A stretch of DNA of 64,000 nt from Blastopirellula sediminis (lineage in GTDB: Bacteria > Planctomycetota > Planctomycetia > Pirellulales > Pirellulaceae). Below, piece by piece: positions 1-64,000 of this stretch. Within the stretch, counting starts at the first letter, position 1, and the number at the start of each line of letters is the position of its first letter. Made by a program: the position numbers and the translations under genes. Below the pieces are notes generated by a model. It was not told where the DNA came from. It did not search any database and saw only the letters and a program-made list of their open reading frames with translations. The stretch is from positions 3,250,720 through 3,314,719 of the forward strand of contig NZ_JAJKFT010000010.1 in assembly GCF_020966755.1 (NCBI RefSeq), in the 5' to 3' direction.

Positions 1-1515
1 CTCGGTCGGAGGATTCTCGGCCAAGGCCTCACGACCTGCCGCTGCGAAGTCGGACGCTTGTTGGTAGTACACCGTCGTCGTCGCTATCGGTTGGCTGTTG
101 TAATAAACGTACTGCGTGTCGTAGTAGACGTTCGAGCCGTAGTCGTAATAGCAGGGAGTTCCCCACGTCGGACCCCAATAGAACCAAGACGAAAGGGCTA
201 CCGGAGTCGCCCAACGCCACCAATATCCAGCGTAGGGACGATAGCCGTAGAAACCCCAGCGGTTGTAGTACGGATTGTTCCAACCCCAGAAACCGTGGTT
301 CCAGTTGTTGTGGATGCTCCAGTAATTGTAGCGATTGCGGACGTAGTTTCCGCGGTTGTGCCAATTGTCCCAATGATCGCCATGGCCAGGGCCGTGCGGA
401 CGATCAGGGCGAATCGGACGATTACCGTCGACAATCCCAGGACGATTTCCGCCGCCGATTCCGGGGCGATTACCGCCACCGATGCCGGGTCGGTCACCGC
501 CGCCGATGCCGGGACGATCACCGCCGCCGATGCCGGGACGATCACCGCCGCCGATGCCGGGACGATCACCGCCGCCGATGCCGGGACGATCACCGCCGCC
601 GATGCCGGGACGATCACCGCCGCCGATGCCGGGACGATCACCACCGCCACCGATGCCAGGACGATCGCCGATGATTCCGGGGAGAGTCGTCGGACGCTCG
701 ATTCCTGGTCGGTTGCCGCCGCCGGTTCCGGGGCGATCGCCGATAATGCCAGGAAGGGTCGTCGGACGTTCCAAGCCAGGTCGGTTACCACCGCCGCCGA
801 TGTTGGGGCGATCAATGTTTCCCAGTCCCGGGCGAGAGCTGATGTTGCCAGGCAGCGTGGTGGGACGTTGCGATCCCGGACGGTTGCCGCTGATGCCGAG
901 GAAGTCGTTCAACGATTTGTCGGTAGGACGTCCTCCCGAAATGAGACCGCCGCGACCGCCATCAAAATTCGGGCGAGCGGTGATGTTCGGGCGGTTGCTG
1001 CCTGAACTTCCGGGGTGCGAAAGATTCGGCCGGCTCAAGCTTGGCGTATTCACGCTGGGCCGATTGTTGCTGCCGATCGACGGTCGATTCAGGTTGGGAA
1101 GATTCGACGGTCGGCTCACGCTCGGGCGATTGCTTCCCGAAGGAAGAGAGACGCTGGGACGGTGACTGCTCGACGGCAGACTCACCGATGGGCGAGAGCT
1201 ATGACTGGGCAAGTTGACCGAGGGGCGACTTACCGAAGGTCGGCTTACCGACGAGTGACTGACGCTCGGTCGGCTTACGCTGGGGCGACTGATGCTAGAG
1301 CGACTCGGCATCGAGTGGCTAACGCTCGGTCGGCTCGTCGAAGGGCTTCGCCCTCCTCCGCCGCCCATATGAGCGCCGAAGCTACCGCCTCCGCCGCCGC
1401 GGCCTCCGCCGCCGTGACCCCCTCCTCCGCCCCCAAAGCCGCGAGCGAAGGAGTCTGTGGGCAGGAGCAACGCCGATACGAGCGCTGCGGACAAGAAAAT
1501 ATTTCGAGCAAACAT
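1..1515 (-). CDS. Secreted Gly/Ser/Arg-Pro repeat protein (partial, C-terminus off the left edge)
   Basis: The frame is open on the minus strand from ATG at 1515 to the window edge, giving at least 505 residues. GAGG lies about 5 bases before the start. The N-terminus (MFARNIFLSAALVSALLLP, then SFA-R) is a signal peptide, so the protein is exported. A Gly-rich stretch follows, then many SRPSVS-type Ser/Arg/Pro repeats at about residues 45-150, then NRPG/DRPG repeats including GGGDRPGI units. After about residue 385 composition changes to aromatic-rich sequence with motifs such as YWWRW and WGWNNPYY. This architecture, a basic Ser/Pro linker before a Trp/Tyr-rich domain, is found in planctomycete envelope proteins of unknown function. 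The plus-strand open frames here are mirror images of the repeats. Function is unknown; coding status and secretion are well supported. Confidence 0.85.
   Translation of the reverse strand, partial: MFARNIFLSAALVSALLLPTDSFARGFGGGGGGHGGGGRGGGGGSFGAHMGGGGGRSPSTSRPSVSHSMPSRSSISRPSVSRPSVSHSSVSRPSVSRPSVNLPSHSSRPSVSLPSSSHRPSVSLPSGSNRPSVSRPSNLPNLNRPSIGSNNRPSVNTPSLSRPNLSHPGSSGSNRPNITARPNFDGGRGGLISGGRPTDKSLNDFLGISGNRPGSQRPTTLPGNISSRPGLGNIDRPNIGGGGNRPGLERPTTLPGIIGDRPGTGGGNRPGIERPTTLPGIIGDRPGIGGGGDRPGIGGGDRPGIGGGDRPGIGGGDRPGIGGGDRPGIGGGDRPGIGGGDRPGIGGGNRPGIGGGNRPGIVDGNRPIRPDRPHGPGHGDHWDNWHNRGNYVRNRYNYWSIHNNWNHGFWGWNNPYYNRWGFYGYRPYAGYWWRWATPVALSSWFYWGPTWGTPCYYDYGSNVYYDTQYVYYNSQPIATTTVYYQQASDFAAAGREALAENPPTE
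481..651 (-). repeat. Seven tandem 24-bp repeats coding GGGDRPGI
   Basis: The unit gatgccgggacgatcaccgc plus cgcc (plus-strand reading) occurs seven times head to tail. Copies at 505-624 are identical. The first copy has tcggtc in place of acgatc, and the last is 27 bp with an extra codon. The array is in frame with the minus-strand gene. Degenerate DRPG/NRPG units continue on its right-hand side to about 800. Confidence 0.95.
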
Positions 1516-1573
1516 GACGCGCCTCATGTTGTGTAGTGTTATTCCCGGCTGACTGGACAAAAAGCGTCCGTCT

Positions 1574-2491
1574 CTATTCTTCGGGCTGCCGGACCACATG
1601 GAAAGGACCAACGTCTGGCAATAGTTCGCCGTCAACCGATCGACCCATCGAATGCGATTCATATTTGTCGTCGGCGGTGCGATGCATCACGCGCAGCGAC
1701 GAAGCGGTCCGACCATCTGGTAATGTACCGGTGGCTCGAATAAACCAGCGGCCGTCTTCTTCGTACCACAATTCGTTGGCGAACCCGCCGTCCGAATCGA
1801 ATACCCACCCGCGGAGTTGCTGCGTGGTCGGATCCCAACCGATCACTTCCGTCCCTTCCAAGTCGATGACGTCGGACACGTAGACTTTGAACGAACGAAT
1901 CAAGAACGTTTCATTCTTCGCCCAGCGAGTGGTCGTTTCGACGATGGAGCCCTCCGAATTATCTACCCAGCGACCGACGAGCCATTCTAAGGGCGCCAGT
2001 CGCTGGCGAGCCTCAGAAACGGTCGGCTCGCTCGACATCTGGTTGGCGACATGCGTTTCGTGGACGCTATCGAGTTTCCATTGATTCTCTTCTTTCACAT
2101 GTATGGCCGTGTAAGAAAAGAGTTCCGGCTCTTCCCCTTCGTGGGAGATGCGAGCGACGCCTTCTTCGATCGCGACGTCCGGTTTGACGAACCGGATCGA
2201 ATCGACTTCGATCGACAGCTTGGGCATATCCGCTTGCTCGCAAACCTCGGCGAATTGTCGGCGAATTTCGTCTCGTCCGACTGCTTTGGCGCCGGTGGTC
2301 CGGCACAGATATTCGGCATTTTTGGCCCAATGAGCGGCCAAACGATCGCAATCACCGTCATTAAACGCAGCGACGTAAGAGACGACGCTAGCCATGATTT
2401 CATCTTCTGCGGAGAGGGTTTCCTCCGCTCGGATGTTGCCAAAAGTCAACATCGTCAGGCAAATAGCCGTTAGAAACGTTTGCGCTTTCAT
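1574..2491 (-). CDS. Secreted SnoaL-like (NTF2-fold) protein with a second lipocalin-like domain
   Basis: 305 residues with signal peptide (MKAQTFLTAICLTMLTFG, cleavage near IRA-EE). Residues about 28-145 resemble the SgcJ/DUF4440 branch of the NTF2-like superfamily: AFNDGDCDRLAAHWAKNAEY, then GRDEIRRQF, then a beta-rich half. Residues about 165-305 form a second beta-rich domain (LEWLVGRWVD, then ETTTRWAKNETFL, then GWDPTTQQLRGW) like the DUF1579/lipocalin-like domain often fused to SnoaL domains in planctomycetes. AAGGTGG lies about 6 bases before the ATG. It is 58 bp upstream of the repeat protein on the same strand, so the two may be cotranscribed. Ligand and reaction are unknown. Confidence 0.85.
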   Translation of the reverse strand: MKAQTFLTAICLTMLTFGNIRAEETLSAEDEIMASVVSYVAAFNDGDCDRLAAHWAKNAEYLCRTTGAKAVGRDEIRRQFAEVCEQADMPKLSIEVDSIRFVKPDVAIEEGVARISHEGEEPELFSYTAIHVKEENQWKLDSVHETHVANQMSSEPTVSEARQRLAPLEWLVGRWVDNSEGSIVETTTRWAKNETFLIRSFKVYVSDVIDLEGTEVIGWDPTTQQLRGWVFDSDGGFANELWYEEDGRWFIRATGTLPDGRTASSLRVMHRTADDKYESHSMGRSVDGELLPDVGPFHVVRQPEE

Positions 2492-2710
2492 AAATGTCCA
2501 CCTTATTCGCCGTATTTCGTTAAACGAATCAGCTTATCCACTCTGATTTCTACGACAGGACCCTCCCCTGATCCATCGATTTTCTGAATAATTCCTGGAG
2601 AAACGTCCCTCTCCAGCCGCAGTTTTGCGCGTAGAATGCCGAGAAGCGGCGAAATTAGAACCTATGATAGAGAAACCTATCTCGTCTTCTTTATGCGGGA
2701 CACACAAGTC

Positions 2711-3433
2711 ATGAATCGTACATTTGTTTGGGCGTCGGCCGCGCTGGTGGCCATGGCGTCCTATTGCGGCTCGGCCAACGCCCAGGTCGCCTACTATTCG
2801 GCGCCGGTCGTCGCTGCGCCTCCGGTCGTTGGTTACGTTCCGGAACGTCGCGGTCTGTTTGGTCTGCGAACTTCGTATCGTCCCGTCTATGGCGCGTACG
2901 CCGCTCCGGCTATCGCCGCGCCGGTGACGACCAGCTATTACGCTCCTGCCGTCGCTGCTCCTGTGACCACCAGCTTTTACGCTCCCGCGGTTGCTGCTCC
3001 CGTCACGACCAGCTTCTACGCTCCGACGGTCGCCGCTCCGGTCACGACCAGCTATTACGCTCCGGCGGTCGCCGCTCCGGTCACCACCAGCTATTACGCT
3101 CCGACCGTCGCCGCTCCGGTGACGACCAGCTTTTACGCTCCGACGGCCGCCGCGCCGCTAACCACCACCAACTACACGCCGTCGACGACGACCCGGTTTA
3201 CTTCGGAGTATGGCCAATCGGTCACGTCGAACTATTACTCGCCGGCCCCGGTGACGACCAGCTACTACGGCGGTACGACGCTGGCCGCTCCGACCACGAC
3301 CTATTACGGCGGAACGACCGGAGTCGTCAGCCCGACGACGACCTTCTACGCTCCGACGTCGACGTTCTACGGCCCCACCACGACGCCAACGACCACTTAC
3401 TACGCTCCGATGGAATCGATCGTTATTCCGTAA
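2711..3433 (+). CDS. Secreted protein with AAPVTTSYYAP tandem repeats
   Basis: 240 residues from ATG at 2711. I chose this start because a signal peptide begins there (MNRTFVWASAALVAMASYCG, cleavage near ANA-QV); an in-frame upstream ATG at 2693 would put charged residues before it, and the ribosome-binding site is weak for both. After a short VAAPPVVGY segment and RRGLFGLR come seven 13-residue units, then looser Thr/Tyr-rich repeats (TTYYGG, TTFYAP) to the C-terminus. Cysteines are nearly absent from the mature part. This looks like a structural surface or envelope protein; no enzymatic motif is visible. An intrinsic terminator follows at 3474. It is divergent from the SnoaL-like gene across 219 bp. 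Confidence 0.75.
   Translation: MNRTFVWASAALVAMASYCGSANAQVAYYSAPVVAAPPVVGYVPERRGLFGLRTSYRPVYGAYAAPAIAAPVTTSYYAPAVAAPVTTSFYAPAVAAPVTTSFYAPTVAAPVTTSYYAPAVAAPVTTSYYAPTVAAPVTTSFYAPTAAAPLTTTNYTPSTTTRFTSEYGQSVTSNYYSPAPVTTSYYGGTTLAAPTTTYYGGTTGVVSPTTTFYAPTSTFYGPTTTPTTTYYAPMESIVIP
2903..3175 (+). repeat. Seven in-frame 39-bp tandem repeats
   Basis: Units start at 2903, 2942, 2981, 3020, 3059, 3098 and 3137, each exactly 39 bp and encoding AP(A/T)VAAPVTTS(Y/F)Y or a close variant. Synonymous positions differ between copies while the peptide is nearly constant, which suggests selection on the protein rather than very recent duplication. Confidence 0.95.
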
Positions 3434-3473
3434 CGAGCGGCTTCGCTGAGACGCATAAAGCGAGATAGACGAC

Positions 3474-3503
3474 GCGACGAGGGTTTTCCTCGTCGCTTTT
3501 TTT
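3474..3503 (+). terminator. Rho-independent terminator
   Basis: A perfect 9-bp stem (gcgacgagg paired with cctcgtcgc) with a 5-base loop is followed directly by seven T. It sits 40 bp after the stop of the tandem-repeat protein. Confidence 0.9.
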
Positions 3504-3637
3504 ATGCGCATCCGCCTCCAGGGCCGTCGTCAGGAAATATTTGAGCTCTGCGGGGGAGATTCGCTATAATCAGCTCGCGCCCCACGTTTGCATGTTCATC
3601 GACGCAATTTGCGAGAATTCGCCTGCGAGGGAAAACT

Positions 3638-3883
3638 ATGGCAACTGCGACGTCTACGGACTCCGCCACGTTCGAATCAATTTCGCGCATCGGCGAAACT
3701 GCCGGCGCCATTTGGGCCACGCTTCAAGCGGATGGTCCAATGTCTTTGTCTCGCCTGGTGAAGCAGATCGGGCTGCCTCGCGATCAAGTGATGCAGGCGA
3801 TCGGTTGGCTTGCCCGCGAAGATAAGCTCGCTTTCGAGGATAACGGCCGCAACAAGCTGGTTTGCCTCCGCGAAGAGACGTAG
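3638..3883 (+). CDS. Small winged helix-turn-helix protein (DUF2582-like)
   Basis: 81 residues. Sequence after residue 20 fits a single winged helix domain: GETAGAIWATLQADGPMSLS, then LVKQIGLPRDQVMQAIGWLA as the probable recognition region, then KLAFEDNGRNKLVCL as the beta wing. This matches the small winged-helix family annotated DUF2582 in many bacteria, whose role is not established. GAGGG lies 8 bases before the ATG. No effector or sensor domain is present. The gene ends 6 bp from the convergent hydrolase gene. Confidence 0.75.
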   Translation: MATATSTDSATFESISRIGETAGAIWATLQADGPMSLSRLVKQIGLPRDQVMQAIGWLAREDKLAFEDNGRNKLVCLREET

Positions 3884-3889
3884 CCGCCG

Positions 3890-6061
3890 CTACGGAAGCA
3901 GATGCCAATAGCGACGCTTGTCATCCAATTGCTGGAGGATCAGGCCAAATCTCTGTTCGGCCCGGCGATCGTCACGAATGACCTGAAATAGATCTTTCAG
4001 CAGGTCGTCGCTGTCGCCGTAATAGCCGTGTCCTAGAAAGTCGGTATTGATCATCGAGCAGTCGATCGTCTCGACCCCGGGTACGATGACCGGTTCCGGT
4101 GCGACGTCTCCCAGCCGTGTGTTGTCATGCAGTTGGCCGGAAATCATCAGCGCTTTGTCGTTGGCCGACGCGTACAACGTAATCGGCAGATCGAGTTGAC
4201 GGACGATCTGCTCCAGCTCTAAATGGAATTGGCGTCGATCGATATCGGGCGCCGCCAGCACGAGCGAATCGAGCGCCTCGAGGGTTGGCGACTTTTCGGC
4301 ATACATCTGCCGAAGGCTTTCGTGGACGATTCGTGTTCCCATGCTGTGCCCGATGATATGAATGCGGGTATTCTTGAAAGGATCGCAGATCGTTTTCAGC
4401 ATCTCCTGGAACGGCGTCGCCGACAGTCGGGCGTTATCTTCATCGGCCAGGTATTGGCTCAGATTGCCGTGCGAAGGCCAAGAGAAAAAGAAGGCTTCGC
4501 CATCGATGTCGAGATCAACCTTCAACTGAGCCGTCCGTTTGGCGGCGGCCGCAAACGGCACGTTGTAGCCATGGACGAAGATGAGGATCTCTTCCGGTTC
4601 CCCTTTGGCTTTCACTTCGTCGATGATCGTTTCGGGGGAAGTTGGTTCGACCTTGGTCAAAATGAAGTGCTTCTCCGGATCTTCCGGCGCTTTGAAGCCG
4701 AGGAACTCGAGCGGCTCGTCGAGGTCGCCGGGCAAGCGGTCGGTCGGAACGGTCACTTCGCACCGCCCCCACGTGAATTTCCCACTTTCGTCGAGGACGT
4801 TTCCGAAGTAATTCTCGGGGCTCGATTGCGCGAGCGTCGCCTGGCGATCGACAAGTGGAAACAGAATCGCCGTCAGGACGAGCAGCGTCAGGCAGGCGAC
4901 TATCACGGAATAGAGCGCTCGCCAGCGGCGGGGAAACTTCGCCAGCGCCATCGCCACAATAAACGACAACAGGGCGACGACGATAAAGACGCCGATCACG
5001 TCGGGCCGACTCAGCCAGTTGAAAAGTCGGTCGCGAAACGTGCCGAGACCGCCGCTCGGCAGGCGATTGGTCGCGTACCAGAGTTGCACGGGAAAATAGC
5101 CGGCCGGCGCCGGTTCTCTGGCAAAGCCGTACAGGACCATCGGAATCGTATGGACCGAGTTCTCTTTGGTCGTCAGCATCAACTCGTTGTTTTCGCTCAC
5201 CTCAGCGAAACGGAGCTCCGACATCGGCGGCACCTGGAACGTATGAATCGAACGCCATTCGCCGCTTTGATAGACGGTCGCGACGCCGTCACGCGTGATG
5301 GCGAGCAGGTCGCCGCTGGGGAGGAATTTCAGGTACCAGACTTCATCGAACATCCCCAGTCCAATATCGAGCGGCTCCTTATGCACCAGGTCCCAAAACT
5401 GGACGCCGCCGAAAGAACTGGCGACCACTGCGATGCGGCGCTGTTTCGAGACGTCGTAGTCCAACAACTCGCCGACCGGCAGCGTGAGAATCTTCTCGCC
5501 CGAAGCGACGTCGGCCAGATGAAGCGACTCGCCGTTGGCGTAGGCGGCGAGCGTTAGATCGTCATAGACTTTCAACTTCGCGCCGAAGTCGGGGAACGTC
5601 TTGGTCGGCTCGGCCGTCTTGTCGTCGACGTTGATCAGGGCATAGTTTCCCTTTTTGTCGACGACGAGGGCGCGATGACTGAAGGCGGCGAATAATTGCC
5701 CCAGCACCGGCGATTGCATGAGCAATTCAGGCTTTGCGGCGTCGTCACGAAGAAGTTGGAGCTCGCCCCCTTTGGATAGTAGGATTGTCCCCGATTGATC
5801 GCGGAGCGGCGCCAGATCGGCGATCCGCTCTCCTTCCTTCGTCAGCTTTTCGGGAACCGGATTCTCTGCGCTGGGATTGAAATGAACCACCTCGCCTTGC
5901 TCGGAGACGACCAGCGTTTTGTCGAAGCCGACGTCGATGGTGCGAATGATCGGCGCGTTGACCGGGATCTTTACGTGGGTTTCCGTCTGCGCAAACGCCG
6001 TCGAAGACTGCGTCCAGAAACAGAGAATCGCAAGGCCAAGTCCCCAGAGTTGCCGTTGCAC
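3890..6061 (-). CDS. Membrane-anchored beta-propeller plus alpha/beta hydrolase (DUF900-like)
   Basis: 723 residues. A signal peptide (about 1-25) is followed by about 300 residues of repeated beta-strand sequence that reads like a WD40/YVTN propeller (VGFDKTLVVSEQGEVV, YDVSKQRRIAVVAS, LKFLPSGDLLAITRDG). Two hydrophobic helices follow at about 350-400 (FIVVALLSFIVAMALA and VIVACLTLLVLTAILFPLV). The C-terminal hydrolase domain (about 430-720) has FVHGYN near residue 498 and the nucleophile elbow GHSMG near 572; this is the DUF900/COG4782 esterase type. Coupling of a propeller to this hydrolase is unusual. Which side of the membrane the hydrolase faces cannot be told from sequence. The substrate is unknown. 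Confidence 0.85.
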   Translation of the reverse strand: MQRQLWGLGLAILCFWTQSSTAFAQTETHVKIPVNAPIIRTIDVGFDKTLVVSEQGEVVHFNPSAENPVPEKLTKEGERIADLAPLRDQSGTILLSKGGELQLLRDDAAKPELLMQSPVLGQLFAAFSHRALVVDKKGNYALINVDDKTAEPTKTFPDFGAKLKVYDDLTLAAYANGESLHLADVASGEKILTLPVGELLDYDVSKQRRIAVVASSFGGVQFWDLVHKEPLDIGLGMFDEVWYLKFLPSGDLLAITRDGVATVYQSGEWRSIHTFQVPPMSELRFAEVSENNELMLTTKENSVHTIPMVLYGFAREPAPAGYFPVQLWYATNRLPSGGLGTFRDRLFNWLSRPDVIGVFIVVALLSFIVAMALAKFPRRWRALYSVIVACLTLLVLTAILFPLVDRQATLAQSSPENYFGNVLDESGKFTWGRCEVTVPTDRLPGDLDEPLEFLGFKAPEDPEKHFILTKVEPTSPETIIDEVKAKGEPEEILIFVHGYNVPFAAAAKRTAQLKVDLDIDGEAFFFSWPSHGNLSQYLADEDNARLSATPFQEMLKTICDPFKNTRIHIIGHSMGTRIVHESLRQMYAEKSPTLEALDSLVLAAPDIDRRQFHLELEQIVRQLDLPITLYASANDKALMISGQLHDNTRLGDVAPEPVIVPGVETIDCSMINTDFLGHGYYGDSDDLLKDLFQVIRDDRRAEQRFGLILQQLDDKRRYWHLLP

Positions 6062-6172
6062 TGCATTGCTCCCATGCGTTCATCATCCTTCATCGCTGCA
6101 TTAGCGATTTTTCCCGATTTGGCTGGGAAAAGAAAGTCAGATGTTCCAGGAAGCGTCAAACGGAGCGAACAG

Positions 6173-9100
6173 CTACTTCGCCGCGTCTTCATAAAGCGGA
6201 AGATGACGATGATGCACTTCGAGCGATAGTAAGTTCATCGTCGTTACGTAAATTCGCCCAGCGTAGGCGCCCCAGCGATCAGGAATATCTCCTTCCGGTT
6301 CCCAACTGCCGTTGAGCGGACCGTCGACAACTTGCGATTCGACCAGCATCGGCTCGAGCCGGTTGTTCCACGCTTGCCAGTATTCCCCTTTCATGTGAAA
6401 CATCACCTGCGTCGCGTAATACCAGTAATAGGTATCGCGCTGCGGCGAGGTCCGCGAGCCGTTTTCGGGAAGGTTGGCCAGCAAGTGCTCGGCGCCTTTT
6501 TGCATCACCTCGGTGTCGCGGTTAGAGCCCATGTAGAGCCGCATCAGCAGACCTACCGCCGTCATCGTCTTGGAGGGATAACGACCGTGACGTTGCTTCT
6601 CATCGTTGACCGCGTCCGGGTTGTAGACGAACAAGGCGCCTCCTTCCGGTTGATACGCAGCGCGAGAGAGCCAGCGATTGATGCCGCTGAACGTTTGCGG
6701 GGAAGTGTCGAGCCCGGCAAGTTGACCGCTTTTCAGCGCCATCGTCATCCAGCCGCTGACCGACGTGTCGCCGCCAACTTCGGGTAAGTATCGCCAGGCG
6801 CCAACCGTCTTATCTTGCGAGGCGGTAATGAAGTTGATCGCCTTCTGCGATGGGTCGCGTAAATTGGCGTCCTGCGTCATGCCGTACGCTTCGCACAACG
6901 CAATTGACGCGATGCCATGACTATAAAGCCACGCGTTGGAGTTCGAGGCTTCATCCATTCGGACGTAGAGGTCGCCGTTTTCCTGCTGGTTTTCGATCAG
7001 GAAGTTCAGCCCCTTACGGACTTCGTTTTGATACTTGTCGTCCAAGTGATGGTAGCCGGCGCCCATGAAGGCCAACAGCGCCAAGCCGGTCGCCGCGGTG
7101 TCGGAATCCATCTTGGAACGTTCGTGGCTATACGCGGCGGCATGATCGGGCTGCGTCAGCGGGAAGTTCTTCAGGCTCCAACTGCCGTTGGGCATTTGAT
7201 GTCGCGCGAGAAACGCGAGTCCCCGTTCAATCGCTTCCCGAACTTCCGGCGAAGGACCGTCGGCGCCCTCCCCTCCTTCTTCTTCCCGCATCATCCGGCG
7301 ACGAAACGCTTCGGTCGGCATCGCGATCGCGGACGAGATCTGCGGCAGGCCTGAGCGAGACGCACGCACCGGGAACTGCGTCATGTTGATCGCAAGCTGC
7401 GGCGTGTCGTTGCTTTGCCGACGGGCGACCGTTCCGACCACCGGCGACATCCGATCACCCAAGCCGCCGGCGCCTTCCGCGGCGTTCGCTTTGACGATCG
7501 ACGAGATCCCGGCGCCACGACGTTCGATGCTGGGCCCGGCCGATCCTGGAGCCAACGATCCGCCAGCCAAGCCGCCGCCGGTTGGAGTTCTGCGAATCGA
7601 ATCGCCTCCCATGCCAGGCGCGTCGCCGGCGATCATGACCGTGCTTGGTCCGCTCCCCGACCCGCCGCTGCGGCCGAAAGCGCTGCCGCCGCTCGATGCG
7701 GTCGCGGCGAGTGATTCGCCAGATCCGCTTTCGCCGCTTCCGGCGCGTGAACCAATCGCACCGCCGGTCAGGCCAGATGTTCCCAGGCCTCCAGTAACTC
7801 CATCCGCGGAACCCATCGACGAACCGCCGGGAACGCCGGAGGCTTGTTGACGACCGATCTCGGTCATGCCGCCGTTAGAGCCGGAAGCGAGCTGCGGACC
7901 GTCGGCGTTGCCACTGCCGTTGTTGCTCCGCATACCTGCGCCAGCGACTTCTCCTTCGAGCGACGCCGAAGCGCCCGGAGTCAGTCCTCCGCCGGAACGT
8001 CCTGACATGCCGCCTGATTGTCCGCCGCCGGTCAGGGCCGATTGCAGCGAAGGAGCGCCATCACTGGAAGCGCGACGGAGCGAACCGTTGGAGGCGATTC
8101 GAACGACGCCCAGTTCAACGCCGCCTAACATTTCGCCGGCGGCGCTATCGTCTCCAGCGCCGGCGCCAGCCGAACTGCGGCCGATGCTCGTCGAGGCGCT
8201 CGAAAGTTGACTTGGATTGCGGGAGCCGGCTTCGGCGGCGTAATCAAGTTGTTCCGCAAAGAGGGACGCTGCCGGGGACGAGGGAGCACTGCTCGCTTTG
8301 GCGATTTGTGCGGCGGAGGCCGGGGCGATCTGGTTGGCGGTCGATGTGGCCGACTCGGCTCGAGTCATAGCGCTGCGTTGCAGCGCGGCGGCGCTGTTGG
8401 CGGACGCGACCTGCGACTGCTGTGGGCTCGAAGCGGCTTGCGCGGCGCTGCTACGAGCGCTTGACGTTTGCTGTGCGGAGGGGGCGACTTGCTGATCGGT
8501 CATCCGCTGTACGGCGAGGGCTTGCGCCGATGACGAGAGAGTCGGTTCGGCCGACTGACGTTGGAGCGGCGCGCTCGACGCGGCGAGTTGCGGTTGCTGC
8601 TGCGACGTATCGCGGCGATTCATTTGCGCGGCGGTCGACGCGGCCGCTTCGACCTGGCTTTCTTGGCGAGACTGCGTCGTCGAGTTTTGTTGACGCGACA
8701 TCTCGGCGACGGCGGCCGACGTTTGCGGCTGCTGCGGATCGGACTGACGTTGGACTTCGATCTGCTCCGGCTGTAGTTCCCGCTTCTCCATTTCGACCGA
8801 GTTGCGGCTCAGCTTCGACGGCATCTGCTCAAGCGTCTCGGCCGGCGCTTGCTCTTGCCGCGCGACTTTGGTCGGGGTGTTCGGAGTCGCTTGTCGTTCC
8901 ATCTCTGGATCGACGGTCGGCTGATTCTCGCGACTCGGCTGCTGCGGATCGATCTGCTTCCGTTCGAGTTCCTTTTGGTCGGGCTTCGCTTCTTCCGCTT
9001 CGACCGGACGTTCGTAGTCGTGCTCGGTGTCGCTGGTCGAATCCCACTGCGATGGATGGTAGTCGGGGAGGATTACCGGATCGCGACGCGCCTGGCGACG

Positions 9101-9460
9101 GCTGGCGGCGGCGTCTTCTCCTTGCGGAACGCTGACCAGGTCGAGTGCGACCATGCCGACGAAGAGGCTCAAGTGGAGGATCAGGCTGAGGATGATCGAC
9201 AACTGAATGCCGCGGCGGATCGAACGCTGCTCCGAGAACTTGACGAGCCCTAGACCCAGCAGCAGCATCAACGGCGCCAGCGCCATGTAGAACTTGGCGT
9301 TGAAGTACCACTGCGGATGGTCCCAATCGAACAACGCCAGACTGACCGCCCCGTAGTAGCCTGCCAACAGCGCAAGCGAACCGTAGACTGGCCAACTCCG
9401 CTCTTCCCAGGAGTTCGTCTCGCCGCGATTCGATTTTCGTGGGCGTTTCGTGTCGGACAT
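6173..9460 (-). CDS. Giant membrane protein with low-complexity linker and C-terminal prenyltransferase/cyclase-fold domain
   Basis: 1095 residues. Three hydrophobic helices lie in the first 115 residues (PVYGSLALLAGYYGAVSLAL, FYMALAPLMLLLGLGLV, LSIILSLILHLSLFVGMVAL). About 600 low-complexity residues follow: Gln/Glu/Arg/Ala/Ser-rich to about 430, then Gly/Ser-rich to about 680. From about residue 740 the sequence contains alpha/alpha-toroid repeats of the squalene-cyclase/prenyltransferase superfamily (GLAFLARHQMPNGSW, GLNFLIENQQENGDLY, AINFITASQDKTVGAWRY). The cyclase DXDD signature is not obvious, so it may be a binding domain. It starts 5 bp after the exbD stop, a pairing known from planctomycetes. 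This suggests a TonB-like energised envelope partner, but that role is inference. Confidence 0.85.
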   Translation of the reverse strand: MSDTKRPRKSNRGETNSWEERSWPVYGSLALLAGYYGAVSLALFDWDHPQWYFNAKFYMALAPLMLLLGLGLVKFSEQRSIRRGIQLSIILSLILHLSLFVGMVALDLVSVPQGEDAAASRRQARRDPVILPDYHPSQWDSTSDTEHDYERPVEAEEAKPDQKELERKQIDPQQPSRENQPTVDPEMERQATPNTPTKVARQEQAPAETLEQMPSKLSRNSVEMEKRELQPEQIEVQRQSDPQQPQTSAAVAEMSRQQNSTTQSRQESQVEAAASTAAQMNRRDTSQQQPQLAASSAPLQRQSAEPTLSSSAQALAVQRMTDQQVAPSAQQTSSARSSAAQAASSPQQSQVASANSAAALQRSAMTRAESATSTANQIAPASAAQIAKASSAPSSPAASLFAEQLDYAAEAGSRNPSQLSSASTSIGRSSAGAGAGDDSAAGEMLGGVELGVVRIASNGSLRRASSDGAPSLQSALTGGGQSGGMSGRSGGGLTPGASASLEGEVAGAGMRSNNGSGNADGPQLASGSNGGMTEIGRQQASGVPGGSSMGSADGVTGGLGTSGLTGGAIGSRAGSGESGSGESLAATASSGGSAFGRSGGSGSGPSTVMIAGDAPGMGGDSIRRTPTGGGLAGGSLAPGSAGPSIERRGAGISSIVKANAAEGAGGLGDRMSPVVGTVARRQSNDTPQLAINMTQFPVRASRSGLPQISSAIAMPTEAFRRRMMREEEGGEGADGPSPEVREAIERGLAFLARHQMPNGSWSLKNFPLTQPDHAAAYSHERSKMDSDTAATGLALLAFMGAGYHHLDDKYQNEVRKGLNFLIENQQENGDLYVRMDEASNSNAWLYSHGIASIALCEAYGMTQDANLRDPSQKAINFITASQDKTVGAWRYLPEVGGDTSVSGWMTMALKSGQLAGLDTSPQTFSGINRWLSRAAYQPEGGALFVYNPDAVNDEKQRHGRYPSKTMTAVGLLMRLYMGSNRDTEVMQKGAEHLLANLPENGSRTSPQRDTYYWYYATQVMFHMKGEYWQAWNNRLEPMLVESQVVDGPLNGSWEPEGDIPDRWGAYAGRIYVTTMNLLSLEVHHRHLPLYEDAAK

Positions 9461-9465
9461 GGATG

Positions 9466-9888
9466 TCAGTCGATCCGCTCCGGTGCGGACGTCGTTAACG
9501 AATAGTTCGTCAGGTGAACCTTATTACACGCGTTCATGACGCTGACCGGAAACTCCAGTCGGCATCGGCGGTCGGCGCGAATGATGACCGCCGCGTCCGG
9601 GTTATTGGCGGCGGTCTGTTGCAACATGTTTTCAAGCTGCTCGAGCGTGACGAAATCGCCTCGCACGTGGTACTTGCCGTCGGCGTCAATGTTGACGATC
9701 AGCTCCCGCGGCTGGGCGATCAGCGGCTGCGCCTCGCTGGCGGCCGGCAGCGCTACGTCCAGCTTGTAGTCTTCTTCGTCGAACCGCGTCATCACCATAA
9801 AGAAGACGAGCAGCAGGAAGACGACGTCGATCAACGGAGTGATGTTCAACGCCAGCAGAGCGTTGCTTTTTTTGACTTTAACCGCCAT
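9466..9888 (-). CDS. exbD: ExbD/TolR-family proton-channel subunit
   Basis: 140 residues, the usual ExbD length. A basic N-terminus (MAVKVKK) is followed by one membrane helix (LNITPLIDVVFLLLVFFMVM) in which Asp21 is at the conserved proton-carrying position of ExbD/TolR. The periplasmic domain has PRELIVNIDADGKYHVRG and the AVIIRADRRCRLEFPVSVMN strand typical of the family. No exbB/tolQ lies beside it; upstream is a 153-bp gap and an FAD oxidoreductase. The only TolQ homologue in the window is about 38 kb away. The stop is 5 bp before the next gene, so the two are probably translationally coupled. Confidence 0.9.
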   Translation of the reverse strand: MAVKVKKSNALLALNITPLIDVVFLLLVFFMVMTRFDEEDYKLDVALPAASEAQPLIAQPRELIVNIDADGKYHVRGDFVTLEQLENMLQQTAANNPDAAVIIRADRRCRLEFPVSVMNACNKVHLTNYSLTTSAPERID

Positions 9889-10041
9889 GGGCGAGCGACT
9901 ACTGCGTTTTGGTGGGGCGCAAAGGTTGGATCGATCCGCGCAAATGGGATCCTACTGATTGTCGCAACAGCCTGCGGAATGAGCAAGGTTTTGTGAAGAC
10001 CGATCGTTGAAAGTTATAAGCTTTCGCCGAATTAACGGCCC

Positions 10042-11898
10042 TTACTGGGAGTCCTGGGCAATTTGGAAAGCTGCCCGAATGAAATCCCCTCGCGTAGCGG
10101 AGGCCGAGAGCGCGTCGCCGGAGACCTGATTCTTCGCCGCCAGCGTCAGCCAAGTGCTACGCAACGCATCGTCCAGCGGACGGTCCAACTCGGCGGAGTG
10201 ACGCGGGAAGGCGTAGTAATATTGTCCGCGCAGATGCTTCCCGCGCTTCCCATATTGGTCGGCAGGAATCGAATCGAGGCCATGCAGTCCGCCGAGCGAT
10301 CCCCACCACTGCACGGCGGCAAAGTCGGCATGGTCGCGGGGGACGTCGGTCACATAGATCGTGGCGGCGCCATCGGCATGCAGTTGTTGGCGAATTGCGG
10401 CCGGATCGACTTGTTGGACCGGTTCGTTTTCGTCGATCGCAATTGTCGCGGCAACGCCGGCCGCTTCTCCGAGCGACGCCCAGATCGGCTCCAGCCGCAG
10501 CGCGCAGAACCCAACGTGCGACGCCGACATCGCGCAGGGGACCAACAGGTTGGGATGCTCTTTCGGGAGGATCACGCCGTACGGAATCTGATAGGGGGCG
10601 GCCAACTGGTAGAACTCGCCGGTATGCTTGCCGCCGATAGTCGGACCTTCGTGATCGGTTCCGTGGCAGTTCGGTCCGTAGTCCCCCATCGCGATCGAGT
10701 CCGGCACAAAGCGACTGCGGACGTCGTTTCCTTCCTGGCTGACGTAATCCTGGGTGAAGACTTTCGCCCCTTTCATGCGGCGAGCTTCCCGGACGTAAAG
10801 CTGGACCGGCAGATGATGGTTGTCGACAAACTCGTCGCGGCAGAGGCCGAACTCGCGAGCCCCTTTCTGAATCTCGGCTGGCACTTCGCTGTCGTTTTGC
10901 AAGAAGTAGAGCATGCCGACATTGTGGCGGACATGGGCGGCGAAGATATCGGCCCGCGTCTTGGCGTCGCCGTTCGGCCAGGCGTTATTGATCTGCGGCA
11001 GCGAAAGACGGACGACTCCGCGCGACATGTCGTTGATGTCGAACTTGCCGTTCGGGAGGTTGGGATCTTGGACTTTGTAGATCGCCGTCGTCGTATGCCC
11101 TTCGGTCATCCGGTGCATCGCAGCGGTCAGCTTGCCGCTTTCCAACAACTTTAATAAGGGGAGGAAGTCGTTGCGGTCATACCCTTCGGGCGGCTCGGGA
11201 TAGACCCGGTTCTCCGGCTGGTCGGTGAAGGTCAAACGGAAGTTGTATCCTTGGACGCAATCGTCCGCTTCGTCCGGCGCCAGCGACTCGCCGTACTCTT
11301 GCTTTCCTTCGCGACCAACGGCGAACGGAACGCCGGCGGCGGCCATCAGGTCACCTTCGTACGTGCCGTCGACGAAGACTTTGCCGTAGGCGGTGATCTT
11401 TTCGCCTTGAGGATTGCGAAGCGTTACCGACCGAATCGTATGATCGTCAGCCACGTCAACTTGATCGAGCGGATGTTCGGTCAACAAGGTAACGCTCGGC
11501 AGTTCGGCCAGCATCTGTTGATAAACCAACAAGTTCACCTTCGGCTCCCCATGGGTCCCGCCGAGCGACGTTTTCACCTGCGGCGAATCGGCGCCGTATT
11601 TCTCGGTGTAGTAGGCCATAACCCGATCGTTGAATTCTTTGTAGGCGCCGGTTAGCGCCTCGAAGCAGTGGAAGTCGGGATGGGAAAGTCCGTTGGTCAC
11701 CAGGCCGCCAAATCGGGAGGTCGGTTCGACCAGCAGGACCGACTTACCGGCTCGACCGGCAGTGACCGCGGTAGCAATTCCGCACGGGGTGGCGCCAATG
11801 ACAATTACGTCGTAGCGATTCGATGGCTCTTTGGCGGCGGCCCCTGTCAGAGAAAAAAGGAACGCGGCGAGCATTGCGATGGGGACGAATCGATTCAT
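10042..11898 (-). CDS. Secreted FAD-dependent oxidoreductase (FAD_oxidored family)
   Basis: 618 residues with signal peptide (MNRFVPIAMLAAFLFSLTG, cleavage near AAA-KE). A Rossmann FAD-binding start follows at about residues 28-60 (YDVIVIGATPCGIATAVTAG, then SVLLVEP), where GATPCG replaces the usual GxGxxG. The FGGLVTNGLSH segment and later KVFVDGTYEGDLMAAAGVPF and GRE are characteristic of the PF12831 family, annotated in planctomycetes and Bacteroidetes as xanthan-lyase-like or sugar oxidoreductases. The C-terminal part has the LVPCAMSASHVGFCALRLEP region of the same family. It is probably exported with cofactor and acts on a carbohydrate; substrate is not evident. It has 153 bp to the downstream exbD and no clear operon partner. 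Confidence 0.85.
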   Translation of the reverse strand: MNRFVPIAMLAAFLFSLTGAAAKEPSNRYDVIVIGATPCGIATAVTAGRAGKSVLLVEPTSRFGGLVTNGLSHPDFHCFEALTGAYKEFNDRVMAYYTEKYGADSPQVKTSLGGTHGEPKVNLLVYQQMLAELPSVTLLTEHPLDQVDVADDHTIRSVTLRNPQGEKITAYGKVFVDGTYEGDLMAAAGVPFAVGREGKQEYGESLAPDEADDCVQGYNFRLTFTDQPENRVYPEPPEGYDRNDFLPLLKLLESGKLTAAMHRMTEGHTTTAIYKVQDPNLPNGKFDINDMSRGVVRLSLPQINNAWPNGDAKTRADIFAAHVRHNVGMLYFLQNDSEVPAEIQKGAREFGLCRDEFVDNHHLPVQLYVREARRMKGAKVFTQDYVSQEGNDVRSRFVPDSIAMGDYGPNCHGTDHEGPTIGGKHTGEFYQLAAPYQIPYGVILPKEHPNLLVPCAMSASHVGFCALRLEPIWASLGEAAGVAATIAIDENEPVQQVDPAAIRQQLHADGAATIYVTDVPRDHADFAAVQWWGSLGGLHGLDSIPADQYGKRGKHLRGQYYYAFPRHSAELDRPLDDALRSTWLTLAAKNQVSGDALSASATRGDFIRAAFQIAQDSQ

Positions 11899-12302
11899 CG
11901 GTAGGTTCTCTATGTAGGGGCGTCGGCGAGGGAGTGCGGGGGCAGTTCAGGAGAGGGTGTTCATGTAGGAATCAAAACATGTGGTTGCCTTTTGCTCATG
12001 ATCTTCGCTAGCTGTTGCTCGTTTCCTAATCGATGTGGTTGCTTGGTAGCCAAGCAACGTATCGACATGCAATTACGCCCGTGGATTTCGCGGTTAAATT
12101 GCCAGAGCGACCTGCAAAGATTTCAGAATAACAGAAACCGAACAACCGTTCATACAACTGCCGTTAAATGGCATTCTACGGATTCGCGGTGAACGTAGCC
12201 GACAAACTAAATCCGGCTGATACGAAACCTTCTCACTTTTTCGCGATCCCTATTCAAATTCATCCCGTAAGCGTCTTAACGCGGGTCATGTAGAACGAAT
12301 TG
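11899..12302. other. Intergenic region between divergent genes, with one hairpin
   Basis: About 400 bp without a plausible gene. It contains a perfect 9-bp inverted repeat, gttgcttgg-tag-ccaagcaac, at 12038-12058, with no T tract, so it is not a terminator. It lies about 245 bp upstream of the sigma-54 promoter of opgG, which is within the range of an enhancer-binding protein site, but this is only a suggestion. The rest is AT-richer than the flanking genes, as expected for promoter DNA. Confidence 0.5.
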
Positions 12303-12318
12303 TGGCACGACTCTTGCT
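12303..12318 (+). promoter_or_regulatory. Sigma-54 (RpoN) -24/-12 promoter of the opgG operon
   Basis: The sequence TGGCACGACTCTTGCT matches the sigma-54 consensus TGGCACG-N4-TTGC(A/T) at every defined position. The GG at 12304-12305 and GC at 12316-12317 have the required 12-base offset. Transcription would start near 12329, leaving a leader of about 27 bases before the opgG ATG at 12356. This also argues against the GTG at 12302 as start. Activation would need an AAA+ enhancer-binding protein, which is not seen in this window. Confidence 0.85.
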
Positions 12319-12355
12319 CTTAGAGCGGCGAACTCTCAGGAACGGAGTAGTTTCC

Positions 12356-13930
12356 ATGGCGTCTTTTCTAAAACAAATTGATACATGCGCTTTCCGCCGC
12401 ATCTTGCGGAACGGTTGCCAATGTCTATTGGCAGTGCTGGCGGTCGTTTACTGCCAGGCGGAAGCGCGGTCCGATCAACGCTTCTTCGGCATCGCCGCAG
12501 GCGAAGCGGCCGACGTTTCCCCACGGTTTCAGCAGTTGTGGGAGAAGGTCGAGACGCGGAAGTTCGGCCAAGACGCCTACCCAATCGTCAACTACGGTCC
12601 CTTAGCGGAACTTGGTTATGACGAATTTCGCAAGATTGTATTTGATCCTGACAAAAAGCAGTGGGCGGATAGTCCTACCGACTGGCGCCTCGACTATTTT
12701 CATCCGGGTTATATCTTCCGCGAATGCGTTCGATTAAACGAATTTAAGAACGCCGACGGCGCCGCCGAACCGGTTGAGTTTGATACGAGTCTCTACGAAT
12801 ACCATCAAGGCGTCATCGACCCCAATCACCTGAAAGGGGATCCGATCGGCTACGCCGGCTTTCGGTTGTGGAATCACCTGGAAGAAGGAAAGCCGATTTC
12901 GGAAGTGATCGCGTTTTTGGGCGCGAGTTACTTTCGTGCGGTTGCGGCCGACACCGTTTACGGCGCGTCGACGCGCGGCTTGGCGATTGATTGCGGATCT
13001 CCCAAGGGAGAAGAGTTCCCCATCTTTCGTGAGTTTTGGTTAGAGAAACCGACCAATAACAAAACCGCGACCGTTTACGCCTGGCTCGATAGCAAAAGTG
13101 TAAACGGGTTGTACCAGTTCAAAGTTACTCCGGGCGAGTGGACGAAGATCGAAGTTCGCGCTCGGCTGTTGGCTCGCAATGACATTGAGAAGTTGGGCGT
13201 CGCGCCGATCACCAGCATGTGGACTTGGGGCGATGGTCAAGCGCCGCCGGAAGGTCAGGAGTTTCGTCCGGAAGTTCATGACTCGGATGGTCTGTTGGCG
13301 GAGTCGGTTACCGGCGAATGGTTGTTCCGACCGGTTCGCAATCCCAGCGCAACCCGACTTTCCGCGTTCTACTTGCCTGGAGTGAAAGGTTTCGGCCTGC
13401 TGCAGCGCGATCGCGACGTAAAAAATTACAAAGACCAAGAAGCGAACTATCATCGACGACCCACCGTTTGGATACGTCCTAAGGCGGCGTTTCCGGCAGG
13501 AAGAATTGAGCTGTTGGAAATCGAGTCGCCGGGCGAATGGATCGATAATCTGGCTTCTTTTTGGGCGCCAGAAGAGCCGATACGATGCGGCGATGTGGTT
13601 GAGTTGGCGTACTCCATCGACTTCGGCCCAGGCGATCCGCCTGAGCATGTCGGCGGAAAGGTGGCGGACTCGCATATCGAACGACAGGAGAACGGCGACG
13701 TGAAGTTCACGTTGTCGTTCACCGGGGTGAAGCCGGACGCGAAGCCTGAATTGATGATTGAGACGGAGCTTCCGTTAGAAAGTCGCACGGAGGTGGTCCA
13801 GCAGGGGGACCGCTATATCGCGACTTTTACCACGGCCAGCATGCCTGGGGCGAACCGGGAAATTCGCGCCTGTCTGAAGGATGGATCCGATTACCTTAGT
13901 GAAACATGGAGTTATCAATGTCAACCGTGA
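12356..13930 (+). CDS. opgG: Periplasmic glucan biosynthesis protein OpgG (MdoG)
   Basis: 524 residues. ATG at 12356 is preceded by GGAG at 8 bases and begins a signal peptide (KQIDTCAFRRILRNG, then CLLAVLAVVYCQAEA). The mature protein carries OpgG hallmarks: YGPLAELGYDEFRKIVFDP, WRLDYFHPGYIFRECVRLNE, GYAGFRLWNHLEE, FLGASYFRAV, YGASTRGLAIDCG and EEFPIFREFWLEKP. A second domain (LSFTGV, SRTEVVQ) matches the C-terminal immunoglobulin-like domain. OpgG acts in the periplasm on the beta-glucan backbone made by OpgH. Length fits the family (about 510). Its 3' end overlaps the next gene by 13 bp, and opgH follows, so this is one operon behind the sigma-54 promoter. Confidence 0.95.
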   Translation: MASFLKQIDTCAFRRILRNGCQCLLAVLAVVYCQAEARSDQRFFGIAAGEAADVSPRFQQLWEKVETRKFGQDAYPIVNYGPLAELGYDEFRKIVFDPDKKQWADSPTDWRLDYFHPGYIFRECVRLNEFKNADGAAEPVEFDTSLYEYHQGVIDPNHLKGDPIGYAGFRLWNHLEEGKPISEVIAFLGASYFRAVAADTVYGASTRGLAIDCGSPKGEEFPIFREFWLEKPTNNKTATVYAWLDSKSVNGLYQFKVTPGEWTKIEVRARLLARNDIEKLGVAPITSMWTWGDGQAPPEGQEFRPEVHDSDGLLAESVTGEWLFRPVRNPSATRLSAFYLPGVKGFGLLQRDRDVKNYKDQEANYHRRPTVWIRPKAAFPAGRIELLEIESPGEWIDNLASFWAPEEPIRCGDVVELAYSIDFGPGDPPEHVGGKVADSHIERQENGDVKFTLSFTGVKPDAKPELMIETELPLESRTEVVQQGDRYIATFTTASMPGANREIRACLKDGSDYLSETWSYQCQP

Positions 13931-14328
13931 TTGAGCCTCAGTCGCTGGCTGACTCGCAAGTCGTGCTCGCACGACGAGCGTTGCTGCGGTACGTCGTCGC
14001 CAATGGGATCGACGATCCGGAGCAAGCAGTTCAGACGACGCGTGAACTGATTGAAGTTGCGCTGTACCAGATTCCCGCCGACCTCGTCGGACGTGAGCGC
14101 ACTCGCGCGATTATCTACTACGGAATTCAGGAGTTCGGGAACCGACCGGAGTCGCGGTTCCTCGACGTCGAACGGCTGTCGGCCGTGCCGAACGAGGCTG
14201 GTTCGCCGATGCGGATGCAAGATCTGCACGAACCGCCGATCGTCGTGAATCCCGACTTTTATTTGGCCGCCTGGCGACGCACGCAGGACGTCGTCCGCCA
14301 ATTGGCCTTGTCGATGCGGATGCTGTAA
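13918..14328 (+). CDS. Small protein of unknown function between opgG and opgH
   Basis: 136 residues from ATG at 13918, inside the end of opgG, so translation is probably coupled. Sequence is soluble and largely helical: LADSQVVLARRALLRYVVA, DDPEQAVQTTRELIEVALYQ, then FLAAWRR-like and VVRQLALSMRML at the C-terminus. It has no signal peptide, membrane helix or metal motif. I do not recognise the family. Position within an opgG-opgH operon suggests a cytoplasmic accessory or regulator of glucan synthesis, for example one touching the OpgH cytoplasmic domain; that is inference from context. An 80-bp gap separates it from opgH. Confidence 0.75.
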   Translation: MSTVIEPQSLADSQVVLARRALLRYVVANGIDDPEQAVQTTRELIEVALYQIPADLVGRERTRAIIYYGIQEFGNRPESRFLDVERLSAVPNEAGSPMRMQDLHEPPIVVNPDFYLAAWRRTQDVVRQLALSMRML

Positions 14329-14407
14329 GAGACGCCTTGGGCCGCGTAACGACAGGCAGTCGCCGCTCGCCAAATCGACCTTCAGGGGCAGAGAGACGTA
14401 GGTTGTT

Positions 14408-16417
14408 GTGGAATCTTCCGAACCGAAAAACACATTTACGCAACCGACCCAATCGGTTGCGCAAAAATATCCCAAGGCGCTGATCATTTCGATCGCGCTC
14501 TCGGTGAGCGCGTTGATGACGTGGCTGTTTCTCGACATCTCCGCCGCCGACGGCGGACTCGGTCCGATCGACGCAGCGGCAGGCGCCTTCTTCGCTTTGC
14601 TCACCGGTTGGCTCGGCTATGGGATCGGAATGTCGATCGTCGGCCATCTGCTTCCGGCGCCTCAAGCGGCTGATGTCGTACCCATTTCGCCGGACGAGCT
14701 GGCCAAGCTACCTTCCACCGCGATTTTGGTTCCCGTTTATAACGAGTCGCCGCGTCGCGTCGCCGCTGGCGTTCGTGCGATGCGCGAGGAGTTGGCCAAG
14801 ATCGGCGGTGGGGAAACGTTCGAGTTCTTCCTGCTGAGCGATACGACCAACCCGGACGTCGCCGCTGAGGAAGAAGCGGTTTGGCTGGAGATGACTTACG
14901 ACGAAGCGAAGCCGTCGGTCTTTTATCGCCGCCGCCCTAAGAACATCGCTCGCAAGGCGGGGAACATCGCCGAGTTTTGCGAACGTTGGGGAGGTCGTTA
15001 CCGCTACCTGATCGTTCTCGACGCCGACAGTCTGATGACCGCCGAGACGCTCGTCGAGATGGTTCGCCGCATGGAGCAAGATGAGCGGGTCGCACTGATT
15101 CAAGTTCCGCCCCGGCCGATCAACGGCGCGTCGCTGTTGGCTCGCGCTCAGCAGTTTGCCGCCGCAACTTATGGCAGCGGATTCTTGCGCGGCTATCGTC
15201 ACTGGTGCGGAGACGCCGCCAACTATTGGGGACACAACGCGATCATCCGGACGCGCGCTTTCATTCAACATTGCGGGCTCCCCGTTCTGCCAGGCGAACG
15301 TCCCTTGGGGGGCGAAATCCTGAGCCATGACTTTGTCGAAGCCGCCCTGCTCCGCCGCGCCGATTGGAAGGTGCACATTGCGGATGACCTGGGTGGAAGC
15401 TACGAAGAGACGCCCGGCTCGGTCCTCGACTACTTGCAGCGCGATCAGCGCTGGTGCCAGGGAAACCTGCAGCACCTCAACTTCCTGGTCCGTTGTCCGC
15501 TGCCGCTGACGAATCGTTGGCACTTGATCTGCGGCGCGTTTTCGTACTTGGCCAGTCCGTTGTGGTTGGCGTTTGTGGTGCTGCAACTGGCGCTATTGCT
15601 TAGCGTTACCGGTACCGAAGCGACTTCGCTGGGGATCAGCGCCTCGACCGCTTCGCTACTTCTGCTGGTTGGCACGTTAGTATTGTTGATGACCCCCAAG
15701 GTGCTGGCTGTTACCGACTTCATTATGTCTACGCCAATCGAACGGCGTCGGCCCGCTCGCTCGATTTGGATCGACGCGGCGCTGGAGACGGTCGCTTCGA
15801 CGTTGTTCGCGCCGCTGCTGATGTGGTTCCACACGCAGTTCGTGGTGGCGACCTTGCGAGGACGGCGCGTCGAATGGAACGCCCAAAATCGCGGCGATGT
15901 GAATCTAACCTGGGAAGACGCCTGGGCGGTTGGTTGGAAGTTGGCGGTGATGGGCGCCGTTTCGGCGGTCTTGATTTGGGTGGCCAACCCGACCGCGCTC
16001 ATTTGGTTCTCACCACTTTTGGCCAGTTGGCTTGGCGCGGCGCCGTTGATCTTGATGCTCAGCTCGCCGCAGTTCGGTCGTTGGCTGAAAAGCCGGGATC
16101 GTCTGGTGATCCGCGAAGAGACGCACCCGACCGACGTGATGCGTCGGCAGCAAGAGTACTTCGATCTGCCGGTTCCGAGCGAAGAAGCGACCTTGGAACG
16201 ACTGGTACGCGATCCCCACGCGATGGCGGCGCATATCGCCATCGCCCAGTTGAGCGTCGATCCGCACAGCGACTTGCCGGTTAGTGAGCAATCGCTGGAA
16301 GAGATGACGATGGACGAACGCCGGGCGCTGTTGGTGGACGCCGACAAGCTGCGGCAGGCGCACGCCAGTTACTGGGCCGAACGCCTGCTGGCGGACGTCG
16401 AAGCTCGCGTTCGCTAA
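14408..16417 (+). CDS. opgH: Glucan glucosyltransferase OpgH (MdoH)
   Basis: 669 residues from a GTG start. Two membrane helices at about 24-44 and 57-80 precede a GT2 domain: ILVPVYNESPRRVAAGVRAM, FFLLSDTTNPDVA, YRRRPKNIARKAGNIAEF, LIVLDADSLM (the DxD site), AANYWGHNAIIRT, EILSHDFVEAALLRR, then QRDQRWCQGN, the QxxRW motif of processive glycosyltransferases. Further helices follow at about 370-430, 455-480 and 515-560. These are diagnostic of OpgH, which polymerises UDP-glucose into beta-1,2-glucan and moves it across the membrane. It is shorter than proteobacterial OpgH (about 850), mainly at the N-terminus. It is the last gene of the operon and ends 12 bp from a convergent gene. Confidence 0.95.
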   Translation: MESSEPKNTFTQPTQSVAQKYPKALIISIALSVSALMTWLFLDISAADGGLGPIDAAAGAFFALLTGWLGYGIGMSIVGHLLPAPQAADVVPISPDELAKLPSTAILVPVYNESPRRVAAGVRAMREELAKIGGGETFEFFLLSDTTNPDVAAEEEAVWLEMTYDEAKPSVFYRRRPKNIARKAGNIAEFCERWGGRYRYLIVLDADSLMTAETLVEMVRRMEQDERVALIQVPPRPINGASLLARAQQFAAATYGSGFLRGYRHWCGDAANYWGHNAIIRTRAFIQHCGLPVLPGERPLGGEILSHDFVEAALLRRADWKVHIADDLGGSYEETPGSVLDYLQRDQRWCQGNLQHLNFLVRCPLPLTNRWHLICGAFSYLASPLWLAFVVLQLALLLSVTGTEATSLGISASTASLLLLVGTLVLLMTPKVLAVTDFIMSTPIERRRPARSIWIDAALETVASTLFAPLLMWFHTQFVVATLRGRRVEWNAQNRGDVNLTWEDAWAVGWKLAVMGAVSAVLIWVANPTALIWFSPLLASWLGAAPLILMLSSPQFGRWLKSRDRLVIREETHPTDVMRRQQEYFDLPVPSEEATLERLVRDPHAMAAHIAIAQLSVDPHSDLPVSEQSLEEMTMDERRALLVDADKLRQAHASYWAERLLADVEARVR

Positions 16418-16429
16418 AGCTGCGACCGA

Positions 16430-17368
16430 CTACTTGGCCGACATCTCGCGAACTTTGGTCGGATTCATCGGATCGAGTTCAAACGTGACCGGATAGGCGT
16501 AGTTGCCCGACTGCTTCTTGAACAGTTTGCGATACGCTTTCACGAAGGTGAACGCGGCCATCTTCATGCCGTAGCCGACCCCTTCGGTCGTGGTCGACAG
16601 ATTCTGGTAACCGCACTGATGGCGGAAGAAGCGGTTCGCGCGGAACAGTTTGATCCGGCGGATCGCTTTGGGGGTCTTGTGTTCGGTCGTCAGCGAAACG
16701 TTCAGCCCTTCGACGTTGGTCACGCGATGGGGCGTGTTCTGCGGCCAGGTCACCATCTGTCCCGGCTCCAGTTCCGCGACGAAGGCGCTCTCGTCGAACT
16801 TCGGATCGAAGTGGAGCTCTTCGTAGCTCTCGCCGCAGATGACGTCTTCGATCGTCGATTGGGTGACGAAGCGTTCGTCGTTCGGCGGATAGACGTAGGC
16901 CCGCTTCTTGCCGCGGAGGTGCCACAGCATGTTGATCGGAATGTCCAAGTGATAGTAGACGATCGCGGTCGGCGACGAAACCAAAAGGTTGGCTGAACGT
17001 TCCAGAGCGTGGAATCCGGTCACTTTGGTTTCGAGCTCGTCGTAGATCGAATTGATCAGGTCGGCGTATTCGCGATGATGCGTCAGCATGTTGCGAATGT
17101 TCAGCCACAAGCGGCCTTCTTTGGTCGCTTGCAATAGCTGCTCGCCGTTGAGCTTCGACGCGTCCCCTTCTTTCCAGTCCCGTCGATCGGTCTCGTCGGT
17201 CCCCATCGTGTTGACGTTCAGCGCGTCGCGGGGATGGGTATCGAGAATCCGAACCAGGTGCTCATCGTCAAACAGGCCGGTCTCCACCAGACGGTGCGTC
17301 GTGGTGACGACTTCGGTTTCCATCTGATGCAGGTTCTTATTCCAATCGATCAGGTTGCCGTACGACAT
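16430..17368 (-). CDS. JmjC/cupin-like Fe(II)/2-oxoglutarate oxygenase candidate
   Basis: 312 residues from ATG at 17368 (AAAAGG 8 bases upstream). A longer in-frame start at 17545 would add a Cys/Pro-rich stretch unlike a protein N-terminus. The core has YYHLDIPINMLWHLRGKK, giving His140-x-Asp142, and NTPHRV giving His214, the facial triad of cupin-8/JmjC oxygenases. Lys154 or 155 could bind 2-oxoglutarate. The order WHLRGKKRAYVYP, ELEPGQMVTWPQNTPH and LNVSLTTEH fits this superfamily, whose members hydroxylate proteins or small molecules. No signal peptide, so probably cytosolic. Substrate is unknown. It is convergent with opgH and divergent from the DUF1559 gene. Confidence 0.8.
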   Translation of the reverse strand: MSYGNLIDWNKNLHQMETEVVTTTHRLVETGLFDDEHLVRILDTHPRDALNVNTMGTDETDRRDWKEGDASKLNGEQLLQATKEGRLWLNIRNMLTHHREYADLINSIYDELETKVTGFHALERSANLLVSSPTAIVYYHLDIPINMLWHLRGKKRAYVYPPNDERFVTQSTIEDVICGESYEELHFDPKFDESAFVAELEPGQMVTWPQNTPHRVTNVEGLNVSLTTEHKTPKAIRRIKLFRANRFFRHQCGYQNLSTTTEGVGYGMKMAAFTFVKAYRKLFKKQSGNYAYPVTFELDPMNPTKVREMSAK

Positions 17369-17399
17369 GGCGAAAGCCTTTTGGGAGCAAAGGGGGAGC

Positions 17400-17493
17400 G
17401 GCGTCGGTATGCAGACGCCTGCGCAGAAGTTCGAAGGACCTAAAAAACATAGGTCGCAGGCCGGGGGATGCGCTGCCGCGCAGCCCGATTTTT
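17400..17493 (+). ncRNA. Candidate structured RNA: three consecutive hairpins ending in a T tract
   Basis: In the 337-bp gap between divergent genes (17369-17705) three stems follow one another. ggcgtc pairs with gacgcc at 17400-17419; gacct-a pairs with t-aggtc at 17437-17455; gggatgcgc pairs with gcgcagccc (one mismatch) at 17465-17486, followed by gattttt. The last stem and T run look like a plus-strand intrinsic terminator although no plus-strand gene ends here. It could be a short RNA or a leader attenuator for the DUF1559 gene at 17706. Evidence is only inspection of pairing, so confidence is low. The rest of the gap shows nothing else I can name. Confidence 0.3.
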
Positions 17494-17705
17494 CGACCAA
17501 TCCCTTTGACTGGAAGGAGGCGACCTCGGCTGTAATGGGCAACAAAGTTGCGTAAGCGTCACGCAGCGGGGTAGAAAATGGCTAAATCGCAAGAAAACAA
17601 GGCGAAACTTCGTTTTTTACTGTTTTCGTCCCGCCGCAGAAGGGGTAAGAAGGTACCATCCCAATAATTCCCCTTTCAGATCATGCAATTAAGAGGCCCC
17701 GAGTC

Positions 17706-18803
17706 ATGTCCAAGCCACGCGGATTTACGCTGGTCGAGTTATTGGTCGTCATCGCAATTATCGGCGTGTTGATCGCCCTGTTGTTGCCGGCCGTTCAGCA
17801 AGCTCGCGAAGCGGCGCGCCGCATGCAGTGCACCAACAACCTGAAGCAGTTGGGGCTGGCGCTGCACAACTACCACGACACCTATCGTTCGTTCGTCTAT
17901 CGAAAAGGGGGCACCGAAAGCCCCTCCGGCACGACCGATTACAACCTTTCGAACTTCGGGCGACGCAGCGGCTTCGTTTCGTTGTTGCCGTTCCTGGAAC
18001 AAAACGCGTTGTGGGAGCAGGTGAAGTCGGGCGGAACGAACTTGCCGAACACCGGCGATCATCGTAATCCCGAAGGACCGTCCGGTTGGCAAGCGAGCTG
18101 GGCTGGTTGGAAGAACGCTCCCGACATGCTCGTCTGCCCGTCCGATCCGGGCGTGCCGGATAACAGCGGCCCCTACAACAGCTATGGCTTTGTGATCGGG
18201 GACCGGATGGACGGCGCCACGAACGACATGAATCCGCGCGGGATCTTCGGCCGCGTGCGAACGACGCGTTTCGCCGACATCATCGACGGTTCGAGCAATA
18301 CGTTGATGATGAGCGAGCGTCTCTGCGAAGGGGCGACGCCGCGTCCTTCGGCCGGCCACACCACCACCGCCAACGAAATTCAGTACAAACTAGCGGTCGC
18401 CGTCGGCATCGCCGGCACGAAAGCGGCGCCGAACGTTTGTTACACTGCGGTCAGCGGCAAGTACATTGTCGCCGGAACCAATATCCAAGGTCGTTGGGGC
18501 GTCGCCTGGACTGACGCACAACCAATGTACGTCGGCATTACCACGATCTTGCCGCCAAACGGTCCCGCTTGCACCGATGACTCAGGGCCAAACGGCGATC
18601 GCAACGACGTCTGCATTCCGCCGACCAGCGAACATCCCGGCGGCGTGAATGGCCTGTTCGCCGACGGATCGATCCACTTTATCGCCGAGACGATCGACAC
18701 CGGCAATCTCGGCGTCGCGCAGCCCTCTAGCGGAGCGAGCATGTACGGCGTTTGGGGCGCTTTGGGATCGAAGGCTGGCGGCGAACCGGTCGGAAGCTTC
18801 TAG
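17706..18803 (+). CDS. DUF1559 pilin-like protein
   Basis: 365 residues, AAGAGG 8 bases before the ATG. The N-terminus [20 protein letters not shown] is a type IV pilin/pseudopilin leader with cleavage after Gly6 and Glu at position 5 of the mature form, then a hydrophobic helix. [20 protein letters not shown] and [10 protein letters not shown] follow, the conserved start of DUF1559. The C-terminus has [13 protein letters not shown], the H-x9-D-G-type motif of this planctomycete-specific family, which is present in very high copy number per genome. The product is thought to be an extracytoplasmic pseudopilin; individual roles are not known. The small lipoprotein that follows at 105 bp is a usual partner. 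Confidence 0.95.
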
Positions 18804-18908
18804 TCCGCTTCCCTCCCCTGCTTTGGAAGTTGTAGCGGCGACGATCGCTAGATTCTCGCCGCACCTTCGTACGTCGAATACTTCACCACCCCTGCAAGTT
18901 CCTGCCTT

Positions 18909-19403
18909 ATGTACATCCCCAAAATTCGCCCGGCGCTGGTGCGCACCATCGGGCTTCTCTTGGTTTGTTGTCCGGCGTTTTTCGGCTGTGATTTAGGGGC
19001 AAACGGTCCCGGAACAGTTCCCGTTACCGGCAAGATCACCTATCGCGGCCAGCCGGTCCCCGCCGCAATCGTGCAGTTCAAACCGAACGACGGCGACGCG
19101 TCTCACGGCGCGGTTGGACGATCGGACGCGGAAGGAGCGTTTCAAATGACGACGCGCGAATTTGCCGGCGTCGTTCCCGGCACGTACCAGATCACCGTCG
19201 TGAAGTACGATGCGAAAACGCCGGAAGCGTCCACCAAAGAGAACGAAGAGGAGGAGTATACGCCTCCCGATGAACACGCGCGGCCGACGCCGGGGCCGAA
19301 AAACGTGTTGCCGGCCAAATACGCCAACGCCGACAAATCGGGCCTGACGGCGGAAGTGACGCCGAGCGGCCCGAATGAGGTTGTCCTGGAGTTGGTCGAC
19401 TAG
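18909..19403 (+). CDS. Small lipoprotein with carboxypeptidase-regulatory-like fold
   Basis: 164 residues. A hydrophobic leader (VRTIGLLLVCCPAFFG) ends with lipobox-like AFFGC, so Cys27 is the likely lipidated residue. PVTGKITYRGQPVPAAIVQF, then DAEGAFQMTT and GVVPGTYQITVVKY form the beta-sandwich pattern of CarboxypepD_reg-like/transthyretin-like domains. A charged Glu-rich loop (ENEEEEYTPPDE) precedes the last strand. Such lipoproteins regularly follow DUF1559 genes in planctomycetes, suggesting joint expression and an envelope location. Specific function is unknown. No ribosome-binding site is evident before the ATG. Confidence 0.85.
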   Translation: MYIPKIRPALVRTIGLLLVCCPAFFGCDLGANGPGTVPVTGKITYRGQPVPAAIVQFKPNDGDASHGAVGRSDAEGAFQMTTREFAGVVPGTYQITVVKYDAKTPEASTKENEEEEYTPPDEHARPTPGPKNVLPAKYANADKSGLTAEVTPSGPNEVVLELVD

Positions 19404-19413
19404 ATCGACTTGC

Positions 19414-20628
19414 CTACTGGTCCGCTGTTTTCGCTTTGCGATCGGCGGGCCAGCGCTTGGGCAACTCGGTGATCTGCAGATTCTTGAACGACAAGTTGGT
19501 CGTCGGATCGTGCCCTTGCAGCATGATCGTTCCGGGCGCCGTCCGCAGACCGCGGCGCGGGTTTTCGTCAGGCTTACGCTGATCGGTCCAGTCGGTCACC
19601 TGATAGCCGTTGACCCAGACGCTGATGTGCGGCCCTTGGGCGATCAGCGTCTTGGTGAACCACTTCTCATCGTCGCTGACGACGCGGCGGGCTTTGACGC
19701 GGCGGAAGATGGCGCCGGTGCCGTGATCGATCGGCAGCGTGCGGTCTTCAGCTTCGTAGCCGTTGTGGATCTGGCTTTCGTAGCCCATCATCTTGTCGCC
19801 GGGGATGCAGCGGAAGAAGACGCCGCTATTCAGGTTCTTGGCGTGCGTGATCGCCTCCAGCCGCAAGACGAAGTCGCCGTACGAGTTCTCGGTTTCAAGC
19901 TGACCAGGTCCGTTTTCGGCGTGAATCTCTCCGGCCTCCGTAACGGTGAACTTGCTTTCCATTTCGGGGTACGACTTCCAGCCGGCCAGATCCTTGCCGT
20001 TGAAGATCGACTCCATGTGAAGCGGCTTCAGTTTCACGTTGCGAAACTCGACCTCTCCCTGGTTGTGCTGCAGCCCGATGAAGCCGAGACCGACGTACTG
20101 CGGATCTTCGTACTTCAGCACTTCCGTCCCGTCGAGTTTCACGACGATCGTCCCTTGATCGGCGGTGACGTCGAACGCATGCCACTCGTTGGGCGAGCAA
20201 CCGGGCGTCACCTTCATGCGGCCGACCAGGCTGCCGGTCGGAAATGAGTTGCTTTCCGGCGCGATATTCAGTTCGTAGCAGCCGTAGGTCGGGCTTTCCG
20301 GTTTTGGGGAGGTTCGCAAAAAGATGCCGCTGTTGGTTTCCGCCGGGGCGCGAAACTCGACGTGCAGTTCGTAGTTGGCGAATTGCGTGGTGGTACGTAG
20401 CAGGCCGACGTCTCCTTTGGTCGCCCGGATTACTCCCTTATCAACTGTCCAGTCGATATTTCCTTCCGCTTTCCAGCCAAAAGTCGTTTCCCCATCGAAT
20501 AACAACAACCAACCATCCGCAATTTCGGCCTCCGAAAGCGTATTGGGAGCTTGCTCAGCGTTAGCTGCTGTCAGGGGAGCGACGATTAGCGCAAACAATA
20601 ACGCCAGAATAATTCGCGGGTTTTGCAT
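19414..20628 (-). CDS. Secreted protein with two DUF1080 (3-keto-disaccharide hydrolase-like) domains
   Basis: 404 residues with signal peptide (RIILALLFALIVAPLTAANA). Residues about 38-200 (GWLLLFDGETTFGWK, NYELHVEFRAPAETNSGIFL, GCYELNIAPE, EWHAFDVTADQGTIVVKLDG, GFIGLQHNQGEVEFRNVKL) form one DUF1080 domain. Residues about 207-395 (SIFNGKDLAGWK, DFVLRLEAITHAKNLNSGVF, GYESQIHNGY, GTGAIFRR, HISVWVNGYQVTDWTDQRKP, IMLQGHDPTTNLSFKNLQI) form a second. The fold is a concanavalin-like beta sandwich. Some members hydrolyse 3-keto-glycosides, so a periplasmic carbohydrate role is likely, though which domain is catalytic is unclear. Duplicated DUF1080 domains are a normal arrangement in planctomycetes. 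Confidence 0.9.
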   Translation of the reverse strand: MQNPRIILALLFALIVAPLTAANAEQAPNTLSEAEIADGWLLLFDGETTFGWKAEGNIDWTVDKGVIRATKGDVGLLRTTTQFANYELHVEFRAPAETNSGIFLRTSPKPESPTYGCYELNIAPESNSFPTGSLVGRMKVTPGCSPNEWHAFDVTADQGTIVVKLDGTEVLKYEDPQYVGLGFIGLQHNQGEVEFRNVKLKPLHMESIFNGKDLAGWKSYPEMESKFTVTEAGEIHAENGPGQLETENSYGDFVLRLEAITHAKNLNSGVFFRCIPGDKMMGYESQIHNGYEAEDRTLPIDHGTGAIFRRVKARRVVSDDEKWFTKTLIAQGPHISVWVNGYQVTDWTDQRKPDENPRRGLRTAPGTIMLQGHDPTTNLSFKNLQITELPKRWPADRKAKTADQ

Positions 20629-20793
20629 TACGGCGACCTGAATAGGAAAGGCGGGGAATGAACGTCTCGAATCAGACGTGTGAGGGGTTTTCTTAACTCT
20701 CGACGCTGGTTCAAATTACATCAAACTTTCCGCGCCGTCGAGTCATAGCGAGCTAGACTCTTACGATCCGAGCGCACATCATGATTTGACAAC

Positions 20794-22713
20794 GTGTCTT
20801 CTAGCGAAAGCTGTGACTTGCCGCCGTTAACGCCAGAATACTATCCGCTCTATTTCGCCGGGGTGTTGGGACTAGGCATCGCCGCCCAGTGGCTGGCCTG
20901 GCGCTTGCATCTCCCATCGATTTTGCTGTTGTTGGCGTTTGGCTTTTTCGCCCAACTCGCGGGTGATCCCGATGAAATCATCGGCAAGGATCTCCTCTTT
21001 CCAATCGTCGCCCTTTCGGTCGCCGTGATTCTGTTCGAAGGGGGGATGAGTCTCAAGTTCTCGGAACTGCGCGAAGCGGGGGGCGTCGTGCTGCGCTTGG
21101 TGACGATCGGCGCCGCCGTTTGCTGGGGCATCGCCGGCGTCTTCGCCTATTTCGTGATGGGCTTTCCAATCGAGTTGGCCGCCCTGATCGGGGCCATCTT
21201 GGTCGTGACCGGGCCGACCGTTATCGCGCCGCTTCTCAATTACATTCGCCCTTCCCGTAAAGTTGGTGCGATCGCCAAGTGGGAAGGGATCGTGATCGAT
21301 CCGATCGGCGCCGTGCTGGCGGTTCTCGTGTACGAAGCGGTCGTCGCAACCGGTTTGAAAGTGGCGTTCGCCGTCGCGCTGTTGGCGATCGTCAAGACTT
21401 TGGTGGTCGGCTTGGTGCTAGGCGCCGCTTCGGCCGTGACGCTGATTTTCCTGCTGCGGCGATTCTGGATTCCCGACTTTTTGCACAACGCTTCGATCCT
21501 GGCGGCGATTTTGGTCGTCTTCGCCGTCTCGAACGCGGTTCAGCCGGAGTCGGGACTGTTGACAGTCACCGTGCTCGGGATTCTGCTCGCCAATCAAAAG
21601 CGGATCCCCGTTCGGCATATCTTCGAGTTCAAAGAGAACCTCCGGGTGCTGTTGATTTCCTGCTTGTTCATCGTGCTGGCGGCTCGTACTTCGCCGGCCG
21701 AGATCGCCAAGGTCGGCTGGCAGGGGTTATTGTTCCTGGTGTTGTTGATCGTAATCGTACGGCCGGCGTCGGTTTTCGTTTCGACGCTCGGCAGCGGGCT
21801 GAACTGGCAGCAGAAGGTCTTCCTCTGCTTCATGGCGCCGCGCGGGATTGTCGCTGCGGCGGTTTCCTCGGTGTTCGCGTTTGAAATCGTCGAAGAGTTC
21901 ACCCATCGCGGCGCTGACCCCGCGACGATCGCTCAGGCCGAATTGCTCGCTCCGCTGACGCTGCTGGTGATTGTCGGTACTGTCACGTTCTATGGACTGA
22001 CCGCTGCGCCGGTTGCACGCATGTTGGGACTAGCGTCGCCGAACCCGCAGGGCTTGCTGATCGCCGGCGCCGATCGCTGGGTGCGCGAACTGGGAAAAGT
22101 GATCCACGACGCCGGATTCCAGGTGTTGCTGGTCGATACCAACTACCGCAACATATCCGCCGCAAAGATGGCAGGCTTACCGGCCCACTGTGCGAGCATC
22201 TTGTCGGACTACGTGACCGAAGAGATCAATATCGGCGGCATCGGCCGTTTGATGGCGCTCACCGCGAACGACGAAGTCAACGCGCTGGCCTGCCAAGAGT
22301 TCATCCATCTGTTCGGCCGCAAAGAGGTTTACCAGTTGGCGGCGTGGGACTCCGGTTCAGGACGGCGGGCGTCAGTCTCGGAACACTTGCGCGGACGCGT
22401 TCTCTTCTCTGAAGGGGTCGACTTCTACGTGGTCGCACGGCGATTCGCCGCCGGAGCGCAGATCAAGAAGACTTCGCTCACGGCTGAGTTCACCTACGCC
22501 GACTTCTTGAAGCGATACGGCGATTCGGCCCTCGTCTTGTTCGTCATTGACGAAGGAAAGAAGCTCGACGTTCGTACCGCCGAATCGACTTCCACTCCCA
22601 AGCCGGGCCAGTCCCTCATTTCGCTGGTCGATCCGGTCAAACCGGCGACCGAAGAGACGCATCCGGCCGAAGCGGCCCCGACGACGGAAGAAGAATCGAC
22701 GAGCTCTTCGTAG
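20794..22713 (+). CDS. CPA1-type Na+/H+ antiporter with C-terminal RCK/TrkA-N domain
   Basis: 639 residues from GTG at 20794; no strong ribosome-binding site, but a later start would cut into the first helix. About twelve hydrophobic segments cover residues 15-410. The core contains SVAVILFEGGMSL, VVTGPTVIAPLLNYIRPSRK and WEGIVIDPIGAVLAVLVYE, matching NhaP-like antiporters where the Asp of the D-P pair is the ion site. A cytosolic Rossmann-like domain follows at about 418-540 (GLLIAGADRWVRELGKVIHD, VLLVDTNYRNISAAKMAGL, LMALTANDEVNALACQEFIH), giving nucleotide- or ion-dependent gating. A second small domain and an acidic tail (TEEESTSSS) end the protein. It is divergent from the DUF1080 gene. 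Confidence 0.9.
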   Translation: MSSSESCDLPPLTPEYYPLYFAGVLGLGIAAQWLAWRLHLPSILLLLAFGFFAQLAGDPDEIIGKDLLFPIVALSVAVILFEGGMSLKFSELREAGGVVLRLVTIGAAVCWGIAGVFAYFVMGFPIELAALIGAILVVTGPTVIAPLLNYIRPSRKVGAIAKWEGIVIDPIGAVLAVLVYEAVVATGLKVAFAVALLAIVKTLVVGLVLGAASAVTLIFLLRRFWIPDFLHNASILAAILVVFAVSNAVQPESGLLTVTVLGILLANQKRIPVRHIFEFKENLRVLLISCLFIVLAARTSPAEIAKVGWQGLLFLVLLIVIVRPASVFVSTLGSGLNWQQKVFLCFMAPRGIVAAAVSSVFAFEIVEEFTHRGADPATIAQAELLAPLTLLVIVGTVTFYGLTAAPVARMLGLASPNPQGLLIAGADRWVRELGKVIHDAGFQVLLVDTNYRNISAAKMAGLPAHCASILSDYVTEEINIGGIGRLMALTANDEVNALACQEFIHLFGRKEVYQLAAWDSGSGRRASVSEHLRGRVLFSEGVDFYVVARRFAAGAQIKKTSLTAEFTYADFLKRYGDSALVLFVIDEGKKLDVRTAESTSTPKPGQSLISLVDPVKPATEETHPAEAAPTTEEESTSSS

Positions 22714-22724
22714 CGAAGACGCTT

Positions 22725-23108
22725 CTAGCGGGCGAAGATTTCCAGCCGCACTTCGCCGACTTGATCGCCTGCCTCTAGCAACAGCCCCGCAATTTCAAGC
22801 TCATTACGCGGGGCGAGTTGCGTGGTGATGTCGAATCGCTCGCTGCCAGGAGAAACGCCCAGCATCTGACCGTTGAGGGTTACTCTGCCGGAGATCGGGA
22901 TCGCGTCGAGAACCAGCACCACCTCGTCGTCAGCAGCGAGTCCGGTCGGCGCGTTGAAGAAACGCGTCAGCTTCAAACCGGTATCGCACGTTTCCAGTGG
23001 GATGGAGGACCAGTCGCGCGGCAAGTGCAAACGGGTTGGATCGGCCCCTGGTGCGAGATAAGCTTGCCAGGGACCATTCAGGCGAATCGAATGCGGGGCG
23101 TTGCTCAC
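22725..23108 (-). CDS. Small jelly-roll (galactose-binding-like) domain protein
   Basis: 127 residues, entirely one predicted beta-sandwich: IRLNGPWQAYL, LPRDWSS, KLTRFFNAPTGLAADDEVVL, SGRVTLNGQMLG, RFDITTQLAPRNELEIAGLL, EVRLEIFAR. The order of these strands resembles the sugar-binding domain of glycoside hydrolase family 2, but without any catalytic domain. There is no signal peptide. Its ATG overlaps the stop of the upstream prepilin-type gene in an ATGA junction, so it is coupled to it. This suggests a partner of the pilin-like protein or a carbohydrate-binding accessory, both inference. Confidence 0.8.
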   Translation of the reverse strand: MSNAPHSIRLNGPWQAYLAPGADPTRLHLPRDWSSIPLETCDTGLKLTRFFNAPTGLAADDEVVLVLDAIPISGRVTLNGQMLGVSPGSERFDITTQLAPRNELEIAGLLLEAGDQVGEVRLEIFAR

Positions 23109-24775
23109 GATGATGGGGTCATATTGGCGACGACCGTTTCTTGTCGAATCAATCGCGAGCCATCCTCGATTGCACGGATGGTAATCTGAATGCCGCGGAG
23201 CGGATGGTCATACGGCGGAGCCGTTTCTCTTTCCAGCGGATCATCGACGCCGTTGAGAATTGTCGCTGAGTTACCGGCAACATACGGATCATCAATGCCG
23301 TTATTTCCTTCGTCAACCAAACTGTCATTGTCCTGGTCGACCCCATCTTGCTCGTAGAGGAGCGGCCAGGTGTCGTAGATCGCCAGGCTGCGAGCGTTGG
23401 CCACGCTTGGAGAACGGCCATACTGGTAAATCGGTATCGTCTGGCCGCCGAGTTGCGATTGGGCGGATGGGCCCCCGTAAAAGTGGCCGCCCGTATAGAG
23501 GAGCGGTCTTGACGGAGGCGCTCGATTCGGATCGTCCGTGAAGTTGAACCAATTCAGATCGACGTAGGCGCCAGTTCCCGCGGAAATCGCCTTGGGATTT
23601 GTGACGTCGACCGTGGCGTCCAAATCTTTAAAGCCGTAGTCGCCGGGAATCGTCGCGATATCGCTGCTCGCCGCGTGGACCAGAATCGGCGCGAGCGGGT
23701 CAAACACCTTCACGTCGAAGGCGAGCACTTTCGACATGACGACGTCTTCGCCGGTCCGATCACGGATGCCGGTAATGTTGCTTCCCGTTTCGATGGCGAC
23801 TTCGTTCATCTTCTCGAACGATCGGAGGTAACGAGGACGAAGCGGGTAGGGAAAATCGGATAATGTTCGTCCGATCAGCGTGCCAGGGGCCGAATGCGGC
23901 GTTCCCGTCGGCTCGTCGAACAATGCGGCGGGGCCATTGTTCGCCGTAGCCTGACTAGTCCGAGACATCGACGAGCCGTGTCGATTGGTGCGCGATTGCA
24001 GGTCTTCCAGCGAATTGGTTCGCCATTGCCAATTGGCGCCAGTCCCCTTGCTGTAAGCTCGTAGCGCAAGGTCGAAGTTGTTGAACGCCTCTAATTGTGA
24101 GATCGATCGCGTCGTGTTCCAAGTCCAGCCTGTACCCGCGTTCCAGCTTCCACTTACATGCACAAAGTCGATGTCGGGGCGGATCAACAACACGCGGCGA
24201 AAGAGCGTAACCGTTTCATGTGGGCCGCGAACGCCATTGCCGTCGGTATCGTCAAACGGAGTGAACTCGGTCCAATAAATGATTTCGGCGTAGTGCGAGG
24301 TAATTGGAGTGATGTTGCTTGAGCCGTTGATGCAGAGCGTGTCGCCGGCGCCGTCGTTGTTGGTGTCAATTTTTACGAGGTCGCCGACGATCAAACCGAC
24401 AAACGGCTGTTCTTTGCTATAGGCGGTAAACGCGATGATGTCGTCCGCGTCGCCGGCCATGCTTGTCGCCGTTGCGAAATCCCAATCGCGATCGGGACCT
24501 TCAATCACGGTGAAGTAGCCCTTGTTAGCGCCGACGGCGACTAGCGGCAAGCCCGGTGCGGTATGGCAATCAAGGTCGGTCTGCATCGTCGTCGTCAGAG
24601 CGCGCAGGTTGCCCGAGAGTTCAATCGTCGAGCGGGCGTCATGCATCGTGTCGCCGAGGAACGCGAAGATCTGCGCGACCGAGAAGAACAGGATGAGCGT
24701 CAACGTCGTCGCCACCAACATTTCGACGAGCGTGAGTCCTCGGCGAACCCGAGGCTGGGCGTAAATCTGAGTCAT
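23105..24775 (-). CDS. Prepilin-type protein, PilW/GspJ-like
   Basis: 556 residues. The N-terminus RRGLTLVEMLVATTLTLILF is a prepilin leader with cleavage after Gly13, Glu at mature position 5, then a hydrophobic helix. The following helix (QIFAFLGDTMHDARSTIELS, then LRALTTTMQTDLDC) is typical of minor pseudopilins of the PilW/GspJ type. The rest is a large beta-rich extracytoplasmic domain, and DTNNDGAGD and DQDNDSLVDEGNNGIDD resemble Asp-rich calcium-binding loops. It is much longer than GspJ (about 200). No other secretion genes are adjacent. It is divergent from a DUF1559-like gene and coupled to a jelly-roll gene by an ATGA overlap. Confidence 0.85.
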   Translation of the reverse strand: MTQIYAQPRVRRGLTLVEMLVATTLTLILFFSVAQIFAFLGDTMHDARSTIELSGNLRALTTTMQTDLDCHTAPGLPLVAVGANKGYFTVIEGPDRDWDFATATSMAGDADDIIAFTAYSKEQPFVGLIVGDLVKIDTNNDGAGDTLCINGSSNITPITSHYAEIIYWTEFTPFDDTDGNGVRGPHETVTLFRRVLLIRPDIDFVHVSGSWNAGTGWTWNTTRSISQLEAFNNFDLALRAYSKGTGANWQWRTNSLEDLQSRTNRHGSSMSRTSQATANNGPAALFDEPTGTPHSAPGTLIGRTLSDFPYPLRPRYLRSFEKMNEVAIETGSNITGIRDRTGEDVVMSKVLAFDVKVFDPLAPILVHAASSDIATIPGDYGFKDLDATVDVTNPKAISAGTGAYVDLNWFNFTDDPNRAPPSRPLLYTGGHFYGGPSAQSQLGGQTIPIYQYGRSPSVANARSLAIYDTWPLLYEQDGVDQDNDSLVDEGNNGIDDPYVAGNSATILNGVDDPLERETAPPYDHPLRGIQITIRAIEDGSRLIRQETVVANMTPSS

Positions 24776-24998
24776 GACGTATCTGTATCCTGGGCGGGCG
24801 AAACCGTCGGGAGTTGATCGGGCAATCGACCGCGAATCGGAGCGTCCTATCGGGATGAGACGGGGAGTCGCCAGCTGGCCGCGGCGACTTTGCGACGCTT
24901 CTCGGAAAAGTTTATCTTATACACATCTATTGCAGCAACAAACCGCTCGTTCGTCAAGCGATTGGTTGACGCAAGCTGCCGAAATCACAAGGACTTAC

Positions 24999-25937
24999 GT
25001 GAAATTTCATCATAACCGGCGCGGCATTGGCCTGCGAGAAGTAATCATCGTCGGGGGCCTGATCGGGCTCGTCTTCCTGATGCTCGCTCCGCTGATTCTG
25101 CGGAGCCGCGAGAATGCGCGGCGTAACGCCTGTCTCTACCACCAGAAACTCCTCTCCGAAGCCCTGATCGTCTTTGAGGAAGATCGTCGCGAGCTGCCCG
25201 GCTACGCCAATCTGCAAGACGGCGAAGGAACGGCCACGACCGGCTGGCTGTTCCCCATCCTCCCCTATTTGCAGAGCCAGCTCTATCCCGAGTCGCTCGA
25301 ACCGCCGGTTCCCCCCTATCTGGAAGAGTTTCAGGCCTATTCCGCCCAAGGTGAACTCGCCGGAAAGCGGCCTGATTTCACGATTTACGAAGCGATCTGT
25401 CCCGATGACGCGCCAGAAGATCCGGAGCAATGGGGCGGGTTCAACTCCTACGTGGTCAACGGCGGGATGCCCGACGTCGAGCCGTCCGACGCGATTCCGG
25501 CCGACTGGGCGGCCAACGGCATCTTTCAGAACCGATTGAACCAGACCAAGAAGGTCGCCTTCGAGCAATTCACGTTGCTTCAGGTTTCGGAAATGGACGG
25601 CTTGGAGACGAGCCTGCTGCTGGGCGAGAACGTCGATGCCGGAGCTTGGACGTCGCCCAAAGAGGCCGAGATCGCTTTCGTCTGGAGCAATCGCCCCGAC
25701 GAGATCGTGGGAATCAACCAGCAAATCGGCAAGGGAGACGGTACGGCCAGGTTCGCCCGACTTTCGAGCTACCATCCCGGAGGCGTCAATCTGATGTTCG
25801 CCAGCGGCGCCGGAAAGTTCGTCAGCCAGCAAATTGATGCAATTCTGTTCGCGCAAATGCAGGCGACCAACGACGCTCAGGCCAAGGTCGCCGGGACCGA
25901 GGAACTGGTCTGGCCGGAGCCCGATCAGCGGAAATAA
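24999..25937 (+). CDS. DUF1559-like protein with degenerate pilin leader
   Basis: 312 residues from GTG at 24999, chosen because AAGGA lies 5-6 bases upstream. A longer frame reaches 24774 but its first 75 codons read like non-coding sequence. The N-terminus VKFHHNRRGIGLREVIIVGG keeps a Gly-x-x-x-x-Glu pilin-like leader, but with R in place of V before the Glu. A hydrophobic helix (GLIGLVFLMLAPLIL) and RSRENARRNACLYHQKLL follow as in DUF1559. The C-terminal HPGGVNLMFASGAGKF matches the family motif with changes. It is a divergent family member; whether the prepilin peptidase still processes it is uncertain. Divergent from the PilW-like gene. Confidence 0.8.
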   Translation: MKFHHNRRGIGLREVIIVGGLIGLVFLMLAPLILRSRENARRNACLYHQKLLSEALIVFEEDRRELPGYANLQDGEGTATTGWLFPILPYLQSQLYPESLEPPVPPYLEEFQAYSAQGELAGKRPDFTIYEAICPDDAPEDPEQWGGFNSYVVNGGMPDVEPSDAIPADWAANGIFQNRLNQTKKVAFEQFTLLQVSEMDGLETSLLLGENVDAGAWTSPKEAEIAFVWSNRPDEIVGINQQIGKGDGTARFARLSSYHPGGVNLMFASGAGKFVSQQIDAILFAQMQATNDAQAKVAGTEELVWPEPDQRK

Positions 25938-25971
25938 CGAATGTCGAAATCTGAATGACGAAATTGGGACT

Positions 25972-26321
25972 GGACCGCGGCGCGCGTTTTTTTCGGGCGG
26001 ATTGAAACGGCGACATTTACTTTGCCCCCGAATGAACAGTGGACCGCTGCACGCGTTTTTTTTGTGGGCGCCATGCTCTTCTCTCGACTGCGGGAGAAGA
26101 GCATGTCTTTGCCCCACGAACAGGACCATTCCCATGGGACTTGAGCGATGCGTTGGACTGGACCGCGGCGCACATTTTTTTGGGGGGGCGGATCGAAGCG
26201 GCGACATTTACTTCGCCCTCAAACCAACAGCGGACCGCTGCGCGCTTTTTTTTCGCCGGACCGAAGCGTCATTAATCCGTTAGCTTGCAAATGAACAGTG
26301 GACCGCAGCGCGATTTTTTTT
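25972..26321. repeat. Five copies of a GGACCGC(N)GC(G/A)CRC-T(7-8) element in a 0.7-kb non-coding region
   Basis: The region 25938-26683 has no convincing gene. Copies of GGACCGC followed by a GC-rich 6-8 bases and a run of 7-8 T begin at 25972, 26041, 26160, 26232 and 26300. The first pair and the second pair also share the sequence between them (cggcgacatttactt, gccc, then aacag), so a unit of about 95 bp recurs 188 bp later. T-run length varies between 7 and 8, which puts the copies in different reading frames and argues against coding. The T runs follow GC-rich sequence but lack a stable stem, so they are not standard terminators. Confidence 0.8.
26072..26105. repeat. Perfect 12-bp inverted repeat inside the repeat region
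   Basis: catgctcttctc at 26072-26083 pairs perfectly with gagaagagcatg at 26094-26105 around a 10-base loop. A related, imperfect version (atgctct at 26385-26391 and agagcat at 26410-26416) occurs about 300 bp on, again flanked by gctcttctc. Neither has a T tract on either side. Confidence 0.85.
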
Positions 26322-26683
26322 CTGCGCGCGTTTCTGCTCTCGAATTGCCAAAGAACGTGAAGTTGGGTGAACCGCATTGAAGAGATGCTCTTCTCGCGCA
26401 GATGCGATCAGAGCATGGCGCCAACGCCTGGGGACAAACTCCCCGCGACCTGAAATGGACCGCAAGTCCGTGCGCTTTGTCAAGCGACAATTTCGCCCGC
26501 TCCGGGGACCCATTGGATAATCCGTGGGACGCTCCTCCAGCCTGCACAATCGGCGCAATCGGCATCTCAGCAAACGCGCTGCGGTGATGCGCAGAAACTT
26601 CTGACCGCCAGCCCGGCGAGCGGGTCGTTTTGACGTATGTTTTTGGGTCACATCTCCAGCGCAGTTCGATAGTTAGCGCAGCA

Positions 26684-28093
26684 ATGACTCCCAACATTTC
26701 GGCAATTCGACAGCAATCAACGTTCCTCGACGCCTGTTATCGCGTCGTGGATGGGGTCGCAATCCTGCTTGGATTGTGGCTCGCCGTCGATTGGTCGCAC
26801 GTCCCGTTCAATTCGTCTCACCAATTCGCAGTCGCCGCTGCGATTGCCCTCTTCTACGTCGTCGCCGAGATTACCGGCGTCTATCGCAACTGGCGCGGCG
26901 TCTCGACGCAGCGCGAAGTTGGTTGCGGCATGGCGACTTGGGGAGCGAGCCTGATCGGTTTGATTCTCGTCGGCATCCTCACCGGTCACGCTCAATCGCA
27001 CTCGCTGCTGACGGCGTGGTACTGGTTGTGGTTTACGCCGGGGCTGATGGTGCTGATGCGAGTTGCGATTCGTTTGGTCCTCGAAACGTTGCGAGCCCGC
27101 GGGCTCAACTTTCGTGGCTTCGCCATCGTCGGCGTGAATCCGCTGGGGATGCAACTTGCCGCGAACATCCGCGATACGCCTGATCTCGGTTTGAAATTCG
27201 TCGGGTTCTTCGACGATCGTCCGCAAAGCCGCTTGCCGGAGATTCCCGCTTCGCTGGGCTCGCAGGTCGGCGACATCGCCAATTTGGTCGAACGAGCGCG
27301 ACGCGGCGAAGTCGAACAGATTTACATCACCTTCCCGATGCGAGCCGAAGAACGGATTCGAAAAGTCCTGGCGCAATTGAGCGACTCGACCGCTTCGGTT
27401 TATATCGTGCCTGACTTCTTCGTCTTCGAGTTGCTTCACTCGCGCTGGACCGACGTTCGCGGATTGCCGGTCGTCAGCGTCTTTGAAAACCCGCTCTATG
27501 GCGTTGATGGGCTGATGAAGCGAACCACCGACATCGTCTTCGGCTCGCTGATCTTGTTGTTCTGTGCATTGCCGATGTTGGCGATCGCGCTGGCCATCAA
27601 GTTGACGTCGGCGGGCCCGATCTTCTTCCGTCAGCGCCGATACGGCTTGGATGGACGGGAGTTTTACGTCTGGAAGTTCCGCACGATGACCGTCTGCGAA
27701 GATGGTCCGAAGATCACCCAGGCGACCCAAAACGACAAACGACTCACTTCGATCGGCGGCTTCCTCCGCCGGACTTCGCTCGACGAACTGCCGCAGCTGT
27801 TCAACGTGCTGTACGGCGATATGTCGCTGGTCGGCCCGCGTCCGCACGCGACCGCCCACAACGAAGAATATCGCAAGGTGATCCAAGGCTACATGCTGCG
27901 TCACAAGATCAAGCCGGGGATTACCGGGCTGGCGCAAGTGCGCGGCTGGCGCGGCGAGACCGATACGCTGGAGAAGATGGAACGTCGCATCGAATGCGAC
28001 CACGAGTACATTCGTACGTGGAGCATCTGGAACGACATCCGCATCTTGCTGCAGACCGTTTCAGTCGTGCTGCTGAAAAAGAACGCCTACTGA
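26684..28093 (+). CDS. Undecaprenyl-phosphate sugar phosphotransferase (WcaJ-like)
   Basis: 469 residues from ATG at 26684 (a TTG start at 26630 would add 18 unconvincing residues). Four hydrophobic helices lie in about 20-135. A Rossmann-like CoA_binding_3 domain follows (RGFAIVGVNPLGMQLAANI, then FVGFFDDRP). Next is a membrane helix (DIVFGSLILLFCALPMLAIA) and the bacterial sugar-transferase domain: SAGPIFFRQRRYGLDGREF, WKFRTM, RTSLDELPQLFNVLYGDMSL, VGPRPHA, KPGITGLAQVRGWRGETDT and DHEYIRTWSIWNDI. This is the polyisoprenyl-phosphate hexose-1-phosphate transferase family that loads the first sugar (often glucose) on undecaprenyl phosphate for exopolysaccharide. No other polysaccharide genes are adjacent. 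It overlaps the convergent next gene by 7 bp. Confidence 0.93.
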   Translation: MTPNISAIRQQSTFLDACYRVVDGVAILLGLWLAVDWSHVPFNSSHQFAVAAAIALFYVVAEITGVYRNWRGVSTQREVGCGMATWGASLIGLILVGILTGHAQSHSLLTAWYWLWFTPGLMVLMRVAIRLVLETLRARGLNFRGFAIVGVNPLGMQLAANIRDTPDLGLKFVGFFDDRPQSRLPEIPASLGSQVGDIANLVERARRGEVEQIYITFPMRAEERIRKVLAQLSDSTASVYIVPDFFVFELLHSRWTDVRGLPVVSVFENPLYGVDGLMKRTTDIVFGSLILLFCALPMLAIALAIKLTSAGPIFFRQRRYGLDGREFYVWKFRTMTVCEDGPKITQATQNDKRLTSIGGFLRRTSLDELPQLFNVLYGDMSLVGPRPHATAHNEEYRKVIQGYMLRHKIKPGITGLAQVRGWRGETDTLEKMERRIECDHEYIRTWSIWNDIRILLQTVSVVLLKKNAY

Positions 28094-30516
28094 TCGCCTG
28101 ATAGCAGCGCCAGTAGGTCGGCCATTTCCGCCAGCGTCAATTGGCCCGGCAGCCCTTCCGGCATGATCGACTTCTCCGCGGCGCGACGCTCGACGATCTC
28201 ATCGGGATCGACTTCAAAGGTCTTGCCGTTGGCGTCGACGAACAACTCACGCTTGTCCTCAACCAGACGATGCAGTGGGAAGCCGCTCAACACGCGACCG
28301 TCGTCCAGCAGCAACATCTCGGCGACGAACATCGGGCCGATCTCTTGGCTCGGCTGCAAGATCGACTGCAAGATGCGGCGACGATCGGTACGAGCCCCAA
28401 TATGCGTCAGATCGGGACCAACCTTGGCGCCGCGACCAGCGAACGTATGACAACGGGCGCAAGTCGCCCGGCCCGAGGTAAAGACGCGCCAGCCGGCGTC
28501 GCGACTGGTCTCGGTCGGCAACTTCGCCAACCAGGCGTCGACATCAGTCAACGCGGGATGCCCCGCCGTTTCCAACTTCGCGGGATCGAGCGACGCCCGC
28601 TTCGCCGCCGTAGCGATCGCCGCATCATCGCTGGCCGACAATTGCGACAGTAGCGACGCATACTTCGACTTTTCATCGGCCAATCCACTGATTGCGTCGG
28701 CACGCAGCTCCACCGGCAGCTGGCTTTCGACAGCGATCTTGGCGAGTTGTTCGGCGGCCTCCGGCGTCTGCCGCAGGGCAAGCGTGCGAACGGCGGCCGA
28801 CTGCAGCGCTGCGTTATCGCTATGGGCCCACTCCGTCAGCTTGTCGGTCGTCAGACTGGGGTGACCAGGCGGAAGAAGCGTGATCGCCATGGCCCGTGTG
28901 GCGGCCGAAGCGGTTGGCGACGTGGCGGTATCGCTGAGCAGTTTTTGGCTGAGCCATTCGCTGTTGCCCCCGACCTTGCCGCTTTGCAACCAGGCGATCG
29001 CCGCCAGGTAAACGGGGAACGAACGAGCCGAAAGCGTCCCGGAAGCAAGTTGCTTTTGCAGTTCTCCTTCGTACTGCTTCAGCTGTTCATCGGCGATCCA
29101 GCGAACCGCTTCGATGCGAACCGCTTCGTCCGAGTCGGCGAGCGCTTCGCTCAGATGCGCTTCATCCGCGGAGGCGCCGATCCAGCGCAATGCCTGCAAC
29201 ACGCCGAGACGCTGCTGACCGGTCGGCAACACGTCCCAATCGGTTTCCAGCAAACGCTGCGGCTGTTTGGTCAGACCGGCGATCGCGCCTTGACGGAGGA
29301 ACAGATCGGTCGAGTCGAGCGCCTGCAGATCAAACTCGGTGGCGAGCGAGCGGGCTTCTTTCTCCGCATCGGAAAGCAGTAGCGGCGCGTCTTTCGGCGG
29401 GCCGTTTTTCCACGAGAGTTTCCAGATGCGACCTTTGCCATGCACCGGATAGCTGCGATCGACCCAGTCGGCGAAGTAATAGGCGCCGTCCGGTCCTTCG
29501 ACCATGCCGGAAGGACGGAAGTTCTCGTCGCCGACGACCACCGGCGACATCCGTCCCCGCACGGTAGCGCCGCGATGTTCCAGCGTATAACGCTCGATGC
29601 GATGATCGCCCCAACTGGTGACCAGCAGCGTGCCATGATCGTACAACACGGCGCACGGAGCTTCGCCGGTTCCGGCCGCCATCGGCAACGTGCCGGGAAG
29701 TTCGGCGTCCCAGGCTTGCAGCGGATGAACGCCGGAGCGGCCGTAGCGGAATTGATAGCCATAGTCGCCGGTGTCGACGATTTCGAGCAAGCGGCACGGC
29801 GGACGACCATCGGGATCGTTATCGACGCAGAAGAGTCGCTCTTGCGGATCAAAGCACATGCCGAACGGATTCCAAACGCCGGTCGCGATCTTCCGCAGCT
29901 TCGATCCATCCGCTTCCGAATGATAGACGCAGCCCCCTTCTCCGCCGCCGCTGATTCGCGTCCCGTCCGATCCGACCAGCGCGAACGGTTCTCCCAGGTT
30001 TTCCCCCATGCCGAAGATCAGTGATCCATCGGGGGCGAACGTCAAACCGGCCAGTCCGTTGTGCGGGTAGTTCCCTTTCGTTTCGAGATGCGCGATCGGC
30101 GTGTTCTCGTCGGCGACGCCGTCGTTGTTGGTGTCGCGCAGGCGGAAGATTTCCATGCGGGTAGCGACGTAGATCGAGCCGTCCGGCGCCGCGGCCAGAC
30201 TCATCGTGTAGGTGGTTCCTTCGTAGAAGTTGCTCCACGCGTCGAACTTGCCGTCTCCGTCGCTATCGACGTACGCGCGTATGCGATCTTTCTCCGGTCC
30301 GACGTAGTCTTCTTTGCGATGATGCGTTTGCGATTCGATCACCAGCAGACGCCCCTTGGCGTCGAAGGCGATGCCGATCGGGGTGACGATCGCGGGATGC
30401 TCGGCGATCATCTCCAACTGCATCCGCTCATCAAGCACGCGCGGCGGTTCGGCCGTAGCAAAGGAGACGAATCCGAGAGCGCAAACGAGTGCGGAAAGTA
30501 GGAGACGATTTGACAT
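28087..30516 (-). CDS. PVC-type heme-binding (CxxCH) membrane-bound dehydrogenase
   Basis: 809 residues with signal peptide (MSNRLLLSALVCALGFVS, cleavage near TAE). Residues about 28-380 form a six-bladed propeller of the TIGR02604/GSDH-like type (QLEMIAEHPAIVTPIGIAFD, GRLLVIESQTHHRK, GDGKFDAWSNF, NGLAGLTFAPDGSLIFGMG, WNPFGMCFDPQERLFCVDND). Residues about 395-660 are helical HEAT-like repeats. The C-terminal domain has CARCH near residues 684-688 for covalent haem attachment, then GPDLTHIGARTDRRRILQSI and HRL, the TIGR02603 domain. Such proteins are planctomycete-expanded periplasmic oxidoreductases of unknown substrate. A ThuA gene is divergently placed, a common neighbour, which suggests sugar oxidation. 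Confidence 0.93.
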   Translation of the reverse strand: MSNRLLLSALVCALGFVSFATAEPPRVLDERMQLEMIAEHPAIVTPIGIAFDAKGRLLVIESQTHHRKEDYVGPEKDRIRAYVDSDGDGKFDAWSNFYEGTTYTMSLAAAPDGSIYVATRMEIFRLRDTNNDGVADENTPIAHLETKGNYPHNGLAGLTFAPDGSLIFGMGENLGEPFALVGSDGTRISGGGEGGCVYHSEADGSKLRKIATGVWNPFGMCFDPQERLFCVDNDPDGRPPCRLLEIVDTGDYGYQFRYGRSGVHPLQAWDAELPGTLPMAAGTGEAPCAVLYDHGTLLVTSWGDHRIERYTLEHRGATVRGRMSPVVVGDENFRPSGMVEGPDGAYYFADWVDRSYPVHGKGRIWKLSWKNGPPKDAPLLLSDAEKEARSLATEFDLQALDSTDLFLRQGAIAGLTKQPQRLLETDWDVLPTGQQRLGVLQALRWIGASADEAHLSEALADSDEAVRIEAVRWIADEQLKQYEGELQKQLASGTLSARSFPVYLAAIAWLQSGKVGGNSEWLSQKLLSDTATSPTASAATRAMAITLLPPGHPSLTTDKLTEWAHSDNAALQSAAVRTLALRQTPEAAEQLAKIAVESQLPVELRADAISGLADEKSKYASLLSQLSASDDAAIATAAKRASLDPAKLETAGHPALTDVDAWLAKLPTETSRDAGWRVFTSGRATCARCHTFAGRGAKVGPDLTHIGARTDRRRILQSILQPSQEIGPMFVAEMLLLDDGRVLSGFPLHRLVEDKRELFVDANGKTFEVDPDEIVERRAAEKSIMPEGLPGQLTLAEMADLLALLSGDQ

Positions 30517-30539
30517 GGGCGGGGACCGAGGAAGGAGCG

Positions 30540-30566
30540 TTGGGTAGGGGACGGGGCTATTATAAT
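30540..30566 (+). promoter_or_regulatory. Possible -35/-10 promoter of the ThuA gene
   Basis: TATAAT at 30561-30566 is a perfect -10 hexamer and TTGGGT at 30540-30545 a partial -35, but with a short 15-base spacer. The -10 lies in a near-palindromic attataat and so could also serve the divergent CxxCH gene, whose start is about 45 bases away. Only suggestive. Confidence 0.3.
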
Positions 30567-30663
30567 TCGATTACGGGGCAAGTTCTCGCACCTGACCGAA
30601 CTTTGGTTTATAACGGATAGCGACCCGTCCAACACCTTTTTTCCCGCCCAGGACCCGCTTCCC

Positions 30664-31674
30664 ATGCGAATTCTTCCGCTCGCACTCACCGCCGTGATGT
30701 TCGCCTCGCTCGCTTCCTTTTCGTGGGCCGCTGATCCATGGGTCGCTTACCCCGGAGGCGAAGGTCCGGGAGCCGGCAAGCATATCGTGCTGGTTTCCGG
30801 CGACGACGAATATCGCTCGGAAGAAATGTTGCCGGCGCTCGGGATGATTCTGTCCGAGCGACATGGCTTCAAGTGCACGGTCCTTTTCCCGATCGATCCG
30901 AAGTCAGGAGAAATCGCGCCGACCTATCAAACGAACATTCCCGGCGCCGGCACGCTGGCCGACGCCGACCTGATGATTCTGTTCACTCGCTTTCGCAACT
31001 TGCCGGCCGAACAGATGGAGCCGGTCCTCGACTATCTGAAGTCGGGCAAGCCGATCATCGCGCTGCGGACGGCGACCCATGCGTTCAACTTCCCGAAAGA
31101 TTCTCCCTACGCCAAATACAGTTGGAACAACGGCGGCGAGTTTGCCGGCGGCTTCGGTCGTCAGATCCTTGGCGAAACCTGGGTCAGCCATCATGGACAT
31201 CACGGTAGCGAAAGCACCCGCGGCGTGATCAACCCGGAACTGAAAGATCATCCGATCTTGCGCGGCGTGAGCGACATCTGGGGACCGACCGACGTTTACG
31301 GAATCAAGAAGCTGCCGGAGACGGCGGAAGTGCTGGTTCGGGGTCAGATCCTGACCGGTATGCAGCCGACCGATCCGCCGGTCGAAGATAAGCGTAACGA
31401 TCCGATGATGCCGATCATCTGGCTCAACAAGTACACGAACGAAAACGGCGCGGTCACCCCATCGCTGACCAGCACCTTCGGCTCGGCGGTCGACTTCAAG
31501 TGCGAAGACTATCGCCGCCTGTTGGTGAACGCCAGCTACTACTTCACGGGGCTGACCGACAAGATCGACGGCAAAGCGAACGTCGAGTTTGTCGGCGACT
31601 ACGAGCCGACCTTCTTCGGCTTTGGCAAAGCCAAAACCGGTACGACGCCGGCCAATTACGAGCTGAAAAAATAG
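30664..31674 (+). CDS. Secreted ThuA-like protein
   Basis: 336 residues with signal peptide (MRILPLALTAVMFASLASFS, cleavage near WAA-DP). The ThuA fold, a class I glutamine-amidotransferase-like domain, is shown by HIVLVSGDDEYRSEEMLPAL, LADADLMILFTRFRNLPAEQ, LKSGKPIIALRTATHAFNFP, FGRQILGETWVSHHGHHG, then HPILRGVSDIWGPTDVYGI. The nucleophile Cys of amidotransferases is replaced by Thr in LRTATHAF, as is usual for ThuA. In other bacteria ThuA takes part in 3-keto-trehalose metabolism. The divergent CxxCH dehydrogenase and the DUF1080 protein 10 kb away would fit keto-sugar chemistry, but this is inference. An intrinsic terminator follows 8 bp after the stop. Confidence 0.9.
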   Translation: MRILPLALTAVMFASLASFSWAADPWVAYPGGEGPGAGKHIVLVSGDDEYRSEEMLPALGMILSERHGFKCTVLFPIDPKSGEIAPTYQTNIPGAGTLADADLMILFTRFRNLPAEQMEPVLDYLKSGKPIIALRTATHAFNFPKDSPYAKYSWNNGGEFAGGFGRQILGETWVSHHGHHGSESTRGVINPELKDHPILRGVSDIWGPTDVYGIKKLPETAEVLVRGQILTGMQPTDPPVEDKRNDPMMPIIWLNKYTNENGAVTPSLTSTFGSAVDFKCEDYRRLLVNASYYFTGLTDKIDGKANVEFVGDYEPTFFGFGKAKTGTTPANYELKK

Positions 31675-31681
31675 TCGACTG

Positions 31682-31710
31682 AAAGGGCCGCCAAGCGGCC
31701 CTTTTTCTTT
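31682..31710 (+). terminator. Rho-independent terminator after the ThuA gene
   Basis: agggccgc pairs with gcggccct around a 3-base loop, extended by two A-T pairs, and is followed by tttttctttt. It ends just before the ribosome-binding site of the next gene at 31726. Confidence 0.85.
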
Positions 31711-31725
31711 TCTCAGGAGATCGCA

Positions 31726-32163
31726 ATGCTGACCGACCGTCGAATCTGGCTTTCGCTCGTCTCGCTACTCCTGTTCGCCCCGGCGCTATCGTTTGGCGGC
31801 GACATCACCGGCATGTACGACTGCGTCGGCGACAATGCCGGCGGCGGCCAATACCAGGGAACGGTCTTCATCTCCAAAAGCGGCGACGCCTACAAACTGG
31901 AATGGAACATCGCCGGAAGAAAGCACCAAGGAATCGCCATCCTGACCGACGGCGTGTTGGCGTCGAGCTGGATCATCAAGCAAGTCGGCCCCGGCGGCAT
32001 CGTCGTCCAAGGTGGCGTCGTCGTTTACAAGGTCGAACAAAACGGCCGTCTGAGCGGCAAATGGGTCGGGCACGGCGGCGGGAAGATTCTCACGGAAGTG
32101 CTGACGCCGCAGCAGCGCGTGGTGCGGAATGATCGGCCGGTGGGCACTTTGGCCGGTAAATAG
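31726..32163 (+). CDS. Small secreted protein of unknown function
   Basis: 145 residues, AGGAG 5-8 bases before the ATG. Signal peptide RIWLSLVSLLLFAPALSFGG. The mature part is beta-rich: DITGMYDCVGDNAGGGQYQG, TVFISKSGDAYKLEWNIAGR, KHQGIAILTDGVLASSWI, VVYKVEQNGRLSGKWVGHGG. The pattern GxYxCxGxNxxGGxYxGTV resembles small secreted proteins sometimes annotated as fibronectin-binding-like in spirochaetes and planctomycetes, but the match is from memory and weak. One Cys. It ends 3 bp from the convergent end of the A-B cluster. Confidence 0.75.
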   Translation: MLTDRRIWLSLVSLLLFAPALSFGGDITGMYDCVGDNAGGGQYQGTVFISKSGDAYKLEWNIAGRKHQGIAILTDGVLASSWIIKQVGPGGIVVQGGVVVYKVEQNGRLSGKWVGHGGGKILTEVLTPQQRVVRNDRPVGTLAGK

Positions 32164-32166
32164 AAT

Positions 32167-32826
32167 TTAGTAGGGCGCGTTCACCTTTTCGATCCACACG
32201 CGTAGCCCGGTCGCCGCCTTGCCAGAATTCTCCGCTTCTTCGATTTCACGATCTGGCATGCAAAAGACTTCGTCATGCAGGAAGCAGCGTCCCGCCTGAG
32301 GGGGCATTTGAACTGCGTCGATCCCTGAGCTGGGCGAATAAGAGCCGAGTTGCGGATTCCAAGTCGCGGGTTGTCGCTCCTCGAGGACCACCCGATCGTC
32401 AACAAGCGTCTGCAGCAGCCACACTTCGTTTTCGCGCAAATAGCGAATGACGATTACATGCTCCCCGGCGGTGAGAGACGCAGCGTTCGTTGCGATATTG
32501 GTCGCACGATCTGTTTGCAGACCGCTGGTCGTCCACGCGAGTTGGAAGTGGTCTCCGTTCGGAACAAAAACCTCCCAGGCGAATCCTTGACTGCCCGGGA
32601 CGTTTCTGCGCGAGGCGGAGATTTGCCTCCATGGTTGCTGAAAGGCGTCAGTCTCCAGTCTCAGCAGGTGCGACAATTGCAGTCGCGCTTGTGCGCACTG
32701 CTGAGGCAGTGTGAACAATGGAATCAGGACGCCGATCGTGGTGGTCAACAAGATCAGCGTCAGCAAGCTGAATTGCCCGAATCGACGCGGATTCGGCTCG
32801 GACGCCGGCGGCTCTTCGAAGCTCAT
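32167..32826 (-). CDS. Module protein B3 (single-pass membrane protein, FSLxTL anchor)
   Basis: 219 residues. A Pro/Glu-rich cytosolic start is followed by one helix containing FSLLTLILLTTTIGVLI at about residues 19-40 and an extracytoplasmic domain. It is paralogous to B1 and B2: WEVFVPNGDHFQL, TAGEHVIVIRYL, TLVDDRVVLEERQPATWN, and the end GLRVWIEKV. The match to B1 is strong (VDDQIVMQESQPADWN in B1). The domain reads as a beta-sandwich. Its start overlaps the A3 stop as ATGA. It is the last gene of the six-gene operon. I know no function for the family. Confidence 0.85.
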   Translation of the reverse strand: MSFEEPPASEPNPRRFGQFSLLTLILLTTTIGVLIPLFTLPQQCAQARLQLSHLLRLETDAFQQPWRQISASRRNVPGSQGFAWEVFVPNGDHFQLAWTTSGLQTDRATNIATNAASLTAGEHVIVIRYLRENEVWLLQTLVDDRVVLEERQPATWNPQLGSYSPSSGIDAVQMPPQAGRCFLHDEVFCMPDREIEEAENSGKAATGLRVWIEKVNAPY

Positions 32827-33503
32827 CGATTCGCTCCGTTTCCGCGAGAATGAATGAGTTTCTCAACCGCTTTTGCGCTGCCGATTTGAAGGCATAAGAC
32901 GGTGAAGTCGTCGTCTGGACTTTGGTATTCCAACTCATGCCGTAGTGACGTGGGCGCCGTCGCGCGAATCAACGTGACGATCTCCTCTTCGTCGAATTCG
33001 TAAATCTGCTGTTCCGCTGCAAACTCGAATTGCAGTTCGTCCCAGTGATCTTGCAGTAGCTTGCGGTGGTCCGGGTTGTCGATTCGCCAGTGCGACGAGC
33101 GGCCCGGTCCTGTGTAGAACAAAAATAACTCGTCGCCTACCGTCTCAAGCTTGATGCGGAGAAAGTTCCCCTGGACGGTCGTGAGGGGGCTGATCGCTTG
33201 AACCAGCGACGTGTCGGAAAAGCGAGTCATCATAGAGAAAGCGGGAGCGTAGTCGAGCGGCGCTTCGCAGCGCCAAGTCGCTTCCCGCGGATCGTCGCTT
33301 GGCAGCTTTAATAACTTGAACTTGGTTGGATCGCAATCGGAAAAATCGCCGAACTTGGCGATCAGTCTGGCCTGTTCTCCATGAAGATGGCGGAGTTGAT
33401 GACTCCAGATGCAAACGCCAAACAGTCCCCACAACGTCACCAGGATGAGCAGGACGTGAATGATCTGCAACGGAGTCAGCTCCCACTTTTTTCCCTCGCT
33501 CAT
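32823..33503 (-). CDS. Module protein A3 (single-pass membrane protein)
   Basis: 226 residues from ATG at 33503, which shares one base with the B2 stop (TGATG); a longer in-frame start at 33524 is less likely. One helix (LQIIHVLLILVTLWGLFGVC) lies near the N-terminus. The outer domain matches A1: RLIAKFG, FKLLKLPSDDP..ATW, HWDELQFE, EIVTLIRATAP and VLCLQIGS correspond to RLTATFG, FQILRVPTDEP..LAW, YWDELKIE, KVIDLIRITAP and CLLIRIGT. No catalytic motif is seen. Overlaps B3 by 4 bp. Confidence 0.85.
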   Translation of the reverse strand: MSEGKKWELTPLQIIHVLLILVTLWGLFGVCIWSHQLRHLHGEQARLIAKFGDFSDCDPTKFKLLKLPSDDPREATWRCEAPLDYAPAFSMMTRFSDTSLVQAISPLTTVQGNFLRIKLETVGDELFLFYTGPGRSSHWRIDNPDHRKLLQDHWDELQFEFAAEQQIYEFDEEEIVTLIRATAPTSLRHELEYQSPDDDFTVLCLQIGSAKAVEKLIHSRGNGANR

Positions 33504-34189
33504 CACTTCACCCTCTCGATCCAAACGCGTAACTCGCGGTCGGAATTTGGATCGACCGAACGGTCTTGGTAGAAGGGATAGAGTTTGTCGATGATGAGAA
33601 ATGGCTGATCGGTTGGCGATTGAATGCTAGTCCGAATTTCGTTCAACAGCAGCCCTTCGGCGGAATCGGGGCGTTCTGGAGGAGAAAACGGGACCTTGAA
33701 GCGAAACAGCGGTTGGCCATCGACAAGCGGGGAAACGTACCAGCGCGGCGCCGTCGACCAAGGGTTCCCTGCGACGGCGAGTTGAATTTCATGCTCCCCT
33801 GCGACGATTTCATGCGACTCTTCCGCTTTCAGGTCGGCCGTGCGATTCTGCGGATCGGCCGCCGGTTTGCCGGTCATACATAAGCGATAGTGCGAGCCTG
33901 GCGGCAGATAAACTAACAGTCGGTGACGGCCCACCAGATAAATGTCTCCCAGAAAATCTGGATTCACGGCGGCGAACTGCTGGGGATCGTCGATGTGCAA
34001 CTCGCGATCAAAATCGTTCCCGCGGGGAAAAAAGGCGTTCGCCTCTTCAATTTGATAACGGGTTCGTAGGTAGCCGGTCCAAACCGCGATGACCGCTATC
34101 AGCAGGATCAGCGTTCGCAAGCTGAACTGCGTTCCGCTCGGATTGGAGGAGGCGTCCGTCGACGTGGGAACCGTCTGCTCTTCGTCCAT
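33503..34189 (-). CDS. Module protein B2 (single-pass membrane protein, FSLxTL anchor)
   Basis: 228 residues from ATG at 34189, which overlaps the A2 stop by one base (TGATG). An upstream in-frame start at 34420 would lie deep inside A2 and gives Arg-rich non-protein-like sequence. Helix FSLRTLILLIAVIAVWTGYL at about 22-41. The outer domain shares LLVYLPPGSHYRLCMTG with B1 (VYLPPDHKYQLCLAS), then AGEHEIQLAV (GEHEVTLNY in B1) and the C-terminal ELRVWIERVK (GLRLWVETLER in B1). The middle section has diverged and lacks the QPADWN motif. Confidence 0.85.
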   Translation of the reverse strand: MDEEQTVPTSTDASSNPSGTQFSLRTLILLIAVIAVWTGYLRTRYQIEEANAFFPRGNDFDRELHIDDPQQFAAVNPDFLGDIYLVGRHRLLVYLPPGSHYRLCMTGKPAADPQNRTADLKAEESHEIVAGEHEIQLAVAGNPWSTAPRWYVSPLVDGQPLFRFKVPFSPPERPDSAEGLLLNEIRTSIQSPTDQPFLIIDKLYPFYQDRSVDPNSDRELRVWIERVK

Positions 34190-34938
34190 CAGGGAGTCCC
34201 TCCTTTTGACGCAGACGGCTTGGGGGCGTCGCCGCCGAATGGGGATGCGCCTTGAGGCGTCTCGCGCAGCGGCGGTCGATTGGGAGGCGACGTCCAAAGG
34301 AAGTAGTCGAAGCTTCCCTCCGCTTTGAACGCCTGGACCGTGCCTAGGCGAATTCGGAAAACCGGGAGGTCGGCCGGAAACTCCGGATGCTCCGCCAATA
34401 GCTCCGGCGAAGGGACCCACTGCAGGATCGTTTGGATTTGCCGGTCGTCGGTGGGGAACTCACCGTCGGCGTTGATCATTTGGAATTCAAACTGATCATG
34501 ATAGTTGTTGAGGAAGTGCTGGACTTCGCTGGTAAAATCGCGCGTATTGCGGTTTCGGCCCGGAATCAGCAAAACCAGATTGGCGGCGGCGTTTTCTTTG
34601 AGAATCTTGAACTCATAATCGTTCTGCGGACTCAGCACGATGTTCTCCGAAGAGAATCGGGCGTTTTGTAGACTGTAGAGGCACTGTATCTGCAACACCG
34701 CGTCAGGCGCTACCCGATGGATGCGATATAGTTGCGCTTGATATTTGTCCCAGCGCAGAGACGCATAATCGATTTCGCGCGGAGACTGCCGATTGTCGCC
34801 AAGCCGATAGTAGTCGACGATGCGCGTTTTGTAAGCCTGGGCGACGCGCAAGCGGAGACTCGCTTCGATCCAAAAAAACAGACCGATCGCCAATCCGATC
34901 CAGAGGAGAGCGTGAAGCGGAACTCGGACGCGATTCAT
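34189..34938 (-). CDS. Module protein A2 (single-pass membrane protein, divergent)
   Basis: 249 residues from ATG at 34938, overlapping the B1 stop as ATGA. N-terminal helix HALLWIGLAIGLFFWIEASL. It is the most divergent A copy but retains the C-terminal core: VQHFLNNYHDQFEFQMI lines up with the YWDELKIE region of A1, and PVFRIRLGTVQAF with LLIRIGTQAAF. It has an extra Pro/Lys-rich tail (PPNRPPLRETPQ, then SASKGGTP). No known domain is recognised. Confidence 0.8.
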   Translation of the reverse strand: MNRVRVPLHALLWIGLAIGLFFWIEASLRLRVAQAYKTRIVDYYRLGDNRQSPREIDYASLRWDKYQAQLYRIHRVAPDAVLQIQCLYSLQNARFSSENIVLSPQNDYEFKILKENAAANLVLLIPGRNRNTRDFTSEVQHFLNNYHDQFEFQMINADGEFPTDDRQIQTILQWVPSPELLAEHPEFPADLPVFRIRLGTVQAFKAEGSFDYFLWTSPPNRPPLRETPQGASPFGGDAPKPSASKGGTP

Positions 34939-35612
34939 CGTTCCAAGGTCTCCACCCACAGCCGCAAGCCGGTCTCGGAGCGTTGCGTGCTGCTCGAGTT
35001 GGGTTGGTCTGGCAGCGGAACGCTAAAGACGCGATCGAATAGCTCTAGCGGCTCTTCGATCGAGAATTGGCGGTTCGTATCGATCTTGCTGCCGCCGGAG
35101 GATCCAAGGCCGAGATTCCAATCGGCCGGCTGCGATTCTTGCATCACAATCTGATCGTCGACGCTGACCTGGATGATCCATTCCTCTTCGACCTTGTAAT
35201 AATTCAGCGTCACTTCGTGTTCGCCAGGGGCGCTTGGCGCGACCAGAGATGGCGCAGGTTTTTCCTCGCCGGGGTGCATATAGGTCATGAAATTCCGGCT
35301 GGCCAGACAGAGCTGATACTTATGGTCCGGCGGCAAATAAACGCGCCAGCGAAAATCATCGTCGCTTAGCTCTTGATGACGCACGGCGGCGTACCAACTG
35401 GGAACGTCAACGCGCAGTTCGCGAGCCAGATTGCGGAGGCTCGGCAGCATCAGCTCCATACGCTTCGTTTCGCGAGCCGTGAGAAAAAAGGCCATCCAAA
35501 CGGCGAAAACGGCGGTGGCCGACATCAGCGTGAAGAGACTGAATCGCATCAGGGAGGGACGCGGCGGCGTCGGGGCAGGCGACTCGGCGGCGAACTTTTC
35601 GTCGGTCGTCAT
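34935..35612 (-). CDS. Module protein B1 (single-pass membrane protein, FSLxTL anchor)
   Basis: 225 residues. Its ATG overlaps the A1 stop as ATGA. An acidic/Pro-rich N-terminus and basic PRPSLMR precede a helix (FSLFTLMSATAVFAVWMAFF). The outer domain runs WRVYLPPDHKYQLCL, PGEHEVTLNYYKVEEEWI, VDDQIVMQESQPADWNLGLG, LFDRVFSVPLPDQ, ending GLRLWVETLER. It is closest to B3. The FSLxTL anchor recurs in many planctomycete membrane proteins. Unknown function; the alternating beta strands suggest a binding domain. Confidence 0.85.
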   Translation of the reverse strand: MTTDEKFAAESPAPTPPRPSLMRFSLFTLMSATAVFAVWMAFFLTARETKRMELMLPSLRNLARELRVDVPSWYAAVRHQELSDDDFRWRVYLPPDHKYQLCLASRNFMTYMHPGEEKPAPSLVAPSAPGEHEVTLNYYKVEEEWIIQVSVDDQIVMQESQPADWNLGLGSSGGSKIDTNRQFSIEEPLELFDRVFSVPLPDQPNSSSTQRSETGLRLWVETLER

Positions 35613-36262
35613 TGTTTCTCCTTCGCTTTCGCAGCCTCTTCATCGAACGCCGCTTGCGTGCCGATGCGGATGAGCAGACAAAGACCGTCCTTCCCGCAGC
35701 GGGGAGTGGAGCCGTCGGAGAATTTCTCTGGGGCCGTAATGCGAATCAGATCGATGACTTTCTCCTGGGCGAACGACTCCGGCGACGTCGAGGAAATCGT
35801 CTCGATTTTCAGTTCGTCCCAGTATTTGCGAAACGCCTCCGCTTCGACGTCGCTTCCTGATCCGCAGGTGCTGCCCCCAAACGGATGTTTGAGAAAACAC
35901 CGCATTTGCTGTTGATCGAAATCGACGCGAAAGCGAATCAGCGACTCTTGTCCCGACGCGCTTGAAATGGAGGAGCCGCTGCCGCAAGATCCTCCGCCGA
36001 ATGCGATGTAGTTCTCAATTCGCAGGGGAACGTTCTGAGGATGTTGAATTCGCCACGCCAAATGCCACGGCTCGTCGGTTGGTACGCGCAGGATCTGAAA
36101 GCGATCGGGAGAACCAGGCGGCATCTCGCCGAACGTCGCCGTGAGACGATCATATTCCGCTTTGATCGACGCTTGTTCTCGTTTCGCGAGGCCGAACATT
36201 ACGACGCCGATGACGAACGCCACGACCAAGGCGAGTTTCAGAATGCGTTGCAGAATTACCAT
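35609..36262 (-). CDS. Module protein A1 (single-pass membrane protein), first gene of the six-gene operon
   Basis: 217 residues. N-terminal helix ILKLALVVAFVIGVVMFGLA, then a helical linker (KREQASIKAEYDRLTATFG) and an outer domain with FQILRVPTDEPWHLAWRI, YWDELKIE, EKVIDLIRITAPE and GLCLLIRIGTQAAF. Two Gly/Ser/Cys loops (GGGSCGSGSS and GGSTCGSGSD) are unique to this copy and could form a disulfide. No strong ribosome-binding site is seen. An 87-bp gap separates it from the GTG-start gene upstream. Unknown function. Confidence 0.85.
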   Translation of the reverse strand: MVILQRILKLALVVAFVIGVVMFGLAKREQASIKAEYDRLTATFGEMPPGSPDRFQILRVPTDEPWHLAWRIQHPQNVPLRIENYIAFGGGSCGSGSSISSASGQESLIRFRVDFDQQQMRCFLKHPFGGSTCGSGSDVEAEAFRKYWDELKIETISSTSPESFAQEKVIDLIRITAPEKFSDGSTPRCGKDGLCLLIRIGTQAAFDEEAAKAKEKQ

Positions 36263-36349
36263 GGCGACTAGAGGGGACGAAGGGAGAGGATGTCCGATCT
36301 TAGTCGATTCGCTGCGCGAAAGAAATTCTTCCTGGAAAAACCGACGCTA

Positions 36350-37039
36350 CTACGCAGCTTTTGTTTTTTTCCGCTTTTTCGCTTTCGCGTAGGTGACGGC
36401 GTTCCCTCGTTTGCCGACCGGTTCGGCGGCGCCGGTCTCGCGCAAGCAATAGGCGATCCGCTGGGCGATCCACCGCTGACAACCGACGACGCGGGCCAGG
36501 TCGCTGGTGTCAAACTCCTGGGGAAGTTTGCCGGGAACGAATTTCCATAACTGATCGGCGGTTTTCACGCGGCGCGTTTCCAGTACTTCGACCAGCTGGA
36601 TGTCTTCGACGGTGTGATCGTTTTGTCGCCAGCGGCGGCGTTTGCCATGTCCCGGAACGCGATGCTCTTCGATATGGACCAGCGGCACTTCGAGGGTAAG
36701 GTTCTCGTGCGGGAAGACCTTCGTGAAGTAGACGAGGTCGTCGAACAGGTCGAGCCAGGTCCCCTTTTTCGGGCTCAGTCGATTGCTGACGATTTTCCCG
36801 GCGCTCTTGTCGCGGCGGATGATTCGCTTGCGGGCGATCAGCGGTTTGACCACGCGGACCGGGCGCTGCTTGACCAGGGCGGCGATCTTGGGCCCGATCG
36901 CCGAGAGAGAGGCGCACTGCACTTCGACCAATTCTTCGCCGACCACCGCGTCAATCCGATACCGGCCGAACTGGACCTCGGTTGCGGCGTCTTCGCCGGC
37001 GTAGAGGTTTTTCAATTGGCGGTGGAGCGACGTTTCCAC
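36350..37039 (-). CDS. Conserved protein with possible PD-(D/E)XK-like core and C-terminal winged helix
   Basis: 229 residues from a GTG start. Residues about 18-50 read EVQFGRYRIDAVVGEELVEV then QCASLSAI: a Glu helix, an Asp, then ExVEVQ, the strand order of PD-(D/E)XK nuclease-like folds with E-x-Q in place of E-x-K. Residues about 60-110 are basic (ARKRIIRRDKSAGK). The C-terminal part (FDTSDLARVVGCQRWIAQRI, AYCLRETGAAEP) resembles a winged helix, and a Lys/Arg-rich tail (KAKKRKKTKA) ends it. This would fit a DNA- or RNA-binding protein. It lies upstream of the A-B operon on the same strand, 87 bp away. Fold assignment is by eye only. Confidence 0.7.
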   Translation of the reverse strand: METSLHRQLKNLYAGEDAATEVQFGRYRIDAVVGEELVEVQCASLSAIGPKIAALVKQRPVRVVKPLIARKRIIRRDKSAGKIVSNRLSPKKGTWLDLFDDLVYFTKVFPHENLTLEVPLVHIEEHRVPGHGKRRRWRQNDHTVEDIQLVEVLETRRVKTADQLWKFVPGKLPQEFDTSDLARVVGCQRWIAQRIAYCLRETGAAEPVGKRGNAVTYAKAKKRKKTKAA

Positions 37040-37261
37040 GGGAGGAACCTACGTTTTGAAGAAGATTGTCAGTGAAGCGGCGTTAGGGGAGGAAATTGGC
37101 GCAAGGACCGGGTACGATCTTGCAATCGGCCCGATTTTGATTCAAATGATGGTTTGAATGTTCCCTCTCCCGGCACGTTCTCTAGTAGCAGGGCGCCGCT
37201 CGTCAGCGGCGAAAATCGGCCCTAACCTACCCTGCCCTGGCGAAACGTTAAAGGTCAATTG

Positions 37262-38116
37262 ATGGTTCCCCGCCCCCTTTGGATCTGCTGCGTGGCCGAA
37301 ATCATCGGCACGTTCCTGTTGATCTTTTTCGGCCTTGGCGCCGTGCAAACTGCCGTCTTGCATGGAGATATGTCGGGGCTGTGGCAGGTGGGGATCGTCT
37401 GGGGCGGTTCGATCATGCTGGCGATTTATACGGTCGGCGCGATCAGCGGCGCCCATATCAACCCAGCGATTACGATCGGGCTGTCGGTTTGGGGACTGTT
37501 TCCGCTGCATCGGGTGGCGCCGTACGTCGCATCGCAGTTGGTTGGCGCCATCGCCGCCGCGGCGATTTTGTATGCGATTAATGCGTCCTATTTTGGACTG
37601 GTCGAAGCGGAACGCGGCATTGTGCGAGGAGAACCGACCAGCATCGTCACCGCGATGTGTTTCGGCGAATATTTTCCCAATCCCGGTAAGCTAGGAAGCG
37701 AAGGGGTGACCGACGAACAACTCGCCGCGTGGAAGAGCAGTTTCAATCAGCCGATGGCCTTTTTGGCCGAACTGCTGGGAACGGCAATCTTGGCGATCGT
37801 GGTCCTCGCGACGACCGAAAAAGAACATTTGTCCGGGCCGAAGAACCTGGCGCCGGTCTTTATTGGGTTGTGCGTCGCTACGCTGATCTGCGTGATCGCG
37901 CCGCTAACGCAGGCCTGTTTCAATCCGGCTCGCGATTTTGGGCCGCGACTCTTCGCCTATTTCGCCGGTTGGGGAAGCGCCGCAATCCCGGGACCAAACG
38001 GGTCCGGCATGGTGACCGTTTACATCATCGCGCCGATTGTCGGTTCGATCCTTGGCTGCGGCGTTTATCAAAAGTTGTTGCGACCGTTCGTCCTTGAGCC
38101 GACGTCGTCGTCCTAG
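37262..38116 (+). CDS. Aquaglyceroporin (MIP family, GlpF-like)
   Basis: 284 residues from ATG at 37262 with AAAGG about 7 bases upstream; a TTG just before it is less likely. Six hydrophobic segments surround two half-helices with NPA at residues 67-69 (GAHINPA) and NPARD at 221-225 (CFNPARDFGPR). Asp after the second NPA-Arg marks the glycerol-facilitator branch, which passes glycerol and small solutes. An insert at about 110-165 (EAERGIVRGEPTS, then NPGKLGSEGVTD) is longer than in E. coli GlpF. No glycerol kinase is nearby. A CobW gene follows 36 bp later. Confidence 0.93.
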   Translation: MVPRPLWICCVAEIIGTFLLIFFGLGAVQTAVLHGDMSGLWQVGIVWGGSIMLAIYTVGAISGAHINPAITIGLSVWGLFPLHRVAPYVASQLVGAIAAAAILYAINASYFGLVEAERGIVRGEPTSIVTAMCFGEYFPNPGKLGSEGVTDEQLAAWKSSFNQPMAFLAELLGTAILAIVVLATTEKEHLSGPKNLAPVFIGLCVATLICVIAPLTQACFNPARDFGPRLFAYFAGWGSAAIPGPNGSGMVTVYIIAPIVGSILGCGVYQKLLRPFVLEPTSSS

Positions 38117-38152
38117 AAGCTTACAGCAGATTTTTTTCCTCGGAGAAGTTGC

Positions 38153-39277
38153 ATGTCGTCTTCCGCCAAAGAGCCCGGCCTGATTCGTTTCGTCATGATT
38201 GGCGGATTTTTGGGCGCTGGGAAAACGACCACGATTGGACGCTTGGCGCAGCACTATCGCGAGCAAGGTTTGAACGTGGGGATCGTCACCAACGATCAGG
38301 CGACCGATCTGGTCGACACGCAATTGCTCCGCTCGCAAGGATTTCGCGTGGGGGAAGTGGCTGGCGCCTGCTTCTGCTGCAACTTCAACGAACTGACCGG
38401 CACCGTCGAAAAACTGTCGGCTCACGATCGTCCGGACGTGGTAATCGCCGAACCGGTCGGCAGTTGCACCGATCTGGTCGCCACGGTCGTGCAGCCGCTC
38501 GTTCAGATGTTCGACGCCCACTTTGACGTCGCTCCGTACGGCGTGATTTTGAAGCCTTCGCATGGCCTGCGGATCTTGCAGGGAGACGACAACGGCGGCT
38601 TTTCTCCGAAGGCGGCCTACATCTTCAAGAAGCAGTTGGAAGAAGCGGACTTCGTGATCATCAATCGGATCGACGAGCTCGAAGCGGAAAAGGTCGAGAC
38701 GCTCGCTGGCTTGATCAGCGGCGAGTTTCCCGGTACGCCGATCTTGCGAACCTCGGCCAAGACCGGCGCCGGCTTTGATGCGCTGGTCGAACTGATCGAC
38801 CAGCGGGGCGAGTTCGGCAAAAAGATCCTGGAGATTGACTACGACGTTTACGCCGAAGGAGAAGCGGAACTGGGCTGGCTCAATAGCAGTCTCAAAGCGA
38901 CCGCCGAGCAAGCTTTTGATCTCGACGCCTTTCTGATGGCGATCATGAGCGGGCTGCAAGAGACGCTGGCCAAGTCCGGCGCCGAAACGGCCCATCTGAA
39001 AGTGATCGGTCTGTGGGAAGGTTTTTATGGGGTCGCAAACATGATCAGTAGCGATACGGAGCCGCTGCTATCGCTTCCCTCCAACTGCCAGGCGAAGGAA
39101 GCGGACGTGGTGGTGAACGCGCGCGTCGGCATCGCTCCGGATGAGTTGCGGCGACAAGTCGATGCGGCGATCGAAGCTGCGGCGAAGTCGTTGGGCGTAT
39201 TCGTGCAGCGCCAACAGACGCAGTACTTCCGTCCTGGACGTCCGGTGCCGACGCATCGGTTCTCGGACGCTAAATAG
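38153..39277 (+). CDS. CobW/COG0523-family GTPase (putative metallochaperone)
   Basis: 374 residues, GGAGAAG 4-10 bases before the ATG. P-loop GGFLGAGKTT at residues 17-26. The metal-binding CxCC motif (ACFCC, Cys73, Cys75, Cys76) is intact. VVIAEPVGSCTD is the Walker B region and NRID the base-specificity motif, with SAKTGAGFD at the G5 position. Family members deliver Zn, Co or other metals with GTP hydrolysis. The C-terminal part (about 215-374) is not the usual CobW_C domain, so the partner may be unusual. There is no visible Zur box upstream. The position behind a channel gene gives no clear target. Confidence 0.92.
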   Translation: MSSSAKEPGLIRFVMIGGFLGAGKTTTIGRLAQHYREQGLNVGIVTNDQATDLVDTQLLRSQGFRVGEVAGACFCCNFNELTGTVEKLSAHDRPDVVIAEPVGSCTDLVATVVQPLVQMFDAHFDVAPYGVILKPSHGLRILQGDDNGGFSPKAAYIFKKQLEEADFVIINRIDELEAEKVETLAGLISGEFPGTPILRTSAKTGAGFDALVELIDQRGEFGKKILEIDYDVYAEGEAELGWLNSSLKATAEQAFDLDAFLMAIMSGLQETLAKSGAETAHLKVIGLWEGFYGVANMISSDTEPLLSLPSNCQAKEADVVVNARVGIAPDELRRQVDAAIEAAAKSLGVFVQRQQTQYFRPGRPVPTHRFSDAK

Positions 39278-39297
39278 CGCAAGAAGTTGCAGCCGTT

Positions 39298-40077
39298 TTA
39301 GCGATTGATCGAGTCTTGGAGATCATGCATCGCCGCCTCGTTCACGCGCAACAGACCTTCGCGTGGGCGATCGAGATCGATGATCAGCATCATGATGACC
39401 ACGAACGAGAAGATCATCCCCATGGTCGCAATCGAGCGGGTTCCGCCTGAGACGCCGACGTAAAAACCAACGCTCGCCATCGAAAAGACCGAGACGGAGT
39501 ATAGAGCGAGCCAGATCGTGCCGGGAATGCGGGCTCGAATCGCAGCGGTAACGCGATTCGAGTGGAGGTCGATCACGTCGTTCAGCGACGCCACATAGAG
39601 AGCGATCATCGGCGAATTCGGAGTCTGATGCGCGGCGAGCATCGCTTCGCTCCAGAGTTCCGTTTGGATCGTTTCCGATTCTTTGATGGCTGCGTTGATT
39701 TCTTCGGGAGAATTCGGAATGTCCAAGCGAACGTCGACGTATCGGCGCAGTAATTGACGGGATTTTTCCCCTTGGGTCTCGGAAAGCAATTCGGTCCGCA
39801 GGTAAGTCGTCCCGATCGCGTTCACTTCTTCCTGGAACAACATCCGGCGCGAGTCGAATCGATTGGTGGCGACGCCGAAGGTGAAGGCCAGCATAAAGGC
39901 GAGCAGCCCTAGCGTGGCGCCAACCACGGAACCGATCGAGGACTGTTTTTCCCCCTTGGCGAGCGCACGTCGTCGGCCAAGATAAATGCCCCCTTCCGAC
40001 GCGGCTAACACGATGACGATCGTCAGCAGGAACAGGGCCCACAGCGGAACATATTCGAGCGGAGAGAAATTGATCAT
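39298..40077 (-). CDS. Bestrophin-like (DUF4239-type) membrane protein
   Basis: 259 residues. Hydrophobic helices at about 10-32, 50-68, 190-208 and 214-235. The segment RRRALAKGEKQSSIGSVVGA, LLAFMLAFTFGVATNRFDSR and EEVNAIGTTYLRTELL is typical of the DUF4239/bestrophin-like family. The soluble middle (LRRYVDVRLDIPNS, IQTELWSEAMLA) is helical. Its function in bacteria is not established; an anion channel role is suggested by the name only. Convergent with the CobW gene, 20 bp apart. Confidence 0.85.
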   Translation of the reverse strand: MINFSPLEYVPLWALFLLTIVIVLAASEGGIYLGRRRALAKGEKQSSIGSVVGATLGLLAFMLAFTFGVATNRFDSRRMLFQEEVNAIGTTYLRTELLSETQGEKSRQLLRRYVDVRLDIPNSPEEINAAIKESETIQTELWSEAMLAAHQTPNSPMIALYVASLNDVIDLHSNRVTAAIRARIPGTIWLALYSVSVFSMASVGFYVGVSGGTRSIATMGMIFSFVVIMMLIIDLDRPREGLLRVNEAAMHDLQDSINR

Positions 40078-40154
40078 ACCGGCATCGGATTCCAGTTTGG
40101 CAAGCGGTCACAGCCGATGTTGAAAAGACCGGGCGGAGCCGCCTATCCGCTAGT

Positions 40155-40433
40155 CTACCTTCCAGGATCTATCGGTCGAACGAAAAGAGAAGCGTCATTC
40201 TGGCGGCCGGCGCTTTTCCAATCGGCGGCATCGGAAGGGATGACAAATCCCGCCAAGTTCCTCAAGTATGCCCGTTGACGAAATAGGGGATCGCTGCAAA
40301 TGTCGATGCGGAAATAGGTTGCGACCGAGTTTCGGCTGGCGATCGAAAAGGCCCGGGTAAGCGATTGCGTGAACTGCGCCGGTTGCGAAGAAATTGCCGG
40401 GATCGGCGGGCTGGGAATCCGGCGGATCGGCAA
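40155..40433 (-). CDS. Possible small gene or gene remnant
   Basis: An open frame of about 92 codons follows the HD-GYP gene. I place a TTG start at 40433; the open frame actually extends upstream into the HD-GYP 3' end. The predicted sequence (AQFTQSLTRAFSIASRNSVA, TYFRIDICSDPLFRQRAYLR, NLAGFVIPSDAADWKSAGRQ) reads protein-like and third codon positions are mostly G or C, as in neighbouring genes. There is no ribosome-binding site. It may be a short real gene, or the 3' remnant of a lost one. Unrecognised. Confidence 0.35.
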   Translation of the reverse strand: MPIRRIPSPPIPAISSQPAQFTQSLTRAFSIASRNSVATYFRIDICSDPLFRQRAYLRNLAGFVIPSDAADWKSAGRQNDASLFVRPIDPGR

Positions 40434-40447
40434 AGGTGCGACGCCAA

Positions 40448-41494
40448 CTAGACGCCGCAAGCTGCCGGTTCGTTCAGGTTCGCATAACGCTGCGAAATCC
40501 GGACAAACTCCGGTCCGCAACGTTGGAAGGCGGCGACGATGACCGGGTCGAAATGCTCGCCGACTTCAGCGAGGATCATCGCTTCCGCTTGCTCGTGCGG
40601 CATCGCATCTTTGTAGACGCGGCGCGTGGTCAAAGCGTCGTAAACGTCGGCGACGGCGACGATCCGTGCGGCCAACGGAATCTGCTCGCCGGAAATGCCA
40701 TAGGGATAGCCCTGTCCGTTCCACCGCTCATGATGTCCGATTGCGATATCGCGGGCGACCTGCAGAAACCGAGCATGCGGAAACTGGCTAAGCGCGGCGT
40801 CGAGCGTCTCGGCTCCGATGATCGTATGCCGTTTCATGATCTCGAATTCTTCGTCAGTCAGCTTGCCGGGCTTCAGCAGGACCGCGTCGGGGATGCCGAC
40901 TTTGCCGATGTCATGCAGCGGACTGGTCTGAAACACCAGGCGAATGAACTCGGCGTCGATCTCGTCGGCGAAAGCCGAAGAGGCGGCGAGCTCTTCGGCC
41001 AGCCGACGCGAGTAAAGTCGGACGCGTTCCAAGTGTTGTCCGGTGTCGGTATCGCGAGACTCGGCGAGTCGGGCCAGCGCAAAAATGACCAGGTCGCGGG
41101 TTTCAAGCGCCAGGACGCGGCGGCCAGCTTGGATGCGGGCCAACAGTTCCGGGGGATTGAACGGCTTCACAATGAAGTCGTCGGCGCCGGCCGCCATCCC
41201 TTCGACGATTTCGTCGCGAGCGCCGTGGCTGGTTAACAAGATCACGTAGACGTAATGATCCGACTGGCGCCGGCGAACTTCGCGGCAAAACTCCAGGCCG
41301 TTGACGATCGGCATCTCCCAGTCGGTGACGACCAGGTTAATGTTCTGCTCTTCCAGCACACGCAGCGCTTCGGCGCCGTTGCTGGCCGACCAGACCTGAA
41401 AGTTTTGGGCTTCCAGAGCGTAGCGGAGCAGGTCGAGCGAGATTTCATCATCGTCGACGATCAGGATGTTCGCAGCTGGTTCGACGGCGTTCAT
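40448..41494 (-). CDS. Response regulator with HD-GYP cyclic-di-GMP phosphodiesterase output
   Basis: 348 residues from ATG at 41494, with GAGG about 5 bases upstream, starting one base past the kinase stop. REC domain at 9-125: acidic VDDDE, phosphoacceptor Asp58 (VVTDWEMP), Thr/Ser89 (LLTSH), Lys110 (VKPF). The HD-GYP domain at about 135-330 has all expected motifs: ESRDTDTGQHLERV (His154), HDIGKVGIP (His194-Asp195), LKPGKLTDEE, HHERWNGQGYP (His254, His255 and GYP at 262-264), and VADVYDALT. It should degrade cyclic-di-GMP when phosphorylated. Tight coupling to the Amt-kinase makes that kinase its likely phosphodonor. Confidence 0.95.
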   Translation of the reverse strand: MNAVEPAANILIVDDDEISLDLLRYALEAQNFQVWSASNGAEALRVLEEQNINLVVTDWEMPIVNGLEFCREVRRRQSDHYVYVILLTSHGARDEIVEGMAAGADDFIVKPFNPPELLARIQAGRRVLALETRDLVIFALARLAESRDTDTGQHLERVRLYSRRLAEELAASSAFADEIDAEFIRLVFQTSPLHDIGKVGIPDAVLLKPGKLTDEEFEIMKRHTIIGAETLDAALSQFPHARFLQVARDIAIGHHERWNGQGYPYGISGEQIPLAARIVAVADVYDALTTRRVYKDAMPHEQAEAMILAEVGEHFDPVIVAAFQRCGPEFVRISQRYANLNEPAACGV

Positions 41495-41495
41495 C

Positions 41496-44400
41496 TTATC
41501 CTCGTTCCCACCCATCGCTAACGGTTAGAAGACGTTCGATCGCCGCTTCGCAAGTTTCCAGCCGCCGGACGACTCCGGCGAACAAATCAGGGAGCGACTC
41601 GGTTTGGCTCGCTTTGGCGGCTTGTTCCAACAGGTCGGCCGCGGCGGCGACTTGTTTCGCCGAAATGTTTGCGGCCATTCCCTTCAGCGAATGAGCCAGT
41701 TGTGCGACCGTGTCGATATCGCCGGCGACGATATGTTCGCCTAAGGTTTGGGCGTCTGTGGACGATCGATCGCGAAACTTGTTCAGAATCATGCGGGCCA
41801 GATCGTCATTGTCGCCGCAGCGAGCCAACAGGTCGTCGACGTCGATCGAGCTGTCGAGTTCCGTAACGTCGAACGGCAGCTCTTCTTCCAGGCCAAAGTT
41901 TTCCGGCGCCTCGATCGAGAACGTCTCGGCATCCGGAGCGTTCTTTTGCTCCAAGCAATCGACGATCGTATTGATCAGTTCGTTGCGATTGACCGGCTTC
42001 ATCACGTAGCCGCTCATCCCTGCGGAGAGACAGCGTTCCTTGTCGCCGCGAACCGCTTGAGCCGTAAGCGCCACGATCGGAAGCTTGGCCAGGTCGCTGC
42101 GGCCGGCGGCAGCTCGTTCGCGAATCAATTGCGTCGCTTCAAAGCCGTCCATTTCGGGCATTTCGCAGTCCATCAGGACCAGGTCGAATTTCCCTTCCAA
42201 AATCTTGTCGACCGCCTGGCGGCCGTTTTCGGCGAGCGAAACCTGGAAGCCTTCCGATTGCAGGATCTCTTTGGCGACGATGCGATTGATTTCGTTGTCG
42301 TCGACCACCAGGATATTGCCTTCCAGCGGGGCGCGCTGTTGAACTTTCGGCTGCGGTTCCCCTTCGTCCTGGGCCGATCGCGAGGAACGTTGCCCAGTCA
42401 GCGACACCAGGGCGTCGAGCAAACGCGTTTGACGAACCGGTTTCGGCAGGCAGATCATTTCCAGTTCTTTCAGCTCGGCCTGCGGAATGGTGTGTTCGTA
42501 GGAGGTGAGCATCAAGAGCCGCGTCCCATGCAGCAACTCATGGTCGTGGATCAAATGGGCCAGACGCAGCCCGTCCAGTTCCGGCATCAAGTGATCGAGG
42601 ATCGTCAATTGGAAAGGAACGTTCCGGCCGGCGGCGTCTTCCAACAGCGCGAGCGCTCGTCGGCCATTGCCGGCCGTCGCCACGTCGACGCCCCACGATT
42701 GCAGTTGCTCTTTGATCACCTGCAAGTTCATGTGGTTGTCGTCGACGGCCAAGACGCGCAGCCCCTGGATATTGGGGATCTGACTGCAAGTCGAACGTTC
42801 GACCGCTTGCAGCGGCAATGTGAACCAGAAAGTGGAGCCCTTACCGACTTCGCTTTCGACGCCGATTTCGCCCCCCATCAGTTCGACCAGCTGCTTGCAG
42901 ATCGCCAGACCAAGACCGGTGCCGCCGTAACGCCGCGTCGTCGAAGCGTCGACTTGCGAGAACGCTTTGAACAGCCGCTGCATCTTGGCCCGCGGAACGC
43001 CGATGCCGGTGTCCTCGACCGAGAAGCGAATGCGGGCCATCTCGCCGGCCGAAGTGGGAACGGAACGTTCCCGTTCGACTCGGAGGTAGACGCCGCCGGT
43101 TTCGGTGAACTTCACCGCGTTGGCGAAGAGATTCACTAGCACCTGACGAATCCGCTCGCAGTCGCCGATCGCGGCTTGCGGAACGTCGGAGGCGACGCTG
43201 CTGTTCAGCTCGAGACCGGTCATGCGACATTGCGGTGCGAACATTTCGGGGACCGACTCGACCAGGTCGGTCAGTACGAACTCGGTATGCTCCAGTTCGA
43301 TGCCGCCGGCTTCGATTTTCGAGAGGTCGAGAATATCGTTGATCAGGTGCAACAACGATCCGGCTGAAGATTTGGCGAGTTCGACGAAGCGTTGCTGCTG
43401 ATCGTCGAGCTTGGTCGTGTGCAACAAGTCGAGGAAGCCGATCACGCCGTTGAGCGGCGTCCGGATTTCGTGGCTCATGCTGGCCAGGAAGGTGCTCTTC
43501 GCTTCGTTGGCCGCTTCGGCCGCTTTGATTTCGTCGGCCAGCTGAAGCGCTTTGCGGCGTTCGGTGACGTCTTCGACCGTCCCTTCGTAGTACAGGACGT
43601 CGCCATTCTGGTTACGACGCGCCGAAGCGTTTTCCGAGATCCATGCCACCGCGCCGTCGGCTCGGCGAATCTCCGACTCAAAGTTGAAGACGACGCCGTC
43701 GCGATCAATTTCGTCGATGAAGTCTTGGCGGCGATAAGGGTTCAAGTAGACGTCGACGGCGACATCCTTGATCTCATCGCGAAGCGCCGCCAGGTCGTTG
43801 TAGCCGAGCATTCTCGCCAGCGCCGGATTCGCGGTCACAAAGTAACCTTCCGGCGTCGTCTGGTAGATCCCTTCGACGGCGTTCTCAAAGATTTCGCGGA
43901 AGCGGCGTTCCGCTTCGCTCCGCTGTTTCATTTCGCAGTTCACCTTCGCGAGCACGCGGTTGTACTCGGCGGCGATCTGGCCAACTTCGGTGTGCGGCTC
44001 GACATGCACGTCTTGCGAGAAGTCTCCCTGGCTCCTTTGCCGCTGCATGTCGGTCAGCAAGTCGATCAGTTCGGTGCTGGCTCCATGTTCCGAGATGTTC
44101 AGCCCTTTCAACTCGTGGTCGCGGGGAACGCGGAACGGCACGACGCGATTGGCGAGCGATAGGACGACGAAGCCGCCGCCAAACGCCCAAGCGAAGCAGG
44201 TCCCAGCGCCGAGCATTTGGATGCCGAGCTGATGCCAGCGCGTCACCCCTTCGCCAAAGTGAACGGGATCGGCCAACAGGGCCAGCGCGATCGTGCCGAA
44301 GCAACCGGCGCAAGCATGAGCTGGAACGGCGCCGATCACGTCGTCGATTTTCAGTTTTGGCAACAGATAAGTGACGCCGCTGCAGACCAGACCGGAGCCG

Positions 44401-45278
44401 GCGCCGACGACTGCCGCCGCCCAAGGCGCCAGGATATGGCAAGACGCGGTCACGCCGACCAGTCCGGCGATGGCGCCGTTCATCACTTGGCCGACGTCGG
44501 GACGTTTGCTGATCCATTTGGAAAGGACGAGCGACGCGAGCGCCCCCATGGCGCCGGCAAGATTCGTGTTCACCAGAATTTTGGGGACGTCGCTGTTCAT
44601 GCTGAGCGTGCTGCCGCCGTTGAAGCCGAACCAGCCGAACCACAAAACCAGCGCCCCGAAGGTCGCCAGCGTCAGGTTGTGCCCCGAGATCGGTTTATCT
44701 TCACCGCCGTCAAAGCGGCCGATACGCGGCCCAATCACCACGACCGCCGCCAGCGCGACCCAACCGCCGATCGAGTGAACGACCGTCGAGCCGGCGAAGT
44801 CAATGAAGCCAAGCTGGGCGAGCCAACCGGTTGGGCTCCCTTCGATTACGCCCCCCCAGGCCCAATGGCCGAACAAGGGATAGACGATCGCCGAGACGAA
44901 GACGCTGATAATCAGGTAGCCCTGAAAGCGAATTCGTTCCGCCACAGCGCCAGAGATGATCGTCGTCGCGGTGCCGCAGAAAACCAGCTGGAAGAGGAGG
45001 AACGCCATCAACCAAGGGGAGGCGTTATCTTCCAGCAGAAAGTTGGTCGTACCGAATAATCCGTGATAACTGGCGCCAAACATCAGCGCGAAGCCGAACG
45101 CCCAGAAGATCACGCTCGAAACGCAAAAGTCGACCAGGTTTTTCAGGGCGACGTTAAAGCTGTTCTTCGCACGCGCCATCCCACTTTCCAGGAGGCAGAA
45201 ACCTCCTTGCATCAGCATGACGAAGGCGGCGCAAATCAGCATCCAAGTGATGTCGAGCGATTCAGCTGTAGCGGACAT
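41496..45278 (-). CDS. Ammonium transporter-hybrid histidine kinase fusion (Amt-PAS-HisKA-HATPase-REC-REC-HPt)
   Basis: 1260 residues. Residues 8-380 are a full Amt/MEP module with about 11 helices: [30 protein letters not shown], Asp160 and His168 ([16 protein letters not shown]) and His321 ([13 protein letters not shown]), the twin-His pore pair. A linker at 390-455 is followed by PAS (about 456-575), HisKA with His603 ([12 protein letters not shown]), HATPase (about 705-822; [14 protein letters not shown]), REC1 with Asp895, REC2 with Asp1037 and Lys1094, and HPt with His1196 (LAHSLKG). It resembles the Amt-histidine kinase sensor described from the anammox planctomycete Kuenenia (Ks-Amt5) but has a longer phosphorelay. 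It should sense external ammonium and pass phosphate via HPt to the adjacent HD-GYP regulator. It could also transport; sequence does not decide. Confidence 0.95.
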
Positions 45279-45594
45279 TATGGTGACTCATAGGTAATGA
45301 TGAATCGGTGGGGCTCAATCGACGCTCGCCTTCCGCCAAGAAGCGTTCGTCAATCTATGTAGGCAGGTTTTGCAGTGGTGTGAAATCGCAGCATGTTCAA
45401 GGCTAGACGCTCCCCAAGGGGCGAATCCTGAGCTCCCAAAGGGTAGGTTATGAATAGGAAATCAATTGCTCTTTTTCAGATAACAGAGGATCACTTGGCG
45501 ATTTAACGCGTTAGACGCAGCCAACCCGACGTCCTTGGGCGGCGCAATCGTTACAAGCGATACGTGGTTGCCGCGATATTGAAAACTTAGCGCA
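45279..45594. other. Intergenic region upstream of the Amt-kinase gene
   Basis: About 315 bp with no open frame worth calling. It must hold the promoter of the Amt-kinase/HD-GYP operon, but I find no clear sigma-70 or sigma-54 match in the minus direction, and no recognisable NtrC-type site. Confidence 0.4.
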
Positions 45595-45627
45595 ACAAAA
45601 AAGCTCGGTCTGGGAAGACCGAGCTTT
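45595..45627 (-). terminator. Rho-independent terminator of the TolQ-ExbD-ExbD operon
   Basis: An 11-bp perfect stem (aagctcggtct with agaccgagctt) around a 4-base loop at 45601-45626 is followed in the minus direction by six T. It is 33 bp past the stop at 45660. Confidence 0.9.
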
Positions 45628-45659
45628 CGGGATGAGATTTGCGTTGTGGCGATGCGACC

Positions 45660-46775
45660 TTAGTCGAGCACGTTCGCTTTCGGCGCCGGAGTTGCCGGAG
45701 CCGGTTTCGGCGCGTTCGGGTCGACTTTCGGCTCAGGACCGAATTTCACCTTACCTCCGACCCCGGTAACCGCCTTCCATTCCTGCGACTGCGGCTCCCA
45801 ACCTGCCAGGTAGCCGGCTTTGTCCGCGACGGCGCGAACGGCGACGTACGCCTCGTAGCTGTCGGGAAGGACGATAAACTTGAAGTAGTACTTCTGCGGA
45901 TCGGTCAGCAGCAGCAATTTCTGGAAACGAGAACGGGGGTTCTCGACTTCGGCGATGGTGAAGCCTTGTCCTTCGCGCGGCGTGAGTCGCAAGTTCGGAT
46001 TACGACCCGACGCGTACATCTCGGCCTTGAAGTAGTCGTCCTGCAAAACTCGCTGATTGAAGTCTTCGACGAAATCTTTGGCGTCGACCCCCTGCTCCGG
46101 ATCTTTCACGTACTTTTTGAGTCCGCGTTGAAGCTGGTATTCAGACCGCTTCTTCGCATCTTCGCGCAGTTCGCCGGGATTGTACGGGTAGACCTGGTTG
46201 CCGATGCAGATGAAGATCGCTTCTTTAATGCCGTCCGGCGCGGGACGCGGATCGGGCATGTTGACGATTTTCGGCGGCAATTGGGACCGCGGTTTGGAAT
46301 CGGCCAGAACCGCTTCCAGACTCGCGATCTTTTCGAGGCTCGAATTCAACTCGGTCGAAAGCTTTTCGCGGGCTTGCTTATTCTCGCCCGCCTTCATCGC
46401 CATTTCGTCTTGCGCTTTCTTGGCGACGATCGCTTTCTTTAGATCCCCTTCTTTGCCGACGAGAGTCGCTTCTTTGGCGACCGATTCCGTGCGAAGCCGC
46501 TTGAGCAGTTCCTCGAGTTTCGATTCGTCCGGGTTCAATTCGTCGATCGAAGTCTGAACTTTCAGCTTTTCCTTGTGGGCCTCTTCCAGCTTTTTGATCA
46601 TCGCTTCGAGCGCAGCCGGATCGACCGCGACGGTCGATGCGATCCGATCGACCGCTTGGCGCACGCCCAATTGCACGACGACCAACACGATCAGCAAAAT
46701 GCCGACCACGTTAAACATCGTGTCGAGCAGCGAGTCCATCCCGCCGTCTTCATCTTCCGTTTTGCGTCTTGCCAT
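45660..46775 (-). CDS. ExbD/MotB-like subunit retaining the membrane Asp
   Basis: 371 residues. The N-terminus is acidic (TEDEDGGMDSLLDTMFNVVG) followed by a membrane helix (ILLIVLVVVQLGV). Asp18 occupies the position of the proton-carrying Asp of ExbD/TolR. A long predicted coiled coil covers about 52-160 (LEAMIKKLEEAHKEKLKVQ onward). A periplasmic domain at about 175-345 (AIFICIGNQVYPYNPGELRE, YYFKFIVLPDSYEAYVAVRA) and a Pro/Ala-rich tail follow. Much longer than ExbD (about 140). Its ATG shares one base with the stop of the gene before it (TAATG), so the two are coupled. Last gene of the operon. Confidence 0.85.
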   Translation of the reverse strand: MARRKTEDEDGGMDSLLDTMFNVVGILLIVLVVVQLGVRQAVDRIASTVAVDPAALEAMIKKLEEAHKEKLKVQTSIDELNPDESKLEELLKRLRTESVAKEATLVGKEGDLKKAIVAKKAQDEMAMKAGENKQAREKLSTELNSSLEKIASLEAVLADSKPRSQLPPKIVNMPDPRPAPDGIKEAIFICIGNQVYPYNPGELREDAKKRSEYQLQRGLKKYVKDPEQGVDAKDFVEDFNQRVLQDDYFKAEMYASGRNPNLRLTPREGQGFTIAEVENPRSRFQKLLLLTDPQKYYFKFIVLPDSYEAYVAVRAVADKAGYLAGWEPQSQEWKAVTGVGGKVKFGPEPKVDPNAPKPAPATPAPKANVLD

Positions 46776-47590
46776 TATTCCGGTTTCTTCTCTTTGAAGT
46801 AACTCAAATCGATTCGTCCGTCGCCGACGACCGGCAGCTTGCCGTTCTTCACTTGCTTGGCGTTCACCAGGTTTCTCGCCGAGTAGTAGGTCGACAAACC
46901 GTCGTTGCGAATCAGGAACACGATTTGGCCTTTCGGATTCGCTTTCACCGTCTCCAGCAGTTTGATCAACACCGGATTGGTGTTCATCTCGTTGGTTCGC
47001 ACCGGCGTCGTTTTGTCGCCCTCATGGATCACGATGCGACCATCATCACATTCGATGAACGAGGGATCAAATCCAACGCCGGAGCCGCCGGGCAGGATCG
47101 AAACTTCCGACTCTTTCGGCGGCAGTTTGCGATCGGCGACTTCCTTTTCCATCTGGGCGATTTTTTCGCGCCGAGATTTCAGCTCCGCTTCCATCTCTTT
47201 CAGCGTTTCAGCCTCGCCGGCGAGGTCGACTTTCGGTCCGTCGAGCGAAATCTGGTCGAGCTTGAGTTGCGTCTCTTCCAGTTTCGCCAGCAGCTCGGCC
47301 AGACGCTTCTTGGCGTCATCCAGTTTTTTTTGCTCTGCCGAATTCTCTTTCTGGATCTCGGTCTCTTTTTTCTTGAGTTCGGCGTTCAGCTGCGCCAGCT
47401 CTTCGTCGGCGTTGGCGAGCTCCGCTTTCTTCTCTTCGTATTTCATCGCCTGGTCGACGGTATCGTTGTCGAGCGCCTGGACCGCGACCGCAGCGATGAT
47501 CATCGTGAGCGTGCCGATAACGCAAGCCAGCACGCTAAGAAACGGAAAGAGCGAGACGTCGTCGCCCCCGTCTTGTGCGCGTTTGGCCAT
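46775..47590 (-). CDS. ExbD-like subunit lacking the membrane Asp
   Basis: 271 residues. The N-terminus MAKRAQDGGDDVSLFPFLSV then LACVIGTLTMIIAAVAV is a single helix; Ser19 is where ExbD and its partner have Asp. A coiled coil follows at about 45-150 (KYEEKKAELANADEELAQLN onward), then a small periplasmic domain (FIECDDGRIVIHEG, NTNPVLIKLLETVKANPKGQ, IVFLIRNDGLSTYYSARNLV). It starts 2 bp after the TolQ gene. A pair of unequal ExbD-like subunits with one TolQ would give a heterodimeric stator, which is inference. Confidence 0.85.
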   Translation of the reverse strand: MAKRAQDGGDDVSLFPFLSVLACVIGTLTMIIAAVAVQALDNDTVDQAMKYEEKKAELANADEELAQLNAELKKKETEIQKENSAEQKKLDDAKKRLAELLAKLEETQLKLDQISLDGPKVDLAGEAETLKEMEAELKSRREKIAQMEKEVADRKLPPKESEVSILPGGSGVGFDPSFIECDDGRIVIHEGDKTTPVRTNEMNTNPVLIKLLETVKANPKGQIVFLIRNDGLSTYYSARNLVNAKQVKNGKLPVVGDGRIDLSYFKEKKPE

Positions 47591-47592
47591 GC

Positions 47593-49311
47593 TTATCGTT
47601 TCCCGTTACGACGCGACTTCTTGTTGCCTCCGCCGAAGCCGAACCAGCCTCCACCGCCGTTGCCGTTGGTGGACGCTTCGACTTGTTGGACGACGACCCG
47701 TTCGTCTCCGAGCTTCGTCAGAACTTCGTTCAGACCGGTCAGGCCTTGCGCTACGCCCGAGAAGTATTCTTCCAGACGTTCCGTCGAGGCGGCGACGTTG
47801 GCGTTCATCTGATTCGAGGTCTGAGCGGCGGCGCCGGCCAGAGCCGTCAGCGTCGCTTGCAACTGAGCGGCGATTTCCTGCATCTGCGTCAGCTGGTCTT
47901 GCAGTTCGACCCGCATTTCTTCCTGACGCGTTTGCATTTCGCCGGTCTTGGCCTGAACCTGCTCCATCACCTGCGAGGTGATTTCCTTCTGGCTGTCGAG
48001 CAGCTTGGCCTGGATTTCGCTCCAGCCGTCAGTCGTCTGCTTGGTGATCGTCTGACCGACCAGTTCCAGCTTGTTGATCCAGACTTCCAGTTCCGCTTGT
48101 TGAGCGGCCATCGCTTCTTCGACGGCGCGGCGGAAGATCTTGGTGTCGAGCGGACCGGTCGGCTGTTGAGCTTCATGCTCGCGACCGTCGTTCAAACGAC
48201 GAAGGAGGTTTTCGTTGCAGTATTCGTCGACCCAGTTCAGAACCCCTTCTTCGCTCTTTTGTAGCGAGGACATCGGGAACTTGATGATCATGCTCATGAC
48301 GAGCGCGACGAGGGTCGTATTAAACGCGGTACCGAGACCGGAGAACATCGAGGTCAACGAGGTCATGAGCTGCGACGGATCGTTACCGCCGAGCGCCCCG
48401 GCGAGCGAGGCGACCGCCAAGCTAATACCAAGCACCGTACCGATAAAACCCATGGTCGGGATGGCCCAGATCAACACCTTCAAAGCGGTGTAGCTTGACG
48501 CGACGTTGTTCGAGTCGATTTCGGACTGCGACGCCATCATCGTCACCGTTTCGGCGGCGCTGCGACGAACGCGGAAGTGTTGCAGACCGCGGAGCACGCG
48601 GTTGATCAGGAAGCTTTCGCCATGTTCGCCGGGCAATTGGCGAATGTTGTCGACGAAGCGATCGAGGGTATCGATCCGAATTTCGGGCGAAATGTCGGTC
48701 GGCAACACGTCCATCAGCAAGTAGTCGCGCTGACGGCGGATCTTGCGCTGCTTCAACCAGAGAATCGCCATCGCCCAGAAGAACAGGAACGTGGAGAGAA
48801 ACTGGATCGCGACCCCTTGAACGCCACCTTCGAGGAACAAGTCGCCGATGTACGTTCCCTTCGACGGCCACAGCAGCAGCATAAACGCCACAGCCGCGAA
48901 AAAGCCGAAGATGCCCGGCCAGAGCAAGCCGACGTCGCTCGGATCGGTGAATTCACCTTCCGACACCGACGAGGACGAGGACGCTGAAGCGGGCTTCGCC
49001 GTTTGCTTCGGAGCAGTTGCGGCGCCCTTTTTCGCCCCACCTTTCGGCGCGGCGCCAGAGCGCGTCGAAAGCGGATCGGTCTGCAGATTGCCGAGGTCGA
49101 GTCCCCCTAATCCGCCGCCGGAAGCGCCGCCCCCATCATCAAAGCTCGGGAAGCCCGATGATTCGACCGGCGGTAGATCGAGATCAATTTCCGTGGTGTT
49201 GGGAATGCGAACGCTGGCCTTGCAGTAAGGGCAGTTTCGTTTCTGACCGGCGAGTTCCTGGCGGACCTTCAGCGACTGGCCGCATTGCGGGCATTTGAAT
49301 TTGAAATACAT
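47593..49311 (-). CDS. TolQ/MotA/ExbB proton-channel protein with N-terminal zinc ribbon and coiled-coil tail
   Basis: 572 residues. Residues 1-40 form a zinc ribbon (CPQCG at 8-12 and CPYC at 27-30, with LAGQ between). A Gly/Ser/Ala/Pro-rich linker runs to about 125. Two hydrophobic helices (about 130-148, 168-185) precede the MotA/TolQ/ExbB core: IPTMGFIGTVLGISLAVASL and LTSMFSGLGTAFNTTLVALV, then MSMIIKFP. A long helical tail covers about 395-530 (QEEMRVELQDQLTQMQEIAA). The family forms pentamers around ExbD/MotB dimers and uses proton flow to drive envelope work. The long cytosolic tail recalls ZorA, but no Zorya effector genes are present. First gene of the operon. Confidence 0.9.
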   Translation of the reverse strand: MYFKFKCPQCGQSLKVRQELAGQKRNCPYCKASVRIPNTTEIDLDLPPVESSGFPSFDDGGGASGGGLGGLDLGNLQTDPLSTRSGAAPKGGAKKGAATAPKQTAKPASASSSSSVSEGEFTDPSDVGLLWPGIFGFFAAVAFMLLLWPSKGTYIGDLFLEGGVQGVAIQFLSTFLFFWAMAILWLKQRKIRRQRDYLLMDVLPTDISPEIRIDTLDRFVDNIRQLPGEHGESFLINRVLRGLQHFRVRRSAAETVTMMASQSEIDSNNVASSYTALKVLIWAIPTMGFIGTVLGISLAVASLAGALGGNDPSQLMTSLTSMFSGLGTAFNTTLVALVMSMIIKFPMSSLQKSEEGVLNWVDEYCNENLLRRLNDGREHEAQQPTGPLDTKIFRRAVEEAMAAQQAELEVWINKLELVGQTITKQTTDGWSEIQAKLLDSQKEITSQVMEQVQAKTGEMQTRQEEMRVELQDQLTQMQEIAAQLQATLTALAGAAAQTSNQMNANVAASTERLEEYFSGVAQGLTGLNEVLTKLGDERVVVQQVEASTNGNGGGGWFGFGGGNKKSRRNGKR

Positions 49312-49650
49312 AAATCTTCAGGAGGGAGCGAATGCTGCGGAGCGTTCCGCGGGGGGTAGAAAAGAGGGCCAATACTCAATTGATATGCACTAGATTGTCA
49401 AGTTATGCAACCAAACTGCCTGTGACGGGGGGGTCAGGTGAAAATTGAAAAAAGCTAGCGCATCTCTGGCCTAATACTCTTTATTCTGATTTTGAACTTG
49501 TTTTTATTCCCTGTCACGCGGGAATAGTACGGATTTTTAAGTATCTACGAGCGTTTTTGCGTTTCCGAACGACGCGTGCTCGTTTGTTGCAATTCTAAGC
49601 ACAAGCCGTGAAAATTAATCAAAACACGCACGGCCTGTTAAGGATTTTTC
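49312..49650. other. Divergent promoter region between the TolQ operon and the zinc-ribbon gene
   Basis: 339 bp, AT-rich by the standard of this window. It contains a 7-bp inverted repeat tattccc/gggaata (49505-49511 and 49520-49526, 8-base loop) and a run of seven G (49426-49432). I see no convincing -35/-10 pair. No gene. Confidence 0.5.
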
Positions 49651-50601
49651 ATGACCGATATCCGCGTCGTCTGTCCCTGTTGCGGCGTGCCGCTGCGCGC
49701 CAAGGCGCAGCTTGCCGGGCAGACGATCCGTTGTCCGAAGTGCGTCAGCCTGGTGCCGATCAAAGCGCCCGAAGACGATTTCGCACAGCCGGTCGAAGCG
49801 AATTACGACGCCGTTCCGCTCGAGGAGAACAATGTCGGACGGGTTTGTCCCAAGTGCGCTTCGTCGCTGAAGCCGGGCGGAAAATTATGCAAACAATGTG
49901 GCTGGCATTTAGAACTCGAAGCCTGCTTTGAGGATCTCAAAGAAGAAAACCTGATCGTTCGGGATGAGCCGAAAACCAAGTGGGAAGCATGGTTTGAAAG
50001 CCAACTGCACGAGAATACGCGCCCTCGCGACGTGCTGAATTTCTCAGCGATCGTCGGCGTTGTAATGAGCATCATCTTTTTGGCCGGCGCACATCTCCGA
50101 TTCGGAATGTGGGGGCTGCTTTTATCGCCGCTGCTGATTGTCGCTTGGATCGCCTGGTATCGGTTCATGCAGTTGATAGGTTTGTTGCATGACCCCACTC
50201 GCCAGCGAATCCTCGAAAAGGAACGAGCGGAGCGAGCAGCGAATCCAACTCCCTCTTCTCCGGCGCCGACTGCCGAAGTCGCGGTCGCCGCACCCGCGTC
50301 CGGCAAAACGCCGCAGCCATCCGGCGGGAAACCGCCATCCACGTCGCCGCTAAGTTTTGATCTCCCCGACGCGGAGCTGCCGGGACAGTCCAAGCCAACG
50401 CCAAAGCCAAAGTCGGAGCCCCCCAAGCCTCAGCGCAAAGTGATCCGCCCGGCGGCTTCAGGACAACCGGCGACGACCACGGCCGGATCGAAACCAAAAC
50501 CAAAGCCTGCCGCTCCAGCGGCGCCTGCTCCCAACCCGACTCCCGAAACCCCAGCCAAGCCAAAGCCATCCGACGACGATTGGCTGAATGATCTTCTGTA
50601 G
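49651..50601 (+). CDS. Zinc-ribbon membrane protein with Pro/Lys-rich tail
   Basis: 316 residues, AAGGA 6 bases before the ATG. Residues 1-38 form a zinc ribbon (CPCCG, LAGQ, CPKC) clearly related to that of the divergent TolQ protein. A second ribbon at about 65-85 has CPKC and CKQCG. Two hydrophobic helices follow (about 128-145, 150-172). The C-terminal 110 residues are Pro/Lys/Ala-rich (KPTPKPKSEPPKPQRKVIRP) ending in acidic DDDWLNDLL. The shared ribbon and location suggest a role with the motor complex. No enzyme motif. Confidence 0.85.
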   Translation: MTDIRVVCPCCGVPLRAKAQLAGQTIRCPKCVSLVPIKAPEDDFAQPVEANYDAVPLEENNVGRVCPKCASSLKPGGKLCKQCGWHLELEACFEDLKEENLIVRDEPKTKWEAWFESQLHENTRPRDVLNFSAIVGVVMSIIFLAGAHLRFGMWGLLLSPLLIVAWIAWYRFMQLIGLLHDPTRQRILEKERAERAANPTPSSPAPTAEVAVAAPASGKTPQPSGGKPPSTSPLSFDLPDAELPGQSKPTPKPKSEPPKPQRKVIRPAASGQPATTTAGSKPKPKPAAPAAPAPNPTPETPAKPKPSDDDWLNDLL

Positions 50602-50774
50602 TCTCTGCTAGCAGCCCATTTTGTCGGCAGGTCGAGGACGGAACTTGAGCGATTCCGCCAAGATTCCAGCGATCGATCTTGTTGGTCCGTGCCGCGACTT
50701 CTATACTCCGCCCGAATTACGGACCCCGCTGGCGTGACGCCAGCGCTTTGATTGTGCCGACAAGGATGACGGCT

Positions 50775-52112
50775 ATGACGCGAATCTGGATGACATTGCT
50801 GACCCTGCTGTTGATCGGCGGCTCGACCTTCGCCCAAGAAGGAGAGCGTGTTAGCTCGCAGGCGACCGCACGCCCGATTCCGACCGTCAAACCCCCTTCT
50901 CCGCTGAACGAAAGCGACAAAGCGGCCGCCGCGCCGCTCCCGGCTGCAACGACGGAAACCTCTGGCGCCGTCTCTGATTCGGCTTGGCGCAATCCGAACG
51001 ACACCATCAAAACCGCTTCCGCTTATTCCTCAGACGCGGCCCCTGCGCCGATGGGCGCTGCGATGCGCAGTGAGCCGTTGCCTGCTTCGGGATCGTTGCT
51101 CAAGGTGACGAGCGGTTTGAACGAGTTGCCGCATGACCAGGGGCAAGTTTGGCGCGACTATGACATTACCCCGTACACGCTGCGAGTCACTTCGACGTCG
51201 AAGCCGGAGCAAGCGATTATCGACTGGATTTTGCGAGAAACCGGCACCGACGTTTGGTTCGGCTCGCCGCTCGGATTGCTGCACGCCGACAAAAACACGC
51301 TGCGGGTTTATCACACCCCCGAAATGCAGCAGATCGTTCGGGATGTGGTCGAAGACTTTGTCGAAAGCCAAGCCGAAGTGAAGACGCTCGGTCTTCGTCT
51401 GGTTACCGTGAAAAGCCCCAACTGGCGTCGTCTTGCTTACCGCATGATGCAGCCGGTTTCGGTGAAAACGCCGGGAATTGAAGCGTGGCTCTTGAGCAAA
51501 GAAAACGCGGCGATCCTGCTCGATAGTCTGCGAAAGCGAAGCGACTACAAAGAGCATCAAGCCGCGAACCTGCTGATTCACAACGGCCAATCGAGCGCCG
51601 TCTCGATGCTGAAGCCGCAAACCTTCATGCGATCGGTCCGGGCGACCGCCGCCTGGCCCGGATACGAACTGCAAAGCGATCAGATCGAAGCTGGTTTTTC
51701 GCTGGAAGTGAGCCCCCTGCTCGCCCCCGACGACAAGACGATCGACGCCGTTTTGAAGTGCAGCGTCGACCAAATTGAAAAGTTTGTGAACGTCGATATC
51801 GACGTGCCGACCGCGACCGGCGGCTCGCAAACGATCCAAGTTCAGATCCCCCAGATGGTCAGCTGGCGCTTGCACGAGCGATTCCGCTGGCCGTCGGATC
51901 AGGTTCTGCTGATCAGCTGCGGCGTGGTAGCTCAGCCCGATATGGGGGTCTCAACGGCGGCATCTTTCCCCATCTCGTTGCCCCTTCCAAGCAGTCCGGC
52001 TCGGGCGGACGGCCTGATGTTTGTCGAATATCTGGGGCCGGCCAAGTCGAAACCGGGCCAAGCGGCGGTCACCCCGAGTTCCGCTGCAATCGACAATCGC
52101 GGACGCTATTAA
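50775..52112 (+). CDS. Secreted secretin-domain-like protein
   Basis: 445 residues from ATG at 50775, where AAGG sits 9 bases upstream and a signal peptide begins (MTRIWMTLLTLLLIGGSTFA). A Pro/Ala/Ser-rich region runs to about 105. The next part resembles a secretin N-domain (ITPYTLRVTSTSKPEQAIID, then VYHTPEMQQIVRDVVEDFVE). About 290-410 looks like the secretin core (GYELQSDQIEAGFSLEVSPL, then DAVLKCSVDQIEKFV and VLLISCGVV). It lacks obvious amphipathic lip and C-terminal S-domain features. Whether it forms a gated outer-membrane ring is uncertain. Confidence 0.7.
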   Translation: MTRIWMTLLTLLLIGGSTFAQEGERVSSQATARPIPTVKPPSPLNESDKAAAAPLPAATTETSGAVSDSAWRNPNDTIKTASAYSSDAAPAPMGAAMRSEPLPASGSLLKVTSGLNELPHDQGQVWRDYDITPYTLRVTSTSKPEQAIIDWILRETGTDVWFGSPLGLLHADKNTLRVYHTPEMQQIVRDVVEDFVESQAEVKTLGLRLVTVKSPNWRRLAYRMMQPVSVKTPGIEAWLLSKENAAILLDSLRKRSDYKEHQAANLLIHNGQSSAVSMLKPQTFMRSVRATAAWPGYELQSDQIEAGFSLEVSPLLAPDDKTIDAVLKCSVDQIEKFVNVDIDVPTATGGSQTIQVQIPQMVSWRLHERFRWPSDQVLLISCGVVAQPDMGVSTAASFPISLPLPSSPARADGLMFVEYLGPAKSKPGQAAVTPSSAAIDNRGRY

Positions 52113-52282
52113 GCTGGCATATCGAGAGACTTTTCACCAGGAAATCCGTATCCCGTCGACACGCCAACGACAGCTGCTTAGAATACAGAACTCTAAGTAA
52201 GTACACGGTTTGCATCCTGCGTTAGTCGAGCCCTTAGGGAAAGTTTTCCCCAACTGCGGCCGACTTGTTGAGAAGTTGAGAT

Positions 52283-53590
52283 ATGGCGGAAGTCGGAAAG
52301 CGCCGCGTCGTCGTCACCGGTTACGGCTGCATTACCCCCTTCGGTAACACGATCGAAGCGCTCTGGGATGGTTTGGCTGCTGCGCAAAACGCGGTCGCTC
52401 CTCTAAAAAGCTTGCCCACCGACGCCTTGCCGACTTCCTATGGCGCCGAGGCGTCGGCGTTTACCGGCGGCATTGAAGAATTTGGACCGCTCGACAAAAA
52501 CCAGCAGCGTTCGATTCGGAAGAACCTGAAGGTGATGTGCCGCGAGATTCAGATGGGCGTCGCGGCTGCGCAAGTTGCGCTATACCACGCCGGCCTCGCG
52601 ATCGGGAAGTTTGACGCCGAGCGAACCGGCGTCGTCTACGGCTCCGACTACATGATGACCTTGCCCGAAGAATACGCGGCGGCGGTCAAGAAGTGCGAAG
52701 CCGATCTCGAAGCTCGCAAGTTCGATACTTGGGCGTCGCAAGGGATGCCGGAGATCAATCCGCTCTGGCTGCTCAAATATCTGCCGAACATGCCGGCCAG
52801 CCACATCGCGATCTTCAACGATATGCGCGGGCCGAATAACTCCCTTACCCTCCGCGAAGCGTCGTCCAACGCCGCGATCGGCGAGTCGTTCATGACGATT
52901 CTCCGCGGCCATGCCGACGTAATTGTGACCGGCGCGACCGGCACCCGCGTGCATGAGATGCGTTCGGTCCATACGGTTTTGCAGGAGCAAATCGCCACCG
53001 GCGAATCGGCGGGACTTTGCCGCCCTTTTGATAAGAATCGCAACGGCATGGTCCTGGGCGAAGGGGCGGGATCGATGATCCTGGAAACGCTCGAGCATGC
53101 CGAAGCGCGGGGAGCGAAACCGCTCGCCGAAATTCTGGGACAAGGGATGTCGACCGTCATCGCGCGAAATGGCGAGTCCAACCGTCGCCAGGCGCTGGTC
53201 AACGCGATCCGCTTTGCGCTCGAGGAAGCCCAACTGTCTGCCGCCGACATTGGTCATATCAACGCCCATGGTTTGGCGACGACCGACAGCGACAAGGAAG
53301 AAGCGGCGGCGATTGTTGATGTGTTTGGCGACATCGAGAAACAGCCTCCGGTCGTCGCTGTGAAGAGCTACTTCGGCAATCTTGGCGCCGCGGGGGGCGT
53401 GGTCGAATTGATCGCCAGCCTGATCGCGATGCAAAAGAAGCAACTCTTCCCCGTTCTGAATTACGAAACGCCTGATCCGAGTTGCCCGGTCAATCTGGTT
53501 CGCGAAACGATGCCGGCGCCAAGCGGGCCGGTCCTCAATCTGAACGTGACGCCGCAAGGTCAGGCGGCGGTCGTGATTGCGACCATCTAA
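52283..53590 (+). CDS. Ketosynthase-fold protein (FabF-like) without the active-site Cys
   Basis: 435 residues with full KAS I/II thiolase fold: RRVVVTGYGCITPFGNTIEA, GVVYGSDYM, NPLWLLKYLPNMPASHIAIF, PFDKNRNGMVLGEGAGSMIL, INAHGLATTDSDKEEAAAI and KSYFGNLGAAGGVVELIAS. In FabF the catalytic Cys lies seven residues after GPN; here that position is Glu192 (GPNNSLTLREASSNAAIGES). His329 of NAHG is kept, but the second His (KSxxGH) is Asn366 (KSYFGN). A condensing activity is therefore unlikely. Chain-length-factor subunits of type II polyketide synthases likewise lack the Cys (usually Gln) and act as partners or decarboxylases. No acyl carrier protein or partner ketosynthase is adjacent. Confidence 0.9.
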   Translation: MAEVGKRRVVVTGYGCITPFGNTIEALWDGLAAAQNAVAPLKSLPTDALPTSYGAEASAFTGGIEEFGPLDKNQQRSIRKNLKVMCREIQMGVAAAQVALYHAGLAIGKFDAERTGVVYGSDYMMTLPEEYAAAVKKCEADLEARKFDTWASQGMPEINPLWLLKYLPNMPASHIAIFNDMRGPNNSLTLREASSNAAIGESFMTILRGHADVIVTGATGTRVHEMRSVHTVLQEQIATGESAGLCRPFDKNRNGMVLGEGAGSMILETLEHAEARGAKPLAEILGQGMSTVIARNGESNRRQALVNAIRFALEEAQLSAADIGHINAHGLATTDSDKEEAAAIVDVFGDIEKQPPVVAVKSYFGNLGAAGGVVELIASLIAMQKKQLFPVLNYETPDPSCPVNLVRETMPAPSGPVLNLNVTPQGQAAVVIATI

Positions 53591-53845
53591 AACCACTGGC
53601 CTCGCTGTCCCGAAGGTCGCATTTCCACGCGACTTTCCGGCGGAATTCGACGTAGGATTCTCTTCGGGGGAACGCTACTTCGCGCATTTCTGCGACGAAT
53701 TGGCTTATTCTTGCCGTTCCGCCTGTGAGCGCAGGTGTAGAATCAGAGTAATCGTTAAATGCAAGTTATCAGAGTAAGTTTGACGCTTCGGGCGAAATCT
53801 GGTCTGGTAACGCATAGTTCAGAATGGACGCGGCTTTTATTCGGA

Positions 53846-54976
53846 ATGGAAAGCATGCTGGGTGTTAGGTCGTTACGGGCAGCTGGGGGATTCATGCTGC
53901 TTATGCTCGCCGCTTGGGGAGCGTTGGCCGACGAGGTTGCGATCCCGCCGGCAATCTTAGAAGCGACCGAAGGGTTGCGGAAAAGCGGAGCCAGCGTCAA
54001 TTACTACGAAAACGCCGAAGGGCAAATGCTCTTTAGCGTGAACTTCGTCGATGCTCCGGCGACTGAAGAAAACCTGCGTCATCTGGTGAAGTTGCCCCAC
54101 GTCGAGCGTCTCTGGCTCGGCCGTTCCTTTCAGCTGAACGACGTTTCCTGGGAAGCGATCATGCAGTTGCGCGAGTTGGGATATCTCTATCTCCACGCGC
54201 AGCCGACTGACGACGACATGCGTCAGATCGCCCAGTTGCCGAACTTGCGAACGTTGCTGCTCGATGGTCGCAATCTGACGAATACCGGCTTGTGGTATCT
54301 CGAAGAGCTGCGCTATCTCGAAAACCTGACGATTCAAAACGCCAGCTTCGACGGCGATTGTTTTCAGTACCTGGCGAACGTGCGCAGTCTGACCAGTCTG
54401 ACGCTGCAGTCCGACAAATTGAAATCAAGCGATCTGGCTGGGCTCGGTCAACTGCCTCAGCTTGAGCTGTTGTTTCTGAGCGTGAAGAGCATTGACGGCG
54501 CCGGTTTCGCCGAGATCGGCAAGTTGAGCCATCTTCGTAGTCTCAATCTGCGGAATGTGCGCACGACGGCCGAGCAACTGAAGCCGCTGTCGCAACTGCA
54601 GGAGCTGCAATTCCTGACGATGAACGACAGCGTGATTAAAGGGGGCTTGGAGCCTATCGGCAATCTACGCGATCTGCATCGTCTTGAGTTGGCGAATTCG
54701 ACGATCAGCGATGGCGATTTGGATTCGCTCCTTGGATTGCCGCTGTTGGCGAATCTAAATCTCTCGCACACGAAAATCACCGACGACGGTTTACAAAAAC
54801 TTGGTCAGATGAAGCGGCTCAATACGTTGAACGTGCGGAACACCGCAGTGACCAAAGAAGGTTTGCGCACGCTGCAGAAGCAATGGCCGCAACTGATCAT
54901 CAGCGCATCGATCAATTTTATTGAGCCGAAAGATTCGCCTGAGGCGAAATTGAAGTCGCCAAATTTGAATGAGTAG
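53846..54976 (+). CDS. Secreted leucine-rich-repeat protein 1
   Basis: 376 residues from ATG at 53846; an alternative ATG at 53855 fits equally well, and an in-frame start at 53759 precedes the signal sequence by too much. Signal peptide RSLRAAGGFMLLMLAAWGAL, cleavage near ALA-DE. About ten LRR units of 23-24 residues cover 85-350, for example LPNLRTLLLDGRNLTNTGLW, LSHLRSLNLRNVRTTAEQLK and LPLLANLNLSHTKITDDGLQ. These are the cysteine-free GALA-like/RNase-inhibitor-like type common in planctomycetes, forming a solenoid for protein binding. Probably periplasmic or surface. Target unknown. A paralogue follows 69 bp on. Confidence 0.85.
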   Translation: MESMLGVRSLRAAGGFMLLMLAAWGALADEVAIPPAILEATEGLRKSGASVNYYENAEGQMLFSVNFVDAPATEENLRHLVKLPHVERLWLGRSFQLNDVSWEAIMQLRELGYLYLHAQPTDDDMRQIAQLPNLRTLLLDGRNLTNTGLWYLEELRYLENLTIQNASFDGDCFQYLANVRSLTSLTLQSDKLKSSDLAGLGQLPQLELLFLSVKSIDGAGFAEIGKLSHLRSLNLRNVRTTAEQLKPLSQLQELQFLTMNDSVIKGGLEPIGNLRDLHRLELANSTISDGDLDSLLGLPLLANLNLSHTKITDDGLQKLGQMKRLNTLNVRNTAVTKEGLRTLQKQWPQLIISASINFIEPKDSPEAKLKSPNLNE

Positions 54977-55045
54977 GGATAATAGGATTTGACGCTGGGG
55001 TAAGCCATGCAAATGGCGGCGTCCTTATTGAGCAGGAGGTTCAAC

Positions 55046-56449
55046 ATGGTTTCGCATCGTTATTGCATTGCCACATTCCTTTTACCTCTGGTAATCATCT
55101 CGGTTGCGACTGCTCAACCCGCGCCGATTCCCGGTTCGATCGTTCCACAAGTCGCCACCGATGAATCGCTTGATACCGAAGCGGTCGTCGCCGAACTCGA
55201 AAAGGCCGGCTGCACGTTCGGATACGCCGACTCTCTCCGCAACGATCTCTTTCGTTGGCACGAATACGCTTGCGTCCGTGTCGAAGGCGACAAGCTGAAG
55301 CCGGAACAGTGGAAGTTGCTGCTGCAGCTCCCCGACGTGAAGCTCCTCTCGCTGCATAAGACCGAATTTCGCGATGAAGTTGGCAGCGTTCTTTCGCAAC
55401 TGCATCAGTTGACCGAACTGCAACTGCACGAAAGTTTCGACGACAAAGGAATTCGCGCCGTCACGACGCTCAGCCCGCTCAAAGCGCTGCTAATCGCCAA
55501 AACGAAGGCTTCTCCCGACAGCTTCTTCGGGCTCGAAGAGCTCCGTAAGTTGGAGCAGGTCGAGTTCACCGATTTGGTCATCAATCAAACGGTGATCGGC
55601 GGTCTCCGCGGCCTGCCGAGACTGAATCAATTCAACATTCGCAACAGCGAGCTGGCCCTCCCCTGGGGACTGGATCCGAGTTCGTTTCCCCAATTGAAGA
55701 CCTTGTCGATCGATGGGGGAAAAGCGAGCGAAGAGCTGATCCGCGAGGTCTGCGAGGTTCCGACTCTGGAGCAACTTCAGCTCAGCTGTCCTTCGGGCCA
55801 ATTCACGACCGACGATTTCCGGCGTTTGACCGGCTTGCCCAACTTGGTTGATTTGTCGATCGCCAAGTCGTCGCTTCCGGACGCGTCCTGCCCGCTGGCC
55901 CAGCCGCAGCAGAAAATCCAAAAGCTGAACGTCGGGGGAACCGGCGTCGGCGATCAGTTCCTGTCGACGATCAGCGACTTCGCCAATTTGCGAGAACTTG
56001 ACCTGACCGGCACGAAAGTGACCGACGGTGGGCTCGCTTACTTGTCGGAGCTGTCTCACCTGGAATCGCTCACCTTGAGCGATACCGACATTACCACGGC
56101 CGGCGCCAAGCACTTCGCCCAATTGCAATCGCTCCGCGAGTTGCATCTGCATGGCGCCAAACTGGACGGCGAGGCTTTCATCGACATCGCCAAGCTGAAG
56201 AACTTGGAATGGATCGACCTGAGCCAGTCGAACGTCCGAGGTGAGCATCTGCTGGAACTCCGCAAGCTGCCGAAGCTCCGCGGCATCGTCTTGATGAACA
56301 CGCCGATCGGCACGGCCGATTTGCCCTACCTGAAGCAGCTCTACCACATCGAAGAGATCTACGTGGAAGAGACGAAGCTGACCAACGAAGAGCAAATCAA
56401 ACTGCACGAGGCGCTCGCCAAGGCCCGTAACTACCGCCCCAGCGCCTAG
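55046..56449 (+). CDS. Secreted leucine-rich-repeat protein 2
   Basis: 467 residues from ATG at 55046, preceded by AGGAGG at 6 bases; an upstream in-frame ATG at 55007 is rejected for this reason. Signal peptide HRYCIATFLLPLVIISVATA. LRR units run from about 95 to 450 (LPDVKLLSLHKTEFRDEVGS, FANLRELDLTGTKVTDGGLA, LSHLESLTLSDTDITTAGAK, LKNLEWIDLSQSNVRGEHLL). It is related to the preceding gene but longer, so the pair probably arose by duplication with divergence. An intrinsic terminator follows 47 bp later. Confidence 0.9.
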   Translation: MVSHRYCIATFLLPLVIISVATAQPAPIPGSIVPQVATDESLDTEAVVAELEKAGCTFGYADSLRNDLFRWHEYACVRVEGDKLKPEQWKLLLQLPDVKLLSLHKTEFRDEVGSVLSQLHQLTELQLHESFDDKGIRAVTTLSPLKALLIAKTKASPDSFFGLEELRKLEQVEFTDLVINQTVIGGLRGLPRLNQFNIRNSELALPWGLDPSSFPQLKTLSIDGGKASEELIREVCEVPTLEQLQLSCPSGQFTTDDFRRLTGLPNLVDLSIAKSSLPDASCPLAQPQQKIQKLNVGGTGVGDQFLSTISDFANLRELDLTGTKVTDGGLAYLSELSHLESLTLSDTDITTAGAKHFAQLQSLRELHLHGAKLDGEAFIDIAKLKNLEWIDLSQSNVRGEHLLELRKLPKLRGIVLMNTPIGTADLPYLKQLYHIEEIYVEETKLTNEEQIKLHEALAKARNYRPSA

Positions 56450-56495
56450 CCGCACTGGCCAAAGGGGCGCCCCGCCAAGCGTTACATTCGATCCA

Positions 56496-56530
56496 ACGGG
56501 AAGCTGTCTAGCTTCCCGTCTTTGTTTCTT
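56496..56530 (+). terminator. Rho-independent terminator of the LRR genes
   Basis: acgggaagct pairs perfectly with agcttcccgt around a 4-base loop and is followed by ctttgtttctt. Confidence 0.85.
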
Positions 56531-56604
56531 GGCGCTACCAGCCGAATCGGCCGGTTTTGAGGGGATTAGTTCGCCTTAAAAACTGCCTGACCGCAGTCGG
56601 CGTC

Positions 56605-56610
56605 TATAAT
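56605..56610 (+). promoter_or_regulatory. Possible -10 element upstream of the Gln/Gly-rich protein gene
   Basis: A perfect TATAAT lies 95 bp upstream of the ATG at 56705, but the -35 position (about 56582-56587, actgcc) is poor. It fits between the upstream terminator and the gene. Confidence 0.35.
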
Positions 56611-56704
56611 AGAGGAACCACTCCGCTTTTTAGCTGACGTTTTGGCGTCGGCGCGATATAAAACACGGTAACGCAAGAAGTTACCGCTCTTCCCCCGGCG
56701 TGCC

Positions 56705-59700
56705 ATGGCGACTGATACCAGCGACTCTTCCATTATCGAATCGCTTCCTGGTCAGATCAACGACGATCGACTGATCCAGAAGAAGCTGCGCAAGACCCGT
56801 TGGCAGTTGAAAATTGCGGAGTTGGCGGCGGCCTGCATGTTGTTCGCAGCGGGCACGATCGCGTTCTTGTTGCTCTTAGCGGTGCTCGATCACTGGGTGC
56901 TCGATCTCAGCTTTCCGCTCCGACTTGCAGCCCTCGCCTTCTTCCTGGGAAGTGCAGGCTATTTCGTGTGGTCGACCATCCTGCCGCTGTTGTGGCGATC
57001 GATCAGCCCGATCTACGCCGCTCGGATGATTGAGCAAGGTCATCCCGACTTGAAGAACGGCCTGATCAACTTGTTGTTCCTGAAACAGGAATCGACGCCG
57101 GTCCATCGCGCCGTGATGGAGACGGTGCAGCAGCGAGCGGCGTCCGACTTGAAAGAGTACGCGGCCGAAACGACGGTCGATTTCTCGAAGGCGATTCGTA
57201 TCGGTTACGTTTTCGCAGCGGTGGCGCTGGCGTTTGTGGTTTACAAGATCGCTTCGCCGAAAGATCCGATCGCCACCGTACAGCGCGTGATCTCCCCGTG
57301 GGCCGATATCGCACGTCCGTCGCGCGTCGACATCGTCGAAGTCTTGCCGGGCGATACAAAGGTCTATCAGGGGCAAACCGTCGAAGTCGCGGTGAAGGTT
57401 TACAACATCGACGATGACGAGCGAGTCGAACTCTTTTACTCGACCGAAGATCGCCGCATCGTCGATCAACTGGTCGCGCTCGAGCCGGACGAAAGCGGGC
57501 TCTACTTTCGCGGCGTGATCGCGCCGGAAGGAAAAGGAATTCAACACAACCTCGCCTATTACATCAAAGCGGGCGATGCGAAGACGCGTGACTACGGCAT
57601 CACTGCGGCCCCTGCCCCGTCGATCGAAGTGGTCGACATTCGCTACGACTATCCCGCCTACACTGGCGACGCGCCGGTCACGCAAGAGCGCGACGGCGCC
57701 GTCAAGGCGTTAGAAGGAACGCGCGTCACCGTCAAAGCGGCTTCGAACCTGCCGATGGAAGATGCGTTCATCGAGTTCGATCCCGACTCTGGCGATTACG
57801 CCAGCATCAAACGGTCCAAGATGACGGTCAGCACGGATGATCCGACGACCGCGACCGGTACGTTCGTGATCGAATTGATCCGTCAGCCCGCGGCCGACGA
57901 TCCGAAGAAGGTCGAGACCACGCCGAAGCACCGCCGCTATCAGCTTCGCTTCAAGACGACCGACGGCGATCTCAATCCCTATCCAGTCGCTTACCCGATC
58001 GAAGTGATCCGCGACCTTTCGCCCGAGGTCGAACTGCTGCGTCCGGCTGGCGAAAGGATTCGCGTTCCTGCGAACGGCGGCGCCGCGCTGGAATATCGCG
58101 CGATCGATCCTGACTACGCTGTCCGTCAATTGACGGTGATCGGCGAAATCGACGGCAAGGAAAAGTTCCGCGCTCCGCTGCTCAAGCAAGCGACGACCGG
58201 CAACGTGATCGAGACCTACCGCTTCGTTCCCAGCGAGCAAAAGCTGAACGTCGGAGACGAGGTGGTCGTTTACGCGCTGGCCGAAGATAACCGAACCGAT
58301 TCGACTGGACGGCCGACGCCAAACGTCTCCACTTCCCGCTCGCTGACGATTGAAATCATCGAACCGGAACAAGGCGCCGAGAAGCAGATTCCCCCGAAAA
58401 ATGGCGACCAGAAACAAGATGGCCAACAGAAGGGCCAGGATGGTCAGCAAGGGGGCGAGAAGATGAACGATGGCCAACAAGGTGGCGAACAGCCGCAGAA
58501 TGGCGATCAAAAACAACAAGGTGGCCAACAACAGCAAGGCGGAGAAAAAGGCCAGCAAGGGGGCGACCAACAACAAGGTGGCGAAAAGGGGCAGCAAGGA
58601 GGCCAGCAGCAACAAGGGGGTGAGCAAGGCCAGCAAGGAGGCCAGCAACAGCAAGGTGGCGAGAAAGGCCAACAGGGTGGCCAACAGCAGCAAGGGGGCG
58701 ACCAAAACCAACAGGGAGGTCAGCAGCAAGCCGGCGGCGATCAGAAACAGCAAGGTGGCATGCAGCAGCAACCGGGCGGCCAAAATCAAAAAGGTGGTGA
58801 GCAACAAGCCGGCGGCGCCCAGAATCAAAAAGGTGGGCAGCAGCAACAACAAGGTGGCGGCGGACAGGATCAGCAAGGCGCTCCGCAGCAACAAAACGGC
58901 GATCCCAACCAGCAAGGGGACATGCAAGGCGCCCAGCAGCGACAAGGAGGCCAGCAGCCGAACCAGCAAGTTCAGCCGAAGCCCCTCTCGGCCGACGGCG
59001 CCGAAGATGGCGACGCCTTTGAGCGGATCAAGCAGTACCTAGAACAAAAAGACCAGCAGGACGGCGGCGGCGAAAAGAGCGGCGAACAAGAGAGCGCCCT
59101 TCCCGGCGAGAAGTCGGAAGGTGGTCCCTCGGAGCAGCGTGGAACCGAAGAAAAAGATCGCCAGCACGAAGCGATGGAGAATCGCACCCCGGAAAAAGGT
59201 GGCGAGCAAAATCCGTCGCAATCGGGCCCCGATTCGGCCGCCGATAACTCGCGTCAGAGCGGTGGCGCCAAGTCAGCCGGATCCAAAGCGGAAGACCAGC
59301 AGGCCGGCCGAGAGCAAGGTGACGGCGAAACGAAAGACCAGCAAGGGGATGAAGCTGGCGGCGAATCGATGAAGGGTGGTCACGTCGAGACCGAAGGGAA
59401 TTCTGATCCGAAGGGAGAAGAACGGAAGAACGATAACGGCGCCGGCGACGCTGGGCCGTCAGGCGCCGGAAAACCGGGCGCTGAAGACGACCAGGGAAGC
59501 CCCTCTTCGCCGGACGAAGTCAAAAACTCCCCGACGATGAAAGAGAATGAGCCGGACGGCGGCGAAAAGCCGGGCAATAAAGGTCCCAAGAGTGCCGTGG
59601 GGGATCACGAAGACGGCAAGCAGAGCGACAACAAGTCGGGAGAAACCGACGGCGATCGATCTGGCGCGGGCGGCGCCGGCGGCGGCCAATCCGCCAAACA

Positions 59701-60430
59701 GCATGGTCATGACTCCGCCGGCGAAACAAGCGCTGCAGACAAAGGAGCCTCCGCTTCCGAGCAGCGAGGCGACGGCGAAGTTGGCTCCAAAGGTGGAGAT
59801 CAGCAGAAGACCGATCGTCAGACCGGCGCTCCCGGCGAAGAAAAGGGAGAAGGAAGCGGTCGCGACAACAAGGGTGGCGGCGATAAGTCGGGCGGCGGCA
59901 TGCCCGACCAGCCGAACAAGCAGACCGACCAGAAGGCCGAAGGGAATGGCGAGTCGAACAAATTCGGCTCGGGCAATCCGACCGGAGGGGGCGGTTTGCC
60001 AGGTCAGCAAAACGCTTCGCCCGACGCCGGCGGTCCGGAACGAGGCGCCGATGAGGCGAATCTCGACTACGCCCGTAAGGCGACCGACATGGTTCTCGAC
60101 AAGCTCGAACATGACCAGAAAGAGCCTGATCAAGAGCTACTGAACAAGCTTGGCTGGTCGAAAGAGCAGTTCCGCGAGTTCATGCAGCGCTGGAAGTCGA
60201 TGAAGCAAGCGGCCGAGACGGCGCCGGAAGGAAGCGACGCCAAACAGGAAATGGAAGAGGCGCTCCGCAGTCTGGGGCTGACGCCGGGGCAAGATCGGAT
60301 GCGTCGCGCCGATTCAAGCTCCGCCCAACAAGGGGGCGCCGCCGATGTCAACCGGTCGCGACCTCCAGCCGCTTTTCTGGAACAATACAAGGCATACCTC
60401 AAAGGCTCCGCCAAGCAGGCGCCTCGCTAA
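56705..60430 (+). CDS. Large membrane protein with Gln/Gly-rich low-complexity region (DUF4175-like N-terminus)
   Basis: 1241 residues. An N-terminal helical part contains three membrane helices (LAAACMLFAAGTIAFLLLLA, LRLAALAFFLGSAGYFVWST, IGYVFAAVALAFVVYKIA). Beta-rich repeats at about 205-550 follow (SRVDIVEVLPGDTKVYQGQT, EVVDIRYDYPAYTGDAP, SPEVELLRPAGERIRVPANG), as in planctomycete DUF4175-like proteins. Residues about 558-757 are tandem GQQGG/QQQQGG repeats, and 757-1120 are Gly/Asp/Glu/Lys/Ser-rich. A conserved helical domain follows (YARKATDMVLDKLEHDQKEP, LGWSKEQFREFMQRWKSMKQ), with FLEQYKAYLKG near the end. Homologues often follow MoxR/DUF58 genes, but none are here. Function unknown. 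Confidence 0.85.
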   Translation: MATDTSDSSIIESLPGQINDDRLIQKKLRKTRWQLKIAELAAACMLFAAGTIAFLLLLAVLDHWVLDLSFPLRLAALAFFLGSAGYFVWSTILPLLWRSISPIYAARMIEQGHPDLKNGLINLLFLKQESTPVHRAVMETVQQRAASDLKEYAAETTVDFSKAIRIGYVFAAVALAFVVYKIASPKDPIATVQRVISPWADIARPSRVDIVEVLPGDTKVYQGQTVEVAVKVYNIDDDERVELFYSTEDRRIVDQLVALEPDESGLYFRGVIAPEGKGIQHNLAYYIKAGDAKTRDYGITAAPAPSIEVVDIRYDYPAYTGDAPVTQERDGAVKALEGTRVTVKAASNLPMEDAFIEFDPDSGDYASIKRSKMTVSTDDPTTATGTFVIELIRQPAADDPKKVETTPKHRRYQLRFKTTDGDLNPYPVAYPIEVIRDLSPEVELLRPAGERIRVPANGGAALEYRAIDPDYAVRQLTVIGEIDGKEKFRAPLLKQATTGNVIETYRFVPSEQKLNVGDEVVVYALAEDNRTDSTGRPTPNVSTSRSLTIEIIEPEQGAEKQIPPKNGDQKQDGQQKGQDGQQGGEKMNDGQQGGEQPQNGDQKQQGGQQQQGGEKGQQGGDQQQGGEKGQQGGQQQQGGEQGQQGGQQQQGGEKGQQGGQQQQGGDQNQQGGQQQAGGDQKQQGGMQQQPGGQNQKGGEQQAGGAQNQKGGQQQQQGGGGQDQQGAPQQQNGDPNQQGDMQGAQQRQGGQQPNQQVQPKPLSADGAEDGDAFERIKQYLEQKDQQDGGGEKSGEQESALPGEKSEGGPSEQRGTEEKDRQHEAMENRTPEKGGEQNPSQSGPDSAADNSRQSGGAKSAGSKAEDQQAGREQGDGETKDQQGDEAGGESMKGGHVETEGNSDPKGEERKNDNGAGDAGPSGAGKPGAEDDQGSPSSPDEVKNSPTMKENEPDGGEKPGNKGPKSAVGDHEDGKQSDNKSGETDGDRSGAGGAGGGQSAKQHGHDSAGETSAADKGASASEQRGDGEVGSKGGDQQKTDRQTGAPGEEKGEGSGRDNKGGGDKSGGGMPDQPNKQTDQKAEGNGESNKFGSGNPTGGGGLPGQQNASPDAGGPERGADEANLDYARKATDMVLDKLEHDQKEPDQELLNKLGWSKEQFREFMQRWKSMKQAAETAPEGSDAKQEMEEALRSLGLTPGQDRMRRADSSSAQQGGAADVNRSRPPAAFLEQYKAYLKGSAKQAPR
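58380..58975 (+). repeat. Tandem caa-ggt-ggc-type repeats coding Gln/Gly-rich segment
   Basis: The coding DNA consists of imperfect units such as ggccaacagcagcaaggtgg that give GQQQQGGEKGQQGG. Copies differ at synonymous positions (ggt/ggg/ggc and caa/cag), so the array is not newly expanded. The coding frame is kept throughout. Confidence 0.85.
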
Positions 60431-60487
60431 TCCATTCACCCTGATCAAAAACCGCCGGCGCGTTCACGACGTCTGCGGCTGTGCTGC

Positions 60488-62089
60488 ATGACGACATCGA
60501 CGCCTCGCTACCTTGTGCCGTTTCATCCGAAGCGGGTCTCTCATTACTTCACCGACGTCCTGGTGCTCGGCGGCGGCATCGCCGGCCTGCGTGCGGCGCT
60601 CGAAGTCGATCCTTCCCTCTCGGTGCTGATCGTGACCAAGGACAAAGTCCTGGAATCGAACAGCAACTACGCCCAGGGGGGCATTGCCGGCGTTCTGGAC
60701 GAAGAAGACCGCTACGAAGATCATGTCGCCGACACGATCACCGCCGGCGGTTCGCTTTGCGATCCGGCCGTTGTCGACATGGTCGTTCGCGAAGGGCCCG
60801 ATTGCATTCGTGAACTGATCGAGTGGGGAACCGCCTTTGACGAAGAAGATGGGCACCTGGCCCTGGGACGCGAAGGAGGACATGGCCGCTCTCGGATCGT
60901 CCACGCAATGGGAGATGCGACTGGACGGGAAGTGATTCGGGCCGTTGTCGAACGCGTCCGGAGCCATGAGAACATCCAGATCTGGCAGAACGAGTTCACG
61001 CTCGACTTGATCACGCACGAAGGAGAATGCCGCGGCGCTCTCGCTTCCGATCAAAAGCATGGGCGGACCCTGATCTGGGCGAAGCAAACGATCCTGGCGA
61101 CCGGCGGCGTCGGCCAGATCTATCGCGAGTCGACCAACCCGAAAGTCGCCACCGGCGACGGTCTCGCACTAGCGATTCGGGCTGGAGCGCAGCTGCGCGA
61201 TATGGAGTTCATGCAGTTCCACCCGACCGTCCTTTACATCGCCGGTAGTGGACGCAGCTTGATTACCGAAGCGATCCGCGGCGAAGGCGCCTACCTGGTC
61301 GATCGGAGCGGCAACCGCTTTATGGCCGAATACGATCCGCGGGGAGAACTCGCGCCGCGCGACGTCGTCTCCCAGGCGATCGTCTCGCAGATGGAGCGGA
61401 CCAAGTCGCCGTGCGTCTTTTTGAGCCTGAGCCATCTCGACGCCGATTTCGTCCGTCGGCGGTTTCCAGGGATCGCCCAGGCCTGCGCCAAGTTCGGGAT
61501 CGACATCACCAAGGACCGCGTCCCGGTCCGGCCGGGCGCCCATTACATGATCGGCGGGGTGAAGGTCGATGTGGACGGGCGGACCACCTTGCCGGGCCTA
61601 TGGGCCGCCGGCGAAGTGACTTCCAGCGGTTTACACGGCGCCAATCGTTTAGCGTCGAACAGTTTGCTGGAGGGGCTCGTATATGGAAAAAGAAGCGGCC
61701 GGGGCGCCTCCGACAAGGCGCTCAAGATGCCGGACAGGTTTACTGCGCTGAATCTCGAAAACCCGCAGTTGCCTCCCAGCGAGCCGCTCGATTTGGAAGA
61801 TATCCGGAATTCGCTCACCAGTTTGATGTGGCGATCCGCAGGCGTCCGCCGCGATGAGGCGGGATTGGCCGAAGCGGTCGACATGATCGACTCGTGGAGC
61901 GGATACGTTTCGCTGCATCAATTCGACCATCCCGCGGGCTGGGAGCTGCAAAATATGCTGCTCGTAGCTCGCGCGATCGCGCAATCGGCGTTGGCCCGGC
62001 GCGAATCGCGCGGGGTTCATCTGCGCATGGACTACCCGCAGACCGATGATGCGCATTGGAATCGCCATCTCACCTATCCTATCAGTTGA
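60488..62089 (+). CDS. nadB: L-aspartate oxidase NadB
   Basis: 533 residues, the usual NadB length. FAD site VLVLGGGIAGLRAALE at about 25-40 and SNSNYAQGGIAGVLDEEDRY. The active-site region FMQFHPTVLYIAG and RGEGAYLVDRSGNRFM, then HYMIGGVKVDVDGRTTLPGL, WAAGEVTSSGLHGANRLASN and SLLEGLVYG are diagnostic. The C-terminal succinate-dehydrogenase-like domain (RNSLTSLMWRSAGVRRDEAG) follows. It oxidises L-aspartate to iminoaspartate with FAD in NAD biosynthesis. NadA and NadC are not in the window. The last codons form HWNRHLTYPIS. Confidence 0.96.
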   Translation: MTTSTPRYLVPFHPKRVSHYFTDVLVLGGGIAGLRAALEVDPSLSVLIVTKDKVLESNSNYAQGGIAGVLDEEDRYEDHVADTITAGGSLCDPAVVDMVVREGPDCIRELIEWGTAFDEEDGHLALGREGGHGRSRIVHAMGDATGREVIRAVVERVRSHENIQIWQNEFTLDLITHEGECRGALASDQKHGRTLIWAKQTILATGGVGQIYRESTNPKVATGDGLALAIRAGAQLRDMEFMQFHPTVLYIAGSGRSLITEAIRGEGAYLVDRSGNRFMAEYDPRGELAPRDVVSQAIVSQMERTKSPCVFLSLSHLDADFVRRRFPGIAQACAKFGIDITKDRVPVRPGAHYMIGGVKVDVDGRTTLPGLWAAGEVTSSGLHGANRLASNSLLEGLVYGKRSGRGASDKALKMPDRFTALNLENPQLPPSEPLDLEDIRNSLTSLMWRSAGVRRDEAGLAEAVDMIDSWSGYVSLHQFDHPAGWELQNMLLVARAIAQSALARRESRGVHLRMDYPQTDDAHWNRHLTYPIS

Positions 62090-62306
62090 CCCCCTCCTCT
62101 TCCCTTGTCGATGCAATTCATTTCGTAACTTCCGGTTAAACCTTGGTTCCGATCGAGGTTGCTGGAGTTTTAGCAAACGCCGATTTGAATTAAACTACGC
62201 CGTTTACGCAGGCGCACGTCCGCAGCTTATTGCGATTCGCGCCGGACGTAAGGCGAATCAATTCCTCACCTATTCTTCATCGATTCACGAACGACGGTTG
62301 GCAAGT

Positions 62307-63065
62307 ATGGCAGAATCGAGCGGAACCCCGATGATCGAGGCGGACCGCCTCTCGAAGTTCTATGGAATTTTCGCCGCCTCGCGCGACGTTTCCTTCAAGG
62401 TGTATCGCGGCGAAGTGGTGGCGTTTCTCGGCCCCAACGGCGCCGGTAAGAGCACCACGATGAAACTGCTGACTGGGTATCTTGCGCCCAGCGAAGGGGT
62501 CGCCAAGATCGCCGGTCATAACATGATGACCGATCGGTTGCGGGGCTCGGCGATGCTCGGCTATTTGCCCGAAAATGGTCCTCTGTATCCGGACGCGACT
62601 CCCTACAGCTTGCTGATGTTCTTTGGCGAAGCTCGCGGCTTGAACCCGGCGCAGCGGAAAGAGCGGATCGAAGCGGTCGTCGATCTCTGTAACTTGCACA
62701 CGGTGCTCCACAAGCCGATCAGCAAGTTGTCGAAAGGTTACAAACAGCGCGTCGGCATGGCCCAGGCGATTTTGCATGAGCCGGAAGTCTTGATCCTGGA
62801 CGAACCGACCTCCGGTCTCGATCCCAATCAGATCCGCGGCGTCCGCGAGATGATTCGTCGCTTGGGCGAATCGAAGACGATTCTGTTGTCGACGCACATT
62901 TTCCAAGAAGTCGACGCTCTGGCGACGCGAGCGATCGTGATCAACGAAGGACGTTTGATCTACGACGGAGCGATCGACGGGATGAAGCAGCCGGGCGAAT
63001 CGCTCGACGACGCCTTCTATCGCATGACCAAGGGTGTGAACGCGCTCACCTCGGTCACTGGCTAA
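62307..63065 (+). CDS. ABC-2 exporter ATP-binding protein (GldA-like)
   Basis: 252 residues from ATG at 62307; the longer frame back to 62046 overlaps nadB and reads as non-coding. Walker A GPNGAGKST, Q-loop region GYLPENGPLYPD, signature LSKGYKQRVGMAQA, Walker B VLILDEPTSGLDP, switch His in LLSTH. ENGPLYPDATPYSLLMFFGE is typical of ABC subunits of the gliding/DrrA-like ABC-2 type. It energises the permease that follows 68 bp later. The substrate is unknown. Confidence 0.95.
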   Translation: MAESSGTPMIEADRLSKFYGIFAASRDVSFKVYRGEVVAFLGPNGAGKSTTMKLLTGYLAPSEGVAKIAGHNMMTDRLRGSAMLGYLPENGPLYPDATPYSLLMFFGEARGLNPAQRKERIEAVVDLCNLHTVLHKPISKLSKGYKQRVGMAQAILHEPEVLILDEPTSGLDPNQIRGVREMIRRLGESKTILLSTHIFQEVDALATRAIVINEGRLIYDGAIDGMKQPGESLDDAFYRMTKGVNALTSVTG

Positions 63066-63133
63066 CCGCCGCTAGTTATTCCGCACATCCACCTGGCAAA
63101 GCTCACGACTTTCCCCAACGCATTGACGCAATC

Positions 63134-64000
63134 ATGGCTTGGATAAACGCAATTACGCTGGTCTGCTTCGACCTGATCTTCGCGGGCGCCTTCTTCGTCG
63201 CGATGATTCCGCTGCTGTTAGTCAAGCAGGCCGCCTACGCGGTGATGAAGCGAAACTTCAAATCGTACTTCAGCAACCCGACCGGCTACGTCTTTCTGGC
63301 GATCTTCGTGCTGTTGACCTCGATGGCCGCGTTCTGGCCGCACGAGTTCTTCAACGCCAACCTGGCGAACCTCGCCCAGCTGAATCAAAACATCGCGCTG
63401 ATCATGTTGATCTTCATCCCGGCGATCACGATGGGTCTGTGGGCCGATGAACGTCGGCAAGGGACGGATGAACTGCTGCTGACGCTGCCGGCGACCGACT
63501 TTGACATCGTGATGGGCAAGTACCTCGCGGCGGTTGCGGTCTTCAGCGTCTCGCTCCTTTTCTCGCAGTTCTGCAACTTCCTGGTGCTGAACGCGTTGTC
63601 CGAAGGGGATATGGACATCGGCCTATTCCTGACGACCTACATCGGCTACTGGTTTATCGGCCTGGCGATGATCTCGCTCGGTATGGTCGCGTCGTTTTTG
63701 ACCAACAACCTGACGCTCGGCTTTGTGATGGGGGTGTTGATCAACGCCCCGTTCGTGATGCTGCAATACGCCGACGCGTTCGTTACCGGCGCCGGGTGGA
63801 TTCAGTTCTTCAGCCAGGCGAGCATCGGCCGCCAGTTTGACGACTTCGGCCGCGGCGTCGTCAGTTTGTCGTCGCTCGTCTACTTCATCATGCTGACCGT
63901 CTTCGGCGTTTATCTCAGCATGGTGCTGATCGGCCGCCGTCACTGGCTGGGCGGCAAAGATGGGGAGTCGCTGCTGGGGCACTACATGCTGCGGACAATC
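63134..64000 (+). CDS. ABC-2 type permease (partial, 3' end off the right edge)
   Basis: At least 289 codons, open to the edge with no stop. ATG at 63134 starts MAWINAITLVCFDLIFAGAF, a first helix. YAVMKRNFKSYFSNPTGYVF, then LAIFVLLTSMAAF and the LWADERRQGTDELLLTLPAT segment (the conserved ER.xGT.e.Ll loop) and repeated hydrophobic segments identify an ABC-2 permease like GldF. The missing C-terminal part could include a GldG-like domain. Pairs with the ATPase directly upstream. Confidence 0.93.
   Translation, partial: MAWINAITLVCFDLIFAGAFFVAMIPLLLVKQAAYAVMKRNFKSYFSNPTGYVFLAIFVLLTSMAAFWPHEFFNANLANLAQLNQNIALIMLIFIPAITMGLWADERRQGTDELLLTLPATDFDIVMGKYLAAVAVFSVSLLFSQFCNFLVLNALSEGDMDIGLFLTTYIGYWFIGLAMISLGMVASFLTNNLTLGFVMGVLINAPFVMLQYADAFVTGAGWIQFFSQASIGRQFDDFGRGVVSLSSLVYFIMLTVFGVYLSMVLIGRRHWLGGKDGESLLGHYMLRTI

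Follow-up and report, generated by a model that had tools for sequence, protein, structure and literature searches.

Six small, tightly packed genes, each predicted to encode a membrane protein, lie on one strand of a 64,000-nucleotide stretch of the Blastopirellula sediminis genome (contig NZ_JAJKFT010000010.1), which is hereafter called the window. Two sorts of gene, A and B, alternate in this cluster. The arrangement raises the question of whether A and B form a pair whose products act together and which was multiplied as a unit, or whether the cluster is a row of related genes that merely share a promoter.

Layout of the cluster and kinship of its genes

The six open reading frames (ORFs) are all on the minus strand and follow one another in the order A1-B1-A2-B2-A3-B3, from position 36262 down to 32167. 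A1 (35609..36262; 217 aa) and B1 (34935..35612; 225 aa) are each predicted to contain an N-terminal membrane helix and a beta domain. They are followed by A2 (34189..34938; 249 aa), which is a very divergent A copy, and B2 (33503..34189; 228 aa), which is a divergent B copy, and the cluster closes with A3 (32823..33503; 226 aa) and B3 (32167..32826; 219 aa). The A1/B1, B1/A2 and A3/B3 junctions each consist of ATGA with an overlap of four bases, and the A2/B2 and B2/A3 junctions each consist of TGATG with an overlap of one base. The original prediction, made from the DNA letters, had described this alternation with ATGA and TGATG overlaps; the ORF coordinates and junction sequences bore it out, and all of the A and B motifs that it had listed were found in the sequences. 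A pattern scan of the window ORFs of at least 90 aa located the FSLxTL-type helix in B1, B2 and B3 only. The same scan gave one further match, a prepilin-type start at 17712. A promoter and terminator scan returned one promoter-like site, with 1.4 expected, and ten terminator-like sites, with 5.6 expected.

Comparison of the A copies revealed that A1 matched A3 at E=3e-17 and that A3 matched A2 at E=3e-5, while the weakest A comparison, that of A1 with A2, reached E=0.035 (BLASTP). In searches of the whole genome, B1 matched B3 at E=6e-23 and B2 at E=2e-13. The A profile recovered A2 at E=3e-6 among 2905 ORFs, and in profile comparisons A2 alone matched A at 92-95% but matched neither B nor S, a third group of relatives described below (0.3% against S). 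The trees placed A2 in different positions. A 72-row tree built from 42 A's and 30 of 75 S's, with the B's omitted, put A2 inside A (support 96) and A in one group (99), and a 161-row quick tree put A2 outside A, near S rows. Both A2 and B2 form long branches, that of A2 being very long. The A copies had been predicted to resemble one another, and likewise the B copies; the similarity was above chance by BLASTP or profile, weakly so for A2, and this significant relatedness among A's and among B's left the prediction unrefuted.

The A, B and S proteins and known systems

S is an uncurated Planctomycetota family that occurs as single genes and as tandem arrays. Using hhalign, we aligned A with B (probability 95.4, E=1.7e-8), A with S (98.5, E=4e-15) and B with S (99.7, E=6e-27), S being represented by a profile of nine single-type members; phmmer also revealed some relatives that were matched by A and B alike. 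On the strength of these profile matches, A and B are distant paralogues in one family, and the six genes are thus six members of that family in two subfamilies. Separate groups were found in the 161-row tree, from which five of 166 members were left out as too short: B formed one group of 44 rows (support 100), and A formed one group of 41 rows (100) that excludes A2 and includes four A-like genes labelled S. The idea of an A-B module was upheld as to a two-gene unit duplicated as a unit, but the hhalign match between A and B spoke against two independent families.

The S proteins share the FSLxTL-type N-terminal helix and a C-terminal GFxxWxE with B, and they share a heptad helix, an ELGxLxIxDP-like turn and a WxWRVxxPxG-like core with both A and B. 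A differs from S in that it is without the FSLxTL start and has a C-terminal part of its own. Unlike the A-B pair, S can be a lone gene, and about half of the fetched S loci precede a desaturase-like gene. Searches of Pfam, NCBIfam, PHROGs and PADLOC gave weak short matches only for the six proteins, as did searches of Pfam and NCBIfam with ten relatives, and a literature search of titles and abstract openings returned nothing on A, B or S proteins. The original prediction had recognized no named system here, and the four libraries agreed. The A/B/S comparison outlines a protein family without a name in the libraries that were searched; bitopic pairs of paralogues, and expansion in tandem, are in themselves known kinds.

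The AF2 models, which were calculated as single chains from nine-sequence alignments, contained a long helix followed by beta strands in both B1 (helix 26-62; pLDDT 80.6) and A1 (helix 2-44; pLDDT 78.1). Heptad periodicity after the membrane helix and charge bias were measured on 39 of 44 A rows, 36 of 44 B rows and 72 of 78 S rows, rows without a clear hydrophobic window being omitted. The heptad power relative to shuffled sequences was 14.4/5.4 for A, 9.2/5.9 for B and 11.7/6.1 for S, a pronounced signal for A and S and a fainter one for B; no more than 9 of 39 A rows and 14 of 72 S rows had 105 degrees per residue as their best single angle. The charge bias favoured an N-in orientation (20:7 in A, 26:5 in B and 60:6 in S). 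The prediction for A and B is accordingly a protein that crosses the membrane once, N-in, and carries a heptad helix close to the membrane and an outer beta domain. Foldseek found no significant fold match (E<=0.001) for B1 in PDB and BFVD or for A1 in PDB. A C-type lectin match to A (2.5e-7 over the whole chain) was rejected, as it covered 28 helical positions and no single stretch passed; the sequence search of solved structures otherwise gave no meaningful match.

PilN/PilO and GspL/GspM are encoded by adjacent, tightly coupled genes and are pairs of single-pass proteins with a coiled coil and a periplasmic domain, which is ferredoxin-like in the PilN/PilO type. The A-B pair resembles them in its adjacent coupled genes and its two predicted single-pass proteins with a coiled coil, but differs from PilN/PilO in that its predicted beta domain is not ferredoxin-like. 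The Pfam models of PilN or PilO did not match any of the six proteins at E<=5, and no pilus or secretion genes were noticed beside A-B among the part of the neighbours that was checked. Type IV pilins and pseudopilins are similar to A-B in having a long hydrophobic N-terminal helix and a beta-rich domain, and A1 gave a weak Foldseek match (E=0.012, prob 0.84) to a type IV pilus from an archaeon, though with TM-scores of only 0.17 and 0.25. The prepilin peptidase site (Gly -1, Glu +5; G|FxxxE) was absent from the corresponding B segments (RFSLFTL in B1, QFSLRTL in B2 and QFSLLTL in B3), and none was seen in the A N-termini. B1 also gave recurrent weak Foldseek matches to ConA-like/LamG jelly-roll proteins (laminarinases, a pentraxin and viral ConA-like proteins), with nothing at E<=0.001 and no Pfam match.

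Pairing, copy number and the case for a complex

We found B1 matches in 13 of 60 near genomes (E<=1e-3). The A profile matched in 72 of 199 genomes of the taxonomic family (1e-3), with S-type genes behind many of the weaker matches at the loci inspected, and in 2 of 294 genomes across the phylum at 1e-6. At 1e-5 the S profile had matches in 63 of the 246 genomes from the order and in 5 of the 294 from across the phylum. Because only part of the first-look candidates was scored in these searches, some members may have been missed; in the genomes searched, the family to which the A and B subfamilies belong is centred on Pirellulales. In the window genome itself, a B-plus-S profile matched six places at E<=0.1, of which four are this cluster and the other two, located elsewhere, cover at most 30 N-terminal positions each.

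The fetched loci contained 43 A>B neighbour pairs in 35 genomes, 17 genera and two families. The A stop overlapped the nearest in-frame B start in 36 of the 43, with a gap of 1-30 bases in six and a larger gap in one; the choice of the nearest in-frame start favours overlap. Two unpaired genes were found among these loci, an A for which no B was found (L077) and a truncated B without a membrane helix for which no A was found (L030). The A-B pair is an ancient unit. As to homologues that lack their partner, A and B were thus neighbours with these two exceptions, but the S-type relatives are found as lone genes and in arrays. In a second type of pair, B' is long (511-606 aa as open frames; 12 examples); an extra domain copy as the source of the extension was ruled out on comparison.

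The distances among A's correlated with those among B's (r=0.81 over 41 of the 43 pairs, two with a short row being dropped; none of 5000 permutations was as high), and the value was 0.86 when A2-B2 was left out. This correlation is partly due to common descent of linked genes or shared species history. In genomes with several pairs, the nearest foreign A and B were exact partners in 7 of 15 cases; among the remaining eight, six gave one genus for both, and L073 and A2-B2 did not. Homology, gene pairing, correlated trees and tandem duplication of A-B are direct observations.

We give about an even chance to the reading that A-B is a bitopic envelope hetero-complex descended from a self-associating S-type ancestor, in which the two proteins would be in contact; the strict stoichiometry of the original prediction is a conjecture. 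A and B would be co-translated from their overlapping genes and would assemble most likely via the membrane helix and the adjoining heptad helix, with the two beta domains held outside the cytoplasmic membrane; sequence and prediction are the basis for the topology, the helix-mediated association and the beta domain. A single origin of the pair is probable, from S-type ancestors that would have self-associated by the same helix; in Blastopirellula the whole pair was duplicated in tandem, which would give variant copies of the same complex. The series of single gene, pair, two pairs and three pairs offers natural material for following the passage from self-associating proteins to paralogous pairs.

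The main rival, which we regard as possible though clearly less probable, is that A and B are mere tandem paralogues under one promoter, each forming homo-oligomers, and that the array provides dosage or variety with no obligate contact. Common regulation can keep neighbouring paralogues together without contact, and since A-B pairs stay linked, their correlated trees cannot tell contact from linkage. The S tandem arrays of up to five genes, some of them overlapping, show no A/B division (L138, L136, L137, L125 and L139), and the pair number differs within the genus; these arrays, L077, the weaker heptad signal in B and the 7/15 concordance also count against a complex. The fixed A>B order, the separate tree groups and the rarity of unpaired members among the fetched loci (one A without B, one truncated B without A) argue against mere tandem paralogy.

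Comparison of four genomes of the genus Blastopirellula revealed three pairs in the window genome, two in G001, two in G002 and one in G003. The original prediction that the pair had been duplicated twice was right as to tandem duplication in the window, but three copies are no rule in these congeneric genomes. The B tree grouped B1, B2 and B3 of the genus together (support 97), with B2 next to B3 (91). A2-B2 was found only in the window genome: A2 had no phmmer match and B2 was not found in the three other genomes, and in both G001 and G002 a four-base overlap joins B1 directly to A3, leaving no space for A2-B2 (starts set by eye). In G003, a close relative of G002, an IS3-like element, read from its two ORFs, sits about 400 bases past B1 where G002 continues with A3-B3, which points to loss of A3-B3 in G003. 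G022 represents a separate duplication, with two pairs whose A's are 77% and B's 81% identical.

The change in copy number and the strong divergence of A2-B2 are also what one might see in a rapidly evolving module for conflict or surface variation, as in defence, toxin-immunity or recognition. We consider such a module very improbable: the PADLOC and PHROG matches were weak only, the sole PADLOC match being HerA to A2 (E=0.015, residues 92-174), and the flanks of the cluster are conserved within the genus. Moreover, dN/dS was low where measured: of eight comparisons, two were saturated and six gave 0.12-0.20, for A and B alike. These comparisons covered A1 and B1 relatives and the G022 pairs, but not A2, B2, A3 or B3, and they show that A1, B1 and the G022 pairs are under purifying selection.

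S genes, the fatty-acid-type operon and neighbours of the pairs

Of 45 fetched S loci, 22 have S just 5' of a same-strand phytoene-desaturase-like gene; these 22 represent 11 genera and two families. The 45 are the fetched loci whose S genes are not followed by B, and a desaturase-like call required a match at E<=1e-200 to the phytoene-desaturase-like protein of L037. The context was present at 9 of 28 loci fetched before it was suspected and at 13 of 17 fetched to test the pattern. The distance was at most 309 bases at 21 loci and 2505 bases at L138. A second desaturase-like gene lay on the other side of S in 8 of the 22 (2.4 kb away at L153), and none was found in the stretches covered at the other 14. 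The desaturase-like proteins match Pfam Amino_oxidase, and the four loci L138, L150, L153 and L181 between them yielded a confirmed ketoacyl synthase, ACP, FabA-type dehydratase and enoyl reductase. In the part of their paper concerned here, Rattray et al. (PMC2649909) discuss enzymes of this phytoene-dehydrogenase-like type that Kuenenia, an anammox bacterium, has in fatty-acid clusters, and also C31 polyunsaturated hydrocarbons that have been reported from Planctomycetes; that part does not treat the A/B/S family.

This context would fit a family that helps to handle, in the envelope, a lipid or polyene made by a fatty-acid-type operon, with S as the membrane subunit of the operon and A-B as a relocated and specialised offshoot. 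We consider this reading unlikely: 23 of the 45 S loci are without the context (some contigs end early), none of the fetched A or B loci had a desaturase-like neighbour, and in the corresponding operon of the window genome (L178) two desaturase-like genes are adjacent and an S gene is absent. More doubtful still is the extended proposal that A-B is the heteromeric, tandem-amplified descendant of a desaturase/fatty-acid operon membrane subunit; a homomeric scaffold would then have become an obligate paralogous pair, a new bitopic beta-domain class that organises or exports a polyunsaturated lipid of unusual kind in the envelope of Pirellulales. The lead towards lipids comes from S alone, and the many single-gene members in the lipid-type operon make function testable.

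Outside the genus, no common functional neighbour of the A-B pairs was present among the matches listed, in clusters of at least three loci. The commonest neighbour cluster among these matches consisted of putative sulfatases, identified by sequence reading at 18 non-independent loci; these bacteria carry sulfatase genes in very large numbers.

Neighbours of the A-B pairs

Upstream of A1 and on the same strand, the window encodes a 229-aa protein (36350-37039), for which Pfam yielded no match at E<=0.001. The gene for this protein also adjoins an A-B pair in the congeners of Blastopirellula sediminis, and a similar gene was found near the A-B pair at a further fetched locus, L079. In the congener G003, a putative IS3-like orfA/orfB pair, assigned by reading (L026:6904-8090), lies immediately downstream of the single A-B pair, at the place that is occupied by A3-B3 in the congener G002.

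A second pair type with a long B

At L031, L033, L131, L133, L141, L143-L148 and L155, an A-like gene precedes a long B, the open frame of which comprises 511-606 aa and includes a C-terminal extension.

S genes and the fatty-acid-type operon

The fatty-acid-type operon of the window's own genome (L178:6060-11826, corresponding to C4:1146059-1151825) encodes a ketoacyl synthase, two phytoene-desaturase-like FAD enzymes, a FabA-type dehydratase and an enoyl reductase. In several relatives, an S gene, an uncurated relative of A and B, was located beside or between the FAD enzymes. In one genome, G577, the two desaturase-like genes of the operon flank five tandem S genes (L138:6780-10486), with about 2.5 kb further separating this array from the second desaturase-like gene.

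In the own genome, the second of the two desaturase-like genes was matched in the search at L160 (C4:1148853-1150262), with one TAA counted inside the match; a 463-aa open frame (L178:8827-10218) nonetheless spans nearly the whole match. S arrays of 3-5 genes each were also present in genus g66 (L125, L136, L137 and L139), where putative sulfatase-like genes, named by reading, were observed nearby on the opposite strand.
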